Shown: positions 1-64,000 of the stretch, one piece after another
Layout of the letters: each line of letters begins with the position of its first letter
Numbering within the stretch: position 1 is the stretch's first letter
Assembly (NCBI GenBank): GCA_009733575.1
Contig: ML769473.1
Location: 1-64,000, forward strand
Source: Gymnopus androsaceus JB14
Taxonomy: Eukaryota; Basidiomycota; Agaricomycetes; Agaricales; Omphalotaceae
DNA: 64,000 bases
Direction of reading: 5' to 3'
Program-made: the position numbers and the translations under genes
The notes under the pieces: generated by a model
What the model was told of the DNA's origin: nothing
The model's input: the letters and a program-made list of their open reading frames with translations, nothing else
The model's database searches: none

Positions 1-2408
1 TCAAAATTCAGTCTTTCACCCATCCAATTACATTGACCTGTAGTACTAACCTCGAGCGTAGAATGCAAAGCTTCCCCACATTGTGATAGTAAGCCCAATA
101 AACTCATGGCTTCAATCCAATATATTCCCTTTGCCTTCAAAAATCTTTTCAATTTCTGAATATTTGTCTCATGCATTTCAGATTGGATAAAATGATAGCT
201 CCAAAACTGAAAAGAATGTTCAAGGGCTTTTCCTATGCATTCCTCAACTCTCTCATCAAACTTAGGCACCTCCTTATCCACCATGAATGATGAAGGAAGG
301 TTGCAGATGTTAAATCTCAATTGTTCCATTATGTTGAAACATCCATCAACTAGTTTCAGATGCTGAGCCTTGGGTTGATATGTTGTCCCCCCAATACCTT
401 CAACTCTTGCAAGGAATTGAGGAAAAGAGGCATGGAAGGAAAAAATACAATCATCCTGTCTTGAAATATAGAAAACTGCCTGCAAATTTCCTATCAGATG
501 TGTTACTACATCTGTTTCAATGCTCAAAAGTTTGGCAATAATGTCACATGTCACTGGGTGTCCCACAGTAATGATTGTATACATGATGTTCCAATGTTCT
601 TCTGCTTCTCCAGAGCTTCTCTTTTTTGGAATTCCATTTTCGATAACTTCAACATAAAGCTGAGCTAAATCCTCAGGATTTTCATTCTTTTCCAGAAAAT
701 CTTGGAGTCTCTTCTTCTGCCATGATGCAATATCTCCTTCCTTCACAAATTTAATCACAGTTGATGCATAAATGAAAAGTGCTCCAGAGAGATTTGTAAG
801 CTTCTGCAACTGCTTCTTTGAGGAAGATATGCCATCCAGCTCATGGGTGACATAGGTCATTATATCATCCTGTACTTGACTTTTTTCAACCTCATGAAGA
901 ATGACTTTTCCTACTTTGATGATCAACTCAGTATTCATTTGGTTTTCTGAGAACATTAGCTGCTGAATTGCTTGTTCTGGGCGGCTAGTGAACAGAAATT
1001 TCAGTCCTGGAAATTCCTTTTGCTGGATTGCATATATGAGAGGTTTGAGGACCAAATATACACCCTCACATTCATCCAAAGCATCTATAACTATAAGTGT
1101 AATATGTGCTACCATTTTTCCAGACTTGATGACTGCCTTCCAAGGCTCAATTAAGAGTGCTTTGACTTGATAATCTGGCTTCTTTGAAGCAGGATCAAGA
1201 TTTCCACTCAAAATACTCCCAAGTGATATGGCAAATGTTTTAGAGAAGCTTGCCAGCTGGTATGCCAAGGTGGGGATAATCAAGCGGTAATCCCTGCATT
1301 CAGGAATTTGCCTAGAGCAGAAGAAAGTTCCAGCAAGAACATTTTTTCTCTTTAAGTATATCACAAATTGACATTGCAATTGTGCTTTTTCCTGTGCCAG
1401 CCATGCCCCAAATCCAATAAGCTGATGACATACTGTCAGGTTTAGAGTTAGTTGCCCATTTCTCAATGTCTGCAAGGATAGCTTTCCTTGTACCTGTGCA
1501 GCACAGCCTCCTAGTAAAGTTGAGACCCATGTCTGCATCATAGTATGCCTGAGTTGAGTGCTTCATCTGTCCCAGAGCAACTTCCTGTTCTCATAGTATA
1601 TGATTTAGTCAATCTTGTCAGTCTTTCCAATCTCACCTTTAGAATTGCCGCAGTGTTTCTCTCTGACAGAAAATAGAACCTCAATCTGCAAATTTGATCA
1701 GCTAACAGTAGTAGTAAACCAGTTAGCTTCGAGAGATGCTAGATCTTACCTTGCATTTGCTCATATGCATCCTTGAATTTTGGTTTTGAATTCTTGAATC
1801 TTTTCAGTAATGTGTTCAGACTGAGCTGTTCTTTGGAAGAGACCACTGCTTCTGTTGCTGTTTAACCTCTTGTCCAATAGCGTCCAAATGACTGTCTAGC
1901 ATTTAACACATAATTCTATTGTAGCAATTATTGTGGACCTACTCAATCAAAATTTGAACAGCTTGGTTAGATGAGCCCAGGTTCTCTGGAGACAGGTATG
2001 GCTCCAGAGATTTGGTGCGAGAGGTTAAATCCTTGACCTAAACTTTGCAGTTGCTCGGTATTTCCTGATACACTCTGGAAGAATGATTCTGTCAAGCTAT
2101 CGAAATAATATGAAAGATGACAATCGGACCTTGTAAATCTTAATACATTCACATATTCCACCTACAGCAGCCTGCAAAGGTGGAAACGGTGCCGATACCT
2201 CCTTTAACACTTTCAGAGTAGTATCAAAGGTGTCTAGGATCGTATCTCCGATGTCTAGAAGTGGGACGATTCCCAGCTGCAGAGTTTGCAACTGGAGTAG
2301 GATCGGAGTTGTGGCCCGACTTGGGGTAGGTGTTGCATTGCGACTTTTGTCTTTGTTAGGCTTGAAGAATTTACCAAGGCGACTACCAAGAAGATATCTT
2401 CGATCCAT
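1..2408 (-). CDS. NACHT-type NLR-like P-loop NTPase, C-terminus off the left edge
   Basis: Fungal STAND/NLR-like protein; such proteins are thought to act in non-self recognition and programmed cell death. The start at 2408 gives a basic, Pro/Thr-rich N-terminus, then a helical stretch (LKEVSAPFPPLQAAVGGI) typical of the N-terminal domain of Agaricomycete NLRs. A helical linker follows, then the Walker A motif GMAGTGKST near 1400-1430 and a Walker B-like LIVIDALDECEG near 1080. After that comes a sensor-like FTSRPEQ segment, and the frame stays open to base 1. Introns lie near 2100-2130 and 1690-1750. A run of six T at 1341-1346 puts the P-loop segment out of frame with the rest of the NACHT domain; five would restore it. 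The C-terminal repeat or effector part is outside the window, so the class (WD40, TPR or ankyrin) is unknown. Confidence 0.8.
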
Positions 2409-2885
2409 AACGATCTGTGTGTCTTGCAGGGAGATAGATGATGGGGGTTGTCAGACGATTCCGGAACAAACTGCATTGCATCTTATAGTGCTTGACGTGT
2501 GTGCAACATGTGTAAAGATAAAGCTGTCAGAGTCATGTCATTGCGGTCCGAGGTATACACATGGAATGCCGCCTGTTTTTTAGTACTTAGCGCGCCTTGA
2601 CTCTAGCAGATTTTTCGCGTTGGGAGTAAGGTTTTGAAGAGTTCGCTCGCCGCTTGGGAAGATGGCATCGAGACAAGATAGCTCCGTCGTGTTGAACCTG
2701 GTTGAGAAGTTCGATTGCTGACTCACTCCCGCGTGCTTTCCTGGGGTTCTTTTCAGTTCACTGACGCCTAGCGAAGTATGTATGATATTGGCACCAAAAA
2801 AAAACTCTGTTACAATTATTACTCCTGCCCTATCGAAACATTCCAAATCTTTTGCAAAAGATCCAACACCGGATCCGTCTGTCCC
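2409..2885. other. Intergenic, NLR promoter and NCBP1 3' flank
   Basis: No coding region, repeat or RNA gene is recognisable here. It holds the upstream region of the leftward NLR gene and the 3' flank of the leftward NCBP1 gene. Confidence 0.5.
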
Positions 2886-5800
2886 TCAAACCTCGAAAAC
2901 GACACGGCCGTTAACGTCGCTGCGTAATTTCTCAAGTATCGGAGAATACTGCAAACGAAGCCAAATCAGTTCTAGTTCACCATCTTACCATCTCATGCGG
3001 AAGAAACCACTCACCGCCCTACAAAAATGCCTATACCACCCCCACGTCTCCCAAGCATTCCACTCCTCCTTGCCCCAATTCGCTCGATTATGCCAAGAAT
3101 TCTCCGAGAGATTTCCTTGCTTTTGGGTTTGGATGCGTACTTGTACTCGACGGCGCGAGACAGGATACGAATCCCTCAAGGGTTCGGGATAGAGCTGCTT
3201 TTTGTTCCCTGGTGAGGCTTGAAAAAGCTTTCAAGGCTACGATGAGAGCGGGGTTTTCTGGGACTGGTTCTTCTGCAAAAGATGAATGAGTGTGAGAAGC
3301 CCCAAAGTAGACATTTTGTGATGGGCTTACCAGGTTTAACATCCCCATCGACATCCATACTCTCTCCACTCGCTTTTGCCTTTGCCCTCGCCCGATTATC
3401 ATCATCCTCCTTCCTCAGCATCGCCAACTTCCTCCTCGCTATATTCACTCTACCAATCGCCTTGTTCAGCGCTCCTTTCAACAAATCCCACTCGAACGTG
3501 CTCAGACTCAACGGTGCCGGTGCCGTCTCGTCAACCTCAACCACCCCACTCAGGCCCTCACCAACATGCAAAAACGTCCACTCCACTACATCCTGTCGGA
3601 TCCACAATCTGATACTGCATGAAGCTTATCAAACACAATCGCCACCATCTGCGAGTTGTGTTTCCAGAATGCAGCGGCGGCAGTTAGGATATCGGACTTG
3701 GCTTCGGGGCTTCCTGGACCTGGAGCTGCTCCTGGACCTGTACCACTAACAGCGCTGGCAGCTCCTGCGCTTCCTCCGCCTCCGCTAGCAATAGTCCTCA
3801 AAAGCGGCAAGTACCTCTCTATCGCGTTCAACAAGTGTGAGAAGGATCTGGAACCAATGTGGAGGAGAGATTGAGTGGTGATGATTCGGACTAGGGAGTC
3901 TACGTTTACGCCTACGCCCGGTCCCAACCCCAATCCTAATAAACCTAGGGCTGGAGAGGTGGAGGATTCGAGTTCAGATATTTCAGACTCGAGAGTGCTG
4001 TGGAGGGTGTCGAGGTGTGCGATGACGTCTTCGGCTTTGGCGCGACCACGGAAGAGATTTAGGATGGATTGGGCGGCTGCGTGGAAGGGTTTGGCTAGTA
4101 GAATTGTCGGTCAGTAAAAGCAAAGAGACTGGGGGAGCCAAACGTACTTGGATGATCAAACATGAAATCCGGACCAGGAGCTTCTACAGGCAACGTATGC
4201 GCTTCAGGTGGATGCATCACCTCTGGAAGACTCTTGACAATCCGATCATAGTACGATAATCGGATTTCATACTCCAACGCTCTTCGCATGAACGCGCGCT
4301 TGGGATGTTGGATCGCTAGTTCGAGGTCGGGTATCCTAAAAGAAAAGAAAATAAGCAGGATGTAAAACGCGGTAAGACCACACATACCACTCCTTCCAAA
4401 CCCACTGAAAATTGAAATTACTCATATGAATCGCGAACCATTCCGAGAACCGTCTTTCAATTTCCACATCTAGCCCGTCCGTAAGGCTAGCATAAAGCTT
4501 TCGTATAGATTTCCCTACGGCAGGTCCGACAGTCGATGGTGAGAGCTTGCAAACCTCGGTGATGAGACTGTCGTAGTAGATTTGGTTTTGTGACGAGTCG
4601 GGTAGGACGAAGGAGGCGCCGAGGATTGTCTGCAAACGAAAATCAGTTATAGTTGTGTAGGTATATATGTGGTTGATATCTCACCTCGAGTAGCGTACTT
4701 TCCAGCTGCCAATCATGGATTACCGCCGTCTCTTCATCTGGCGGTGACGCACCCGGTTTTGGCTTGAACGTTCCGGGCACCACCCATTTCGGGTATTCAA
4801 GCAGTATCCTCGCGCATTCTTTCGGTTAACTTCGAAAACGTCGATGATAGCGAGGAGGTCGGTGCGTACGGCGTAGCCTGCTGGTGTGTTTGGGTCTGGT
4901 GTTACCTGCAGGAGGAAAGCATTAGTACGCATGTTAATTACTGTTAAACGAAACCGTACATCATCAGCAAACAACCTCAAGAAAAATTCTGGCCATTCCT
5001 CTTTCCTTATATCCGATTCTTCGGCTTCTGTAGATAGACCGAGACCGGTACCATCGAGTTCGATTACTTCCGGGGGTACCAAGACGGATGGAAGGTTGAA
5101 AGGGAGTGAAGGATGAGGACGTCATCGAGGGATGGATAATCGGCATAGGGACGCGGGTAGGGTGCATCTTGGAAGCCGGAGTTTTCGAGTACTCTGAGGG
5201 TGGTCAGGGCGGTGTCTAGAAGCTAATTAAAGAAGAAATGAGTACTACGTGTACATTGGTCGCAAATCCGTACCTCATCAGCATTCTCCACAGAAACGGA
5301 AGATTGGTGCAAGCGAACTGAGGGCTGAACGATCCATTTCCCAGAATTGGTTGTTTCTGTATAGGCTTGAATGGATGCGATTATTTCATTTGAAATGGTT
5401 GTTGACGCGGATGTTAGGACGGAGCCGGCCTAAGACTGGAATGAGATGCGAAAGCATAGAGACACGGAAGACGTACAATCATCAGCCCTTCAGCAGCACA
5501 AAGCGCAGCGCGTTTAGCACGACCATGAGACACACCGAATTCGTCGAGAACGGTGGTAAAGGACTGCAGGAGAGCTGCAAAGGACTCTGCAGAGATGACT
5601 TGGGCTGAAACCAGGTGCGCGAAAAACCGTATCTGTAATAAATATAAACACATTAGTCTCGTAAAATAAAGACTGAACGTACGCAAATACGAGTCTCTCT
5701 CCACATCAATTTGTCGACATAAGCTTGGAATCCTTTCCAGAATTCCTCCAAGATTTGTTTTCCCAATGAAATCTCATCCGAAGCCTCTGAAGGTTCTTCT

Positions 5801-6257
5801 GTGGTTGCTGGGGGAGTATTATTGTGTAAAAGTCGGAGAAGGGCAGCGTAGAATGGGATTTTGTATGGCTGTTCCGTTACACTGCAGGCGTAACGCGTCA
5901 GTAAGTACACTGAACGAAATAAGATTTACGCACGCTATATGGAATGATTCAGAAAGACTAGAGACAACCGGAGGGACAAGTTCGCGGATTCGTGATTCCA
6001 CTGCGACGATTTCCTGCAATGGATCCTTGCCAGACCCTCAGTTTTTCGCGTCTCAAAAGCGAAATTTACTACTCACCACCTCTCCGAGCTTGATGATAGC
6101 ATTTTTCAGTCTTTCTTGAGGAGATTCGACGACTTCTTGACGGCGGTCGTCGTGGTCATCTGTAATTTATTCAAGGATTCATTCGCGGGGTGATTTGGAT
6201 ATTCGCTGTACCTCGGTATCGTCTTCGCCCTCCTCGATGTGGTCGGTCGTAACTCAT
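2886..6257 (-). CDS. NCBP1: Nuclear cap-binding protein subunit 1 (CBP80)
   Basis: Large subunit of the nuclear cap-binding complex; with CBP20 it binds the m7G cap of nascent RNA and acts in splicing, export and the pioneer round of translation. The start at 6257 gives MSYDRPHRGGRRRYR, an intron (donor gtacag), then DDHDDRRQEVVESPQERL, the conserved entry to the MIF4G domain. Family landmarks include LITEVCKLSP, HMSNFNFQWVWKEW (MIF4G-like type 1) and KHNSQMVAIVFDKL plus DVVEWTF (type 2). The C-terminal block reads WHNRANWGKEEWNAWETWGWY and ends YSPILEKLRS..FEV, stop at 2886. At least ten introns. The frame breaks near 4818, where NRK-ECARILLEYPKW needs one extra base. The exon near 3130-3180 fits either a 49-nt intron or another indel. 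Divergent from the UPO array. Confidence 0.9.
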
Positions 6258-7231
6258 GGCAAAAATTCAATCCTTGTGGTCTGCTAATGCAACGACGAAG
6301 CGAAGTCAAAGAAAATCGCGGGAAGATGCAACTCTTGGTCAGGTGATTCTCCCCGCCTCCCGACCTCCGTCCCTCTCCGTCCAGTCCGACTCCCAACTAA
6401 GTTCAACTAGCCAGAATTCACTATTCCCTCTGCGATAACGACGAACAAGTGAATGATACGGTAACTCCGTTGCTTTGTCCTTACTATGTAGATCCAAGCA
6501 GTTCGACGAGCCTGTCCAATCTGCATACATTTTTTGTGCTACTACTTCGATCTTCAACGAGAATCCGCTCGTGGGATATGTACAATACCAAAGCTTTTTA
6601 CTACGGGAAGCCTCGCCTTGCGCAGTGTACGAATTCAGCAGCCGGAGTCATCCACACGGCGTCCAGTATTTAGAACATGCTGACATTACCTGCTTTTATG
6701 CTGCGGAAGCTCGCCAAGCCAACATAGCACACGAATTCCTTCGAGATAAAAATCGTTTGTGAGGATGTACTTCATCGCAGGACCTTCCTTTTAAGGGGTA
6801 AAGCAGGAAGACGGAAAATACTAGAACCTAGCGAGGATTCCTTTGGACACTCTCATAAACCTCATTTTGCCAACACCAAGTTGGTTTGGATCATTTCACA
6901 GCCAAAACATTGACAAGCATCGCACTGTCCGACCTAAACCCCCGATCATGCTAGGGAAGCGAGCTGTTTACCAATGTAATCTGACTCACTTATACCATTC
7001 CCAGGAATTTTATCCGCTCATCCTCGCCTGGAGATGTATATCATCCCATAGCTTCACCGTGCCGATACCTATGACAAAGCTCTGCTATTGCGTAGCCAGT
7101 TCAACGAATACTTCGGGGCTGGATGTCCAACTTTGTACATACATTCGGCAGACTTCCCTGGCCGCAGTTAATGGCATACTGGCCATGATAAAAGGCTGAA
7201 TATCACTCTCCAGAATGTCCATTGCGCTACT
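6258..7231. promoter_or_regulatory. Divergent intergenic region between NCBP1 and UPO copy 1
   Basis: About 970 bp without a supported gene. It must hold the promoters of leftward NCBP1 and rightward UPO copy 1. Much of it reappears, diverged, at 9548-10911 upstream of UPO copy 2, including the stretch around TGTTTACCAATGTAATCTGA (6965-6984 here), so it belongs to the duplicated block. Confidence 0.6.
7187..7198 (+). promoter_or_regulatory. TATA-like element of UPO copy 1
   Basis: GATAAAAGGCTG lies 34 bp before the ATG. The same twelve bases stand at the same distance before copies 2 and 3, so it is conserved within the array. Promoter function is inferred. Confidence 0.5.
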
Positions 7232-8714
7232 ATGTTTTCTTCCCTCTTAGCAGCTTCACTACTCTCTCTTGCCCTCTCTGCGAGTGCATTCCCAGAGTAT
7301 CGATCTCTCGCAGGTCTGTCTGCTGCCGAGGTCCGTGCTGTGGCTCGCACCTTCACAAGCACACCTGGCGCTCAACCTCTGCCTCCGGCGATTAACGACA
7401 CGTCCTCCAAGCTCGTCTATGACGACGCCCATCCATGGGAGCCTCTCCGCCCAGGAGACATCAGGGGACCCTGCCCAGGGTTGAACACTTTAGCTTCACA
7501 TGGGGTTCGTGTATTTCGTTCTTTATCCAAGCATTCGCCCGCCAACAGACACTTCGTAGTATTTAGACCGCTCTGGCGTCGCAACTCCCGGTGAAATCAT
7601 CACCGCGGTACAGGAAGGTAAGTATCAGCTGAATCTCTGCCTGTCTCTACCAGCTGACAGGTTATAGGATTCAACATGGGATTTGACTTGGCCGCATTCG
7701 TGACTTACGCTGTATGATCGCTCTCACATTACTTGGACTTTTCTTTAACTGATTGACATTAACAGGCGTTTATTGTCGATGGAAACCACCTCACCAACTT
7801 GATGAGTATTGGTCAGAAAACTCCAGAAACTGGTCCAGATGCACCCGCGCCCGCTACTATTGGCGGTTTGAACACTCACGGCGCCTTCGAGGGTAAGCAC
7901 CTTCAAAACCCTTGTTCCCACCGGCTGACCCCTCACATTTTCGTCCAATAGGTGATGCTAGTACCACTCGAGACGACTTTGCACTCGGTAGCAATTTCCT
8001 CTTCAACGAGACCTTGTTTGATCAGGTAGATGAACATTGTTGTTTATTATCCCATCTTTTACTAACGCCTGATACCTGCTTGTCCTCCAGCTCTCTCAAG
8101 CGGCGATCGATTTTGGGTCGAATGGGACTCTCGACATAAATTCGGCCGCAGTGCACCGTCACAATCGTATCCTGGACTCCATGGCACGGAACCCCAACTT
8201 TACTTTCGTGATTCCGCGGTACTTGACAGCGTATGCGGAAACGACTTTCCCGCTCGCAATGTTTGTTAGCAACCAGACATCGGACTCATCTATGACCCTC
8301 AACTTGGACGACGCACGAAGCTTCTTCCAGAACCACAAGTACCCCGATAACTTTTTCCGTCGGAATGGTTCCTATGGCAATGATGAGGTCGGCACCCTTA
8401 TTACGGAGGTCTTTGAGCTCTTCCCGGACATCCTTCCTGGCAACAATGAGGGCGCAGGGAATTATGTCCTGGACCCAAATGACCCTGGTTTCAATGGTGA
8501 TGGTGTAAGTAAACTACTACGAAACGAAACGATGAAAGCTCTAACTCCCCATCTTCAGACCTGTTATGCCTACTACAAGCAGACAAACTTCACTTTGTCG
8601 CTGTATCCCGATCCAACTGACGAGCTACGAACGGCTCTTCAACAGAACCTGGCGACTTTCTACATAACTTTGGGTGACCCAACCTGTGAAGAGGTCTTTC
8701 CGTTTGGTCAGTGA
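7232..8714 (+). CDS. Unspecific peroxygenase (heme-thiolate peroxidase), copy 1
   Basis: Secreted long-type unspecific peroxygenase (UPO; chloroperoxidase/HTP superfamily), which uses H2O2 to oxygenate aromatic and aliphatic compounds. The start gives a signal peptide (MFSSLLAASLLSLALSASA). The proximal heme cysteine is Cys81 in GPCPGLNTLASHG. The distal motif is EGDASTTRDD, whose Arg marks the long (group II) UPOs; it is split by an intron after EG. Many N-glycosylation sequons. Two cysteines near the C-terminus (TCYAYYK and DPTCEEVFPFG) match the usual disulfide. Seven exons with phase-consistent GT-AG introns give about 380 residues with no break. The ATG is fixed by the signal peptide and by agreement with copy 2. 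First of three tandem copies. The natural substrate cannot be told from sequence. Confidence 0.93.
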
Positions 8715-9157
8715 GGTGGCAATGCCTCTCTTTTTATAAACAAGTACATTCATATTTATAGACAATGGCATGCGTAAATAGTATTGAAACCGCAGTGTTT
8801 TTATTCGAAGAGCAGAAATATTGAGATTCATGCTTTCTGAGTGGAACGGTGCAGTTTCGGGAAATGTCATTCAGTACTTGTGAGCAAAAATAGGAGCTAG
8901 TAGTGCCGGTTGAATGGCCCCGGAATGAAAGCTACACTGTAGAAAATGCAGTATGTCGAGGCCTGCTACACTTAGTAAGAAGACCAAAGAAGACTTTTGG
9001 AGTGTGAATGATCATATTCTGTGAAATAATGGCCCGTGATATTTGCTATGTACTTATAAGAATACATCCGTCTGGTCTGTCTAAATTTGGCTGAATGCTT
9101 ACAAGAATCCTCGCCGAAGTCAAGGTCAAAGCGTAGATATCAAGTAAATACTACTTA
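8715..9157. other. 3' flank of UPO copy 1 (repeated sequence)
   Basis: No gene. It contains the UPO copy 1 3' UTR. Near 9006 is a stretch (GAATGATCATATT) that recurs near 14119 and, weaker, near 16490, so it is part of the triplicated block. Confidence 0.55.
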
Positions 9158-9303
9158 CTGTACTCTTCCGACCAACTGTTCACAGATTTTGGAAAATACA
9201 AAATAAAAAATACAAAAAAATCCGAAAATTTGAGAAAAAATTAAATCGATGTCCAGTTATTTGGACGTGACGCGTGACTGAACAGTTGGTCGGAAGAGTA
9301 CAG
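9158..9303. mobile_element. 146-bp MITE with perfect 25-bp terminal inverted repeats
   Basis: The left end (9158-9182, CTGTACTCTTCCGACC...) and right end (9279-9303) are perfect reverse complements over 25 bp. The AT-rich core has no coding potential. The element is flanked on both sides by TA, consistent with Tc1/mariner-type target duplication. The two other copies of this flank (near 14262-14285 and 16580-16605) lack it, so they serve as empty sites and show a recent insertion. Confidence 0.88.
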
Positions 9304-9415
9304 TACTACTGATCCGGTGCGGAGCGGACTACGACAACGACTTCACTTACAGCTGAGCTACACTCACCACTACTGAATCGAATCTCATCACATTGCATTC
9401 ATGCCGATGGAAATG
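9304..9415 (+). pseudogene. Relic of the PIL1 promoter (repeat tail of unit 1)
   Basis: CTACTGATCCGGTGCGGAGC and the following CAGCTGAGCT / GAATCGAATCT stretch match 16597-16745, the region directly before the intact PIL1 ATG, and also 14270-14385. It marks the right end of the first duplicated unit. No coding region follows. Confidence 0.65.
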
Positions 9416-9429
9416 GCGGGAAGATGCAC

Positions 9430-9600
9430 GATTTCTTAATGGCAGTGGCCATCTGTAATTTATTCAAGAATTCATTTGCTGGGAAATTTGGATATTTGCA
9501 GTACCTTGGTATCATATTCATCCTCGATGTGGTCGGTTGTAACTCATGGCAAAAATTTAATCCTTTTCTGGTCTGCTAACGCAACGACGAAGTGAAAACA
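9430..9600 (-). pseudogene. Relic of the NCBP1 5' end (exon 1, intron 1, start of exon 2, promoter)
   Basis: Diverged copy of about 6135-6305. CTGTAATTTATTCAAG is identical at 6160-6175 and 9453-9468, and TCCTCGATGTGGTCGGT at 6231-6247 and 9521-9537. The order exon 2 start, intron 1, exon 1, ATG (9547) and upstream GTCTGCTAACGCAACGACGA is kept, but the rest of NCBP1 is absent. This is the head of the second UPO unit. Confidence 0.8.
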
Positions 9601-10911
9601 GGAACTTTGGGAATTTGATTTGCAACTCTTGGTCAGGTGACAAGTGCCTGCCGGTTCTAATAACTTCCCGACTTGACTCAGACTATGAACCAGCTATGAA
9701 CTACTACTACTCGTCGAACACTTCTGCAAGCAGCAATAACCAGCAAAGCCTAATAAACAGCGAACTAGTGAATAATAATAACGCCGTTGCTTTGTGCTTT
9801 GTGCTAAATATATAAATTCACGCTTTCGATGAATCCTCCAATCTGCATACATTTTTGTGCTACTCCTTCGGTATCTCCAGAATGAGCTTGTGCGCTGTGT
9901 ACGGTGCTTTCGTCGCGTCAAAATGAATAATTCAGCAACCAGAGTCATCCACATCCCTAGTCTCAGCGTTCAGTTTTTGGACCACGCCGTCCTTCCATAT
10001 CATACTATACGTGTTTCTTTATTTTCAGATCCGTCCTGTTGTGTCTGAAAACCTGCCTGGATAGAAAGTTGTGTATTACAGTACTCTTCTTTCCCTTTCC
10101 TTTTGACTCGGATCTATGAACCCCTTCGCTTTAGTACTGCCAAGTAAGTATCTCATCTCCTTCCGCCCTTACGTTTAAGTATATCCATCTCCCTGCTGTG
10201 CTGTGGAGGCTCGCCAAGCCAGCATAATGTGTAAATGGATTTTCTCCGAGCTTGGTCTCATTTCAGTATGGCGAGCAATCGTTGTGGAGGATCTACTTCA
10301 TATTGTTGACTATCCGCTATTGCTTAAGCGAGCGCTTCATTGCAGGGGAAGCCTTCCTTTCGGGAGGACGACGGAAAATACTAGAACCTAACGAGGATTA
10401 TTTCCTTTGAACATTCTCATAAACGTTGGTACATTAACTCATTTCGCCAACATCAAGTTGGTTTGAATCATTCCACAGTCAAAGGATTAATAGGCATAAC
10501 GTTACTTTCAGCATTTCTTCTGACTCCTGGCTCTCAACCGGAATCGCAAGCCCTCGAAGCGAGTTGTTTACCAATGTAATCTGACTCACCTGAAGGAATG
10601 TACATCATCCCCGGGAGCTTTATGCGCTTCTCCTTGCCCGGAGGAGTGTGGACTATCCCCTCGGAGTCTGGAATTTTACCCGCTCATCCGTGCCGTCGGA
10701 ATATCCATGCCCATGACAGAGTTACTAATACTATTGGTAGGCTCTTTCCCACTGTTAGTACGCGTGTCCCAGTTCAACAAACACTTTGGGGCGGGTTAGA
10801 TGGGTCCAACTTTGTATACACATTCGGCAGACGCCCCTGGAATGCGGTTAATGGACTACTGGCCATGATAAAAGGCTGAACATTACCCTCCAGGATTTGC
10901 AGTGCTCTACT
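9601..10911. promoter_or_regulatory. Duplicated upstream region of UPO copy 2
   Basis: Diverged copy of the NCBP1-UPO1 intergenic region, longer by small insertions. It holds no supported gene. Short open frames here are not conserved between the copies. Confidence 0.55.
10867..10878 (+). promoter_or_regulatory. TATA-like element of UPO copy 2
   Basis: GATAAAAGGCTG, 34 bp before the ATG, identical in sequence and spacing to copies 1 and 3. Confidence 0.5.
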
Positions 10912-12393
10912 ATGTTTTCTTCCTTCTTAGCAGCTTCACTACTCTCTCTTGCTCTCTCTGCGAGCGCATTCCCAGAGTATCGATCTCTCGCAGGTCTGTC
11001 TGCTGCCGAGGTCCGTGCTGTGGCTCGCACTTTCCAAAGCACTCCTGGCGCTCAACCTCCGCCTCCGGCGATTAACGACACATCGTCCAAGCTCGTCTTT
11101 GACGACGCCCATCCATGGGAGCCTCTCCGCCCAGGTGACATTAGGGGGCCCTGCCCAGGGTTGAACACTTTAGCTTCACATGGGGTTCGTGTATTTCGTT
11201 CTTTATCCAAGCATCGCCCGCCAACAAATATATACCTTGTAGTATTTAGACCGCTCTGGAGTCGTAACCCCCGGTGAGATTATCACCGCTGTACAAGAAG
11301 GTAAGTATTTTAGTGTAATCCTCTACTGTACCAGCTGACTGTTTATAGGATTCAACATGGGATGGGACTTGGCCGCATTCGTGACTTACGCTGTATGGTC
11401 GCCCTTACAATGAACTTTTCTTTAACTGATTGTCATTGATAGGCATTCATCGTTGATGGCAACCACCTTACCAACTTGATGAGCATCGGCGCGAAGACTC
11501 CAGAAACTGGTCCAGATGCGCCCGCACCCGCTATCATTGGCGGCCTGAACACTCATGGCGCATTCGAGGGTAAATAGCTTCAGATGTCTTGTTCCCACCG
11601 ACTGACCCCTCACCCTCATCCAATAGGTGATGCTAGTACCACTCGAGATGACTTTGCACTCGGCAGCAATTTTCTCTTCAACGAGACCTTGTTTGATCAG
11701 GTAGATGTCATTATTGTTTATTATTCCGTGCTCTCACTGACGCCTGATACCCGTATTTTCCCCAGCTATCTCAAGCAGCCATTGACTTTGGGTCGAATGG
11801 GACACTCGACGTAACTTCGGCCGCAGTGCACCGTCACAATCGTATCCTAGACTCCATCGCACGGAACCCCAACTTTACTTTCGTGACTCCGCGGTACTTG
11901 ACAGCGTATGCGGAAACGACTTTCCCGCTCGCAATGTTTGTTAGCAACCAGACATCGGACTCATCTATGACCCTTGGCTTGGACGACGCACGAAGCTTCT
12001 TCCAGAAGCACAAGTACCCCGATAATTTTTTCCGTCGGAATGGTTCCTATGGGTTTACTGAGGTCGGTGAGCTTGCCACGGAGGTCTTTGAACTCTTCCC
12101 CGACATCTTTCCTGGCAACAATGAGGGCGTAGGGAACTATGTCCTGGACCCCAATGACCCTGGTTTCAATGGCGATAGTGTGAGTAAACTGCTCCGTAAA
12201 ACTACTATGAAAGTTCTAACTAACTCCCCATATTTAGCTCTGTTTTGCCTACTACAAGCAGACGAACTTCACTTTGTCACTGTATCCCGATCCAACTGAC
12301 GAGTTACGAACGGCTCTCCAACAGAACTTGGCGACTTTCTACTCGGTTTTGGGTGACCCAACCTGTGAACAAGTCTTTCCGTTTGGTCAGTGA
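10912..12393 (+). CDS. Unspecific peroxygenase (heme-thiolate peroxidase), copy 2
   Basis: Second intact secreted long-type UPO. Same seven-exon plan as copy 1: signal peptide with A(F)LLSLALSASA core, heme Cys in GPCPGLNTLASHG, distal EGDASTTRDD, C-terminal LCFAYYK and DPTCEQVFPFG. The start at 10912 was chosen by alignment with copy 1; an upstream in-frame ATG at 10897 would put five residues before the signal peptide. All introns keep GT-AG ends and phase. Differences from copy 1 are mostly substitutions, some in the surface segment NGSYGFTEVGELATEVF, so it may differ in substrate range. The 3' flank is interrupted after about 12,530 by inserted DNA carrying a kinase fragment. Confidence 0.92.
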
Positions 12394-13286
12394 GGCAAAG
12401 ACTCGCATGCTTTTCTTTTTATATAATTAAGTACATTCGCATTTGTAGACATGCATAATAGTATTGATTCGCTACGTGTCTATTCAAAGGAGAGCAGAAA
12501 TATTCTTCATGACCGTTGGGCATTCTCAGAATGTCTTGAGAATCCCAGTCGCTTTCAGTATTCTTGGCTCTCTTAAACTGGCACTGGCTCTTAGTCTAAA
12601 TAAGCGACTGAGTCCATGATCCATTTCACTGTATCCATTCATACGGCTAGTTCTTGATTATCTGGGCCGTGTTGAGTCTCTGCCACTGCAATCTGGATTC
12701 TGAACTTGCATTCAGCACGAAATCCTTTGGCCTCTTACCCGACGAGGAGCAAGCAAAGACGGTGAAGCAATACAGTTTCCGGACCTGAATTCTTGAGATG
12801 CATATCATCGCTCTTCATGGAATCCCGATGCGTTCCAGCTTCCCAAGTCCACTTCTCACCGGCCCTCAAGTCCAAAGTTCCAAGCAACTTGAAGTTAAAT
12901 AACACCGCGTTAGCAAAATTTTAATCTCCCTCTTCCTCCCTCCATCCTGTGCTCTAGCTACCCAATGGGCAAAGCCCCAAGATCACTTGAACTTGACATG
13001 TCACACAGGCTCAAGCCGCTCAACTGGCTCAACAAGTGTAGGTCTTTCTCCCATCCTGTTTCATTTAGTTTTATTAACCAGCCTCGCTCCATAGTATTCA
13101 TACGCCGTGTAGGAGCATCAGCATGCAAGAGCACGAAGCGAAGTCAGGTGATTGATCCCGCCTCATCCCAAACCGTCAAAATCGCTATAAGTAGATGGAT
13201 AGATCACCCGGCGCGAAAGCTCTTAAACAGTCTCAATCATCATCCGAGTCGTCGTCTCGTACTTACTCTCTCAGGTGCCAATTAGT
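12394..13286. other. Non-coding, start of the inserted segment
   Basis: The first 130 bp match the 3' flanks of the other UPO copies. Sequence from about 12,530 is unrelated to them and leads into the kinase fragment. ACGAAGCGAAGTCA at 13136-13149 resembles NCBP1-upstream sequence near 6295, but the match is too short to be sure. No gene supported. Confidence 0.45.
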
Positions 13287-13934
13287 ATGTCTGCACCAGT
13301 GGACAGTTCCGAGTCAGATGTTAACAGAGGTGGCAGTCATGTAGGAGCATCTTCGTTGCCTGTTTTCTCTTCCTTATTCATGAACCACGTAGGTTACCGA
13401 GATGGTCTGGGACCAGCGTCGCCAGATCCAAGCACATATCACCCGCACTGCAACGAGCGCGGAGTGGAGTCACCCATCTTAGTAATGGTATCTGACTTTG
13501 GGCAATGTTGCCTTGCTGATGTTGGTGAATTTGGGATGATGAGCACTTTGCAAAATCCCTCATCTCCAACAGGAGCTGTTGGAAGTGTGAGGTGGATGGT
13601 CCCTGAATTGTTTGAATATACAATGAATGCAGCACTTTCCACATCTACAGATATGTATGCACTTGGTTGCACAATTCTTGAGGTATGTTTCTAATCTTTT
13701 TTAGATTAAGATAACATGAATTTGCTATAGATTATCACTGGTGCAGCTCCTTTCTTCGAAACGAAATCCAATGTTGCAGTCTCCCTCCGCCCCACAAAGG
13801 GATTCTCTGATAGACTATGGACAGCAATGGATAAATGCTGGGCACAGAGTCCAGATGATAGGCTCACTATTCAGGCGCTCATGGATGACCTGTCCTTGTT
13901 CAATATTGATTCGGAAGCTGGAGACAAATTATAA
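13287..13934 (+). pseudogene. Truncated protein kinase (C-lobe only)
   Basis: Two exons (13287-13682 and 13731-13934, phase 0, GT-AG) encode about 200 residues. They cover the DFG motif (VMVSDFGQCC), the activation segment end GSVRWMVPELF, the subdomain IX block STDMYALGCTILE, and the C-lobe end DKCWAQSPDDRLTI. This pattern fits fungal TKL/RLK-type Ser/Thr kinases. The glycine loop, catalytic Lys, alpha-C Glu and the HRD loop are all missing, so it cannot phosphorylate. The N-terminal 50 residues look random and were probably captured at insertion. It lies between UPO copies 2 and 3 and interrupts the repeated block. It may be transcribed, but is best seen as a fragment. Confidence 0.7.
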
Positions 13935-14118
13935 CTTGAATACAATATTGATACAATAAGTAGTGCATTTAATTGTGTTCGCTCTGAGCCTGGAGGTACT
14001 TCGTGTGCTGTCAGCATACTAATTGTTTCGTAACATCTATCGCTATCTATTGTCTTCCTTCTTCCATTGCATGCTACAGGAAGACTTTCAGAATGCAAGA
14101 CGTAACCGACGAGCGCAC

Positions 14119-14385
14119 GAATGATCATATTAAGTTAATAACCCGGGATATTCAAAGTAAGTGGTGGGCTGTTAATACAAGAGCACATCCCTCTATCCAG
14201 GCTGAATTTGCTCTGAATACAAGAAATCTTATTAGATTTGCGCGAGTCAAAGTCAAAGCGTAAGTACTGCTACTGATCCAGGCAGTGCGGAGCGGAACTT
14301 ACTAATACGACGACTTCCAGCTGAGCTTTCGACTGAGCTACTGAACCAAACCAAATCTCATCACATTGCATCCGTGCCGCTGGGT
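14119..14385 (+). pseudogene. Repeat tail of unit 2 with PIL1-promoter relic
   Basis: GAATGATCATATT followed by a CCCGGGATATT-like stretch matches 9006 onward. GTGCGGAGCGGA, CAGCTGAGCT and AAATCTCATCACATTGCAT match 9320-9400 and, more weakly, the promoter of PIL1 at 16600-16745. It marks the right end of the second duplicated unit after the kinase-bearing insert. Confidence 0.6.
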
Positions 14386-14530
14386 CTTATGTACATATAC
14401 CATTTATACCTTGGGCAGAGCTTACTATTACAGTACTACTACAGGCTATGCTTTCACACCGTGACTAGTAACTACTACTGCGTGTGAGGCCAAAAAGTAC
14501 TATGAGGCCGGGTTCGATATACAATAAGAT

Positions 14531-14626
14531 GTGACGAAGATTAGCCGATTATACCATTCCCAGAGGGGATCCTCAAGAAAGGAAAGTGATTGAATGGAAG
14601 ACAGTGATCGGCGAAATCTTCGTCAC
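14531..14626 (+). mobile_element. MITE family 2, copy A (96 bp)
   Basis: Begins GTGACGAAGATTAGCCGAT and ends ATCGGCGAAATCTTCGTCAC, imperfect terminal inverted repeats. The core (AAGGAAAGTGATTGAATGG) aligns with the reverse complement of copy B at 22836-22927. A further inverted end (AATCGGCTAAGATCTTCGTCAC) lies at 14648-14669, so the original element may have been longer or two elements nested. Non-coding. Confidence 0.75.
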
Positions 14627-14755
14627 ACCTTGGCATGTTCGCAGTTCAATCGGCTAAGATCTTCGTCACATCCTTGTGATGCTCGCAGTTTAGAATCAAT
14701 ACGGACTTTACAGCATGTCGGATTCATCTCAATACGGGTTTCGCTTACTGGCCAT

Positions 14756-14767
14756 GATAAAAGGCTG
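14756..14767 (+). promoter_or_regulatory. TATA-like element of UPO copy 3
   Basis: GATAAAAGGCTG is kept at the same 34-bp distance before the copy 3 ATG even though the coding part is broken. Confidence 0.45.
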
Positions 14768-14800
14768 AATATCGCCCTCCAGGATTTGCATCGTTCTACT

Positions 14801-16280
14801 ATGTTTTCTTCCCTCTTAAGCAGCTTCACTACTCTCTCTTCGCCCTCTCTGCGAGCGCATTCCCAGAGTATCGATCTCTCGCAGGTCTGTCTGCTGCCGA
14901 GGTCCGTGCTGTGGCTCGCACTTTCACAAGCACTCCTGGCGCTCAACCTCCGCCTCCGGCGATTAACGACACATCGTCCAAACTCGTCTTTGACGACGCC
15001 CATCCATGGGAGCCTCTCCGTCCAGGAGATATTAGAGGGCCCTGCCCAGGGTTGAATACTTTAGCTTCGCATGGGGTTCGTATTCGTTCTTCTTCATTCA
15101 AGCATTCGCCCGCCAACAAGTACGTTCGTAGTATCTTAATCGCTCTGGCATCGCAACTCCCGGTGAAATTATCACCGCGGTACAAGAAGGTAAGTATCGA
15201 ACTGAATCTCCGCCTCTCTCTACCAGCTGACTGATTCTAGGATTCAACATGGGATTGGACGTGGCCACATTCGTGACATACGCTGTATGCTCGCTCTCAC
15301 AGTACTTGGACTTTGCTTTAACTGATTGTCATTAATAGGCATTTGTGGTCGATGGAAACCACCTCACCAACTTGATGAGTATCGGTGCAAAAGACTCCAG
15401 AAACTGGTCCAGATGCGCCCGCACCCGCTATTATTGGCGGCTTGAACGCTCACGGCGCATTCGAGGGTAAGTACTTCAACATGTCTTGTTCTCACCGGCT
15501 GATACTCTTCCAATCAGGTGATGCTAGTACTACTCGAGATGACTTTGCACTCGGCTAGCAATTTCCTCTTCAACGAGACTTTGTTTGATCAGGTAAATGA
15601 ACATTGTGGTTTATTATTCCATTTTTCACTAACGCCTGATACCTGCTTGTCCTCCAGCTCTCTCAAGCGGCGATCGATTTTGGGTCGAAATGGGACTCTC
15701 GACATAACTTCGGCCGCAGTGCACCGTCACAATCGTATCCTAGACTCCATGGCACGGAACCCCAACTTTACTTTCGTGACTCCGCGGTACCTGACAGCGT
15801 ATGCGGAGACGACTTTCCTCTTGCATTCTTTGTTAGCCACCAGACATTCGAACTCATCTATGACCCTCAACTTGGACGACGCACGAAGCTTCTTCCAGAC
15901 GCACAAGTACCCCGATAACTTTTTCCGCCGGAATGGTTCCTATGGCTTTACTGAGCTCGGTGAGCTTGTCACGGAGGTCTTTGATTTCTTCCCCGATATC
16001 TTCCTGGCAACAATGAGGGCGCAGGAACTATGTCCTGGACCCAAATGACCCTGGTTTCAATGGTCATGGTGTAAGTAAACTACTATGCAAAACGATGAAA
16101 GTTCTGACTCCCCATCTACAGACCTGTTTTGCCTACTACAAGCAGATCAAACTTAACTTTGTGCGATGTATCCCGATCCAACTGACGAGTTAGCGAACGG
16201 CCTCTCAGCAGAACATGGCGACTTTTTACTCGGCTTTGGGAGACCCAACCTGTGAAGAGGTCTTTCCGTTTGGTCAGTGA
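14801..16280 (+). pseudogene. Unspecific peroxygenase copy 3, frame-broken
   Basis: Aligns along its whole length with copies 1 and 2, and every intron is recognisable. The heme segment GPCPGLNTLASHG is intact. Relative to the intact copies there are one-base insertions in the signal peptide (an extra A near 14819 and extra C near 14841), near 15390 (GCAAAAGAC) and near 15688 (TCGAAATGGG). An extra C near 15555 makes LG-stop. More indels lie near 15815-15850, 16005-16030, 16145-16165 and 16190-16205. No single frame can give a working enzyme. Most lesions are single-base insertions, the same type that interrupts the adjacent PIL1 gene, so part of this damage could be assembly error. I still call it a pseudogene because the lesions are so many. 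Confidence 0.75.
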
Positions 16281-16745
16281 GGCGACTTGAAGACTTTTCA
16301 GCCTCTCTTTTTATAAATAGATACATTCGCTTTTGTAGACAGTGGAACATGAATAATTGATTCGCTATGTCTTTATTCAAAGGAGAGCAGAAATAGTGAG
16401 ATCTATGCTTTCTGAGTGGGGCGATGCCAGTGCAGTTTTCAAGGAGATATCTGTCAATGAGAAAGAAAAATATGAGGAACTGCGCGGGGCACGAATAATT
16501 AATAACCCGAGATAGTAGTGACCAAAGCAGTCTGAATCTGAATTTAGTCCCTTAAGACTTGCTTAAGACAAGTCCAAAGCGTAAGTAGCGGCAATAAGCA
16601 CTACTGATCCGGTGCGGAGCGGAGCAGAACAAAGTTGTGTCGTCACTTGCCTTGATCAGCTTGTACTGTTACGACGACTTGCAGCTGAGCTGCGCTCTTC
16701 GACTCTTCTACTCATACTCAATCGAATCTAGTCAACTCATACACC
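16281..16745. promoter_or_regulatory. UPO copy 3 3' flank and PIL1 promoter
   Basis: The left half matches the 3' flanks of the other UPO copies. The right half (16597-16745) is the presumed promoter and 5' UTR of PIL1, of which shortened copies lie at 9304-9415 and 14270-14385. Confidence 0.55.
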
Positions 16746-19633
16746 ATGTTCAAAACCGCAGCCACCAAGATTGCACACAATTCGACTCTTCCTTCGCTTG
16801 GAGGAAACAAGGATCTCAGGCCTTTACAGGATCTAATTAATGCTGAAAAGTCTGTTTTGATTTCGTGAGTACAAAATACTGTCTAGCTTCCAGCATAAAT
16901 GTACGATTAATTTACATCCAGCCTGCAAAAACTCAGCGTCGATTTTGGCAGAGCTGCGGAAGCTCTGCGTATTTGGGGTTCTGGAGAAGGTGAAGACCTT
17001 CTTGTGCGTTTCTTCTTGCGTCCTCAGACCATTTACTAATATTTAATCTCCATAGGATATCCTATCGGCATCCACAAACCTTCTCAACCAATTCTCCACT
17101 TCCATCTCCAACTACGCCTCGCACGAGCATGCAATCCGTGATCACATGAAAGCTATTCGCTCGAGAGAAGAAGCCCTGGACGAATTGAAACGTCGACGAA
17201 AGGGTCTCATCAGTAAAGCCGACACTGCTGAGAAGAAACTTTCAAAAATGTCTCCAGGTAAGCAAACGGACTTACATTCTAATGATACTCGATACCACTG
17301 CCAATGCCTTTTGAACTACCTACTGAACGTTTGTTCTCCAGAGCACAAGAATCTCGGTATGCAAACCGACACCCTCAATCGCCTTCCGCGATGAAATTCG
17401 CTCGATGGATTCCGAGATCATGACAGACGAGGCATCCTTGGGAGACTTCAAGCGATTCAAGACCAAGTCTTGGATGGGTCTCAAGTTCGGTGGATTATTA
17501 GAGTGTTGTGAAAAGGGCACGATTGTTGGTGAATTTGGCCGGCTGGTTATTGGTGTTAGTGGATCATGCGAATCTCGAAATTAGCCCCTCTAATGTATTC
17601 CACAGGAAATCTCTGAAGAAACAACTCAACCGGGAATGTCCCGTACGATGTACATGAATCACCAGAAAGTGAGCTCGCTGATATCCGACGCCACACGATG
17701 CGTCGACGAAGTCTCTTTCTCTACCGTTGCTGCTCCCGGCGCAGGTCCTCCTGGGCCCAAGAGCCCTACCGACTACCTTGGCCCTCCCCATGGGATAGGC
17801 ACGGGTCACTTCCTCAACGCCTCGGAGATGTCTACCAACAGCGTTCCTCCCTCTCCAATGTCTCCCCATACTTATTCGATGTACCCGGAACTCGACTCCC
17901 GTACACGTAGCACAGATGATTTCGGTGTCGTAGGGTCCGAGTTCCCCAATTAGTAGCAGTGGCGGCGCCAGTAGATTCGCTACCTTCCCAGTCAAAACCT
18001 CTACCGGAGCCACTGGATTCTCACTCCGAGACGGACCAGCTCCATCTGTCGCTGTCAATCCCGAGGCAGGAGACGATTCGTTTTCTTCCTCTGTCGCCGC
18101 CGCTCTGAACGCACGAAAACCGTCAGTCGACGAACCAGCACCTTCGTACGAAACACATCAAGGTCCTCCTCCTGGTGCTGCTGCGCCCCTTATCATGCCC
18201 AGTCCTTGGGATAATGTTATGCCTCATTCGAATTCAGGACAAGGTTTAGGCGTCGACGCGAATAACGGTCAACGAGCTGTTAGTACGTATCGGCGACGAT
18301 GTCGGATTTGGCTTACATGACGAATCCCGACGATGATCATAATCATCATGAAGAGAGAGAGGAAGAGGCCAACTCTGGTGGTCATGTACGACAGTCGAGC
18401 AAGGAGGTTCATTTCGGGCAGGTGCAAGATATCGATTCAGAGATGGACAAACGACATGATGCTGCTGTTGAGGCTGGGACTGCGCACTTAGATAGCCCTC
18501 TTGGACCCACAGCTGCTCGTACGTCACCTAAACGCATTCCTCCTCCTTCGATGCACCCCGAAGATGAAGAGCGCGCATTGAACGCTGCTGCAGCGAGGGA
18601 AGTTAGTCGGGAGATGGATGTACTTAGTTTCAGTCCGCCTCCAGCTTCGGCTACGCTCCCACCAAGAGTTGAGATCTCTGGCTCTGGTTCTGGGATTCAG
18701 CAGGAAGGTGGAACTGGAACAGAATGGCGCTCATCTTACGAATCAGGGATGTCAAATAGGACACCATCTCCTCTGCTCCCACCGATAGCTCCATTCGCTG
18801 CTCAACGTGGTGTTTCTCCGACTCCCATTGATACGACTACCAGTACGAACGACTACTCCGACAAACCAACTTCCCCGACGGCCGCTACGACCTCTCCTGT
18901 ACACCCCAACAACTCCCCTCCTCGAATGACTCTCCCCGAGCGTACCATATCATCCATCTCCAATGGATCAAACTATCGCACACCTCCAGAATACCCTCGT
19001 TCCATAGGCGGATCGCCTATGGGCCAGCAATCGACGTCGTCTTTGACTTCTGGTATGGGTATCCCAGCATCACCTGTAGTCCCAGGAGCAGGCGCACGAA
19101 CAATCTCCGCAGCGGCCTTCCGTCGACCTGCAGCTGCTCCTGGTCGTTCACAAAGTAATGACTTTGGCTCTGGTCGGTCTTCGTCCCCTCTTGCATCCGC
19201 ATCTGCTCCGATGGCCGATGTAAGTCCTCTTCAGCCAAAGAAACGAGGAGGGTTACCGAATACGCCAAATGTGCCGAGTCCATACGGACATTCCTCTTTA
19301 TCCCAATCTATACCCCCAGTGCTAGCGGAGCACAATAACCTTGACCCAAGCTACGGTGACAATCGTGTATCCCAAGCCAGCGACGACTATGACTACCTCA
19401 GTGCGTACACCTACTCAGATCCAGCGCCAGCTCCGACGGGAAGTCCTCAGAGGAATGATTACGGGAGCTTGGGTCAAATTAGGGTAGCGAATGCCGAGAT
19501 GGGGTCGGGGTCGGGACCGGCATCTCCTACTGGAACGCCGCCTAGTTACACTTATACTGATGGGCAGGGACGTGGAAATGGAGGGTATGGAGAAGGGAAG
19601 TTTGCGACTGACTTGGAGGGAGGGCTGAGATAG
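16746..19633 (+). CDS. PIL1: Eisosome core component, PIL1/LSP1 family, with long disordered tail
   Basis: BAR-domain protein that shapes plasma-membrane furrows (eisosomes). The start MFKTAATKIAHNST is followed by INAEKSV and, after intron 1, LQKLSVDFGRAAEALRIWG, the family hallmark. Then come HAIRDHMKAIRSREEALDEL, FKRFKTKSWMGLKFGGLLE and EISEETTQPGMSRTMY. The tail of about 550 residues is rich in Ser, Pro and Thr and ends EGKFATDLEGGLR, as in basidiomycete orthologues, which are longer than the yeast proteins. Exons: 16746-16864, 16922-17003, 17056-17257, 17342-17554, then 17606 onward. The frame breaks by apparent one-base insertions near 17386 (LNRL-RDEIRSM), 17948, 18286-18292 and 18308 (GDDVG-LAYMT). 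All are in a conserved gene with unbroken sequence on either side, so sequence error is likely. Direction and spacing suggest UPO and PIL1 were ancestral neighbours. Confidence 0.87.
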
Positions 19634-20032
19634 GATGAACCTGTAAAACAGGAAAGAAGGCGGGCGTTGAGTAGGACTGCTGTGAATCAGTGATTACGAA
19701 GATACCCTACCATGTATTATTAACCATTTTTCCTTTCAGCACTCAATGTATGTATTCTATTCACGCTCATTGGACAGAATTCATACAGTACACTGAGACA
19801 TGAATACAATCCCATCAGATGAAGCTTATTCGTTTCCTCTGCTTTTCGCAATCACGTACTAAGCACAACCCACGACTCTCCTTTTCCCTCTTTCTCACTT
19901 CCAGGAGGAACCTCTACTTGGAGCTTGAAGTACTATTATTACCAATTTACAAGGCGTTGTAGCCGAATGCTTAATTGAAGCAATGAATATCCAGCTGATG
20001 GACGTATCACGTTCACATTCTTTACACCATAT
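19634..20032. other. Intergenic between PIL1 and CNT
   Basis: PIL1 3' UTR and CNT 5' region. The first coding exon of CNT may lie here (ATG candidates near 19801 and 19983), but no join could be supported. Nothing else seen. Confidence 0.4.
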
Positions 20033-22497
20033 AGCAGGCAGGACAGAGCGACGACTCGCAGGCTTCTGAGCTGGGCAAGAATCCAGGCTCATCATTAGCC
20101 GAGCTTAGCTATGGGAATGACTCATTGCATCCCACTGGGACTCGGGCTCGGAGATGGAGATGGAGAAGGAGGGTGCAGACGCGTCATTGGGCCCGTATAA
20201 TTGGATGGGGCATCCTGGTCGCAGGTATATTATCGTGGTGGTCGTGTACTCTGGCGTTGAGGCCTGTTGGGTACGGATGGTATGTTTCTTTTCCTTGAAC
20301 TTTGAGTGAGTACCGGAATAGCTCATTGACGTTTTTTTTCGCTGGTTCATATAGGGTTGCCCAGACAGTGATTGCTTGGTTTGCATTGATGTGAGTAACA
20401 GGTATATCTCGAGAGCCAGTAGGATTGACCTATTCTTCCAGCCTAATCGCCTCTGGACCCGTTTCTAACATCCTTAAGAAATGGGCACCCTCCGGAACCG
20501 TATCACTTGCGAGTGCTCGGTATTGGAACATCTTTCGACATTCATGGCTTCGTATACCTTACCTGTTGCGCCTTTCATTCGGCTGGCTCGTCGTTGTGGG
20601 TATCTTCTTGAGCATGGTATTTGGCTTTCGAAATGACGATGAGGTAGGTTTGTTGCATACTTGACACTTGACACGCTTTGAACAAGACTGTGCGTTTCTA
20701 GTCGTTGGGTGCACGCGCAATACCGCTTTCAGGAATTGTGGTATTTCAGACAACTTTTTTCCTCGCCTCTGAAAATCGATCAAGGATCCAATGGTCAGTT
20801 TCATTCTGTACCGTGCGTTTTCATGATTACTAGCAAACTACTTACCCCATTTTACCAGGCCTACGGTTATAAATGGTCTAATCCTACAACAAGTCATTGC
20901 CATGTTCGTGTTGAAGACGCGGGCTGGATTTGATATCTTTGATTGGATAGTCAATGTTGTCATAGATTTCTTTGGTTTCACTATTGCTGGCAAGGTCTTC
21001 GTTTGGGACGAGGCGACGGCGAGCAAGGAGTGGCTTATTATCAATATTGTAAGTCCTCAAAATATAGCTATGTATCCATTTTTGAGTGCTGAACAACGGT
21101 TTAGATTGCATCAGTGTTTCTTTTCTTGGCCTTTGTAGAACTTTTATATTATATCGGAGTAATGGAGTGGATTTTGAAGAAACTGTAAGCATCTTTGGAT
21201 CCATCTTGGTAGACTCGGAAATTAATTGTCGATAAACAGCGCGTGGTTCTTCTTCAACATAATGAACATCTCTGGCGCAGAAGCAGTGGTAGCAGCTTCA
21301 TCACCAATCGTTGGCCAAGGAGATGCAGCGTGCTTGGTCAAACCATACATGAATCGTACGCTATTCCTTTTTTGAGGAATGAACAAAACTAATAGTATTG
21401 TAACGGACAGTGATGACACGGTCAGAGCTTCGTGAGTCGTCCACACTGTGTATTTGGCCGTACTGCTGCGTATTCATGCCACTACCAGATCTCGTTTTGA
21501 CATCAGGTTACTCTACCATCTCTGGCACCTTCGTTGCTATATATGTGTCCCTCGGCGTACCAGCGCAAAATCTGATCACATCCTCTTGTATCTCCATACC
21601 TGCAGTAATTGCCATAAGCAAGATGCGGTGTCCAGAGATGGAAGAGCCTGTCACCAGGGGAAATGTTGTCGTGAATCGCGGAGAGCAGGCAAATAAGCCA
21701 GTGAGTCTATGTCTGTAGGATTTTCGTCATGGAGTTTACTAACTGTGACTGCGACAGGAAAATGTCATCCACGCCTTCTTCAAGGGTGCAGCGTTTGGGC
21801 TGCAGATAGCCGCACAGATTATGTGGGTACCAAAGCATCCTTCGGAGTCATGATATGTATCTGATACCGGGTTATTACAGAGCCAATACCCTCGTTTTCT
21901 TATCATTTCTTAGTCTGTGAGTATCCATGTCCATGCATATCTATTATCGCTCACTTTTTGCTCGTGTAGTGTCAACTCTCTCCTTACATGGATTGGGCTC
22001 GGTTTCGGTATTCATCAACTTACGCTTCAACTAATCTTTCGGGTACATCTTCTACCCTTTGGCATTCCTCATAGGCATTCCTCGCACAGAGCTCCTCCCC
22101 GTAGCTCGTCTCCTGGCTACCAAACTCGTGGCAAACGAGCTGGTTGCGTACACAGAGCTTCAGGCGTTGATGAAGACTGATGCAGCGCTATCTGCGAGGG
22201 CTTATACGATTACAACGTGTAGGGCACTTTTGTATGCACTTTTACTTTCGCTCGCTCACAGTTGTCGGATTTTAGATGCCCTTTGTGGCTTCGCGAATAT
22301 CAGCTCTTTGGCTGTGACTGGGGTGATTGCTGCGCTTGCGCCGTCGAAGGCTACAACGGCTGCGAAAATTGCGTTTTCGGCGTTGCTTTGTGGTTTTTGA
22401 CGACGATGCAGACTGCTGCTATTGCGTGAGTCTGTCCTCTGCTCATAGTGTGCACCCTTCAATGCCTTTTTGTCTCGCTAGCGGGATGTTGATTTGA
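20033..22497 (+). CDS. Concentrative nucleoside transporter (CNT/SLC28/NupC family)
   Basis: Plasma-membrane, cation-coupled uptake of nucleosides. The frame from 20033 runs [19 protein letters not shown], a basic stretch, then the first membrane helix ([15 protein letters not shown]). Family blocks follow: [40 protein letters not shown]; the substrate-site region [54 protein letters not shown]; and [20 protein letters not shown]. About ten introns. Ends AIAGMLI, stop 22495-22497, after a short last intron. Two apparent indels interrupt it: an extra T at 22036-22039 (LIFGYIFYP expected) and a missing T in the run at 22394-22398 ([13 protein letters not shown]). The true start codon is not resolved and probably lies in an upstream exon. 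Confidence 0.85.
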
Positions 22498-22835
22498 GAA
22501 ACTTGCAATTGCTTGAATTTCTTGAGGTAAATAACACCACATAGTACTGTACTGACTATATCATACATGTTGTAACTTATAATATTGCTATGAGCCAGAA
22601 TGATTGTTACTTAAAATCTCTTTACATAAATATCCTTCCCCTACAAACTCTATATATCTCTGGCCTCCCTTCGAAAGTTTTTGTAAGTTGCCCTCTGTCC
22701 TCGAGTAGTAGTTTCAGCTACCCGGACACTTGTTGCATCGCTAGCATAAGTATATGACCATGCAGTGGAATGTTGTATTCACTTTCACTTCCCCTCGCTC
22801 ACAATTAGACATGCTGTAAAGCGTTTCTGAGAACT

Positions 22836-22927
22836 GTGACGAAGACTTTAGCCGGTCACTACCTTCCATTTAATCACCTTCCTTTTTTTCAAGGCTCTCT
22901 ACGTGAGAATCGGCTAATCTTCGTCAC
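22836..22927 (-). mobile_element. MITE family 2, copy B (92 bp)
   Basis: Terminal inverted repeats GTGACGAAGACTTTAGCCGG (left) and ATCGGCTAATCTTCGTCAC (right). Read on the minus strand it aligns with copy A at 14531-14626, including AAGGAAGGTGATTAAATGGA in the core. Two copies 8 kb apart in opposite orientation support a mobile family. Confidence 0.75.
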
Positions 22928-23012
22928 ATCTTGGTCTGCCAACCGTATTCGAAGTTGGACCAATCTAATCCGGCCTCATAGTATTTGTTGCGCTTATTTG
23001 TGAAAGAGGCTA

Positions 23013-23117
23013 TGCGAGACCGCAAAAATCACTTTTAACTGGGGCTTTAGAGATGTACGTTATATCTTTAAATCCCCAGAAGGAATTTTTAAACAAGTGA
23101 GTGTATGCAGTCTCGCA
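23013..23117. repeat. Imperfect palindrome of 105 bp (foldback)
   Basis: Outer arms TGCGAGACCGCA and TGCAGTCTCGCA pair with one mismatch. Inner arms CTGGGGCTTTAGAGAT and ATCTTTAAATCCCCAG pair with two mismatches around a short ACGTTAT loop. Non-coding; probably a foldback/MITE relic. Confidence 0.55.
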
Positions 23118-23662
23118 AACGGTTCTAAGGTTTTGGCATGATCACATGGCGCCTGACTGTCATTCCCTGTAAGTCGCAAGCTCAACATATTGTTTATTTA
23201 TGATGTTTATAATGTGAAAAATCATAGCACACGTTAAACTAAGTGTGTACATGTCCGTGTTAGGAGACGGCACTGATCCACTTCCTATAGCTTTCAAGCA
23301 CTAACGTGGTAGGAAGGAAGGAGTGAGTGACTCCGAAGTATATTACACGAATATACTGGTGCACTCAAGAGTCAAGGGTAGTCTTTTGCTGCTGGCTGAA
23401 GGAACAAACTTATATAAACGTCTCCTCAGGACGCAGAGGCAGCGCGTCCCTCCAGCATAAAACACTAGCTCTAAAGCACGGATCCGATCTCGTAGTAGAT
23501 GGAGCGTCAAGTGATAGCCATTCCACTTGGACTACTTAAACCGTTACTGCCAACAACACATCGGTTACTAGGTAAATTTTCGGGGCGACGTCCAGTCTTA
23601 AGCACGCCTGGACAGTGGTTTATCCTAAATAATTAGACAATGGCTTATCCGCCGGCCAGAGA

Positions 23663-24608
23663 TCAACTTGACCTTTCAACTCCTTCCAATTCCCCCTTTG
23701 ATGTGTCAATTTCATGAATTCGTCTACAGTGATTTATTTAAATCAGCGGAAGGTGGACTCAAACCATTAACAGAAACTTACTGAAGGGCATAACCTCAAA
23801 TACCAATTGCAGCGGATTGGTTTCAATAAGATCCTGGGGTGGGATAAACATCCCCGGACCACTGACTTTATCGATGGACTCGTAGGTGAGAAGAATGGTA
23901 TCGGGGTTGAAAGTTTTCGAAGTCTCTTTCAATAGATGTTGGTTTTCCTCCACATAACTCTTTACACTGGCTGATAAAACATGGCCGGCAAGGGATTTCG
24001 GGAATTTGTCGAAAGGGACAAATAGCTGTTAATACAAACGAGCGCAAATTAATAGACGCAGAAGGAATAGAGCTTAGACTAGGGAGACTGGGACTCGAGC
24101 TCACCTTTGGCCTCGAAGCAGAGGCCAATGCAGCCATACTCGTGGTTTTGACAATGACCTAGCGCAGTGAAAATTGTGGGCAGGGGTACGGGCAAACGAG
24201 CTTCACAAATTGAGCTCACCACATACTCTGTGTCGCCTGAGACTGTAGGTCCAGTAGCTTTAGTCCCTGTGGTGTGAGGCATGGCCAATAGGTACGCATA
24301 TAATCCCCGAGGATATACATCTGCATAGGCCATCCCCTGCTCCCCGTGCTGCAAAGCCATCTTCACGATCATCGATTTTCTATTGTTCATAGCTTGCTAG
24401 TAATTCAATGAATCGGGTTGGCGATAGTATGTACGAGTCACGAATGAGTACCCACCTTGAATTTCGCACTAACGGATGTCTGGGGAAGGTATTGATAGCC
24501 TAGTACAGTTTCCTCGTTGCGTGAGTTAATTGGGGAGGCATTGACCGTGACGCCCATTAGTCCAATGAGAAGAAACAAACAGGCAAGTAGATTGGTAAAA
24601 TGAGGCAT
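23663..24608 (-). CDS. Small secreted protein, family not recognised
   Basis: The start at 24608 gives a clear signal peptide (MPHFTNLLACLFLLIGLMGV...VNA). The mature part begins SPINSRNEETVLGYQYLPQ. Five exons joined by GT-AG introns give roughly 230 residues, with segments HGEQGMAYADVYPRGLYAYL, GDTEYVVIVKTTSMAALA, LFVPFDKFPKSLAGHVLS and PNPLQLVFEVMPF-like near the end; stop at 23663-23665. No catalytic motif or cysteine framework is evident and I do not know the family. The last two introns are the least certain. It stands alone in a transposon-rich stretch, common for lineage-specific secreted proteins. Extracellular location is inferred only from the signal peptide. Confidence 0.6.
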
Positions 24609-25082
24609 CAGGATTCAGAGACCAGCTCGGAAAGAAGATTCAATACAAAGAGGATTGTCTGGCCTGCAGGCGATAGAATCATTCTATCCAATGTTGGGTT
24701 CTTTTATACAGGTCGATGAAAATGCGATACGAGACCTGATAGTAATTAAAGCAGGCTGGCAGGATGGAAGGACGGATGATAGGCTCGTCCCCACTATGTT
24801 GATGCGATCAACGGTCAGCCGGCTACGAATCAGTGATCCGATTCTTGGCAAGATCGTCCTATCCATGTAGCACTTCTGTATTGAGTGGTATAAACCCATC
24901 GTTTCTGGTTCACTGACTATTTACTCTACCATCGGAGGTTCGGACGAATCCGCTGTGTGCCATTTGATATTTATGCCGCCGCAGATCCATCACATTCCAT
25001 TCCACGGATCTTCGCGATGCTCCTCAACATGGGCGAGGAAATGCGATGCGATACATGACACAGCTAAATTGTAGTACTTATA
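24609..25082. other. Intergenic, secreted-protein gene promoter
   Basis: No supported gene. Open frames on both strands near 24655-24900 mirror each other and show no protein-like composition. Confidence 0.4.
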
Positions 25083-25542
25083 GTTTGCGAAACTCTGCTT
25101 ACTGATCTTATTTACAACCAAACACGCCACCGCTCCACCGCGGCGCGGCCACCAGTACATTGTTCATTTCTCTGCCAGATGCCTCTCCCTTTTCTCAGCA
25201 ACGAGTAGCTATGGGCAATTTTCGCTACTCCATCCAGCTATAAAAGAAAAATTCTACGCTCTTTCGTTGACTGAAAACCAAGTTACTACAGCTCGAAAAC
25301 TTCCCGTTTCCCAATCGACAGTCAGTAGGGTGAAGGCGAATGTGCTAGAAACCGGGAAAGTTGCAAAAGACCTAACTGGTGGTAGGCCGAGAAAGCTCAA
25401 TTCTCTGGACTTGGCTTGTAAGTCTCTAATATACGCAGGTGACCGCGACGTGCAGAGCGGCGTTGGGGCTCACAGTAGGCTGCGGCATGACATCGTTTTG
25501 TTTGGTTGTAAATAAGATCAGTAAGGAGAGTTTCGCCAAAAC
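25083..25542 (+). mobile_element. Tc1-type transposon relic, 460 bp, long inverted repeats
   Basis: The left end (GTTTGCGAAACTCTGCTTAC, then TGATCTTATTTACAACCAAACA) and right end (reverse complement GTTTTGGCGAAACTCTCCTT, then ACTGATCTTATTTACAACC) form inverted repeats of about 45 bp with few mismatches. TA dinucleotides flank both ends. The interior holds only an N-terminal transposase fragment, so this is an internally deleted, non-autonomous derivative. Confidence 0.8.
25230..25515 (+). pseudogene. Transposase N-terminal helix-turn-helix fragment
   Basis: The open frame reads KEKFYALSLTENQVTTARK, PVSQSTVSRVKANVLETG and KDLTGGRPRKLNSLDL. This is the HTH plus GRPRK linker typical of the DNA-binding half of Tc1/mariner-like transposases. 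There is no DDE/D catalytic domain, and the frame runs into the right inverted repeat and stops. It lies inside the TIR-bounded element at 25083-25542. Confidence 0.65.
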
Positions 25543-25792
25543 TATGCTACAAGTATGAATGAATCATTAGACTAATCCATGACTTTGCAAGTTAGGCGCA
25601 CCAAAGAACGCCCCAGGATCAAGAGAATTTTTCCGAAACTAACCCTAGCTCCTCTGCTGAAAAAGATAGAGCGGAAAATATCTTTGGCTGAAAACTGCAG
25701 AACAATCGCGGCGAAAAACAAGAGATTACGGGCGAAATTCGGATTGAAAAAGAATCATGACAGCATGGACACATAGCGTGGCGCTATGCTCT
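25543..25792. other. Short non-coding spacer
   Basis: A Lys/Arg-rich open frame at 25579-25776 has no recognisable family and is not claimed as a gene. Nothing else seen. Confidence 0.35.
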
Positions 25793-26250
25793 TTAAACCG
25801 GGTACACAACCTCTCCTTCTCGCCCGACCCAATCACAGTCGATGAGTTGACATTGCCACCGACCCTGGTGGTAACGCACAAATAAATTCACATCGCGCAG
25901 ATCACTATGGACAAACCCTAGTTTGTTCGATCGCGTCCTTGCAAGCGCTCAGGTTGCAATCTCATCGCATGGCAGGAGGTCATCCTCTAAGGTCTCCATT
26001 ACTACCATCCACCACCCACCCGGGAGATCAGTGCAAGTCGGATTGCGCTGCTGCCTCGTATGCTTCAACTTCGTACCTGCCATATCCAAATTTAACGATA
26101 ATCTTGCGACCGTCCTTGGTGGAAGCGGTGAATTGTTTCGAATCACCTTGTGAAACGCATGCATCTGAGGTAGATTCAATAACTTAGCCATGGAATAAGC
26201 GCTTTGACCGTACCTATAAACTCCTCCTGTGGTCATTCCACCGCTTCTCA
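25793..26250 (-). pseudogene. Relic of a fungal kinase-like (phosphotransferase-fold) gene
   Basis: On the minus strand, pieces read GGWWMVVMETLEDDLLP (hinge-like), GFVHSDLRDVNLFVR (catalytic loop, HxDLRxxN) and QLIDCDWVGREGEVVYPV (metal-binding loop, normally LIDFDWAG, then GExRYP). This is the pattern of a kinase-like family that is expanded in Agaricomycetes. Stops fall inside the expected frame (after SDLH and after EIAT), and the N-lobe is missing. Stop at 25793-25795. Confidence 0.6.
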
Positions 26251-26486
26251 TCAGCGCAAAAAATCTTATAGTTCAATACTCTACTCTACACCAACCTGAG
26301 TACCAATTAATGGATAGTATAGCCTTGCCCGCTTTATCTGCAAACGTACCGATGGAACTGCTGTCAAGCTCATCTGCAGCGCTTAGGTATGCAGAAAAAA
26401 AGGTGTTGGCGTTTGCACTTCTATCGACCGTGAAAGACGCATCGCGGAAGTGGGGTAACCCAAAACTTGAGCATTCATACATATAT

Positions 26487-29400
26487 CTACTTTTTCAACT
26501 TCAGCTGCACGGTCGGCTTGACACCCAACCTCATTGACAGGACCCTCACTTCCAACTCTGTCCCCACTTCTAAATCACTGGGTACATCGAGCACTAACCC
26601 CTTGATACCGAGGCTATGGAGGCCCACTTGTCCCTGCCGCCTCCTTGTCTCGCCGCTTATCTGCGCTGGAGCCAAGGCAATTCCTTTTAGGTCGAGGAAG
26701 GGATTCTGGACCTCAGCGAGTTTAGAATGTGAATGGTATCCTGGGGCGGAGTTACGAAGAAGAACAGAATTACTCGTCGACTCGTAGTTTTCGGGGTCAT
26801 GCCTCCCCAAAAACCGCATCAGCCATCCGATATGCCAAAACGCCAAGTGGTTTCCTGATAAACGGCGCTTGAACCGCTCAGCAGCTTTGGTCCGCACGGC
26901 AAACGAATCAAGTTCTTCTTTAGAGTATAAAGCTAATCCTCTCCCTTTCACCCCCTTTGCCTCTTGAATCAAAGCATGCTTGATTTGCCAATGCATCACC
27001 AAATCAGAGTACCTCCTCAATGGACTGGTGCACCGAGTGTATCCCTCGTCATCGGGAACACCTAGCCCCCAGTGCCCTTGGATAGAAGTGGTATACGCCG
27101 CAGCACTCTCGGCGATGATGTTGGCTTGAAGTCGGATACTGTGGGGTGTAAGGGGAAGGTATGAGTTATATTGTAGAACAGGATCATCAGTATTCCCCAT
27201 TCGAGCATCGAGCAAATCTTGCCGCGCTTCTTCAGAAGCGACTAGTGGACGACCAGCAGACCGACGTATGAGCGGGAGGTCACGGTCACGAGCAAACATC
27301 GATGCTGCTCGAGCAGCGAGTTTCATCGCTTCGGCGACAAGAGATTTCGCGCCAGTTTCGGCCGTGGAGTGAGTCTCAGTGCGATAAGACATCGAGGGAA
27401 AAGAGCCCGTATATGTGTAGGCTGTGTAGGTGGGATTGGATGATGAGGGATCCGGGTCTGTGGAGAGGGGAGGCAAGGCGACGGTAGGAGATGGAGAGGA
27501 AAACTTAGGCCAGTTGATATCGAATAGTCCAGCTTCAGACCGAGATGAGGTAAATATCCCTTCTCTGAAACGTCTCGCGACGAACGCTCGGGTGATTTTG
27601 AACATTGCTCTGAGATCTTTCGCCGCAGAGTCGGAAAGCGAATGGGTTTGTTTCATTGGAGGCGCTCCACCGAAAGGATACGAGTAAGGATTCACTGGCA
27701 ATCCCATCTTCGCATTCGCCTCGTCATAACTCAGCACCACTAAATTCCTCACCAGTCCCGGACGGACAACATAGTCCCGTATCAACCCGTCATTCACATC
27801 CACTTTGACGCTGAAAGTCAAAGTGTTTTGGGGTTTACCAGGCGTACAGGACAGTGACAGGCCTCGTTCTGGATGATGTGTGAATGACTTGGGAAGCATA
27901 GGATATGTTTGTTGATACATGTAAACGGAGTCTGCTTTCAGTTCTGCATGTTTTGCAAGAATGTGAGTCGGAGGAAGGAGGGCGGTGGGATCCGCGACGT
28001 GGACATGGATCCAGGTTTGTGAAGGATCAGAGGAAATAGGTTCGATGGAAATACCGTCGTCGAGCTCCTTTGCATCGGGGTCGTCGATGACATAAACGGG
28101 GAGGGAACCGAAATCGTGTCGAATGTGAGAGGCAGAGTCGGTCGGATAAAAGTCTTCGGGACCCAGAACTTGTCCAGTAGGTGTGTACGGAGACGATGTG
28201 TCATTATTTTCCGTCAATTTATTAATCGTCCTTTCAACAACCCCACCTGGCTCCTCCCAAGTTTTCCTCCTATCCACGTCAATTTTGAACGTTTCAGAGA
28301 TTTCTGTAAGATCCTGCCAGGGTGCAAGAGCGCCGATGTCCAGCAGTATACGATGTATGACATCCTCATAAATGTCTCCAGTTTCGTAGATCAATTTCAT
28401 GATGTGGTGAACGCCAATCGCGTAAGGGTCGGTCTGGGACAAAGAAACTGGACGGAGATATTGGATGAGAAACATGATGATTTCCATTTCGGAGGATGTC
28501 CATGTATGGGATGCTACCTTCATCGTAGGCGGTCCGGATTCGAGTCTGGGTGTTCAATAGCTTTGACACTCAGAATCCTCTTGACCTTGGCCACGAAACC
28601 CTCTAGATTATGATGGCCTTCCCCTCCCTTCGTCCACTCTCTAATTTTCTTGATGCGTTGGACGTCGCTGAACGGCCTGATGAGGAACTTTCTCGACGTG
28701 ACGTAGTCATGCGAGGCGACGAAGAAGATGGGATTGCTGATGAGGTATTTGTGTGCCGAAAGGATATGTGCTAATGTGGGTTTGTATACCAAGAGCGTCG
28801 CGACTTCAGATAATGTTGTTTCGGCCCATTGGTTGTCCTCCTTGGCTCTAACTGTATCGTAAATATCCAGCCCCTTGCTGGAAATTACGTTCATCGCATC
28901 ATCGCACATTTTGTTGAGGTCCCTGAGTTTCTTCAGCACTTCCACCCTTCCCTCAAGCTCGCTCTTGGTAGTCGCGACCAATGCTGTCCCGCATTGCTCT
29001 ACGAGCTGAGTGGAAATAAAAGAAGGAACGTCAAAGAGCACGTTGTCCGGGGAATGTGTCCACATTTCACCTTTGCTTGTGAGAGCAGTGAAGACTAGCT
29101 TGCGGTCCTGCCAACCGGTACCAAGAATGACCGCGTTGACAGCAATACCTCCTCTAAATCACGGTTAGATACATTCAATAAATAGAGTTGGTTGCTTACT
29201 TTCTAAGCTCAACGAAACAGCCCGGTTCCAGCTGCAAATCACTGGAGTCACTGTCTTCGTATGTTTCCTCTGTACCTGCATTCAAAAATGCAATCCGATC
29301 CAAGCTGTCTGGTCTCTTCCCTCTATCTTTTATTGTAGGAATCTTTTCTACTAGACGCTGAGTTTCGCCGCCTGTAGCAGTATGTGAGACGGTAATATAA

Positions 29401-29720
29401 TGAAATAAAAACAGAAACTCACCTGGAGTTGGAGTATGAAACCATCCCGACGGCGGATCCACCTTCTTTGCTATCATAGACTCTATTTGCGACGAAAACA
29501 CATCGTGCTGTTTTTTCGAAGGCCCTGGACGAGGAGGGAGCTTATTTATCGCGGGTCCATGTGGAGGAAGACGTTTAGATTTGGATTTGGATTCGGACTT
29601 GGGTTTGGAATCTTTTGAAAAGCATCGAGTCAAACTTGAACTATAGTGAGGTATGCGCGTTCTATATGTTATGGAAGATACTGTTAATGAACGACATGAG
29701 CGCGTTAATGGGCCATACAT
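26487..29720 (-). CDS. Mitochondrial RNB-domain 3'-5' exoribonuclease (Dss1/CYT-4-like)
   Basis: RNase II-family exonuclease, the catalytic part of the fungal mitochondrial degradosome. The start at 29720 gives a basic, Ser-rich presequence (MYGPLTRSCRSLTVSSITYR), consistent with mitochondrial import. The middle exon (29065 leftward) holds the helical N-terminal region. The long last exon carries the RNB active site VIDDPDAKELDDGISIE, then HVHVADPTALLPP, and TRCTSPLRRYSDLVMHWQ, the conserved RNB C-terminal block. It ends RLGVKPTVQLKLKK. Introns lie near 29160-29200 and 29370-29420. Near 28527 the middle and last parts are out of phase by one missing base (SNPD / PTMKVASHTW). That could be an indel error or an unseen short intron. 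Length about 1,050 residues. Confidence 0.88.
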
Positions 29721-29912
29721 CCGACTGGGACGACGGGAACTCGAAGGAGGTTTTAAGGAATGGAAAATAATTGGCGCCGAAAACAGTTGACTCTTATCAT
29801 ATCTTATCTAATGTACTAAGCGCTCGATGAAACGATTTCTTGAATTCTCGTTCAAAAATCGAAATATTAATCTTATTGACGAAGAACGAACACTATACAG
29901 CTTTTTAAATAA

Positions 29913-31947
29913 TCAAACATGGCGCCGTCTGTACTGTATGTCTCTCGGGGTTTTGGGCATGACGATCATCGTCTAACGGAAGGGAAGCATCAGTAGAGGA
30001 AGACACAAAAGCATTGACAGAAGGAACGTACATGATAGTTATGTTCCGGAACACCGGTAGGAATCTTAAACTCCATCTTGCGAATAAAGGTGGAAAGAAT
30101 CGTTCCCAGCTGGAGGTACGCGAACTAGTAGAAGAAATAATCAATTGTTTGATAGGTTCAATAGAAGAAAAAAACCCCACCTGTTCACCAATACACCTAT
30201 GCCTTCCAGCCCCAAACGGCTGATACGGGCTGTCCGTTCCCTTACTCACCGCGCCAAACCCAAAGTCGATCTTCTCCCCGCCTTCATCAGTATACTCCTT
30301 CAACGCCATCATCGCCACACCTTCAGGATCATTCCACCTAGCAGGCTCCCACTTGTTCGCGTTCTTCCACACCGTGGGATCCATTTGCGCGAAAAAAGGA
30401 GACGCGAGGACGACGTGGCCTTTTGGTACGATATACGTCCCTTCCGATTTGGGCGCAGCGAGAGTAGGTGGAACTGGGACATCATCGCGTACGGCTCGCA
30501 TAATACTGTGGATGGGAGGGTGCACACGGAGTGTTTCGCGAATGACGGAGTCTAAGACGGGGAGGTCGCGGAGGTCTTCGTAGGTTAGAGGACGGAATTT
30601 TCCAGGTTCACCGTTGATGCCAAAGTGTTTTACTTGCTCTTGGTATAGAGCATCGCTGAAACCATTGTTAATAGCCGAGCTAGAAGAAAGCGGGGAAACT
30701 TACGCAACATCATCTCTTTCAGCCAGCTGCAATAGTGCCCACGCGCCCGTTGCGGAGCTGGTGTGCTGGCCGGCCATGAGAAGAGCAATCATGATGTTTG
30801 CGATCTCGTGGTCCTTGAGAGCTTTTCCGGAACGATATTTCTGGTTCAAGAGGGCAGCGATCATATCATGGTCGTGCTACGAGAACAATAAGTGAATATC
30901 ACACAAAAAAGCGAGTTCGACCTACCTGTCCCGACCCTCCTGTTCGCCTCTTCTTAATAAACCCAGCAAAAAATTCGCTCATCTGCTTCTGCGCTCTATC
31001 CCTTTTCCTATAACTCTCTAATGGCAAATTCGGGAACATGAAATTAATCGGTGTGAATCCACCATCCAAATCCGTGTAAATCTGGGCAAAGCTCTTGTTT
31101 AAATTCTCCCTCACTTCAGTCCCTTGGAGCGTTCTCGAAGCCGTTAAAATGGTAATTTCAGCAAGAACCTTGACAGCCTCGAAGGAACCCCATTCGGTAG
31201 TCTCTTTCATTTGGTATGTGGAGAAAGCAGGGTCGGAGGAGAGGAATTCCTCGACTTCCTCTTCAATCATGCCTACGTAGGCACGGAAGTTGTCTGTTGA
31301 GAGACCGAATTTGACGAATTTTTTCTGCTCCATGAAGATTTCGTTGGGAACATCGTATACGACATCCGGACCAAAGACGGGAGTGGTTAAGTGCTGTACT
31401 GAATGTTAGAGACATGAAAGAAATACACTGTAAGCACCTACAGTGTAAGCATCTTCTGCGTTAAATACCGTGCTCTTTCCACCCAAGATGAAGTTGTTTC
31501 CTTTAGCACCCAGACAAACCGTGACCTTGCGCCCGAGAAGAATGAAAGTGAATACGTTCCCATACTACACTTTCCGTATTAGCTGAGGTCTCTTTCAGAC
31601 CTTGAACGCGTATACCTTTGCCTGGCAGTTAACGAAAAATTTCATAGGGTCATTCCCGTACTCTATCGCTGAACCAATGATAGGAATCCAGTGGAACACT
31701 ACCGGAGGGGCAGTTTTGGAGTGAGGCACAATCTACGCATTCCTTATTAGTAGGAAGACTTAGTAAGAAGCAGGAGACTTACAAGTTGCCGCAATACGTT
31801 CAGCACAATCGCGAGTAATGGGACGTTAACGAGCGCAAGTAAAATAACCGTTGGAGTGAGCGAAATTTCTTGAGCCTGGGCAAGATAGCCTGACCAGGCG
31901 TCAGGTACCGTTATAGGAATGGTGCTGTTCATCGAAAAGGGCGTCAT
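29913..31947 (-). CDS. ERG11: Lanosterol/eburicol 14-alpha-demethylase (CYP51)
   Basis: Cytochrome P450 that removes the 14-alpha methyl group in ergosterol synthesis at the ER; the azole target. The start at 31947 is followed by an N-terminal membrane anchor ([20 protein letters not shown]). Then come [37 protein letters not shown] and [14 protein letters not shown]51 signatures in the B-C region. The I-helix reads [16 protein letters not shown], the ExxR helix [18 protein letters not shown], and the heme loop [15 protein letters not shown]. After the heme loop, two introns lead through [10 protein letters not shown] to [16 protein letters not shown]. About nine exons, all in phase, no missing key residue. 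Shares its upstream region with the end of the FAD monooxygenase gene, which is transcribed in the same direction; no functional link is implied. Confidence 0.95.
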
Positions 31948-32559
31948 GGAACCATTATTGCGAAAAGGAACTTGGATTTATTCAGAATAATTGGGCGTCT
32001 ATTTTGAAAATGTCGTACCATTCTTCCAAATCTGGAGTAATCCAGAGCCCTTCTCGATTCGACCAAGACTCAACAAAACATCGATTCCATTTGACGGCCA
32101 TCCCAAGGCCATCCCACAAAAGTGACGGCTTAACCGTCCATCACGATCGCTTTTAGTACTGCGGCAGCGTGGCTGAATGCAAGTTGAACACCTTCCTTGA
32201 ACTTTCCGATATCGAAACGACCAATACTCACGATGAAACTCGGGAATTTGATGCCTCAGTGAACGTGTAGTTGAGGAGGCAAGCAGAGCAACGTTTTTGA
32301 GACTTGCTTGGAGGGTTGTTGGAGGGCGAAGGTGGCCAAGAGAGTCAGGATTCAAGTAGGTACCTAAAAGCGCACAGCAGATCGACAACGGATGTCTTGT
32401 ATGAAGCTATTTGTCCAATGTTCTCTAGACTAGATCTGTGTTAAGAACCAACCCTGTAGAGAACAAATAGTGGGCGCTTGTGTGGCGCTGTCCCAGAAGT
32501 TGAACGGCCCGTTCATCCGAATATTGGTGTTAAAAAAGGAATAAATACGTTTGGCAGTA
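31948..32559. promoter_or_regulatory. Region between FAD monooxygenase and ERG11
   Basis: About 610 bp containing the ERG11 promoter and the 3' flank of the monooxygenase gene. An antisense-type open frame at 31999-32388 has no protein-like features. No sterol-response element could be assigned with confidence. Confidence 0.45.
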
Positions 32560-34072
32560 TCAACGGTTTCCGAGACCGCTAAGGCGGTAAGCCAACTTGC
32601 GCTTGAATACAGAAATATGAGAAAGTATACGCAAGACCCACACCGGCCAACTCATCAAGTGCGGTCGCATCACAAAGCCCACTGCACCCACCATGTCTTT
32701 CGTGAGCTTGATATTACCCAAACCACGAATCCGTCTCAATGCTGCGTAACTTTCCAGATCAGTTGTATCCTCACCATCGCCGTCTCCGAGTCGTTCCTTC
32801 GCCAGCTCCCTCTTCCGTATGTGCTCTGACAAAATAGGACCAAGACCGGTAGCATCTCGCAGGCCGAGATTCATGCCTTGACCACCAGCGGGCGGATGTA
32901 TGTGTGCGGCGTCACCTACAAGGAAAACACACCCACCATGCACACGTTTAAAGAAAACGTCGGCAATGGCGGAATGTGTTCGGAAACGCGTAGACCAATG
33001 TACTTTGGTGATACGGACTGGGTCGGGATTGACATTGAAGTCTGAGGATAGGTGGAATGGCGCCTGCTGGTCCATGTTAGTCTGGAGAAACTCTAGCGAA
33101 GGCTGGGAAGGTGGTTCTCCTATTACCCGTGGAACGTTGAACCCAATCCGATATACGGCTTCGGATGAGTTGTAAAGCATTTCACTGACAACAGGTTTTC
33201 CCAAAGAAATGAACATGAACATCCCCGCCTTTGATACAGTTAAAAAAACACCGCTTGAAGGAGCATTGTTTGCGGAGAGGGAGACATCTGCTAGCACCTA
33301 AGCTTTGGTAAGTAGGTACTCTTGAGTGGTATGAAAAACGAGTACCATCTGTGCAACTTTATCATTTCCAGAATCTTCAAAGGATAGTCCATCTGGGTCT
33401 GCGAAGTTAATGCCTGATAACTGCCGGACCTGCAAACAAGTCATTCCAATAAGGTCCGTTCTGCGCTGAATTGATTATACTTACCGTGGATCCAGCTCCA
33501 TCGGCTCCTACCACATAATACGAGCGAACTATCTCTCCGGACTCAAACATAACATCCATCCCATTTCCGTGCAAACTATTGCTCATCCCTACAACGCGAC
33601 AGGGCCTGACCACCTTGACACCCAGTTCGTTCAACCTCTCCTCGAGCACATGCTCAGTAGCGGTTTGTGCAAGTATGAGAACGAAGGGGAACTTGGTATA
33701 AGAGGAGATGTATGAGAAGTCGGTCCTCAGGATACTGGAGGTTCTGTCATCAACTCCCCAGTCGGTTCCCTTAATCCCTAGTTCGACCAGCTTGGAAGCG
33801 CAGCCATACGTGTCCAATGCCTGCATTTAATGAGATAAGTTGACGGTTCGAGAAGGAGAGTGCAAACTTCTTTCCTCAAGAGTAGCGGCGTGTATGGCTA
33901 AGGCTCTGGAAGCATTTGTGCCTTTTTCTGCACCATCCACGACAAGGAGCTTGGAAGGGTCGATTCCATTGCAGATCAGGGAGATTGCAGCAGCAAGTCC
34001 GCTAGGGCCTGCTCCCACTATGAGTATTTGAGTTTCTGCTGGGAGTAAAGCTGGCATGTTGAGCCAATGCAA
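32560..34072 (-). CDS. FAD-dependent aromatic monooxygenase (PheA/TfdB type)
   Basis: Class A flavoprotein hydroxylase. Exon 1 has the dinucleotide fold LIVGAGPSGLAAAISL and the SRALAIHAATLE motif. Exon 2 has the DG-like motif VVGADGAGST, and the last exon has the second FAD motif VFLVGDAAHIHPPAGGQGMN. Ends RLSGLGNR at 32560. About 435 residues, so it lacks the C-terminal thioredoxin-like domain found in phenol 2-monooxygenases. Intron 1 is odd: conservation demands the join LE|ALDTYG, but the donor there (33873-33874) reads GA (GAG|GAAAGAAG) where GTAAGAAG would be expected. This is either a base error, a non-canonical GA-AG intron or a splice mutation. The other introns are canonical. Substrate unknown. 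Confidence 0.83.
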
Positions 34073-34635
34073 GAAACCATACTCTTACAGTATATATGCT
34101 CGAACGAACTGAATGACAACTGAAGATCGGATAAGCACCAACCCAAGCGCAATCATGACTAGTGACAAACTACTTGATTCTTTAAACCAGTGGGAACTTT
34201 TCGGTTAGATTTCGAGCCGCTTGAATTCGGTAAGATTTTATCTTACACTTACTTATAGCCGTTGACTTAGTAAATTAAACGACTTGCTAGGAATGCCGCT
34301 TGGAAGTTTATTTCAAGCGAGGAGAAGGGAGACATAAACTTCTCCAGATCATTGCCTTGTTATCCGAAAGCGGTGAAGGAGCTGGGGGCTCGGCAAAGTT
34401 GAACGTACGGCTAATGAACGACAGCCTGGTTTCTGTGATTGATAAGTCAACTCAGAGGATTTACATACAGAGAGTGGTAGCTAATTTTAACGTATGACAA
34501 TAGTTTTCGTTAGTAGATCACCCTTGGCAAGGTTCCGACGAAGACCAAAAAGCATGGGACGAGTGGACTACGTGACCAGTGACATGTCGCGTTTACTTCC
34601 GGCTGGCTCTTTTGGCCCGTCACCTTGAGTTTTGC
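34073..34635. promoter_or_regulatory. Divergent intergenic region
   Basis: About 560 bp between the leftward monooxygenase and the rightward MYND gene; presumed promoters of both. No other feature recognised. Confidence 0.45.
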
Positions 34636-36165
34636 ATGTCGTCAAACCTGGCCACTCCAACTGGCGAAAACTCTTCGCGAGAAGCTCAGGTGCAAAGAGC
34701 CCTCGCTGAATTTGCAGCAGCTCACTGCGCTCAAATAGTTTCCGAAAATTCACAAGGCATCGGCGACAATGCAGCAGTTGACCGACTTGTTCAAGCCTTT
34801 GACGTGGATGCACTCGCTTCTGGTGCTTTGCATATCCTCAAACAGGGTGCATCCATAGATATTGATGCGAATGATACATCTCTACAAACCATCGTGTATG
34901 AAGTATGGCCATACTACATCCCAGTCACGACCATGTCAATGCGCCTCTATCGACCACTAAACCACGCGCTTCTCGAGCAAGGAGTTCTCACCAAACTCTT
35001 GACTCGTCTTCACGCTCTCAACAATACAAAGTGTATCGCTAATGCCGACAATAAAAGTGAAGACTACTTGCTCAATTATGCGGTTCTTCTCCGCCTTAGT
35101 TGCGTCAAGGCTCTTCGCCTGAACCTGTACCTTGTACCACATCCTCGTTTTCTCGCCGAAGCTGTGCGATCGGGGGTCATACCTGCTGTCATGAGTAACT
35201 CTGACCATCCTCTTGTGGCAAAGGACTCGATGGAGGTAATCGAACAGTTGCATCGGTCATTGGTTTACAGAGCTGTTATTCGAGCTTCAGAGGGTGCAAT
35301 TAAAACTGTTCCTCTGGTGACTCGCGGTAAACCGGTACACCAGCACGTTACCAAGGGTTTTGTAAACTTTCAGAGCCTTGTCAAGTACCGTGCCAGTGTT
35401 TCCAATAACTTCGACGGCAAAAAGATGTGGCCTTGTACAGCAGTAAGCCTTCAGTCACACTCATCCCTGCCACAGAATCAATGTCTAATAGATAATTCCT
35501 TTCAGTGCGCATCATTGTTTGACAGACAGGAAGTTCGCGAATGTACAGGTTGCAAAAATGCTGAATACTGCTCATCTCAGTGTCAAAAGGGTGACTGGCC
35601 AGAACACAAAAAAATCTGTAGTACCAGACTTCCGACTAGCGAGGATGACTGTACGGCGTTGTGTGCCTCTTTGTCTTCTTGCTCTTCTCACCTGGCTTTT
35701 ACAGCGGTCATCAATTGTACGAAACTTGATATGAAGCCGATAGGGAGTAGGGATCGAGTATTCATCAGTGCTTTGGCCAATATCGACTTCGAGAGGCACT
35801 TCGAACCCATCCGGAAGGCATTTCTTGACACTCGAGACAAGCATAGGAAATACCCATTTTCAGAGCTCTACCTTCAGCTCGACTATCGGGACACAATGCC
35901 TCTCACAGAACATGACCTCCCTTTTCTAGCAGAAGTTTTTCATATAACGGAAGGGAGGCATAGTAAGACCCAAGTAGGGAAATCTTTGATTGAACAAGCA
36001 GATCACTTCCTACGGAAAGAAGAAAAGGAGAAGCATGTGATTATTGTGGCGAGTTATCAGATTGGAACTACAGCAATTTCGTTCACTTGGAATCGCCGTT
36101 CTCCAAGAGCTCTATGGTGTGAAGATTGTGACGAAAACAAGAACATGGGGCCTACAGATTACTGA
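34636..36165 (+). CDS. MYND-type zinc finger protein
   Basis: Cytosolic or nuclear protein of the large Agaricomycete MYND group; function unknown. The first ATG in the frame is at 34636 (MSSNLATPTGENSS). The N-terminal 260 residues are helical and repeat-like. The MYND finger (C-x2-C...ECTGC...YC-x3-C...H-x3-C) is completed only if the 63-nt intron 35443-35505 is removed, joining WPCTA to CASLFDRQEVRECTGC; the rest reads KNAEYCSSQCQKGDWPEHKKI. This intron has no stop and keeps frame, so a retained form would put 21 residues into the finger. Spliced length 488. It converges on two related-type MYND loci on the other strand. Confidence 0.82.
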   Translation: MSSNLATPTGENSSREAQVQRALAEFAAAHCAQIVSENSQGIGDNAAVDRLVQAFDVDALASGALHILKQGASIDIDANDTSLQTIVYEVWPYYIPVTTMSMRLYRPLNHALLEQGVLTKLLTRLHALNNTKCIANADNKSEDYLLNYAVLLRLSCVKALRLNLYLVPHPRFLAEAVRSGVIPAVMSNSDHPLVAKDSMEVIEQLHRSLVYRAVIRASEGAIKTVPLVTRGKPVHQHVTKGFVNFQSLVKYRASVSNNFDGKKMWPCTAVSLQSHSSLPQNQCLIDNSFQCASLFDRQEVRECTGCKNAEYCSSQCQKGDWPEHKKICSTRLPTSEDDCTALCASLSSCSSHLAFTAVINCTKLDMKPIGSRDRVFISALANIDFERHFEPIRKAFLDTRDKHRKYPFSELYLQLDYRDTMPLTEHDLPFLAEVFHITEGRHSKTQVGKSLIEQADHFLRKEEKEKHVIIVASYQIGTTAISFTWNRRSPRALWCEDCDENKNMGPTDY

Positions 36166-36212
36166 TGACTTCTTAATACGCCTGTTGTCGATCTACCGTT
36201 ATTTAACAGGGT

Positions 36213-37340
36213 CTAGGCTGCACCCTCATTGCATATGCATTTCCATCCAGCGCATTCTTCAGACAAAGTTTCCAAACTTGCTTTGGCAAGAAAGGCTTGA
36301 TTACGAGCCTCGATTTAGTGTCTGGCAGGTTTGAAAAATGAGAAATTGCCTTACTAGCCTCTCTGATGTATCCTGAGTAGACCCAAAATGTGAAATGTCC
36401 GACAGGCTGTCTTGAGTACGAGAATTATCAAGAAACAGGCTCGAAACATGATCATGAAATTGACATACATCGAGGACAGCTTGTGCAGGCGATTTGTGCA
36501 TTTCATCCTCAGTGAGTTCGACAGACACCAAGAGCACTGATCCAAGGCTTCCAGCAGTTAACCGTTGTTGCTCATCCTTGCGCAATAGATCAATGCGTAG
36601 TGCTACTGGATGTGGGACGCCTTCTACTTTTTCAGGACTTTCGACGTGCGACGCTTTTGACAACTCCGTATCAAGGATATAAAGTGGAAGCACATCCGCG
36701 TCGATGAGAGAATGAAAGCGTCAGCGGATTAGAGCTGGATAGATTGCGCTTTAATGTGATCGTCAATAAGTGAGTACGTGCTTTGGAGATATTGATTCCA
36801 AGGTCCAAGGCGTTCCAGCATGCGAACGTAAACGTATCGCTGTCCGAATGATATAGTGAACAAAATAACTAGTTAGATTCAAGGTATTTCTTACCCGCAA
36901 TGTTCTTTCCCGAATATCTGAAGATCGTTGACGATCTCGCCTCTGCTGCAGTCCTTGTAAGCCGCCGATGTCACTCAAGTTTGTAACATATTAAACACAC
37001 CTCGATCGTCTACTTCTATGGGCTCTTCCTTTTGCAACATGCTCTCCAAGATTGGATCTCTTATAATTCAGCGCGTTATCTCTCACAAAGATTGTACTAT
37101 ATCAAGCAACAGTGCGTCAACCATTTCAAAGAAGATCGGAAAGCAAGATTTCCTGACCACTGCTGGTTATGTGAACTCCAATCTTCTCGTTGACTGTAGG
37201 ATATAAGGATTCCATTGAGAGCAGAGCGCAAAGAGTAGCCGCACCATTCCCTCGAGCAGTATGGAACAGCTCAACACCTACTGCAACGCTGAGCAGACGG
37301 CGCAGCAATCCTTTTCTCGCCTAGGTATGGTTTTAAACAT
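36213..37340 (-). pseudogene. Decayed MYND protein gene (paralogue of 37495-38710)
   Basis: Follows the same plan as the next locus to the right: MFKTIPRREKDCCAVCS, then the MYND stretch, SQREDWSSHNQQ, LTLSFSH, DADVLPLYILD, SVELTEDEMHKSPAQAVLD and a C-terminal ECAGWKCICN. The finger is damaged: bases encoding the spacer after CAVC are lost and the next Cys block reads QRCSRC-stop. Further frame changes lie near the SNPLTLSF segment. The last Cys block is still readable before the stop at 36213. Probably a dead duplicate, with the caution that indel errors occur elsewhere in this window. Confidence 0.7.
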
Positions 37341-37494
37341 GGTGATCGAAGGAGAGAGCAACAGTTGAAGGTGTTGGGAATTTTGACTCTTTGTCCACTA
37401 CTTAAATAGGTGCACGAGTCTAGATTGTTCACTTGTTGAATCAGTTGTTTTTGAATAAGGATTCGTTAAAGGCCAAGGTGGGTATAGACGAAGG

Positions 37495-38710
37495 TCATTT
37501 GAGGGGAAGCTTGACGTCGATTTGTAATAAAAATTCTTTGAGATACAGAACTTGTCTGAAAAATAAACAACTATTTATGGAGGTGTAGGCCGTGGTTGAA
37601 CAGTCATTGCATATGCATTCCCATCCAGAGCATTCTTCAAGCAAACTCTCCAGATCTGTTTTGGCATTGGTGGCTTGATTACAAGTGAGTTGATATGGAT
37701 ATTGAGGAATCAAACAGTCCGTACCAATCTTCCGATAGAGTCTCGATGCGCTTTGAATAAGCCCAAAGGCTGGAACGTTGGACAGGATGTCTGCAGTGGT
37801 AAACAATGTTAACACTAATGGGAGGAGTGAGAAAAGTCGTCTCACATCAATTACAGCTTGCTCAGGTGTCTTGTGTAATTCATCCTCAGCAAGCTCCACG
37901 GCCATAAGGAGTACTGCACCGAGACCTCCATTTCTTATACGTTCCTGCTCATTATCTCGCAGAATACTGGCAGGATTGACACCCTGTACGTGTCCGATTT
38001 CTGGGTCAGGATGCACTACCGCTGCATGCTCGTATTTCTTATCCAAGATAGAAAAGGGTAACACGTCCGCATCGACGAGAGAGTAAAGTGTCAAGGGATC
38101 AGAGCTTGCTATGTTGCGTTTCAAAGTGATGGCAAAGAAATGAGTCTTGGCTTTCGACATGTTTCTCGCAAGATCGATAGCCTGCCAACATACGACGGTA
38201 TATGTATCACTGTTCGATAGGATCTTGAGTAGAGCAATGATAAATTTGAGCCTGCAACGCACCCATTGTGTTGATTCGCACTTCTACTAAGATCTTGAAG
38301 GATCTCGCCTCTGAACATTTGTAAGAAACCTTCCCAAGACATTGATTCACAAATCGCTCACCTTGTACGCAAATTTCTCCGCGCCTTTCCCTTGGGAGGT
38401 TTCACTCCAATGCTAGTGCCTTTGTAATTCAGGGCATTGTCGGATAAGAATGTGAAGCTTTTTAAAGCCATAAATGATAGATGAACGCGAGTAGGGGAAC
38501 CTTTTTACCATTGCTGTTTATGCGAACTCCAATCCTGTCGTTGACTGAGATAGAGCATCAGAATACGCGACACAGGGATACAGGCGAGTCGTACCATTCC
38601 TTGGAGCAGTATGGCACGGTTCTGCACCTACTGCACCGTTGAAGCTTGGTATCTTCTTTGCTGCAGACTGCGCAGCGATCCTTGTCGGGTTTAGGAATGG
38701 ACTTGAACAT
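37495..38710 (-). CDS. MYND-type zinc finger protein, paralogous pair member
   Basis: The start at 38710 reads MFKSIPKPDKDRCAVCSKED, then KLQRCSRCRTVPYCSKE. The finger is completed across two introns: TG|T rebuilds a Cys before QRQDWSSHKQQ, and TG|C rebuilds the final Cys before FTFLSDNALNYKGTSIGV. So two zinc-binding cysteines are encoded by codons split by introns. The next exons read RGEILQDLSRSANQ, FIIALLKILSNSDTYTVVCW, DADVLPFSILDKKYEH and MAVELAEDELHKTPEQAVID. Near the end a second Cys cluster reads CSGWECICNDC. The join near 38260 is out of phase by one base as written. Function unknown; probably a protein-protein adaptor. Confidence 0.72.
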
Positions 38711-38846
38711 GAGAGTTGAGTCTCAGTGATCGAGAATTTGAGCAATGTGATTGGCGCCCATTCCTAAAAAGGATAATGCCATAATATTTTCTCTCGCTGT
38801 TTTTTTCATCTTCTCTTCGTCGTCGAAGTAAAAAAAATATCCGAAA

Positions 38847-40778
38847 ATGCCAATAACGCACGCGCTATTCGAGTCTTCCTCTGGATATGCCCTCTTCGAC
38901 GTCAAGCTTGCCGAGGACATTGCGTCCCACACGCAGGCGGCTCAGGATAGCATCAAAGATCTAAGCAAGTTTGGAAAAATGGTTGAGCTGCGGAGCTTTG
39001 TACCCTTCAAGAGCGCTGCACATGCACTGGAGAATATCAATAATATTTCAGAGGGTGAGTATTCAAGTGCTAGAACGAACGAAATTTACTGACACGAAAA
39101 AAAATAGGTCTTGTACACGAGCATTTACAATCTCTGATTGAGCTCAACTTGTCCAAATCTTCCTCATCTTCCAAAAAAGCATCGGTAATCCTCGCAGTAT
39201 CCGAGTCAACTCTTGCAGGAAATATCCGTGAAGCCACTGGCGTACAATGCGACGCTTCAGAAAAGGCCCAAGACATCATTCGAGGCATTCGTCTCCATGC
39301 TGCCAAATTACTCCCTTCACTTGCTGAGGACGACTTGACCAAGGCACAGCTTGGTTTGGGCCATTCTTACTCTAGATCCAAGGTCAAGTTTAACGTCAAC
39401 CGAATGGATAATATGATCATCCAGGCCATTGCCCTCCTTGATCAGCTCGACAAGGACGTCAATCTCTTCTCCATGCGCGTCCGCGAGTGGTATGGCTATC
39501 ATTATCCCGAGTTGGTGAAACTCGTGCCCGATAACTACACCTACGCCCGTCTAATAGTTTTCATTGGAGACAAAGATACTCTGAACGAGGACAAGCTTTC
39601 TGGTCTCGAAGAGCTTCTCGAAGAAGTTCAATCAGCTGCCAAATCCACCGGTGAAACTCTTTCGACTATAGAGTCACCGTCCACGACTGCCTCGAATATC
39701 CTATCCGCAGCTCGAAACTCAATGGGATCTTCCCTCTCCCCTGTCGACATGCTCAATATCTCTGCCTTTGCCCAGAGAGTAGTTTCGCTCTCCCAGTACC
39801 GGAGGTCCCTTGTGACATATCTAGCTACCAAGATGAACGACGTCGCACCGAGTTTGACAGCGTTACTAGGGTGAACGAGTCGGCGCAAGACTTATAAGTC
39901 ATGCAGGAAGCTTGACGAATCTGAGCAAGTATCCGGCGAGTACTGTGCAGATTCTTGGAGCGGAGAAGGCGTTGTTTCGAGCTTTGAAAACAAAAGGGAA
40001 TACCCCCAAAGTGAGCGCAAGCGAATGTATCAAAAAAAAACCGCCAAACTATTTCCTTCCTCCAGTATGGTCTCTTGTACCATTCAACCTTTATCGGTCG
40101 TGCTCAGCCGAAACATAAAGGAAGAATATCTAGGTTTTTGGCGAACAAGTGTTCCATCGCAAGTAGAATTGATTGTTATTCTGGTGAGTAGACTCTCTTC
40201 CACTCCATTCTCGGTGTGTGACCAACATATGTTCATTAGAAAATCCCACCAAGAAATTCGGCGAAGCATTACGAGCCCAAGTCGAAGAACGTCTCAACTT
40301 TTTCGAGACGGGCGCACCGCCGTCCAAAAACGCCGACGCGATGCGCAAAGTCCTCGAAGATCTATCACTAGAGGATGCCGATTCCGATGTCGAGATGGAT
40401 GGCGCAGGACCTGCTCTCACCACTCTGGAACCTTCACCGAAAAAGAAGTCGAAAAAGGACAAAGAGTCGAAGAAGAAGCGTAAATCAGACGCAATGGATG
40501 TTGATGGGACGAGGACGAGGACGAGGACGCGGAGGATGAGCCGCCGGTAAAGAAGGTCAAGTTGTCGAAGGAGAGAAGAAGGCGTTGAAGAAGGAGAAGA
40601 AAGCCAAAGCAAAGCTGAGGCTGTGGACGAAGGCGAGGGGCGAGGTAAGCTTTATTTACGTACTTGTACTTCCATCGCTGACATTATTTATCAGCTGCAG
40701 GATGAAGAGCACAAGAAAAAGAAGAAGGACAAGAAGGATAAAAAGGAGAAGAAAGAAAAGAAGAAGAGCAAGGACTAG
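38847..40778 (+). CDS. NOP56: Box C/D snoRNP core protein NOP56
   Basis: Nucleolar core protein for 2'-O-methylation of rRNA and pre-rRNA processing. Starts [20 protein letters not shown]. Exon 2 runs through the NOSIC segment ([20 protein letters not shown]) and the Nop-domain [10 protein letters not shown] region. After that [17 protein letters not shown] and [20 protein letters not shown] are followed by an intron, and [20 protein letters not shown] continues after it. The tail is the usual KKE/D-rich region ending KKKSKD at 40778. Two frame breaks are present: an extra G at 39869-39871 ([10 protein letters not shown]) and a missing G at 40506-40508, which turns an expected acidic [10 protein letters not shown] stretch into [10 protein letters not shown]. 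In an essential single-copy gene these are most likely sequence errors. Four introns. Confidence 0.92.
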
Positions 40779-41201
40779 GGCCTTCACTTCTCTATTTACC
40801 TTCCTACTTCTTTTCATTCATCTTGTATATGTAGTTTCTTCATTATATTTTGGTGAATGTCTATCTCATGTTTTGCGTTTCATTTCTGAGCCATATTGGA
40901 TTCTCCGAGAGCCCCAGTCACCGTCACGGCCAGAGCACGACTCGCTCGAAAGGCCAAAGCGTAAAATCACGTTCGATTAACAGGACTTCGACAGGAAGTC
41001 CTAATCCAAATAAGATCTCCAAGGCCTCCTTCGCTCATGTGCTCAAGATTTCACGCTTGCTCGATTCCCCTAAAGTGCCTTGAATTCTTTAGCGATGAAC
41101 GAAGACTACGAGCATAGACATGTATCATTTCGTAGTACGGGAAGGAGCACTGAATATGTACGTGTATAATTTATCAGTAGTGGAGGGTAAGGCATAGTTA
41201 T
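40779..41201. other. Convergent 3' flanks of NOP56 and the transporter
   Basis: About 420 bp between two convergent stop codons. Short open frames only; nothing recognised. Confidence 0.5.
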
Positions 41202-43572
41202 CTAGTCTTCATTAGCGGAATGGAGAGCCTGTAGGACTTGCTCTCGGCGCAACCACTTGTCTTCCGGAGTGAAATACCAGGTGAGGATTCCAAAGATGGT
41301 CACAGAACCGAAAATGACACAAGCCTGAGGTCAAAGATAAGCGACAAGAACCGCGATGGAGCTAGCTTTGGGACTCACAAAATTGAAGGATTCGGCATCG
41401 ACAGGAAAGAAGAAAGGCGATATCATAACCTGTAAAGAGGATGGATCAGCGAGAGTAACTGGAATAGATTACAACTTGGCACTCACTGCGAAGATTAGTC
41501 CGTTAAACATGAATGCACAGACATAGAACAGTTTGGCATAGCGCCCCAGGAAGAAATGAGAGGAGCGAAACTCGTTGGGAGTCATGGTGAAACGGAGAAG
41601 TGCAATGAGCCCGTAAGCAGCGATAGTAGGGACACCTGCTGCAGACACCAAGGAAGTGAAAGCAACAGCGCTGGGAAGGATTGTACAGAGCATCAAAGCA
41701 CTGAAGATATACAAGACGGTGACAGCGTTTTTCGGTTGGCCATTAGCAGTAACTTGGCCGATCCAGCCAGACATCGGAAGCACACCATCACGAGCAACTG
41801 CAAATACCAGTCGCGAAGCGGCGACAATGGCAACACTAGTGTTCTACGAGGCCGATAAGCATAACGGAAAAAAGACCGAAATCATTCAACAAAAAACTCA
41901 CAAGGATCAAGCCCAACACGGCAATGATGGTCATGAAGATGCTGGGTCCTTTACCAAGAGCCAATGCGTACAGTTGTACAAAAGGCTGAGGTGCATCCAA
42001 CGCGAACAGAGTGTTGAGGTCGGGAGTGCAGAACAAGAACAAAATTGTGGTGATAAAGCCCAGCACACCCGTAGCCAATGCGCTGGTCAATATTCCCTTG
42101 CCTGCTGTAACGCTTTCGAGAGAGACAAGATTAGTGCACATCCATTTAGATAGTGCGACAACTCACCTTGCATCTTTGGTTTCTTCAGCAATATGGCCAG
42201 ATGCATCGAATCCGGTCATAGTGCCAGCGGTGAATAAGCTAAACAAAGTGGATCAGCGAGAGCAGACACGAGATTGGTTGAGAAACAAACAATGAAAGCA
42301 TCCAGTTCCATCCCGCTGGCGCGCCAGTGCCGTTATCTGTTGTAGTTATTTAGACCGGGAAAAAATCCAGAAGAAATCATCGTACAACTCATGGTAAAAA
42401 CTTCCTTTGCATCCCTGAATCCGTAAGTCTTTGAGACTCCAATCGGCAACCAGATCAGGCAGAGGAAGAAGTCGAGCATTATCACAGCGACCGAGAATTT
42501 GAAGATCCCAGAATACATCTTCGGAGGCAAGTAATTGATCAGGGCAGAGACGATGAGCAAAGCTTCGGAAATAGCCCATATGAGAGCCCTCCATTTAACG
42601 TTGTCATTGCTCGTCCCACCAGGAAAGTCGACCTCCCAAACCGCAAGTTGTGAAACGATATAATTCGCTGTGGCCTATACAGTTGTCAGGATGTGGCTCA
42701 CTACTAGGAAAAGAAAACGCACCTGACAGTTACTCGCAGTGAAAGTCATCCAAGCCGTGCAAGACCACCAAGCGACGATGAAACCAAAAAACCGAGCGTA
42801 CTTGGGCCCAGCACTTTCAGCCGCCCATATGTAGATCGATCCACTCAAGGGTAGAGCAGAACATATCTCAGCAAGAACAGCAGCAGTCATCATCATGAAC
42901 ACAACAGTGATGACATAGGAAGACCTGGGGCAACGTGAGACAGATATTTAGAAGGAAACGAACTGGATATCGAACCAAACCGCTGCTGGCCCTCCGGCCA
43001 AGAGACCTAGGAAGAGAGCTGACCTGTGAAAGCAGCGTTTAGCAGTAGAACAAGGATTATAGGAAAGCAGAGCGTACCTGACGCCACCAATGAAATTTAA
43101 TGCGACAAAGCTAGCCGCAAAGCTTTCGATAAGATGCCAACTTCGATGCAGTTGCTGAAGATCTTGTATATCAGTATCAGGATTAGCAGTATGAAGAAGG
43201 ATGACAAGCCTGTTTATATCCTAAATTTTGCTAGAAAAAAAGTCAGTCAACCTGTTGAAAGCTCCCCAAGGGAGCGAAGTAAGTGACAACGACTGGGGGC
43301 TTCCCTACGCAGGTCTCAGCGCTGATCAGGTTCGAGCGGTATAATCTCAATCCTTGCGAGGCTTATTCCTGCGGAAATCACCCGCGACGGAATGAAGCAC
43401 TCAACAAGGATACCCGCAGCCATTTTCCAGTGAAAGGTCACTAGAGAAGACGTTACCAGTATAGCAGCATGATATCGCAAGGTCCACCCGACGCCCGAAT
43501 CTTTACCAGCTGGATTTCGTCTGCATCAAGGACAGCCCCTTGTTCTTCTCCTGATTTCGAGGTTATCGACAT
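41202..43572 (-). CDS. APC-superfamily transporter, probable thiamine permease (Thi9-like)
   Basis: Twelve-helix amino acid/choline/GABA-type permease. Exon 1 (start 43572) reads MSITSKSGEEQGAVLDADEI. After a 286-nt intron (43221-43506) it continues LHRSWHLIESFAASFVALNF, LAGGPAAVWF, then the signature LPLSGSIYIWAAESAGPKYA and ARFFGFIVAWWSCTAWMTFT. Later come FTAGTMTGFDASGHIAEETK, ILFLFCTPDLNTLF and VLPMSGWIGQV. Ends LRREQVLQALHSANED at 41202. Sequence alone fits GABA, choline or thiamine permeases. The TPP riboswitch inside intron 1 argues for thiamine, in line with Thi9 of fission yeast, an APC-family thiamine transporter. Exon 1 is the least certain exon because the join relies on splice signals rather than conservation. 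Confidence 0.82.
43292..43431 (-). ncRNA. TPP (THI) riboswitch in intron 1 of the transporter gene
   Basis: Read on the minus strand, all TPP-aptamer landmarks occur in order. P1: GGCU (43418-43421) with AGCC (43298-43301), extended by CUGG/CCAG. P2: GCGGGU (43412-43417) with ACCGC (43336-43340). A P3 stem, UCCUUG/CAAGGA (43405-43410 with 43351-43356), encloses a loop of about 48 nt, as in fungi. Then the pyrimidine-sensing UGAGAUUAUACC (43338-43349). Then ACCUGAUCAG (43322-43331) and CUGCGUAGGGAAG (43300-43312), the pyrophosphate-binding side. The aptamer lies wholly inside intron 1, as fungal TPP switches do, and GUAUCC inside P2 could act as an alternative donor. Control by alternative splicing is inferred from Neurospora. 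Confidence 0.92.
43316..43423 (-). promoter_or_regulatory. Upstream ORF inside the riboswitch
   Basis: An ATG within P1 (43423) opens a 35-codon frame (MAAGILVECFIPSRV...) that stops at 43316 within the aptamer. It would be exposed only if the intron is retained. That matches the known fungal arrangement, where thiamine-dependent retention brings in decoy uORFs. Function inferred. Confidence 0.5.
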
Positions 43573-43658
43573 TGAATCAAGAATAGCAAAGAAGATGGAA
43601 GTTAGGTGGAGAAAATTTTCGATCGATTTCGCTCAAAATACAGTGGGAATTATATAAG

Positions 43659-43727
43659 ATGTAGATAAGATCAACGGGGTCAAAGCGGCATTTCTCAAAG
43701 CCGCAAGAAAAAAAGTCTTATCTACAT
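43659..43727. repeat. Inverted pair of GATA-type sites / foldback
   Basis: ATGTAGATAAGA (43659-43670) and its exact reverse complement (43716-43727) enclose a smaller hairpin, GCGGC (43685-43689) with GCCGC (43700-43704). Each arm contains AGATAAG, a GATA-factor site. It lies 87-155 bp upstream of the transporter ATG, next to a TATATAA (minus strand, near 43654-43648). It may be a regulatory pair or a tiny foldback element. Confidence 0.5.
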
Positions 43728-43817
43728 GATCAATTTCTCAGAAGCCCGAACGACGCCGAAAGAAGCTCGATAGGACACCCCATGTATTAACCTCCCATCG
43801 AACGTTCGCTGCTCAGC

Positions 43818-46800
43818 TCAGTCAATATTGAAGCGCTAAAAAGACTTGATCAATAAGAGTTTCATCCGAGAATCAACTGGGACTAACCGGCTTCAATGCC
43901 TTGATAAGCTGCCATTCTTCGAGGGATACATCCGTTCTGAAGGAAGACTGGTTCCAAAAGTTTTAGAAAGAGCCCCAAACACTTCACAGAGGAGCTACAT
44001 ACCTTCAATACATCGATACTTTGCCTTGTGATGTGACTCAGCAATTCATCCTTGTCGTCAAAGTGTCGTCCAAACATCTTGGCCGACTGGTAAACAGCGT
44101 GTTCGATCTTGACGGCAACACCACCCCCAGCTTGGGATTTCTTCACAATCTACAAGGCGGTTATCAGCTGAGTTTATCATAATGGAGAAATGAACTTCCT
44201 AACCTCCATTGCTTTGTGGTTGATTTCCAGCGACGTTCTGCGTGGGGTGTTCAGGAACTGAGGTGCGAAGGAGCGATAATTAATATACATACACTTTACC
44301 CAGGTCTATGATCTCCTTCTTTTGGGTCGTTGGATCGATCTTCACGACGGCAAGAGGCGTCCCCACTCTCAGGGTGCCGTCCAGGATGTCCACTCCTAAA
44401 ATAATAGGATCTCGTTTACAGAAGGCGGCAATGATCTTCAGTCGACAAGGCCAGACTGCTTGAGGAGCCGCGTCCTTTCGTTTTGCGTCCACGATCTCTT
44501 GGTTGTAGACCGTGAACTTGTCGAATAGATGGTATATGATATCAGCTGTAGAGCGGTCAGCAGCAGGTTAACGGACGAGATAAGCACAAGAATTACCTTT
44601 GAACAGACGGATACCCATTTCTTCCGCCATGCGTTCTGCGTCCTTATCCACCGTAACATCGAAGCAAAGAATACATGCCAACTCTCTCGCCTTCTCCAGC
44701 ATGGTGGCAGCGCGCATGACATCCTTTTTGTGGACAGGGCCGATGTTGATGCCAGAAACCGGGATCTTACTGGACTTCAAAAAGTCCAAAAGGGCTTCGA
44801 GCGAACCAAGGGTGGAAGCTTGTACACATACGCCACGACCAGACTTGTCGATGTTACTGAGCAAAGAAGCTAAATCGGACATGACTTCTTCCTTTAGATC
44901 GTCCTCGTCGTCATCAGGGCCGCAAACGAGGAGTCGAGAACCAGCGATGGCTTTTTCAAGATCTGGAGCCGTGATCTTGACACCCAACGCAGCTTTTACT
45001 TCTTTGTGATGAACGTATGCAGACTACCACGGGATATTCAGGAAAATTCAGGAAATGTGCATGAAATACGCGTACTTTGATTCGCAATTCACGCAAAGGT
45101 TGAGGCGTTAGGAGAGCTCTGACTTGTGTAACGATAGGTCCATTCAGTCCGCAGACTACGATCTTGTCACCTTCGTGCAGGATACCATTTGAAAGGACCA
45201 CATCGATGGTAGTACCAAGACCTTCGATAACCTTGACCTCGAGGACCGTACACTCGAGCTCCGACAAGTACATGAGCCGGTCGCTCATTCTCTGTTGTGT
45301 AAGGTTGACCAGAAGCATAATCATGTCGGGAACACCCTCTCCTGTGATGGCAGAAGTCGGGACGAGGGAAACGTTACGCGCAAAGTTCTTGTTCTCGTAG
45401 TAGAGGACCGCGTTAAGACCCTCTTCGGCAAACGCCACGATGGTTTTAGCAACACGGTCTTCAAACTCTCGTTGAACAGCCTTTGTTTGACTTGCAAGAG
45501 ACTCTCGGAAAGCACCATCCGGTGTAGGATTCCATCCATATAGACGATCGATCTGGCAAGGTTAAAACGATATCAGATTGAGTTGACGGAAGGCTATAGC
45601 CCGGCGGTACGAACTTTGTTTAGAGCGACGAATGAATGGTGTCTTTCGGTCACGTAGGAGTCGTAACGATTCAAGAGTCTGAGCTTCAAGGCCATGCTGT
45701 AAAACTTTGAGCGGCAGATCACATACATCTTGGAGCAAAGCAACGAACCATTATATCGACCACCAAAATGGCAATGTTACATAGAGAGCTACCACGAGAG
45801 CGCAAGTTGGTGAAAGACTCGTGTCCAGGGGTGTCGATGACCAGTAAACCGGGAATTTTGTATTCTTGGGAACCATCCTATGTGCCACGTTAGAGCTTTC
45901 CGCTTTACAAGGTTGAAAGACTCGTGCCTACCCTGTTCAAGACGGCAGTCTTAGTGACAATCGCGTCCACAGGGAAGTATGTAGCTCCAATTTGTTGCGT
46001 GATACCACCGGCTTCACCCTCCTGGACATTGGTTTGCCGGATCTATAGAAGGTATGTGAGTGGACATGCCACGCAAAGGCCATTCAGAACTCCTTACTTT
46101 GTCCAGAAGCTTCGTCTTTCCGGTATCGACATGTCCCAGAATACAGCAAATAGGGCTTCGTAGGTCGTCTTTATTCCGGGCAGCTAAAGCAGCTTCATGG
46201 GCCTTGGCACGCCGAGCAGCCGCTTCCGCTTTCTTCTGCGCAGCCAACTTTTGAGCTGCACTGAGTTCTTCATCTTCGGAGGACTCTTCATCCGAGTCTG
46301 AATCGTCTTCAGAGGAATCGTCTTCCGAAGATTCATCGTCGCCATCGGAATCATCGTCTGAATCTGCGTCTGATTCGGCGGGCTTTGGTTTAGATGCATT
46401 GGCTGCGGGTTTTGCATCCGATTCAGATGGTTTGGGTTTGGGTTTGGGTGCATTGGCTGTGGATTTCACAGGAGCATGGGCAGGTTTCGAAGTGACTTGT
46501 TTTGAATCGGTGAGTGGAGCTGAGGGTATCCGTTAGGGTTAATCTAACAACGATAGAAAACGGCAACCTACGTGAGGACTTGACAGGTGCGGGAGTTGGT
46601 TTTTTCTCTTCGTCACTTGAAGCATCCCAAGAATCCTTGACCCCATCTCCTGCTGATTTGGTTTCCTCATCACTGCTAGCATCCCAATCGTCTTTCGCAT
46701 CAGCTGATCCGTTGGAAGGAGTTGGCTCCGGTTCCACTTTCTCTTCTTTCACAGCCGGGGACTCTGGTCGTGAATGAGCAGGAGATGTACCGTTTGCACT

Positions 46801-48267
46801 CGGGCCTCCCTTCTTCTTGCGATTCCCATACACGACTTTCTTCGTTGGTGGGCCAGAGCCCGACGGTTGTTGCAAGCCTTCGATTTGTACGCCGGACGCT
46901 AGAAGGGCCTGTCGTCTGATTTCGGCGGCGGCTTTCTCCTCCTTTTGTTTCTTTGTTAGTAGACGACCTTCCTTCTTGGCGATTTCCCGTTTGGCCTGAA
47001 GACATGTTTTATTTGATAGTATCGGAGCGACCAGCTCTCAACATACCTTTTCTTTTTCCTTCTTCCTTTGCTTCTCCTCCTCCTTCCTTTTAGCCTCCTC
47101 CTCAGCTTTCCGTTCCTCCTCCTCAATACGTTTTCTTTCCTCCTCCTCAGCTCGCCTGGCCTCCTCTTCTAGCCGCTTTTTCTCTTCCATCATTGCTTTG
47201 AGGGCACTAATACCACCCTTTTTCTTCGTAGCAGCGGCAGGAGGAGGAGGAGCTGCTGGCTCTTCATCCTTCTTCCCTTTCTTCTTCTTCTTTTTGTTCT
47301 TCGAAGCGCCAGTTTCCTCTGCATCTCCGTCGTTTTCCTCCGCTTTAGGTGGCGCAGGAGGCGCAGGTTCCGATACAGGCGTAGAAGGCTCTTCAGCAGC
47401 ATCGTCTCCACCTGTAGCTTTCTTGGCGATAGCTTGAGCTTTCTTCTTGGCCTGCAACACCGTGAATATCTTGAAGAGAATAAATTCGCAGACTAACCTT
47501 CTCTCGTTCCTTCTTCAGTTTCTCCTTCTCCTTCTTGGATAGTATTTTGACCTCGCCTGTACCTTCTTCGTCGGCCTCGTCCGGTTCGTTTTTCTCGTCA
47601 GACGCTACAGCCGGCTCGGAAGGTTTCGATTCCTCTATCGAATAGATTCAAGATTTACTCTGAGTGCGAGTCTAGATGGACAAACCTGGCTTCACCTCCG
47701 GTTCCGGTACAGCTTCGATTTCCTCTTCAGCCTGTACCTTTTTGCCCTTTCCCTTTTTACCCTTCTTACCCTTGTCCTTTGAGGGTCCCCATTCATCATC
47801 ATCGAAATCATCCGCTGTTACTACGACCGCCTGCTTGGACGCAGCATTTTCTGTGTCAGAGGCCTCTTCAATCGGCGGAATCTCCTTCTTGGCTTTCTTC
47901 TTGTCCTTTTTAGGTTTATTAGAGCTAGCCTTGATTGCGGACTAGATTTATCTTGGTCGTAAATCAATTGAGAATCATAGATACAAAGCGATCTTACCAT
48001 TAATCCTCCGAAATCCTCTTCCTCCTCCGGTTCAGCTCCGCCAGCGTCCTCTTCCTGTAAAGCCGCAAACGCTGAAAAGCCAGGCTTTGATTTTGCTGGT
48101 ACATCCTCATCCTCAGCAGGCTCTACGTTGTTGTTGGCTACAGTTTCTCCAGCATTTTCCCTATAAAATATTCGAATAAATTCTACATGGATCAGAGTAA
48201 AGCGAACGAACCAAAAGTCATCGTCGTTGGCTTTTTTCGACTTTTTTCCTTTGTTTTTTGGTGCCAT
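43818..48267 (-). CDS. FUN12: Translation initiation factor eIF5B (universal IF2-type GTPase)
   Basis: GTPase that joins the 60S subunit to the 48S complex. The start at 48267 reads [19 protein letters not shown]. The N-terminal half is charged and low-complexity: a [18 protein letters not shown] coiled coil, two WDASSDEE repeats, and an acidic Ser/Asp tract before the GTPase. The G1 motif is [18 protein letters not shown]. Domain II reads [20 protein letters not shown], domain III has [19 protein letters not shown], and domain IV reads [19 protein letters not shown]. The C-terminal helix is joined across a 55-nt intron as [25 protein letters not shown] and ends PRFNID at 43818. About twelve introns, no frame break noticed. 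Divergent from ARL2, with 176 bp between start codons. Confidence 0.94.
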
Positions 48268-48443
48268 TGTGTACTAGACGTTATTTCGGCTCTATTAGAA
48301 GGGAATATTGAGTGAAGATGACTCTGGATGTAAAGATCAGTGAGCTCAGTCCTAAGACCCGGGGCCGGCAGCCGTGCCACCTACCACGTGCTGAGCGCTA
48401 AATTCACCTGCTTCCTTACTTGCATCCTGCTTCTGAATTTCTT

Positions 48444-49340
48444 ATGGGACTCCTTACAATCATCAGAAAGAATCGGATGAAGGAGAAGGAGATGCGAATA
48501 CTCTTCCTGTGAGTTCGCCTGTAATTTCCGATTAGTGCTGACTTTTCATGAATTCTAGCGGCCTTGATAATGCTGGCAAAACTACCATTTTGAAAAAGCT
48601 AAACGGCGAAGATATCATGAGCGTAAGTCCTACTCTGGGATTCAATATCAAGACTTTTATGCACAGCAAGTAAGACCTAACACCCCGCTATTCGACCGAT
48701 TTAGCAATTGATGTACGTCCTAGATATACTCTGAACATTTGTGCGTAACTTTTTTCGACTAGAATGATCGTCGATGACCTCGTTATATCCTCATACAAGG
48801 GGACGTTGGTGGTCAGCGGACCCTGCGACCATACTGGCGCAACTATTTTGAACAAACTGATGCCCTAGTCTGGGTGGTCGACTCCGGGGACCGAATGCGA
48901 ATGAAGGATTGCAAAGAAGAGCTACACAGCCTTCTCCTTGAAGACGTTAGCTCCCTCCTATTCTCCGCGCCATCTCTATCATGAAGCTTCCCTTTACCTC
49001 TTCCAGCGTTTAGCAGGTGCCTCTCTCCTCGTATTCGCGAATAAATGGGATCTTCAAGGCTCTATGAATGATTCCCAAATACGAGACGTAAGTTCGCAAG
49101 TTTGTAGTCCGAATACTTTCCTACTAGACGTTTGCGCTTTCACAGGCACTCGATCTCAACTCGATTAAATCGCACCACTGGAAAATCCTGTCGTGCAGCG
49201 CTGTCACGGGCGAAAACTTGATCGACGGTCTTGACTGGGTTGTGGATGATGTTGCAAGACGACTATATTACTCGTCAACTCTTCTTGAAGGGAAAAAGTC
49301 GGTTGAATCCAGCTTATACCTTACTGCGATGACTCATTAG
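48444..49340 (+). CDS. ARL2: ARF-like small GTPase ARL2 (Cin4/Alp41)
   Basis: Regulator of tubulin folding cofactors. Starts [20 protein letters not shown]. The P-loop [18 protein letters not shown] and switch [12 protein letters not shown] follow. Switch II is rebuilt across a one-base split codon, NI(T|GG)[12 protein letters not shown]. Then [12 protein letters not shown], the guanine motif as NKWD (usually NKQD) in [32 protein letters not shown] and [12 protein letters not shown]. Six exons with short GT-AG introns. The C-terminal extension ([19 protein letters not shown]) is longer than in animal ARL2 and may be read past an unseen intron. No break seen. Gly2 is present, but ARL2 proteins are generally not myristoylated. 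Confidence 0.92.
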
Positions 49341-51662
49341 TAACTCAATTGTTTTAAGCTCAAGTCTACTCATCCACTGCAGGTTTGCTCGACAGGTAAG
49401 TTAACACCATGTTCCCCATTCGGGCCCTTCCCACGGTGTAATCGTTCTATACGAGTGTTCCAGAACGAGCGGTTTAACCCCCGTATACGATTCAGACTCG
49501 AGGATTTCAGAACATGCTTGGTCAAAGAGATCCTCAAGTGTTTCCCTTTTTCCCTCGTGCTTCACCGGCATTCATGTTCATATCCTTTAGAAAGACTATT
49601 CACGCTTCCTAATTTCTTCCGTAGCTTTTGCTTTCTCGTGACTTCCTCGTGGTTGCCGCTGCGATCCTTCTCAGAACGTCCCCGGCGATCCTGCTTGTTC
49701 TGAGCAATAGGAAGAAAGCTGTTGAATCTTGGAATGTTCTTCGTCTTAATAATTGACTATCTATTGCTCATCACCAATATAATGCCTAGTTTTCCGCTTC
49801 CCAGCATAATGGCCGTTTTTAATGCCAATCAATCTCCGTCGGCGCCGCTTGGTTTCCCGTATAGTGCACGGAAAGTACAGTGCGAAAATTGGGAAGATTG
49901 GTATTTTCCGACACTATCTCACCTTGAACGTACTTCTGCCAGGGTAGTCATTTCATTTCGCGTCCTATAAGCGGGAGGGCGGAGTTGCCTCTGAGATTTG
50001 AGTTTCGGATCATCTCGTCGCGTTTTTCTGCGACAACGTCTGCACAACGATCCAGATCTGCGCCGAGTGTGTATCAGAAACTGCTGAGAATGAGAGTCTG
50101 AGGCCATGTGGAAGTTTATTCAATGTGCGTGTATATTTACGAGCGAGTAGTATTGAGTGCAATTTCTCATCTCGAGCCCGCATTTGATACTGGTGAGTTT
50201 CTGAATGCTCAAGACAATCCTCATATAAACACCCATTACATGACATTCCCGCTCCCTTTCGCAGATGGTGCTCTCGAAATTGATTTTTTTTTTCCGTTCT
50301 GCTCAAGTTTACCCTTCGTATCTTGTCTTATATCCGCACACATATTCATAACATGGGTTAATGTTGAATGTGGCAGCATCAGAAACAACTTGTATGGCAG
50401 TCAGTCATACCTCTCACCTTGTCTAGAGAATTTGAATCCATGCATGTAGTGTTGGAGTAAAGTTCACCGCGTTCCGGCGTCCGCGTCTAGGGTGTAATAC
50501 TCCTCCTCCTCCCTCCCTCCAAAGACGTCTCGTGGCTGTCTCGTGGCTGGCTGAGTTCCAAGTTAATGTCATTGTTTCAAGCTAATTTTTTGCACGCCTA
50601 TACTGTGTAAGACGTGTCAAGCTAAATTTTAGGCTCCCCTCCCCCCGTCGACGACCCTAGGACCCTCGAAAACGCAAAAGTATAGTGGTTGAATGAACCG
50701 CAAATCATCGCGGTAACGTCGCCGCAGACGGTGTGTAACAGTACTCACCACCTCTCCGTAAATCACCTTGAATTTTGCATCCACAGCACCATATGAGGGA
50801 GGAATCACTCAAATTGATTTAAAGCCCGCTTTTCACCGTTGGAGAAACTTGAAATAAAACTTGACTACTTACCAATGGCAATTGACAACCGTAAGACTTC
50901 CTTCTGACGGTTGACTTCTGACGGTTCACTGGTAGTATTTTTGTCGAGCCTGAGGAACCGCGCGCCAAGTAACAGGGATTATTGCCACCTTACTCCCGAC
51001 GAGACAAGTAGTTGAAAGCGTTTCAATCGTTCCATAGTAATGATTGATCAACGAGGGTACTGAGAAATAAAGGGTAAAAGGTAAACGAGAAGAACCACAC
51101 GCCGTATGTCATTGTTCTCACCTTCTAATCTTTCTTTCACCGCTACTTCCGACTGTTCAAAGCGAATCAGCTTTCAAGGAAAGCCGATTACAAGTATGGA
51201 TCCCATCATTCGGCTGAGAGATCGGCTTGCTCATGGCCGTCCTTGACAAGCGTCAGCAAGACTGATTCCTACATGAATCAATCCTTCATTGAATTCATCT
51301 ATAGGGTTCCGGAATATCACAGGAAATCCTAGGATTCCAGTATCAGTATCTGTCTGCACGTGGAAAAAGGGTGCGAGGGAAGATAACTTTCTTCTACAGC
51401 GTACCTAATCGGTGTAGAGATCTCAAAACTCCATCGAAGATTTGACTTCTGAGAGGCAGATTTGGGATCACCAATTACGAGATTACTCAAAGAGATTAAG
51501 AATTTCGCCGGTTACACGCCTTCATTTCTAGCAATGACCATATACTTCCTGCTAGAATCCAATTCACGCGATAGTATAAAGATCGCACCATCTAACCTTC
51601 TGCTAGTCCTCATCCCCCCCACCCAGCTCTCGATTTATTTCTCTTGAACTTGAACCGGAGCC
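49341..51662. other. Gene-free interval, 2.3 kb
   Basis: Small open frames on both strands, none with protein-like composition, conserved motifs or plausible splice joins. There is a pyrimidine-rich patch near 50500 (CTCCTCCTCCCTCCCTCC) and a short direct repeat TTCTGACGGTT near 50910-50930. Nothing else recognised. Confidence 0.45.
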
Positions 51663-53611
51663 ATGCCTGCTACTGCTAGTCAACCCTGTGTGCGCCTTAC
51701 ACCACCCTCTGCCAAGGCTATCCAGGCTTCTTCACTGTTCTCGCTGTCCTGTTCCCACCCCAGATCATGGCTCGCTAGTTTTGGTACGCGTCCAACGCGT
51801 ACTCCCAGCGCTATACTAATACGAAATTTACAGCACGAACATCTATCATTTCGGTCCTCAAGGATGCCATATCTGTAGGACGTCTAACTATCACCGACTC
51901 TGAAGGACAGCACACATATGGACACTATCAAAAGGGCTGCAGTGACGTGCACCTTACAGTCGTGAACGATTCTTTCTGGTTACGTTTAATGCTGTACGTG
52001 CTGCTTACTGCTCCAGTTCGATATCCGCCCTGATCAATGATAACTTTTTTATAGTTCAGGCGATCTGGGCTGTAAGTCAAGGTTACGCCACTACTTTATG
52101 GGCTTTGGCTGATTCATAATTCAAGTTAGCGAAGCTTACATGGTTGGAGATATAGAAGTCGAAGACCTCAAAAGCTGCATGGACGTTCGTATATTCTGCG
52201 CTTGATCCTTCTATTGCCTTGCTGATTTTTCCTCGACCATCAGCTGTGGCTAGATAATCAGACCGGAATGGAAGAGACCCTGTCGTCGTCCTTTGCTCGG
52301 CTCTCATCAGCCATTTCTGGGTTGTACAACAGCTTCCTTGGACAAACAAAAACCCAAGCTCGCCTAAATGCCATCGCAAGTTATGATCAGTCGAATACTC
52401 TCTTCAAAGTACCTATGCTTGCTTGATTCGGTTCAGAATTGGAACTGATGATAAATCTTCAGGCTTTCCTTAGCGATGAAATGATGTATTCGTGTGCATT
52501 ATGGGACGAATCCGAAGGTGGAGTTCGAGGGGACCTGGAAATGGGACCAACACCCGGGGACCTTGAGGCTGCTCAGCGTCGCAAAATCCACCACGTCCTT
52601 CGAAAAGCCCGAGTTAAGCCTGGACACCGCATCCTAGAATTCGGTAGTGGCTGGGGCGGTCTCGCCATTGAAGTATGTCGGTTTTTCAATGACCTTATCA
52701 ACCTTGCTAACTTTCATGCTTAGGCTGCCGGCACTTTTGGCTGCGAAGGTCGACACATTAACATTATCAATCGAACAAAAATCGCTGGCCGAAGAACGCG
52801 TCAAAGCTGCAGGTCTCGAAGGCAAGATACGCGTCCACCTTATGGACTATCGCGAAATTCCCCCTGAATTCGAAAAGGCATTTGACGCTTTCATCAGCAT
52901 AGAAATGCTCGAGGTATTTAGAATCTTATCGCTGTAATGAACAATCATTGATTGTGCGAGCTATTCTTGCAGCATGTTGGTGCCAAGCACTATAACGCCT
53001 ACTTTAAACTCGTCGATTTTGCCCTCAAATCTCGCGACGCAACGGCAGTTGTAAGCGCATCGACATTCCCAGAGTCTCGTTACACCGGTTATCAGTACGT
53101 TCTTTCTATCCTTACATTGATCTCAAAGGTTAAAGTTTTTTAGGTCTGAGGACTTCATGCGGCGCTACATGTGGCCAAACTCCTGCCTTCCAAGTGCAAC
53201 TGCCCTAATAACAGCAGCTCAGACTGCTTCCAACGGCAGATTCACTTTAGAGGGCGTCGAGAACCATGCTGCTCGTGAGTATTATCGTGTAACGGGTCTT
53301 CGATTGGCTCACATCACCTACCAGACTATCCTCGAACATTGCGTGAATGGGGCCGAAGGCTGGAGAAGAACCTCACCCAGGAAATGATAGCCAAGGAATA
53401 TCCAGCGCTTCGGGAACATGCAAATTACGACGCATTCAGGAAGAAGTGGCAGTATCTCTTCGTCTACGCCGGCGCTGGATTTGCAAAGGGATACATTACC
53501 TGTCATATGCTTACTTTCATTCGCCAGGTCTGTATCATTCCCGCCTATAAATTCTTCTGGTTTACTGATGCTGTATACACACAGAACGATAGTCCAGAGT
53601 TATGCGATTGA
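51663..53611 (+). CDS. Cyclopropane-fatty-acyl-phospholipid synthase family methyltransferase
   Basis: SAM-dependent enzyme adding a methylene bridge to unsaturated acyl chains, or a related mycolic-type methyltransferase. Starts MPATASQPCVRLTPP. Exons encode SFWLRLMLSGDLGFSEAYMV and GDIEVEDLKSCMD, then SYDQSNTLFKAFLSDEMMYS, the SAM motif ILEFGSGWGGLAIE, LSIEQKSLAEERVKAAGL, FDAFISIEMLEHVGAKHYNA, the region around SEDFMRRYMWPNSCLPS, and LREWGRRLEKNL. Ends FIRQNDSPELCD. About nine exons. One base appears inserted at 52748-52749: GCEVDTLTLS is expected but GCEG is read. Fungal CFA synthases are often thought to derive from bacteria, but here the gene is intron-rich, so any transfer would be old. 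Confidence 0.88.
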
Positions 53612-54733
53612 GCCTTGGTTGAACATCGTTAAAAATTTTTAAAAAACGAGAAAGTCAAGTGGACTCAAATCGTTAAATTATCACTGGCGGTGGAGGTCGT
53701 CTATCATTATTCATCAGGGGATCAGCTTTACATACCTACTCTCTACCTATCGTTTCTTTCACATTTCCGTTGCTAGAACATAGACTACTTATCACGTTGA
53801 TAACGAAACTCATGTATTTTGTACTGGAATCTGGAATACACATCCTACACTTTGATTTGGAGCGTTCCGAGAATGGTACTCGAGCCAATTGGGTTTGTGG
53901 CGTCAAGATCTTCCAATCTGAGCAACTTTAGAGGTTAGAGGTTAGACTAGGCTTAAACCTGTTGGCTCTGTCGGCCCGGTGACGTTCGATGAAAGTCGGG
54001 GGCTGGAACAGCTTTGCGGCACTTTAATCGTCAAACGTCGCTGCATCCACTACGGCGACTGCTAGCGTAGGCGGGACGTCAACATGAAACATCGCTACAT
54101 CCACTACGGCGACTAGCTAGTGTAGGCGGGACGTTTCATGAAGTCCACTACGGCGAGTACGGCGAGTACTAGCGTAGGCGAGACGTTCGTTCAAATTTTG
54201 CCGTGATAAGTATTTTGCCGTGATATGATCCCTCGATCATCCCAAAATATTAGGACAAAATCAAGACAATGAATTCAACTTAGACTGTATGTTGACTGTA
54301 TGTACTCTATGGTTAATCGAGCTCCGGCTCATCCTGTTATCACGACATAAATCTTAGACTACGAAGGTCTGCGACCTGGACTAAGGGGTTCAGGAAATTC
54401 AGCTCTCAGGTTACAATACTCTTGCTTTCCAAGTACTTATATCGTCGATTCAGGTGCGGCCTTCGACACGCCGGAGTATAACTAAGGTTAGATAAAGGGT
54501 GGCATGTTTTCGCCACGTTTTCGGAAGGACAAGTGCTCTAGTTTACTGTATGATGTGAATATAACAAAGCATACAGATCCGTGAATTGTAGGTAGTACAA
54601 GTATGGTATTAATGGTATACGATTTCTAGACAAATGAAGGTGCGATAGCAATAGCTTGGAGTAAATTACGACTTACATAAATGGATAAAACCCGTAGAAA
54701 TGAACCAATGTGGCCTCAATAAAGATATGACAA
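53612..54733. other. Intergenic with tandem repeat
   Basis: About 1.1 kb between convergent genes. It holds the tandem array at 54033-54190 and a short doubled TTTTGCCGTGATA near 54196-54225. No gene supported. Confidence 0.5.
54033..54190. repeat. Tandem repeat, three units of about 54 bp
   Basis: Units start at 54033, 54087 and 54141. Each carries TCCACTACGGCGA, then CTAGCGTAGGCGGGACGT (CTAGTGTAGG in unit 2). Unit 3 is shorter at its 5' end and has an internal duplication of GAGTACGGC. Minisatellite-like; function unknown. Confidence 0.75.
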
Positions 54734-57700
54734 TCATGACGGTAAACGAGTGGGATCAAGTTTGGCAACCCAAGACTGCTTTTCTTTTAGGTTGGGAGCC
54801 GCGAGAGCATGAGAGTTGGACGAGGTGAAAAGAGTGAACGAGAATTGTTTCTACAATGGTTGTATTGAGTGTTAATACACACGCTCACACGACTTGAACA
54901 CTTACACCCAGTAAAGACTCCTTGTGAGGGTCGCTTTCAACGTTGACGCCCGTGAGAGTGACGATCCCAATTTCTTCCACCTCATTGGAGTGCATATACA
55001 TATGAAGATGGGGTCTTCATTCAAAATTCAAAATTCGTCATGAGGACCAGGAACAAAAAGCAAAAGAAAAACATACCTTTTAAGGACAAACCAACGCTTC
55101 TCCCAAGTGTTTTGACTCGCGTCAGTTAGAATCATGAGATGGCCTTTTTTCGTAGCGCTGTCACTGAAAGAATTGCGTAAGAAAAATGCGGGATAGTTAG
55201 ACACGAAGAGTCACACCTTCGTGGAACTATTTTCGTTTCAGAATTCAGTTTCAATCCGTCAAGAGACTCTGCATCGATGAATTTCTTCGCTGAGGAGAGT
55301 CTTCTTCACTTGGCTCCTGGCTTAAAACGATCTGATCAAAGTATGAGTGACAAGGCGAATATAATGTACAACTCTCACATACGTTTCCATGATGGCCAAA
55401 TCTGCGTTGCCAAAGGGCAAGAGCCTTCTGAAGAAGATGATCAGCCCGCCAAGCGAGGGCATCGGACTGTATCGGCCGAGTAGGAACAGTCGTTAAAATG
55501 ACCCGAATGGCTTGAACATCGGCCGCTCTCTGTTCCATTGAGATCAATCGCCCATAGTCCTCGACTACAGATATTCCACGGGGCTTCCAAACGCCTAGAG
55601 ATTCTTCACCTCTGACATATTTTTCGGCCGTGTCTAAGCGCCATAGGTCCTTCGCAGACCGAGTGAGGGGTGGAGATAGTCGGACTCGAAACAGACTACT
55701 TGATTTCGTCAAGATCTTCGTTGATCCAAAGAAACTGAGAAATTTCGACGGAGGACGGGCATCTCGAGTGCCTATAGTGATAGCCACGTCCATGCTGAAC
55801 TGGACAGGATCGGCGCACGTATTGACAGCAACAGCCCATGTGAGCTGGAGTAACACTCGATGATTGGCAGGAGTCACTTTGTTGAGCAGTAAAGAATCGT
55901 GAACACTGGAATCCCACAGAGCCTGACCGAATAGGAACCCGGTTCCATCTGGTTTGAATTCGGCAGTTTGCTCTTTCAACAGAGGGAGGGTTACCAGGAC
56001 TTTGGATGCTGACTCGTGGACCCGCCCTTTGTTATCAAGCATGCGGACATTACCTATGCGCATCTTGGTAAATTCCGTCCATGGAAACTGCTGGCCAGAA
56101 TTCGACGACAGTGATATCACGATTCGCCTTTGTAGACCTTGGTGAAGAGAGAAACTGCCTGGATCAAGTGCGCCCTGTGATAGTGCTGGGACTGGAACAT
56201 ATTCACCATCGGGTGCTAGCTCGCAGAGTTGAACCCAAGCAACAACGTCGTGTGTCTGCTCTACTACAAAATCTGTTTCAGAGCGGCGCATATGTTGTAA
56301 ATTTTGGGGTCGACTATCAGACGAAGGCGAGCTAGACCCCGAAGATCTGGGAGGGATGAAGCTTCTGTTCCCGCATCTCATCCCAACGCTCCATACGCTC
56401 CAGATATGTCGGTGTCACGGCAGCAAAGAACTCGACGGGAGCGTAACCTTGCCTTAGGTGATTGAGAACCTTGGATGTCGCGACAATGGAAAAGCTTCGG
56501 CGAAACTTCAGCTCCGACAAGGAGGATGATTCCAGGTCGACCGCCGCTGAAGGAAAAACCTCTTCCGCGGAAACAGTGGGGCCAACAAGTGATGACAATC
56601 GAACTTGTAGATGGACAGCAGAGAATTCATTAGGTGCTAGCCCTTTGACAGTGTCAACGGTGAGGAAGAAGCTCAACTTGCTCCCAGGTGGAACGATATC
56701 TGGGATCGGCGAAGATGGTCGTCCGTTTGAGTGTTTGGAGGGAGCAAGAACGACATTGACCAGCTTTAAATCCACACGACAAGACCCAATCGCTTCTGCA
56801 GTGTACCGGCAGAATATCGGCACGGTAGACGTGCAAGATAACCTGCGGGAAACGGGGGCCAGGGAAATGAGAGCGTTGCCGATAAAAGAGTATTCGGGAG
56901 GTGGCAAGTCATAGAATGGCTCGTCGGAGGAGAAATGCTGGGTATAGGACGGTCGGTCGATGTATGTCGTCAGATTTCGCATGCGCTGTAGCTGTTGCTG
57001 CAGACGGTCAAGAGACCAGACATAGATAGCGTTGTGTCGCTTGTCCAACACCTTGATTGCAACTGATGGCTGAGTCGCAGACCTTAGGACAGGATCAGAT
57101 ACATCTCCGAACTGATCTAGCCCCGCTATCGTGTCCACTGATGATGCGGGAGCTGCAAGAGACCCTCCCGAGGAAATGGTGAAGTTGTAAGAAACGTCTT
57201 TGCCTAGTTCCTTGCTAGAAACATCGGATTCAGAATCGGCAGTCCGTCGCAACTAGATCGACATACCTGATAACATTAGCCTCCTTTATGGAGACTGCGT
57301 TTGAAAGCACCACCTCAGCCATGGAAAACGAACGATGAGCTCTCCATTTATCCAATACTTTTCGTATGAGGCGGAGCTGCTTCGCGCTGTAAATGACAGG
57401 TTCAAAGTCCAATTGATCTAGCTCCGTCTCGCCCCTAGACCTGGCGTCAATTAAACGCTTCATTTGCGTCCTCACCAGGCGAAGTTGATGTTCCATATGC
57501 TCCTTCTCGATTATGAGGTCTTCAGCCTCACTCGATCCCTCTGCGGTAATGGCTTGAAGTCGATTTTCCAGATGATTTTGGACATCTTTGAGCGTACCGT
57601 CTCCCAACTCAGGACTGTTGTAGCTCGTAGGAACCTCCAAACTGGTATCGTCCGTGGCTACTTCACTTGGAACTGGACGACCTGTTTCGCTCCAAACGTC

Positions 57701-60700
57701 ATCCGCTTGACTTAGACTGCTCTCCGGCCGAGATCTAAGATGACGCTCTCGAATAGTTTTCGCCTTGGTGACCTTTTCGAATAATTTATTCAGGTCGTCA
57801 TCAGGCAGACTATTCAGCGTTGGGTCTAGTCCGAGTCTGGCCAAAGCAGCCTCCCTCTGAGCAAAAGTCCAGTCGACGTCATCTGCATCTATCGAAGAAG
57901 CCGGAGAGTCTGGTCGAGTGGCAGGTGAACTTTCTGCTGCAGCCGCATCAAGGTCACCCGCGGTAATGCTGAGCTGGAGATTGGATTTCATCGTCGCTCG
58001 ATCCCGCTGCTTTCGGATCTCCTCTGGATTGTTGAATCGAAAAACATGGTTGTCGCCTGAATAATGAATAAGCAAAGAAAAAAAAAGTGTTGAATACTAT
58101 TGATGCTACACACCAAGAATGATACGGAACCCTGTGCGCAGTTTGTGGGCCTAAAGGCATGAAAAGATCAACAGGAACTCCAAAGGATACAAAGTCTATC
58201 GTACCTGGCCCGGGGTCATTCGTTTTCCATTCAAGAACTATTGGGAGCCGACATGAGTGATAATAACCAAAGATAGGAACGCAGGAGGTAACAACATACC
58301 GTGACGCTGTCTGGTAAGCAATGTATGAAGACTTTGCCATCGTTGTTATCAAAATAACAATGCTCCTCCAATATATTGTCACCACTCAGTCGGATAGCAG
58401 CAGGCTTATCACTGTCCAATCGGCCAACCTACCGCAAAAATATGAATGAAGGATTAAAGGGCCACAGATTGGGACGTTCCACGCACCACTGTCTTGCCCG
58501 GTTTCAGTTGGTAGATCAGGCATTCACTCATGAGGGGATCTGCGGATATGAAATTTCAATCAGCGGGCCGTTCCACACAAAGAATTCTATACGCACCCTC
58601 ATTCTAGTAAAGAATTTCGTTCACAACGATTAGCTAGCGATCCGTTCGACAAGGGAGTTAATCGTACCAGATTGACCAAATGAGGAGTCTGTGATAAGTG
58701 AAAGAGGCTTAGAGAGGTGGCAAACATACGACGAATTTAGAACAAACCTTCTTTGGTGTATGAACACCGACCATGTTCTTCTCTACCGAGATACCCAGCT
58801 CCTCCAACGCCTTCTCACGTTCCTTCTGTACTTCCTGCGTCCTGACCATCTTCTGTTCCCAAGTCTCATTGAGACTCTCCATCAGCTTCTCACTCGTCTC
58901 CATCTGTTCCTGTAGTTCAGCCTTTGTAACAGTCTTGATCCGACCGTCCTTGGTTTGATATGTGACTTTCTGCTTCTCCGGAGGAACCTTGGGGTCAAAA
59001 GTATCTTCGCCACTGGAACCGGACACCCTGGCTAAGTAAAGCGCACAAGTCATGAGCCAAAAGCCAGATACTGAATGCAGGATCCGACAAACCTCTAAGC
59101 ATCTCCAATTCCTCTTTGAGCTCGCGCACAAGCTTCGCATTTGGATCCTCGTTGACCACTGCTTTGTTCCTAATCTTCTTTGCTTGATCAGCATACCGAA
59201 GAGTACTTAGCGTCTCTTCGTAGTCAGCTGGAGCTATAGCTGCGATCATGGCTGTTTTGGAGTTCCCACCAAGACTGTCTTTCAATAGCCAAGTTAAAAC
59301 CTGGAAATACAATCAGAAATTGGAACCGAAAACCACGCTTAAAACTTACCGAATCACGATATGGTACAAACTCCTCCGCTTTGCCCTTCTTTCCTTTCTT
59401 TGTGTCCCCAGAGCTCGCTATGGCAAGGGAGGAGATGACCTTTCCCAGCGTGGTTAAAGACTTGTTGATATTAGCTCCTTCCTTCAATCGCTGCCCGGTT
59501 GCTCCAGTGGAGTTTGCTCGTTCAGATCCAGCCAAATCTACCAAGCTAATTCGTGACACTTTTTCAGTGTCTAGGTTCGTGTCCGCGTCGTGTCGTTTCA
59601 TGGTCAGGAGGAGGGTGAACACCGCATGAGAACGCGATGAGCTATGAAAGGACGTTAGGTTGTGAATAACGTTCGTGTAGATGAACTTCGTACGTTTCGT
59701 TCATGTTGGTCGCGGCGACCGTTCGTGCTTTGTTTCCCTCGTCCATAAGTGTCATCATTTCATCGTAGTTGCTTACTACCAGTTTAGAGAGATCTTCTAC
59801 ATATGGACCCAAGCTCGGGTGTTCTCGCACTCGAAGATTACCGGTGTTTTTCGGATTGAGTAGGTCCCGCACTTTCTCGTTGTAAATCTTGAATGAGAAT
59901 ATAAGACCAAGTCGAAAGGGGAAAGATGAAAATGTGTACTTCGATATAAGAAACTTCAACAGTAAAGTTGATATTAGGATCCTTGGCCCTGCGATCTTCG
60001 ACCCGTACAAAGAGTTCCGAACAAGTCAGGGGAATAATACCCTTGTCGGCACCGTCTAGAGGATGTGTTGAGGAGAGAAAACGAGGCAATTCAACTCAAA
60101 CACTTACATCCCATCATACTGCAAGTAATAAATGAGTTTGAGGCGTTGGACGCAGCAAACGAACACGCACCTATATGATTTTCCGGAACCTTATGATACT
60201 GGTCGGTAAAAGTGACAATGAGAAAGAAGTAACCATACCGGTTTGCCCATCTAAAACTTGGTGTTAGAAGTAAGCTTAATAGGAAAACAACTGGAACTCA
60301 CAAGCTAAAATACACGCATTAAACCCCGCAAATCCATGGTCCAGTAATTCCTTTCCCAAATCATCGTAAAGCGTTTCCTGTGAGCAATATCCAGGTTCAT
60401 CCCTCGGCCCCGCAGACCAGTAACTTTTATCAAAACTAAAGGCCATCGTCTTCCTCTCTGTCGCACGTTTAGCATCTTGTGATGAACCGACTTCTGGTGG
60501 ATCCAAGAAGGTTTGGTTGCCAGACATGCGGATAAGTGGCTTTGCACCGCGCGCAAGCTCTAAAGACAATGATTATTGAAGCGTTGGACCATTATCCAGC
60601 AGAAATCGAGCGCATACCACGAGAGTTCAGCGGTCTGCAACGGACCACGACCTGGAAAAAAGGTGTTCAAGAAGCGCACCAATTGCCCAATAAACCATTA

Positions 60701-60735
60701 CCTACCTTGATGTTACCATCTCCAGCCTCCGCCAT
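54734..60735 (-). CDS. Kinesin-3 motor (KIF1/Unc-104 type) with FHA and PH domains
   Basis: Microtubule plus-end motor for vesicle and early-endosome transport. The start at 60735 reads [10 protein letters not shown], then [20 protein letters not shown]. The nucleotide site is split over small exons: GQTG|SGKSY|SMMG. Switch I reads [15 protein letters not shown], switch [22 protein letters not shown]. The neck follows [20 protein letters not shown], and then a coiled coil ([20 protein letters not shown]). The FHA domain spans [20 protein letters not shown] to [23 protein letters not shown]1B/DUF3694-type middle region comes next. A C-terminal PH domain ([20 protein letters not shown], then [14 protein letters not shown]) ends KLDPTRLPS. 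About 1,550 residues, full length, no frame break seen. Divergent from the macrodomain gene, with only 165 bp between ATGs. Confidence 0.93.
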
Positions 60736-60900
60736 ATCTAAAGTCTAGCGTGTAGGTGAAAGGCAGTTTTCCTCCTGCCTCTGAAATAATTTCAAGTAGA
60801 ATAATGGACAATGTGGGGGTCAGAGTTGAAAAGCGAGTTTCTCAGGCGCGCTTGACGACAAGTGATTGGCGCCTATTGCTTCTTTTAGCCATCACTGTAC

Positions 60901-62646
60901 ATGGACCAACCTTTGGGAAAGATCGCTCAGGTAGCTCTTGATACAGCGCTTCTACATCTCTATACACTGTCTCCTCATAAACTACAGCATTTCAAAAAAT
61001 TGTCGCTTTTTAAACAGCTCCTGACTACGCGCCCCGCAGATCCATTTGACTCGGATGTTCTCGACGCTATCGAAACAGTTATAAAATACACCAACAATCT
61101 ACGACCTCTCACATCAGCCAACGACATTCGTACTATTAGTCTGAACGGCTCATATCCTCCCAAAATCGCGTTGTGGAAGGGGGATATTACTACCCTTTAT
61201 TGTACGGCCATCGTGAATGCAGCTAATTCTGCACTACTTGGGTGCTTCAAGCCGAATCATCCGTGCATCGATAACGCTATTCACGCTATTGCTGGCCCAC
61301 GACTGCGTCAAAAGTGCGCCGAGATCGTAAACGCACTGCCTGATGGCGAGGAAGTTACCGGGAGCGTGAAGGTTACTCCTGGGTATCTGCTCCCTGCTCG
61401 ATACGTCCTTCATACAGTGGGACCTATCGTTCGTGGACATGAGCCCGATGAAGAGGACAGGGAAGAGCTGAAAAGCTGCTATCGATCTTGTCTTGCTGCG
61501 ACCGAGGAGCTCAAAGCTGGTGACAATGGTACCAAGACGGTAGCATTCTGCTGCATCTCTACCGGCATGTTTGGTTATCCTGCACGACTAGCCACTCCCG
61601 TGGCCGTTGCAACCGTACTAGAGTATTTTACTGCTCACCCCAATAGTACAATCGATCGAGTCATTTTCAACGTGTTTTCAGATGCAGACTACAATCTCTA
61701 CCTCGAGCACTTTCAAACATTGTCTTTTAATCCCAATTTAACCATTCCTTCTCCTCCAAAACCTTATTGTGAACCAGTAGTAAAGGCTTTATCCCTCCTG
61801 TCATCTGCCGATGCTCTATTGATATTCGCGGGTGCCGGTCTCAGCGCCTCCTGTGGGCTTGATTACACATCGACGAAACTATTCGAGGAGCGTTTTGGAC
61901 AAACATCCCTTCGTACAGGTGCTTTATGCCTATACGACATTTTCGGTATGGAGTTCCCTTCTGAACTCGACAAATGGGGCTACTACTTTACCCATCTCAC
62001 CGTTGTCGGGAATTGGCCCTTGCACGATCCACCCGTATACGATAATCTCAAGACTATCGCCTCGTCGTTCAACGACAACTGGTTTGTACGTACGAGCAAC
62101 GCTGACGGTCTCTTCAGACGACACGGATTTCCCGCAGATCGACTCTCGACCCCACAAGGTGATTATACCTGGCTCCAGTGTGTTGCAAATTGCACACCAG
62201 AGAGTGTTTTCCCTTCTCAGCCATGTTTAGACGCTGCGAAACCATACCTAGACCTGCACAATCAAACACTTTCTCACGAAGACGCCATACCCAAGTGCCC
62301 AAAATGCACAGGAGAAATGTTCATTTGCGTAAGAGCCAACGATAGCTTTAATGATATTCGCTTTCGTGAAGGGGAGCAACACTATGCTCAGTTTTTGGAG
62401 ATGTGCAAGAGCTCGGGGAAGCGGTTGGTTGTTCTGGAGATTGGAGCTGGTTGGAATACGCCGGGTGTTCTCAGACGGATTAGTGAAGAATTAGTTGAGG
62501 CGGATGCTGCGAGTCTGGTTAGGATTGGAATCAAAGGCAGTGAACTCGTACCTTGGGGGTTGGATGGCGCAGTGGGAATCGAGGGAGATGCTAAAAAGGT
62601 GGTGGAAATGCTCCTTACGGGTCTAGATAATAAATCTGTGAATTGA
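60901..62646 (+). CDS. Macrodomain (zinc type) fused to class M-like sirtuin
   Basis: Single intact exon, 581 residues. Residues 1-80 are helical. Residues about 85-265 form a macrodomain: WKGDITTLYCTAIVNAANSA, then GCFKPNHPCIDNAIH with Cys115, His120 and Cys122, the zinc-ligand pattern of zinc-dependent macrodomains, and CISTGMFGYPARLA for phosphate binding. Residues about 300-575 form a sirtuin: FAGAGLSASCGLDYTS for NAD, then VRTSNADGLFRRHGF. There the classical catalytic His (NxDGLH) is Phe, as in class M sirtuins that act as ADP-ribosyltransferases. CPKC (466-469) and Cys residues around 427-431 may form the zinc ribbon. IGAGWNTPGVLRR closes the Rossmann fold. In bacteria these two functions are usually separate neighbouring genes. 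ADP-ribosyl transfer plus reversal is inferred, not shown. Confidence 0.9.
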   Translation: MDQPLGKIAQVALDTALLHLYTLSPHKLQHFKKLSLFKQLLTTRPADPFDSDVLDAIETVIKYTNNLRPLTSANDIRTISLNGSYPPKIALWKGDITTLYCTAIVNAANSALLGCFKPNHPCIDNAIHAIAGPRLRQKCAEIVNALPDGEEVTGSVKVTPGYLLPARYVLHTVGPIVRGHEPDEEDREELKSCYRSCLAATEELKAGDNGTKTVAFCCISTGMFGYPARLATPVAVATVLEYFTAHPNSTIDRVIFNVFSDADYNLYLEHFQTLSFNPNLTIPSPPKPYCEPVVKALSLLSSADALLIFAGAGLSASCGLDYTSTKLFEERFGQTSLRTGALCLYDIFGMEFPSELDKWGYYFTHLTVVGNWPLHDPPVYDNLKTIASSFNDNWFVRTSNADGLFRRHGFPADRLSTPQGDYTWLQCVANCTPESVFPSQPCLDAAKPYLDLHNQTLSHEDAIPKCPKCTGEMFICVRANDSFNDIRFREGEQHYAQFLEMCKSSGKRLVVLEIGAGWNTPGVLRRISEELVEADAASLVRIGIKGSELVPWGLDGAVGIEGDAKKVVEMLLTGLDNKSVN

Positions 62647-62792
62647 ATTATGAATATCCTTTCTCGTGTCCGGTTTGAGGTCCGGTCCAAGCAGTTCCTA
62701 CGAACACATAAAAGGCAATCTCGCGTGGCATTAATCTTAACGCGTGGTCACCCTTTGTCTGGCATAATCTTCTTACATACCACCAGCACAGA

Positions 62793-64000
62793 ATGTCTGA
62801 GAACAGCTTCCAGAACGAAAACGACGAAGACAACCAGTGGGGTGATTGGGAAGGGGAAGACGACGAATCGGAGGAGTAAGAAACATCTATAATAAGTATT
62901 TTAAGCCCTTCCGCTGATACTCTTTGACAGAGAATACTACTCAAATGGAGGCCGCCGCCCATCCCGCCGTTCAATTCCGGGAGCTTCGATACCCATGTCT
63001 GGCACCAGTGCTGTCTCCTCCACTAGACTTCGAGGAGGCAGACAAAGTCTCAACATGCTCGAGACTTATTGCCCAAAATGGACTTTTTGGGATGGAATTC
63101 GAGAGCTCGTCCAGAATTGGCGAGATGGGTTGCTCAAAAACGGAGGGTCGTTCGACGATGTGGAGATCACAGAAAGTGTCAAAGCTGCGAAAATCACTTT
63201 CTGGGCGAAACGGAATGGGCTTACTTTAGGACGAATTGTCTTCACTCCCCCGAAACCAACTCCTAACCCCGCCGAACCAAGCAAATCCAACGCTCCCAAA
63301 CACACATCCGCTAAAACAAAAGGCAAACTAGAAATCATCAATAATGGCGTTTCTCTGACAAGGGACAACCTCGCCTTGGGCGTTGACAGCAAACGCTCAA
63401 ACAAGAAGTCCATTGGAGGACATGGAGAGGGCATGAAAGTCGGTGAGTACATGAAATTCTGTTGCAGCTAAAACTCATCTTTCCGAATACAGGTGTGAAC
63501 GTTCTCATGCGCGACAATCGATGCAAAGTCACCTACACCACTAATTCAGAAAAGTGGAAATTCTATTATGAGGAAAGGAAAAATCGCATGCTTCATGTGC
63601 AGTTCGTACCAGACTCCAAAAACAAAGCAGCAGAGAAAGAGACTATTACCAAAGTGGTCATCGAAGGTTTGGACCAGGACCTGAAACTTGATGATATTGG
63701 ACTCGATAGATTCTTGTTTCTCCGTAAATCATCGGGGACGACTCTACCTTCTGAATCAGCCAACTCCGTGAAGTCCAATGGCTACCTTATCCTTGACGGT
63801 CCCTTCCAGCATTGTATCTTCATCGCTGGCATATTTCTTCACAGAAAACAATCAGAAACCGGCTTTCATTATGGTTACTGTTTACCCATAGGTATTGCCA
63901 TAAATCGAGATCGCACTTTGGTCGATGATGAGGCGACGTTGTCGCAATACACATTTGCTCTGTGGAAAATTGCTTTCGAATCTGCTGATTCTTCAAACGC
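62793..64000 (+). CDS. GHKL/Hsp90-like ATPase-domain protein, runs off the right edge
   Basis: The start at 62793 gives an acidic N-terminus (MSENSFQNENDEDNQWGDWE). An intron follows (donor gtaaga), then EYYSNGGRRPSRRSI and a basic stretch. The N-box reads WDGIRELVQNWRDGLL, the ATP/Mg site of GHKL ATPases (usually ExxxNxxDA). After an insert comes the glycine box KKSIGGHGEGMKVG, interrupted by an intron right after MKV, then VNVLMRDNRCKVTYTTNS. The pattern resembles an uncharacterised Agaricomycete GHKL group rather than Hsp90, MutL or typical MORC proteins. The frame is open to base 64000. Partner and role are unknown; an energy-dependent conformational or chromatin role is only a guess. Confidence 0.78.

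Follow-up and report, generated by a model that had tools for sequence, protein, structure and literature searches.

A TPP riboswitch aptamer within intron 1 of an APC-family permease gene of Gymnopus androsaceus

The window analysed here is a stretch of 64,000 nucleotides from contig ML769473.1 of Gymnopus androsaceus JB14 (GCA_009733575.1). It encodes on its minus strand a permease of a kind annotated in databases as transporting GABA or amino acids. The preliminary description of this locus, made from the letters and their open reading frames, placed a TPP riboswitch in the first intron of this gene and took thiamine as the probable substrate. The questions raised by the locus are whether the aptamer is present, how the intron that surrounds it is spliced, and what both would mean for the cargo of the transporter, for which a vitamin-B1-related substrate is supported below. 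The features of the region are listed in Table 1.

Table 1. Features of the permease gene, its first intron and the upstream neighbour
Feature	Position	Strand	Basis
APC-family permease gene, 12 exons, 520 aa, stop TAG 41204-41202	41202..43572	-	PF13520, PF00324, exon model
Exon 1, MSITSKSGEEQGAVLDADEIQL	43507..43572	-	12-exon model
Intron 1, 276 nt, donor S1 CTG/GTAAAG, acceptor TTTTTTTCTAG/CAA	43231..43506	-	Spliced model, relatives' N-termini
Possible alternative donor S2, CTG/GTAACG, 50 nt inside intron 1	43451..43456	-	Use inferred
TPP riboswitch aptamer, RF00059 model 1-105	43285..43427	-	47.4 bits, E 1.1E-6 genome-wide
Microexon 2, 21 nt, CAAAATTTAGGATATAAACAG = QNLGYKQ	43210..43230	-	Spliced model, homologous proteins
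Intron 2, 55 nt, GC donor CAG/GCTTGT, acceptor CTTCAG	43155..43209	-	Spliced model
eIF5B gene, 3' part, stop TGA 43820-43818, continues past 45000	43818..45000	-	PDB 3wbi match

Detection and structure of the aptamer

The minus strand contains a TPP aptamer. The genome (83,273,421 bases, 83.3 Mb, in 934 contigs) was searched with the Rfam TPP model RF00059, which matched this segment over its complete length and reported no second match up to E 10, 49 of the 2979 first-look candidates having been scored, so that weaker additional copies may exist. The same segment was returned by RF00059 with 42.0 bits (E 1.1E-6) when a 901-base piece was scanned against all 4227 Rfam families. Both this score and the 47.4 bits of the genome-wide search lie under the Rfam gathering score of 54.3, which is an inclusion threshold and not a structural feature. 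Because of this shortfall the default Rfam scan of the window gave 0 matches, and a search by E-value was needed to obtain the match. The covariance-model hit anticipated in the preliminary description therefore exists at E 1.1E-6, but below the gathering score and outside the reach of a default scan. According to the available text of PMC11683625, the size and variability of P3 affect the detection of such elements, and fungal models outperform generic ones. Folding of the aptamer segment beats that of all 200 dinucleotide shuffles, with a z of -2.9; a longer piece of the pre-mRNA is less exceptional, with 3 of 100 shuffles folding as well. At 43445-43540 a snoRNA-like match of 17.3 bits, against a gathering score of 90, was taken as chance.

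The P1-P5 architecture of RF00059 is complete in the alignment, which bears out the landmarks and the P1, P2 and P3 stems reported from the letters. P1 is formed by GGCU/AGCC, with a non-standard pair at the outermost position of the model, and P2 by GCGG/CCGC. P3 is long, consisting of AUCCUUG/CAAGGAU and an outer arm, and contains 49 inserted positions. The J3/2 junction is UGAGAU, with the UGAGA core expected for RF00059, and it is followed by P4 (CCUG/UAGG) and P5 (CAG..CUG), in which the P4/P5 motif GCGUAGGGAA is intact. The L5 loop is CUGAGA and does not contain 5'-RUAAUR-3'.

Riboswitches of this kind have been described before. Amino-acid-permease genes with TPP riboswitches are given as widespread in Basidiomycota in section 5 of PMC5882874, and the TPPsw-AA group is the most prevalent basidiomycete group in the survey of 156 medically relevant fungi in PMC11683625; RUAAUR is missing from L5 of this group in the same account. 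The discussion of PMC5997356, citing Moldovan et al., likewise places TPP riboswitches in basidiomycete THI9 orthologues. The L5 loop found here, CUGAGA without RUAAUR, therefore fits the TPPsw-AA group. As described in these sources, the TPPsw-AA/THI9 group shares with the present locus an aptamer in a basidiomycete APC permease gene, and the long P3 is a further likeness besides L5; no essential difference was seen, and the detail added here is the 21-nt microexon and the GC-AG intron that follows it. The riboswitch is thus a new example of a kind already described as typical of Basidiomycota. The premise that fungal TPP switches sit in thiamine genes had left out these transporter groups (described in the passages cited from PMC5882874, PMC11683625 and PMC5997356) and is too narrow to that extent.

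Exon structure and traces of the aptamer in relatives

The permease contains the domains PF13520 (E 7E-47) and PF00324 (E 1.5E-22), and no solved structure is similar to it by sequence at E 0.001. Of 7999 candidates scored in a protein search, 814 reached E 0.001 or better, and the best 120 of these were fetched. The closest among the listed relatives belongs to Rhodocollybia butyracea (89% identity), followed by Lentinula raphanica (85%), which would put the fungus close to the Omphalotaceae. Matches listed from the fungus's own genome outside the permease gene are 24-36% identical, and no close copy was seen among them. A least-cost splice search resolved the gene into 12 exons that encode 520 aa with zero mismatches and end in the TAG stop. 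This exact fit upholds the placement of the aptamer inside the first intron of an APC permease. Ten of the 11 introns are GT-AG, the exception being intron 2, which is GC-AG.

The proteins of relatives read DELQLQ(K/N)LGYKQQLHRSW at the N-terminus, and the succession of exon 1, a Q(K/N)LGYKQ-like peptide and QLHRSW was found in 45 of the 120 homologous proteins, many of the others being cut N-terminally. Intron 1 is therefore assigned to 43506-43231, followed by the microexon and the GC-AG intron, and exon 3 starts at 43154. At the 3' end of intron 1 a CTGAC branch-like site and a T-run precede CTAG. An acceptor at 43221 is also in frame but would insert DINRLVILLHTANPDTDIQDLQ, a piece absent from the relatives above shuffle level: within the N-terminal 130 residues of the 120 fetched proteins its best score is 33, and shuffles reach 36 (n=600). 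This acceptor was rejected in favour of 43231. Of the spliceable intron first proposed around the aptamer, the donor at 43506 is retained, but the acceptor moves from 43221 to 43231 and the length from 286 to 276 nt.

The microexon is skipped, with the frame kept, in six of the 120 homologous models (P0001, P0017, P0018, P0047, P0057 and P0081). Gene finders that pass over a GC donor would explain such models, and real skipping would do so likewise. The GC donor of intron 2 may still reflect a sequencing error.

Conservation of the aptamer at the same intron place in some relatives follows from gene models in which it has been translated by mistake. Among the 120 proteins, 105 could be tested, 15 having been dropped for an N-terminal piece of fewer than 8 residues, and six of the 105 contain an aptamer-derived peptide. 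Their local scores against the translation of intron 1 are 63-110, and the best of 2100 shuffles reached 47. The peptides span J3/2 to P4 or P5 and occur in two frames. A RLNLISAETCVGKP-like frame is read in P0069 (Mycena olivaceomarginata), P0002 (Lentinula raphanica) and P0035, and a RIEIIPLEPEQ frame in P0027 (Cyclocybe aegerita), P0117 (Termitomyces sp. Mn162) and P0032 (Gymnopilus dilepis). P0002 and P0069 also start with MAAGIL, which is P1-P3 read in the third frame. P0120 contains WLRVSLL but was left out of the count, its score of 36 being within the shuffle range. No aptamer peptide was found in the other 99 of the 105 proteins; a correct gene model would omit this peptide, so these proteins are uninformative about their aptamers. 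A database search with two translated aptamer pieces returned the queries alone (1 protein from 4 candidates and 1 from 6), and DNA of relatives was absent from the viral contigs and the bacterial and archaeal genomes. A number of the models of relatives are consequently doubtful at the 5' end, where the aptamer has been translated, the microexon skipped or the start placed late.

Proposed splicing outcomes and probable substrate

We consider it quite probable that the locus holds a riboswitch of the TPPsw-AA/THI9 type in a first coding intron, whose splicing would be lowered by TPP, and that the gene encodes an importer of thiamine or a precursor. Within this explanation we infer the binding of TPP, the direction of the switch, the use of S2 and the substrate; a lowering of productive splicing by TPP is the direction suggested by known cases. 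At low TPP, intron 1 would be excised from S1 (43506) to 43231, so that the microexon follows exon 1 in frame and the complete 520-aa transporter is produced. At high TPP, the aptamer with its bound ligand would disfavour removal from S1, and either S2 (43456) would be used or intron 1 would be kept. Both outcomes lead to an early stop, after 41 codons with S2 and after 39 with retention, and these products would probably be degraded.

The stops themselves can be read directly. S2 shares the core CTG/GTAA with S1 and lies 50 nt downstream of it, out of frame. Joined to 43231, it gives 41 codons ending ...LLYCKI-stop at a TAG inside the microexon, and retention of intron 1 gives 39 codons ending ...LLYW-stop at a TAA that overlaps S2. 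Read in either of its two other frames, the microexon contains a stop (TAG or TAA), so a mis-framed product would end at once.

This arrangement recalls, without reproducing, several known systems. In PMC5882874, in the part available, Type III denotes riboswitches in internal introns 200-400 nt long that have two donors separated by an in-frame stop. Like them, the present locus has an internal intron of 276 nt, donors at 43506 and 43456 upstream of the aptamer, and a truncated product if S2 is used. Unlike the type as described there, the locus has an open stretch of 50 nt from S1 to S2, and the earliest in-frame stop, a TAA, overlaps S2 itself; the stop of the S2 product arises from a frame shift and is read in the microexon. 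The locus accordingly works like Type III in our explanation, yet is not classed as Type III. In DUR31 and NCU01977 (Candida, Neurospora) a TPP riboswitch also lies in a transporter intron and the unspliced product stops early; these transporters belong to another family, and NCU01977 uses a long-range pairing, none of which was found here. Neurospora crassa NMT1 likewise offers a choice between two 5' splice sites that precede the aptamer, but its switch, which controls a uORF, lies in a 5'-UTR intron and not in the coding intron of a transporter.

The aptamer could also act by intron retention or by a full block of splicing, without S2, the sole productive splice being TPP-free, and we give this possibility somewhat less than an even chance. 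It has a precedent in Ogataea polymorpha DUR31, for which section 11 of PMC5997356 gives one donor and one acceptor, with a spliced product only in the absence of thiamin, and retention of intron 1 here would indeed stop after 39 codons. GTGAGT stands at four other donors of the permease gene, and S1 (GTAAAG) and S2 (GTAACG) are both without it. Pairing directed at S2 was not found either: for six aptamer pieces (including P4/P5, P1' and J3/2) 588-811 of 1000 shuffles paired as well with the donor region, and neither duplex energies nor thermodynamic folds revealed a pairing that would relay a TPP signal to the splice sites. When the aptamer was forced in folds of three lengths, the mean unpaired value of S1 moved from 0.33 to 0.43, 0.30 to 0.34 and 0.33 to 0.53, and that of S2 from 0.38 to 0.34, 0.36 to 0.34 and 0.38 to 0.33. 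The modelled shifts in accessibility are small and opposite to the proposed direction, S1 being slightly opened and S2 slightly closed. Forcing cost 9-15 kcal/mol in pieces of 251-363 nt, under energy models that include neither ligand nor spliceosome. Against retention as the whole account stands the second donor itself, which has the same CTG/GTAA core, is out of frame and resembles the published two-donor layout. The score below gathering and the unfavourable fold energy in context could also be taken as signs of a decayed relic without function. This we regard as very improbable, as the conserved core motifs are intact and the core persists as a peptide in six relatives, including Mycena, Lentinula, Cyclocybe, Termitomyces and Gymnopilus species.

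The riboswitch in the explanation preferred here, together with the family of the protein, makes thiamine or a thiamine precursor the most likely cargo. The alternative is that the cargo is an amino acid or GABA, in line with the annotation, and that the riboswitch makes uptake of amino acids depend on TPP status, thiamine itself not being transported. Several homologues are named gamma-aminobutyric acid or amino acid transporters, the domains are those of the APC family, and the authors of PMC5882874 allow, in the part available, for multifunctional carriers. The names of the homologues appear to be homology-based, however, and the permease scores 235.2 bits with TIGR00907 (amino acid permease, 2A0304), well under the cut-off of 598.3. 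Moreover, according to the discussion of PMC5997356, the thiamin transporter of fission yeast, Thi9, is an APC-type carrier whose orthologues in basidiomycetes have riboswitches. We therefore find transport of amino acids or GABA alone unlikely. A thiamine-related substrate remains the best reading of a TPP aptamer in an APC permease gene, which supports the preliminary description, but the novelty of that assignment was overstated.

The thiamine genes of the same genome are consistent with import. THI4 was found (C197), and its surrounding 8 kb held no TPP aptamer among matches up to E 10. Domains of a TMP-synthase and of the phosphomethylpyrimidine-kinase type were also found, and thiamine pyrophosphokinase gave a weak match below the cut-off. 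THI5/NMT1 was not found in the genome with a Pfam model that was positive in 12 of 14 prokaryotic control genomes, nor was THI5 found with the yeast Thi5 sequence, in a search without a control for an empty answer. The presence of THI4 and TMP-synthase with the apparent absence of THI5/NMT1 fits a need for import, and the loss of thiamine genes from some Basidiomycota is reported in the available text of PMC5955953. If THI5 is truly absent, the fungus depends on imported HMP or thiamine, and its apparent absence makes import of either a testable need of this fungus.

The neighbouring eIF5B gene

The gene upstream of the permease encodes eIF5B, whose C-terminal 304 aa match PDB 3wbi with E 2.7E-109. 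The two genes lie head-to-tail on the same strand, and the ATG of the permease is 245 nt downstream of the eIF5B stop (gap 43573-43817). Among the 120 homologous permeases, four are labelled eIF5B by a source (P0011, P0014, P0054 and P0106), and P0083 (Agrocybe chaxingu) is a fused eIF5B-permease model.

Section 5 of PMC5882874 describes a TPP riboswitch in an eIF5B intron of Gloeophyllum trabeum and two copies in the eIF5B 3' UTR of Postia placenta, and the authors call these cases an unusual exception that possibly bears on translation. As in those cases, a basidiomycete TPP aptamer here lies beside eIF5B; unlike them, as they are assigned in that section, it sits in the permease just downstream. 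By analogy, the neighbourhood seen here suggests a simpler reading, in which the published eIF5B riboswitches are probably the neighbouring permease's own, and it offers a simple explanation for this published oddity. No earlier correction of the assignment was found in the searched literature joining TPP riboswitch and initiation factor 5B, in which PMC5882874 stood alone. A wider reading can be proposed tentatively, and we rate its four parts together at slightly under even confidence. The switch of Gloeophyllum and Postia would not be a regulator of eIF5B but the first-intron switch of a permease; this permease would stand head-to-tail behind eIF5B across agaricomycetes; it would carry the sole TPP switch of mushrooms without THI5 and control the main entry of vitamin B1; and the 21-nt microexon would be a built-in reading-frame gate.

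Between eIF5B and the permease there is also a perfect 12-nt inverted repeat, ATGTAGATAAGA...TCTTATCTACAT, at 43659-43727, which flanks a GCGGC/GCCGC hairpin. The 106-base stretch that contains it matches itself alone in the genome. As a guess, the repeat might mark an end or boundary, or serve as a palindromic site for a GATA-type factor. The window contains its pattern a single time, and 0 of 100 shuffles contain it.
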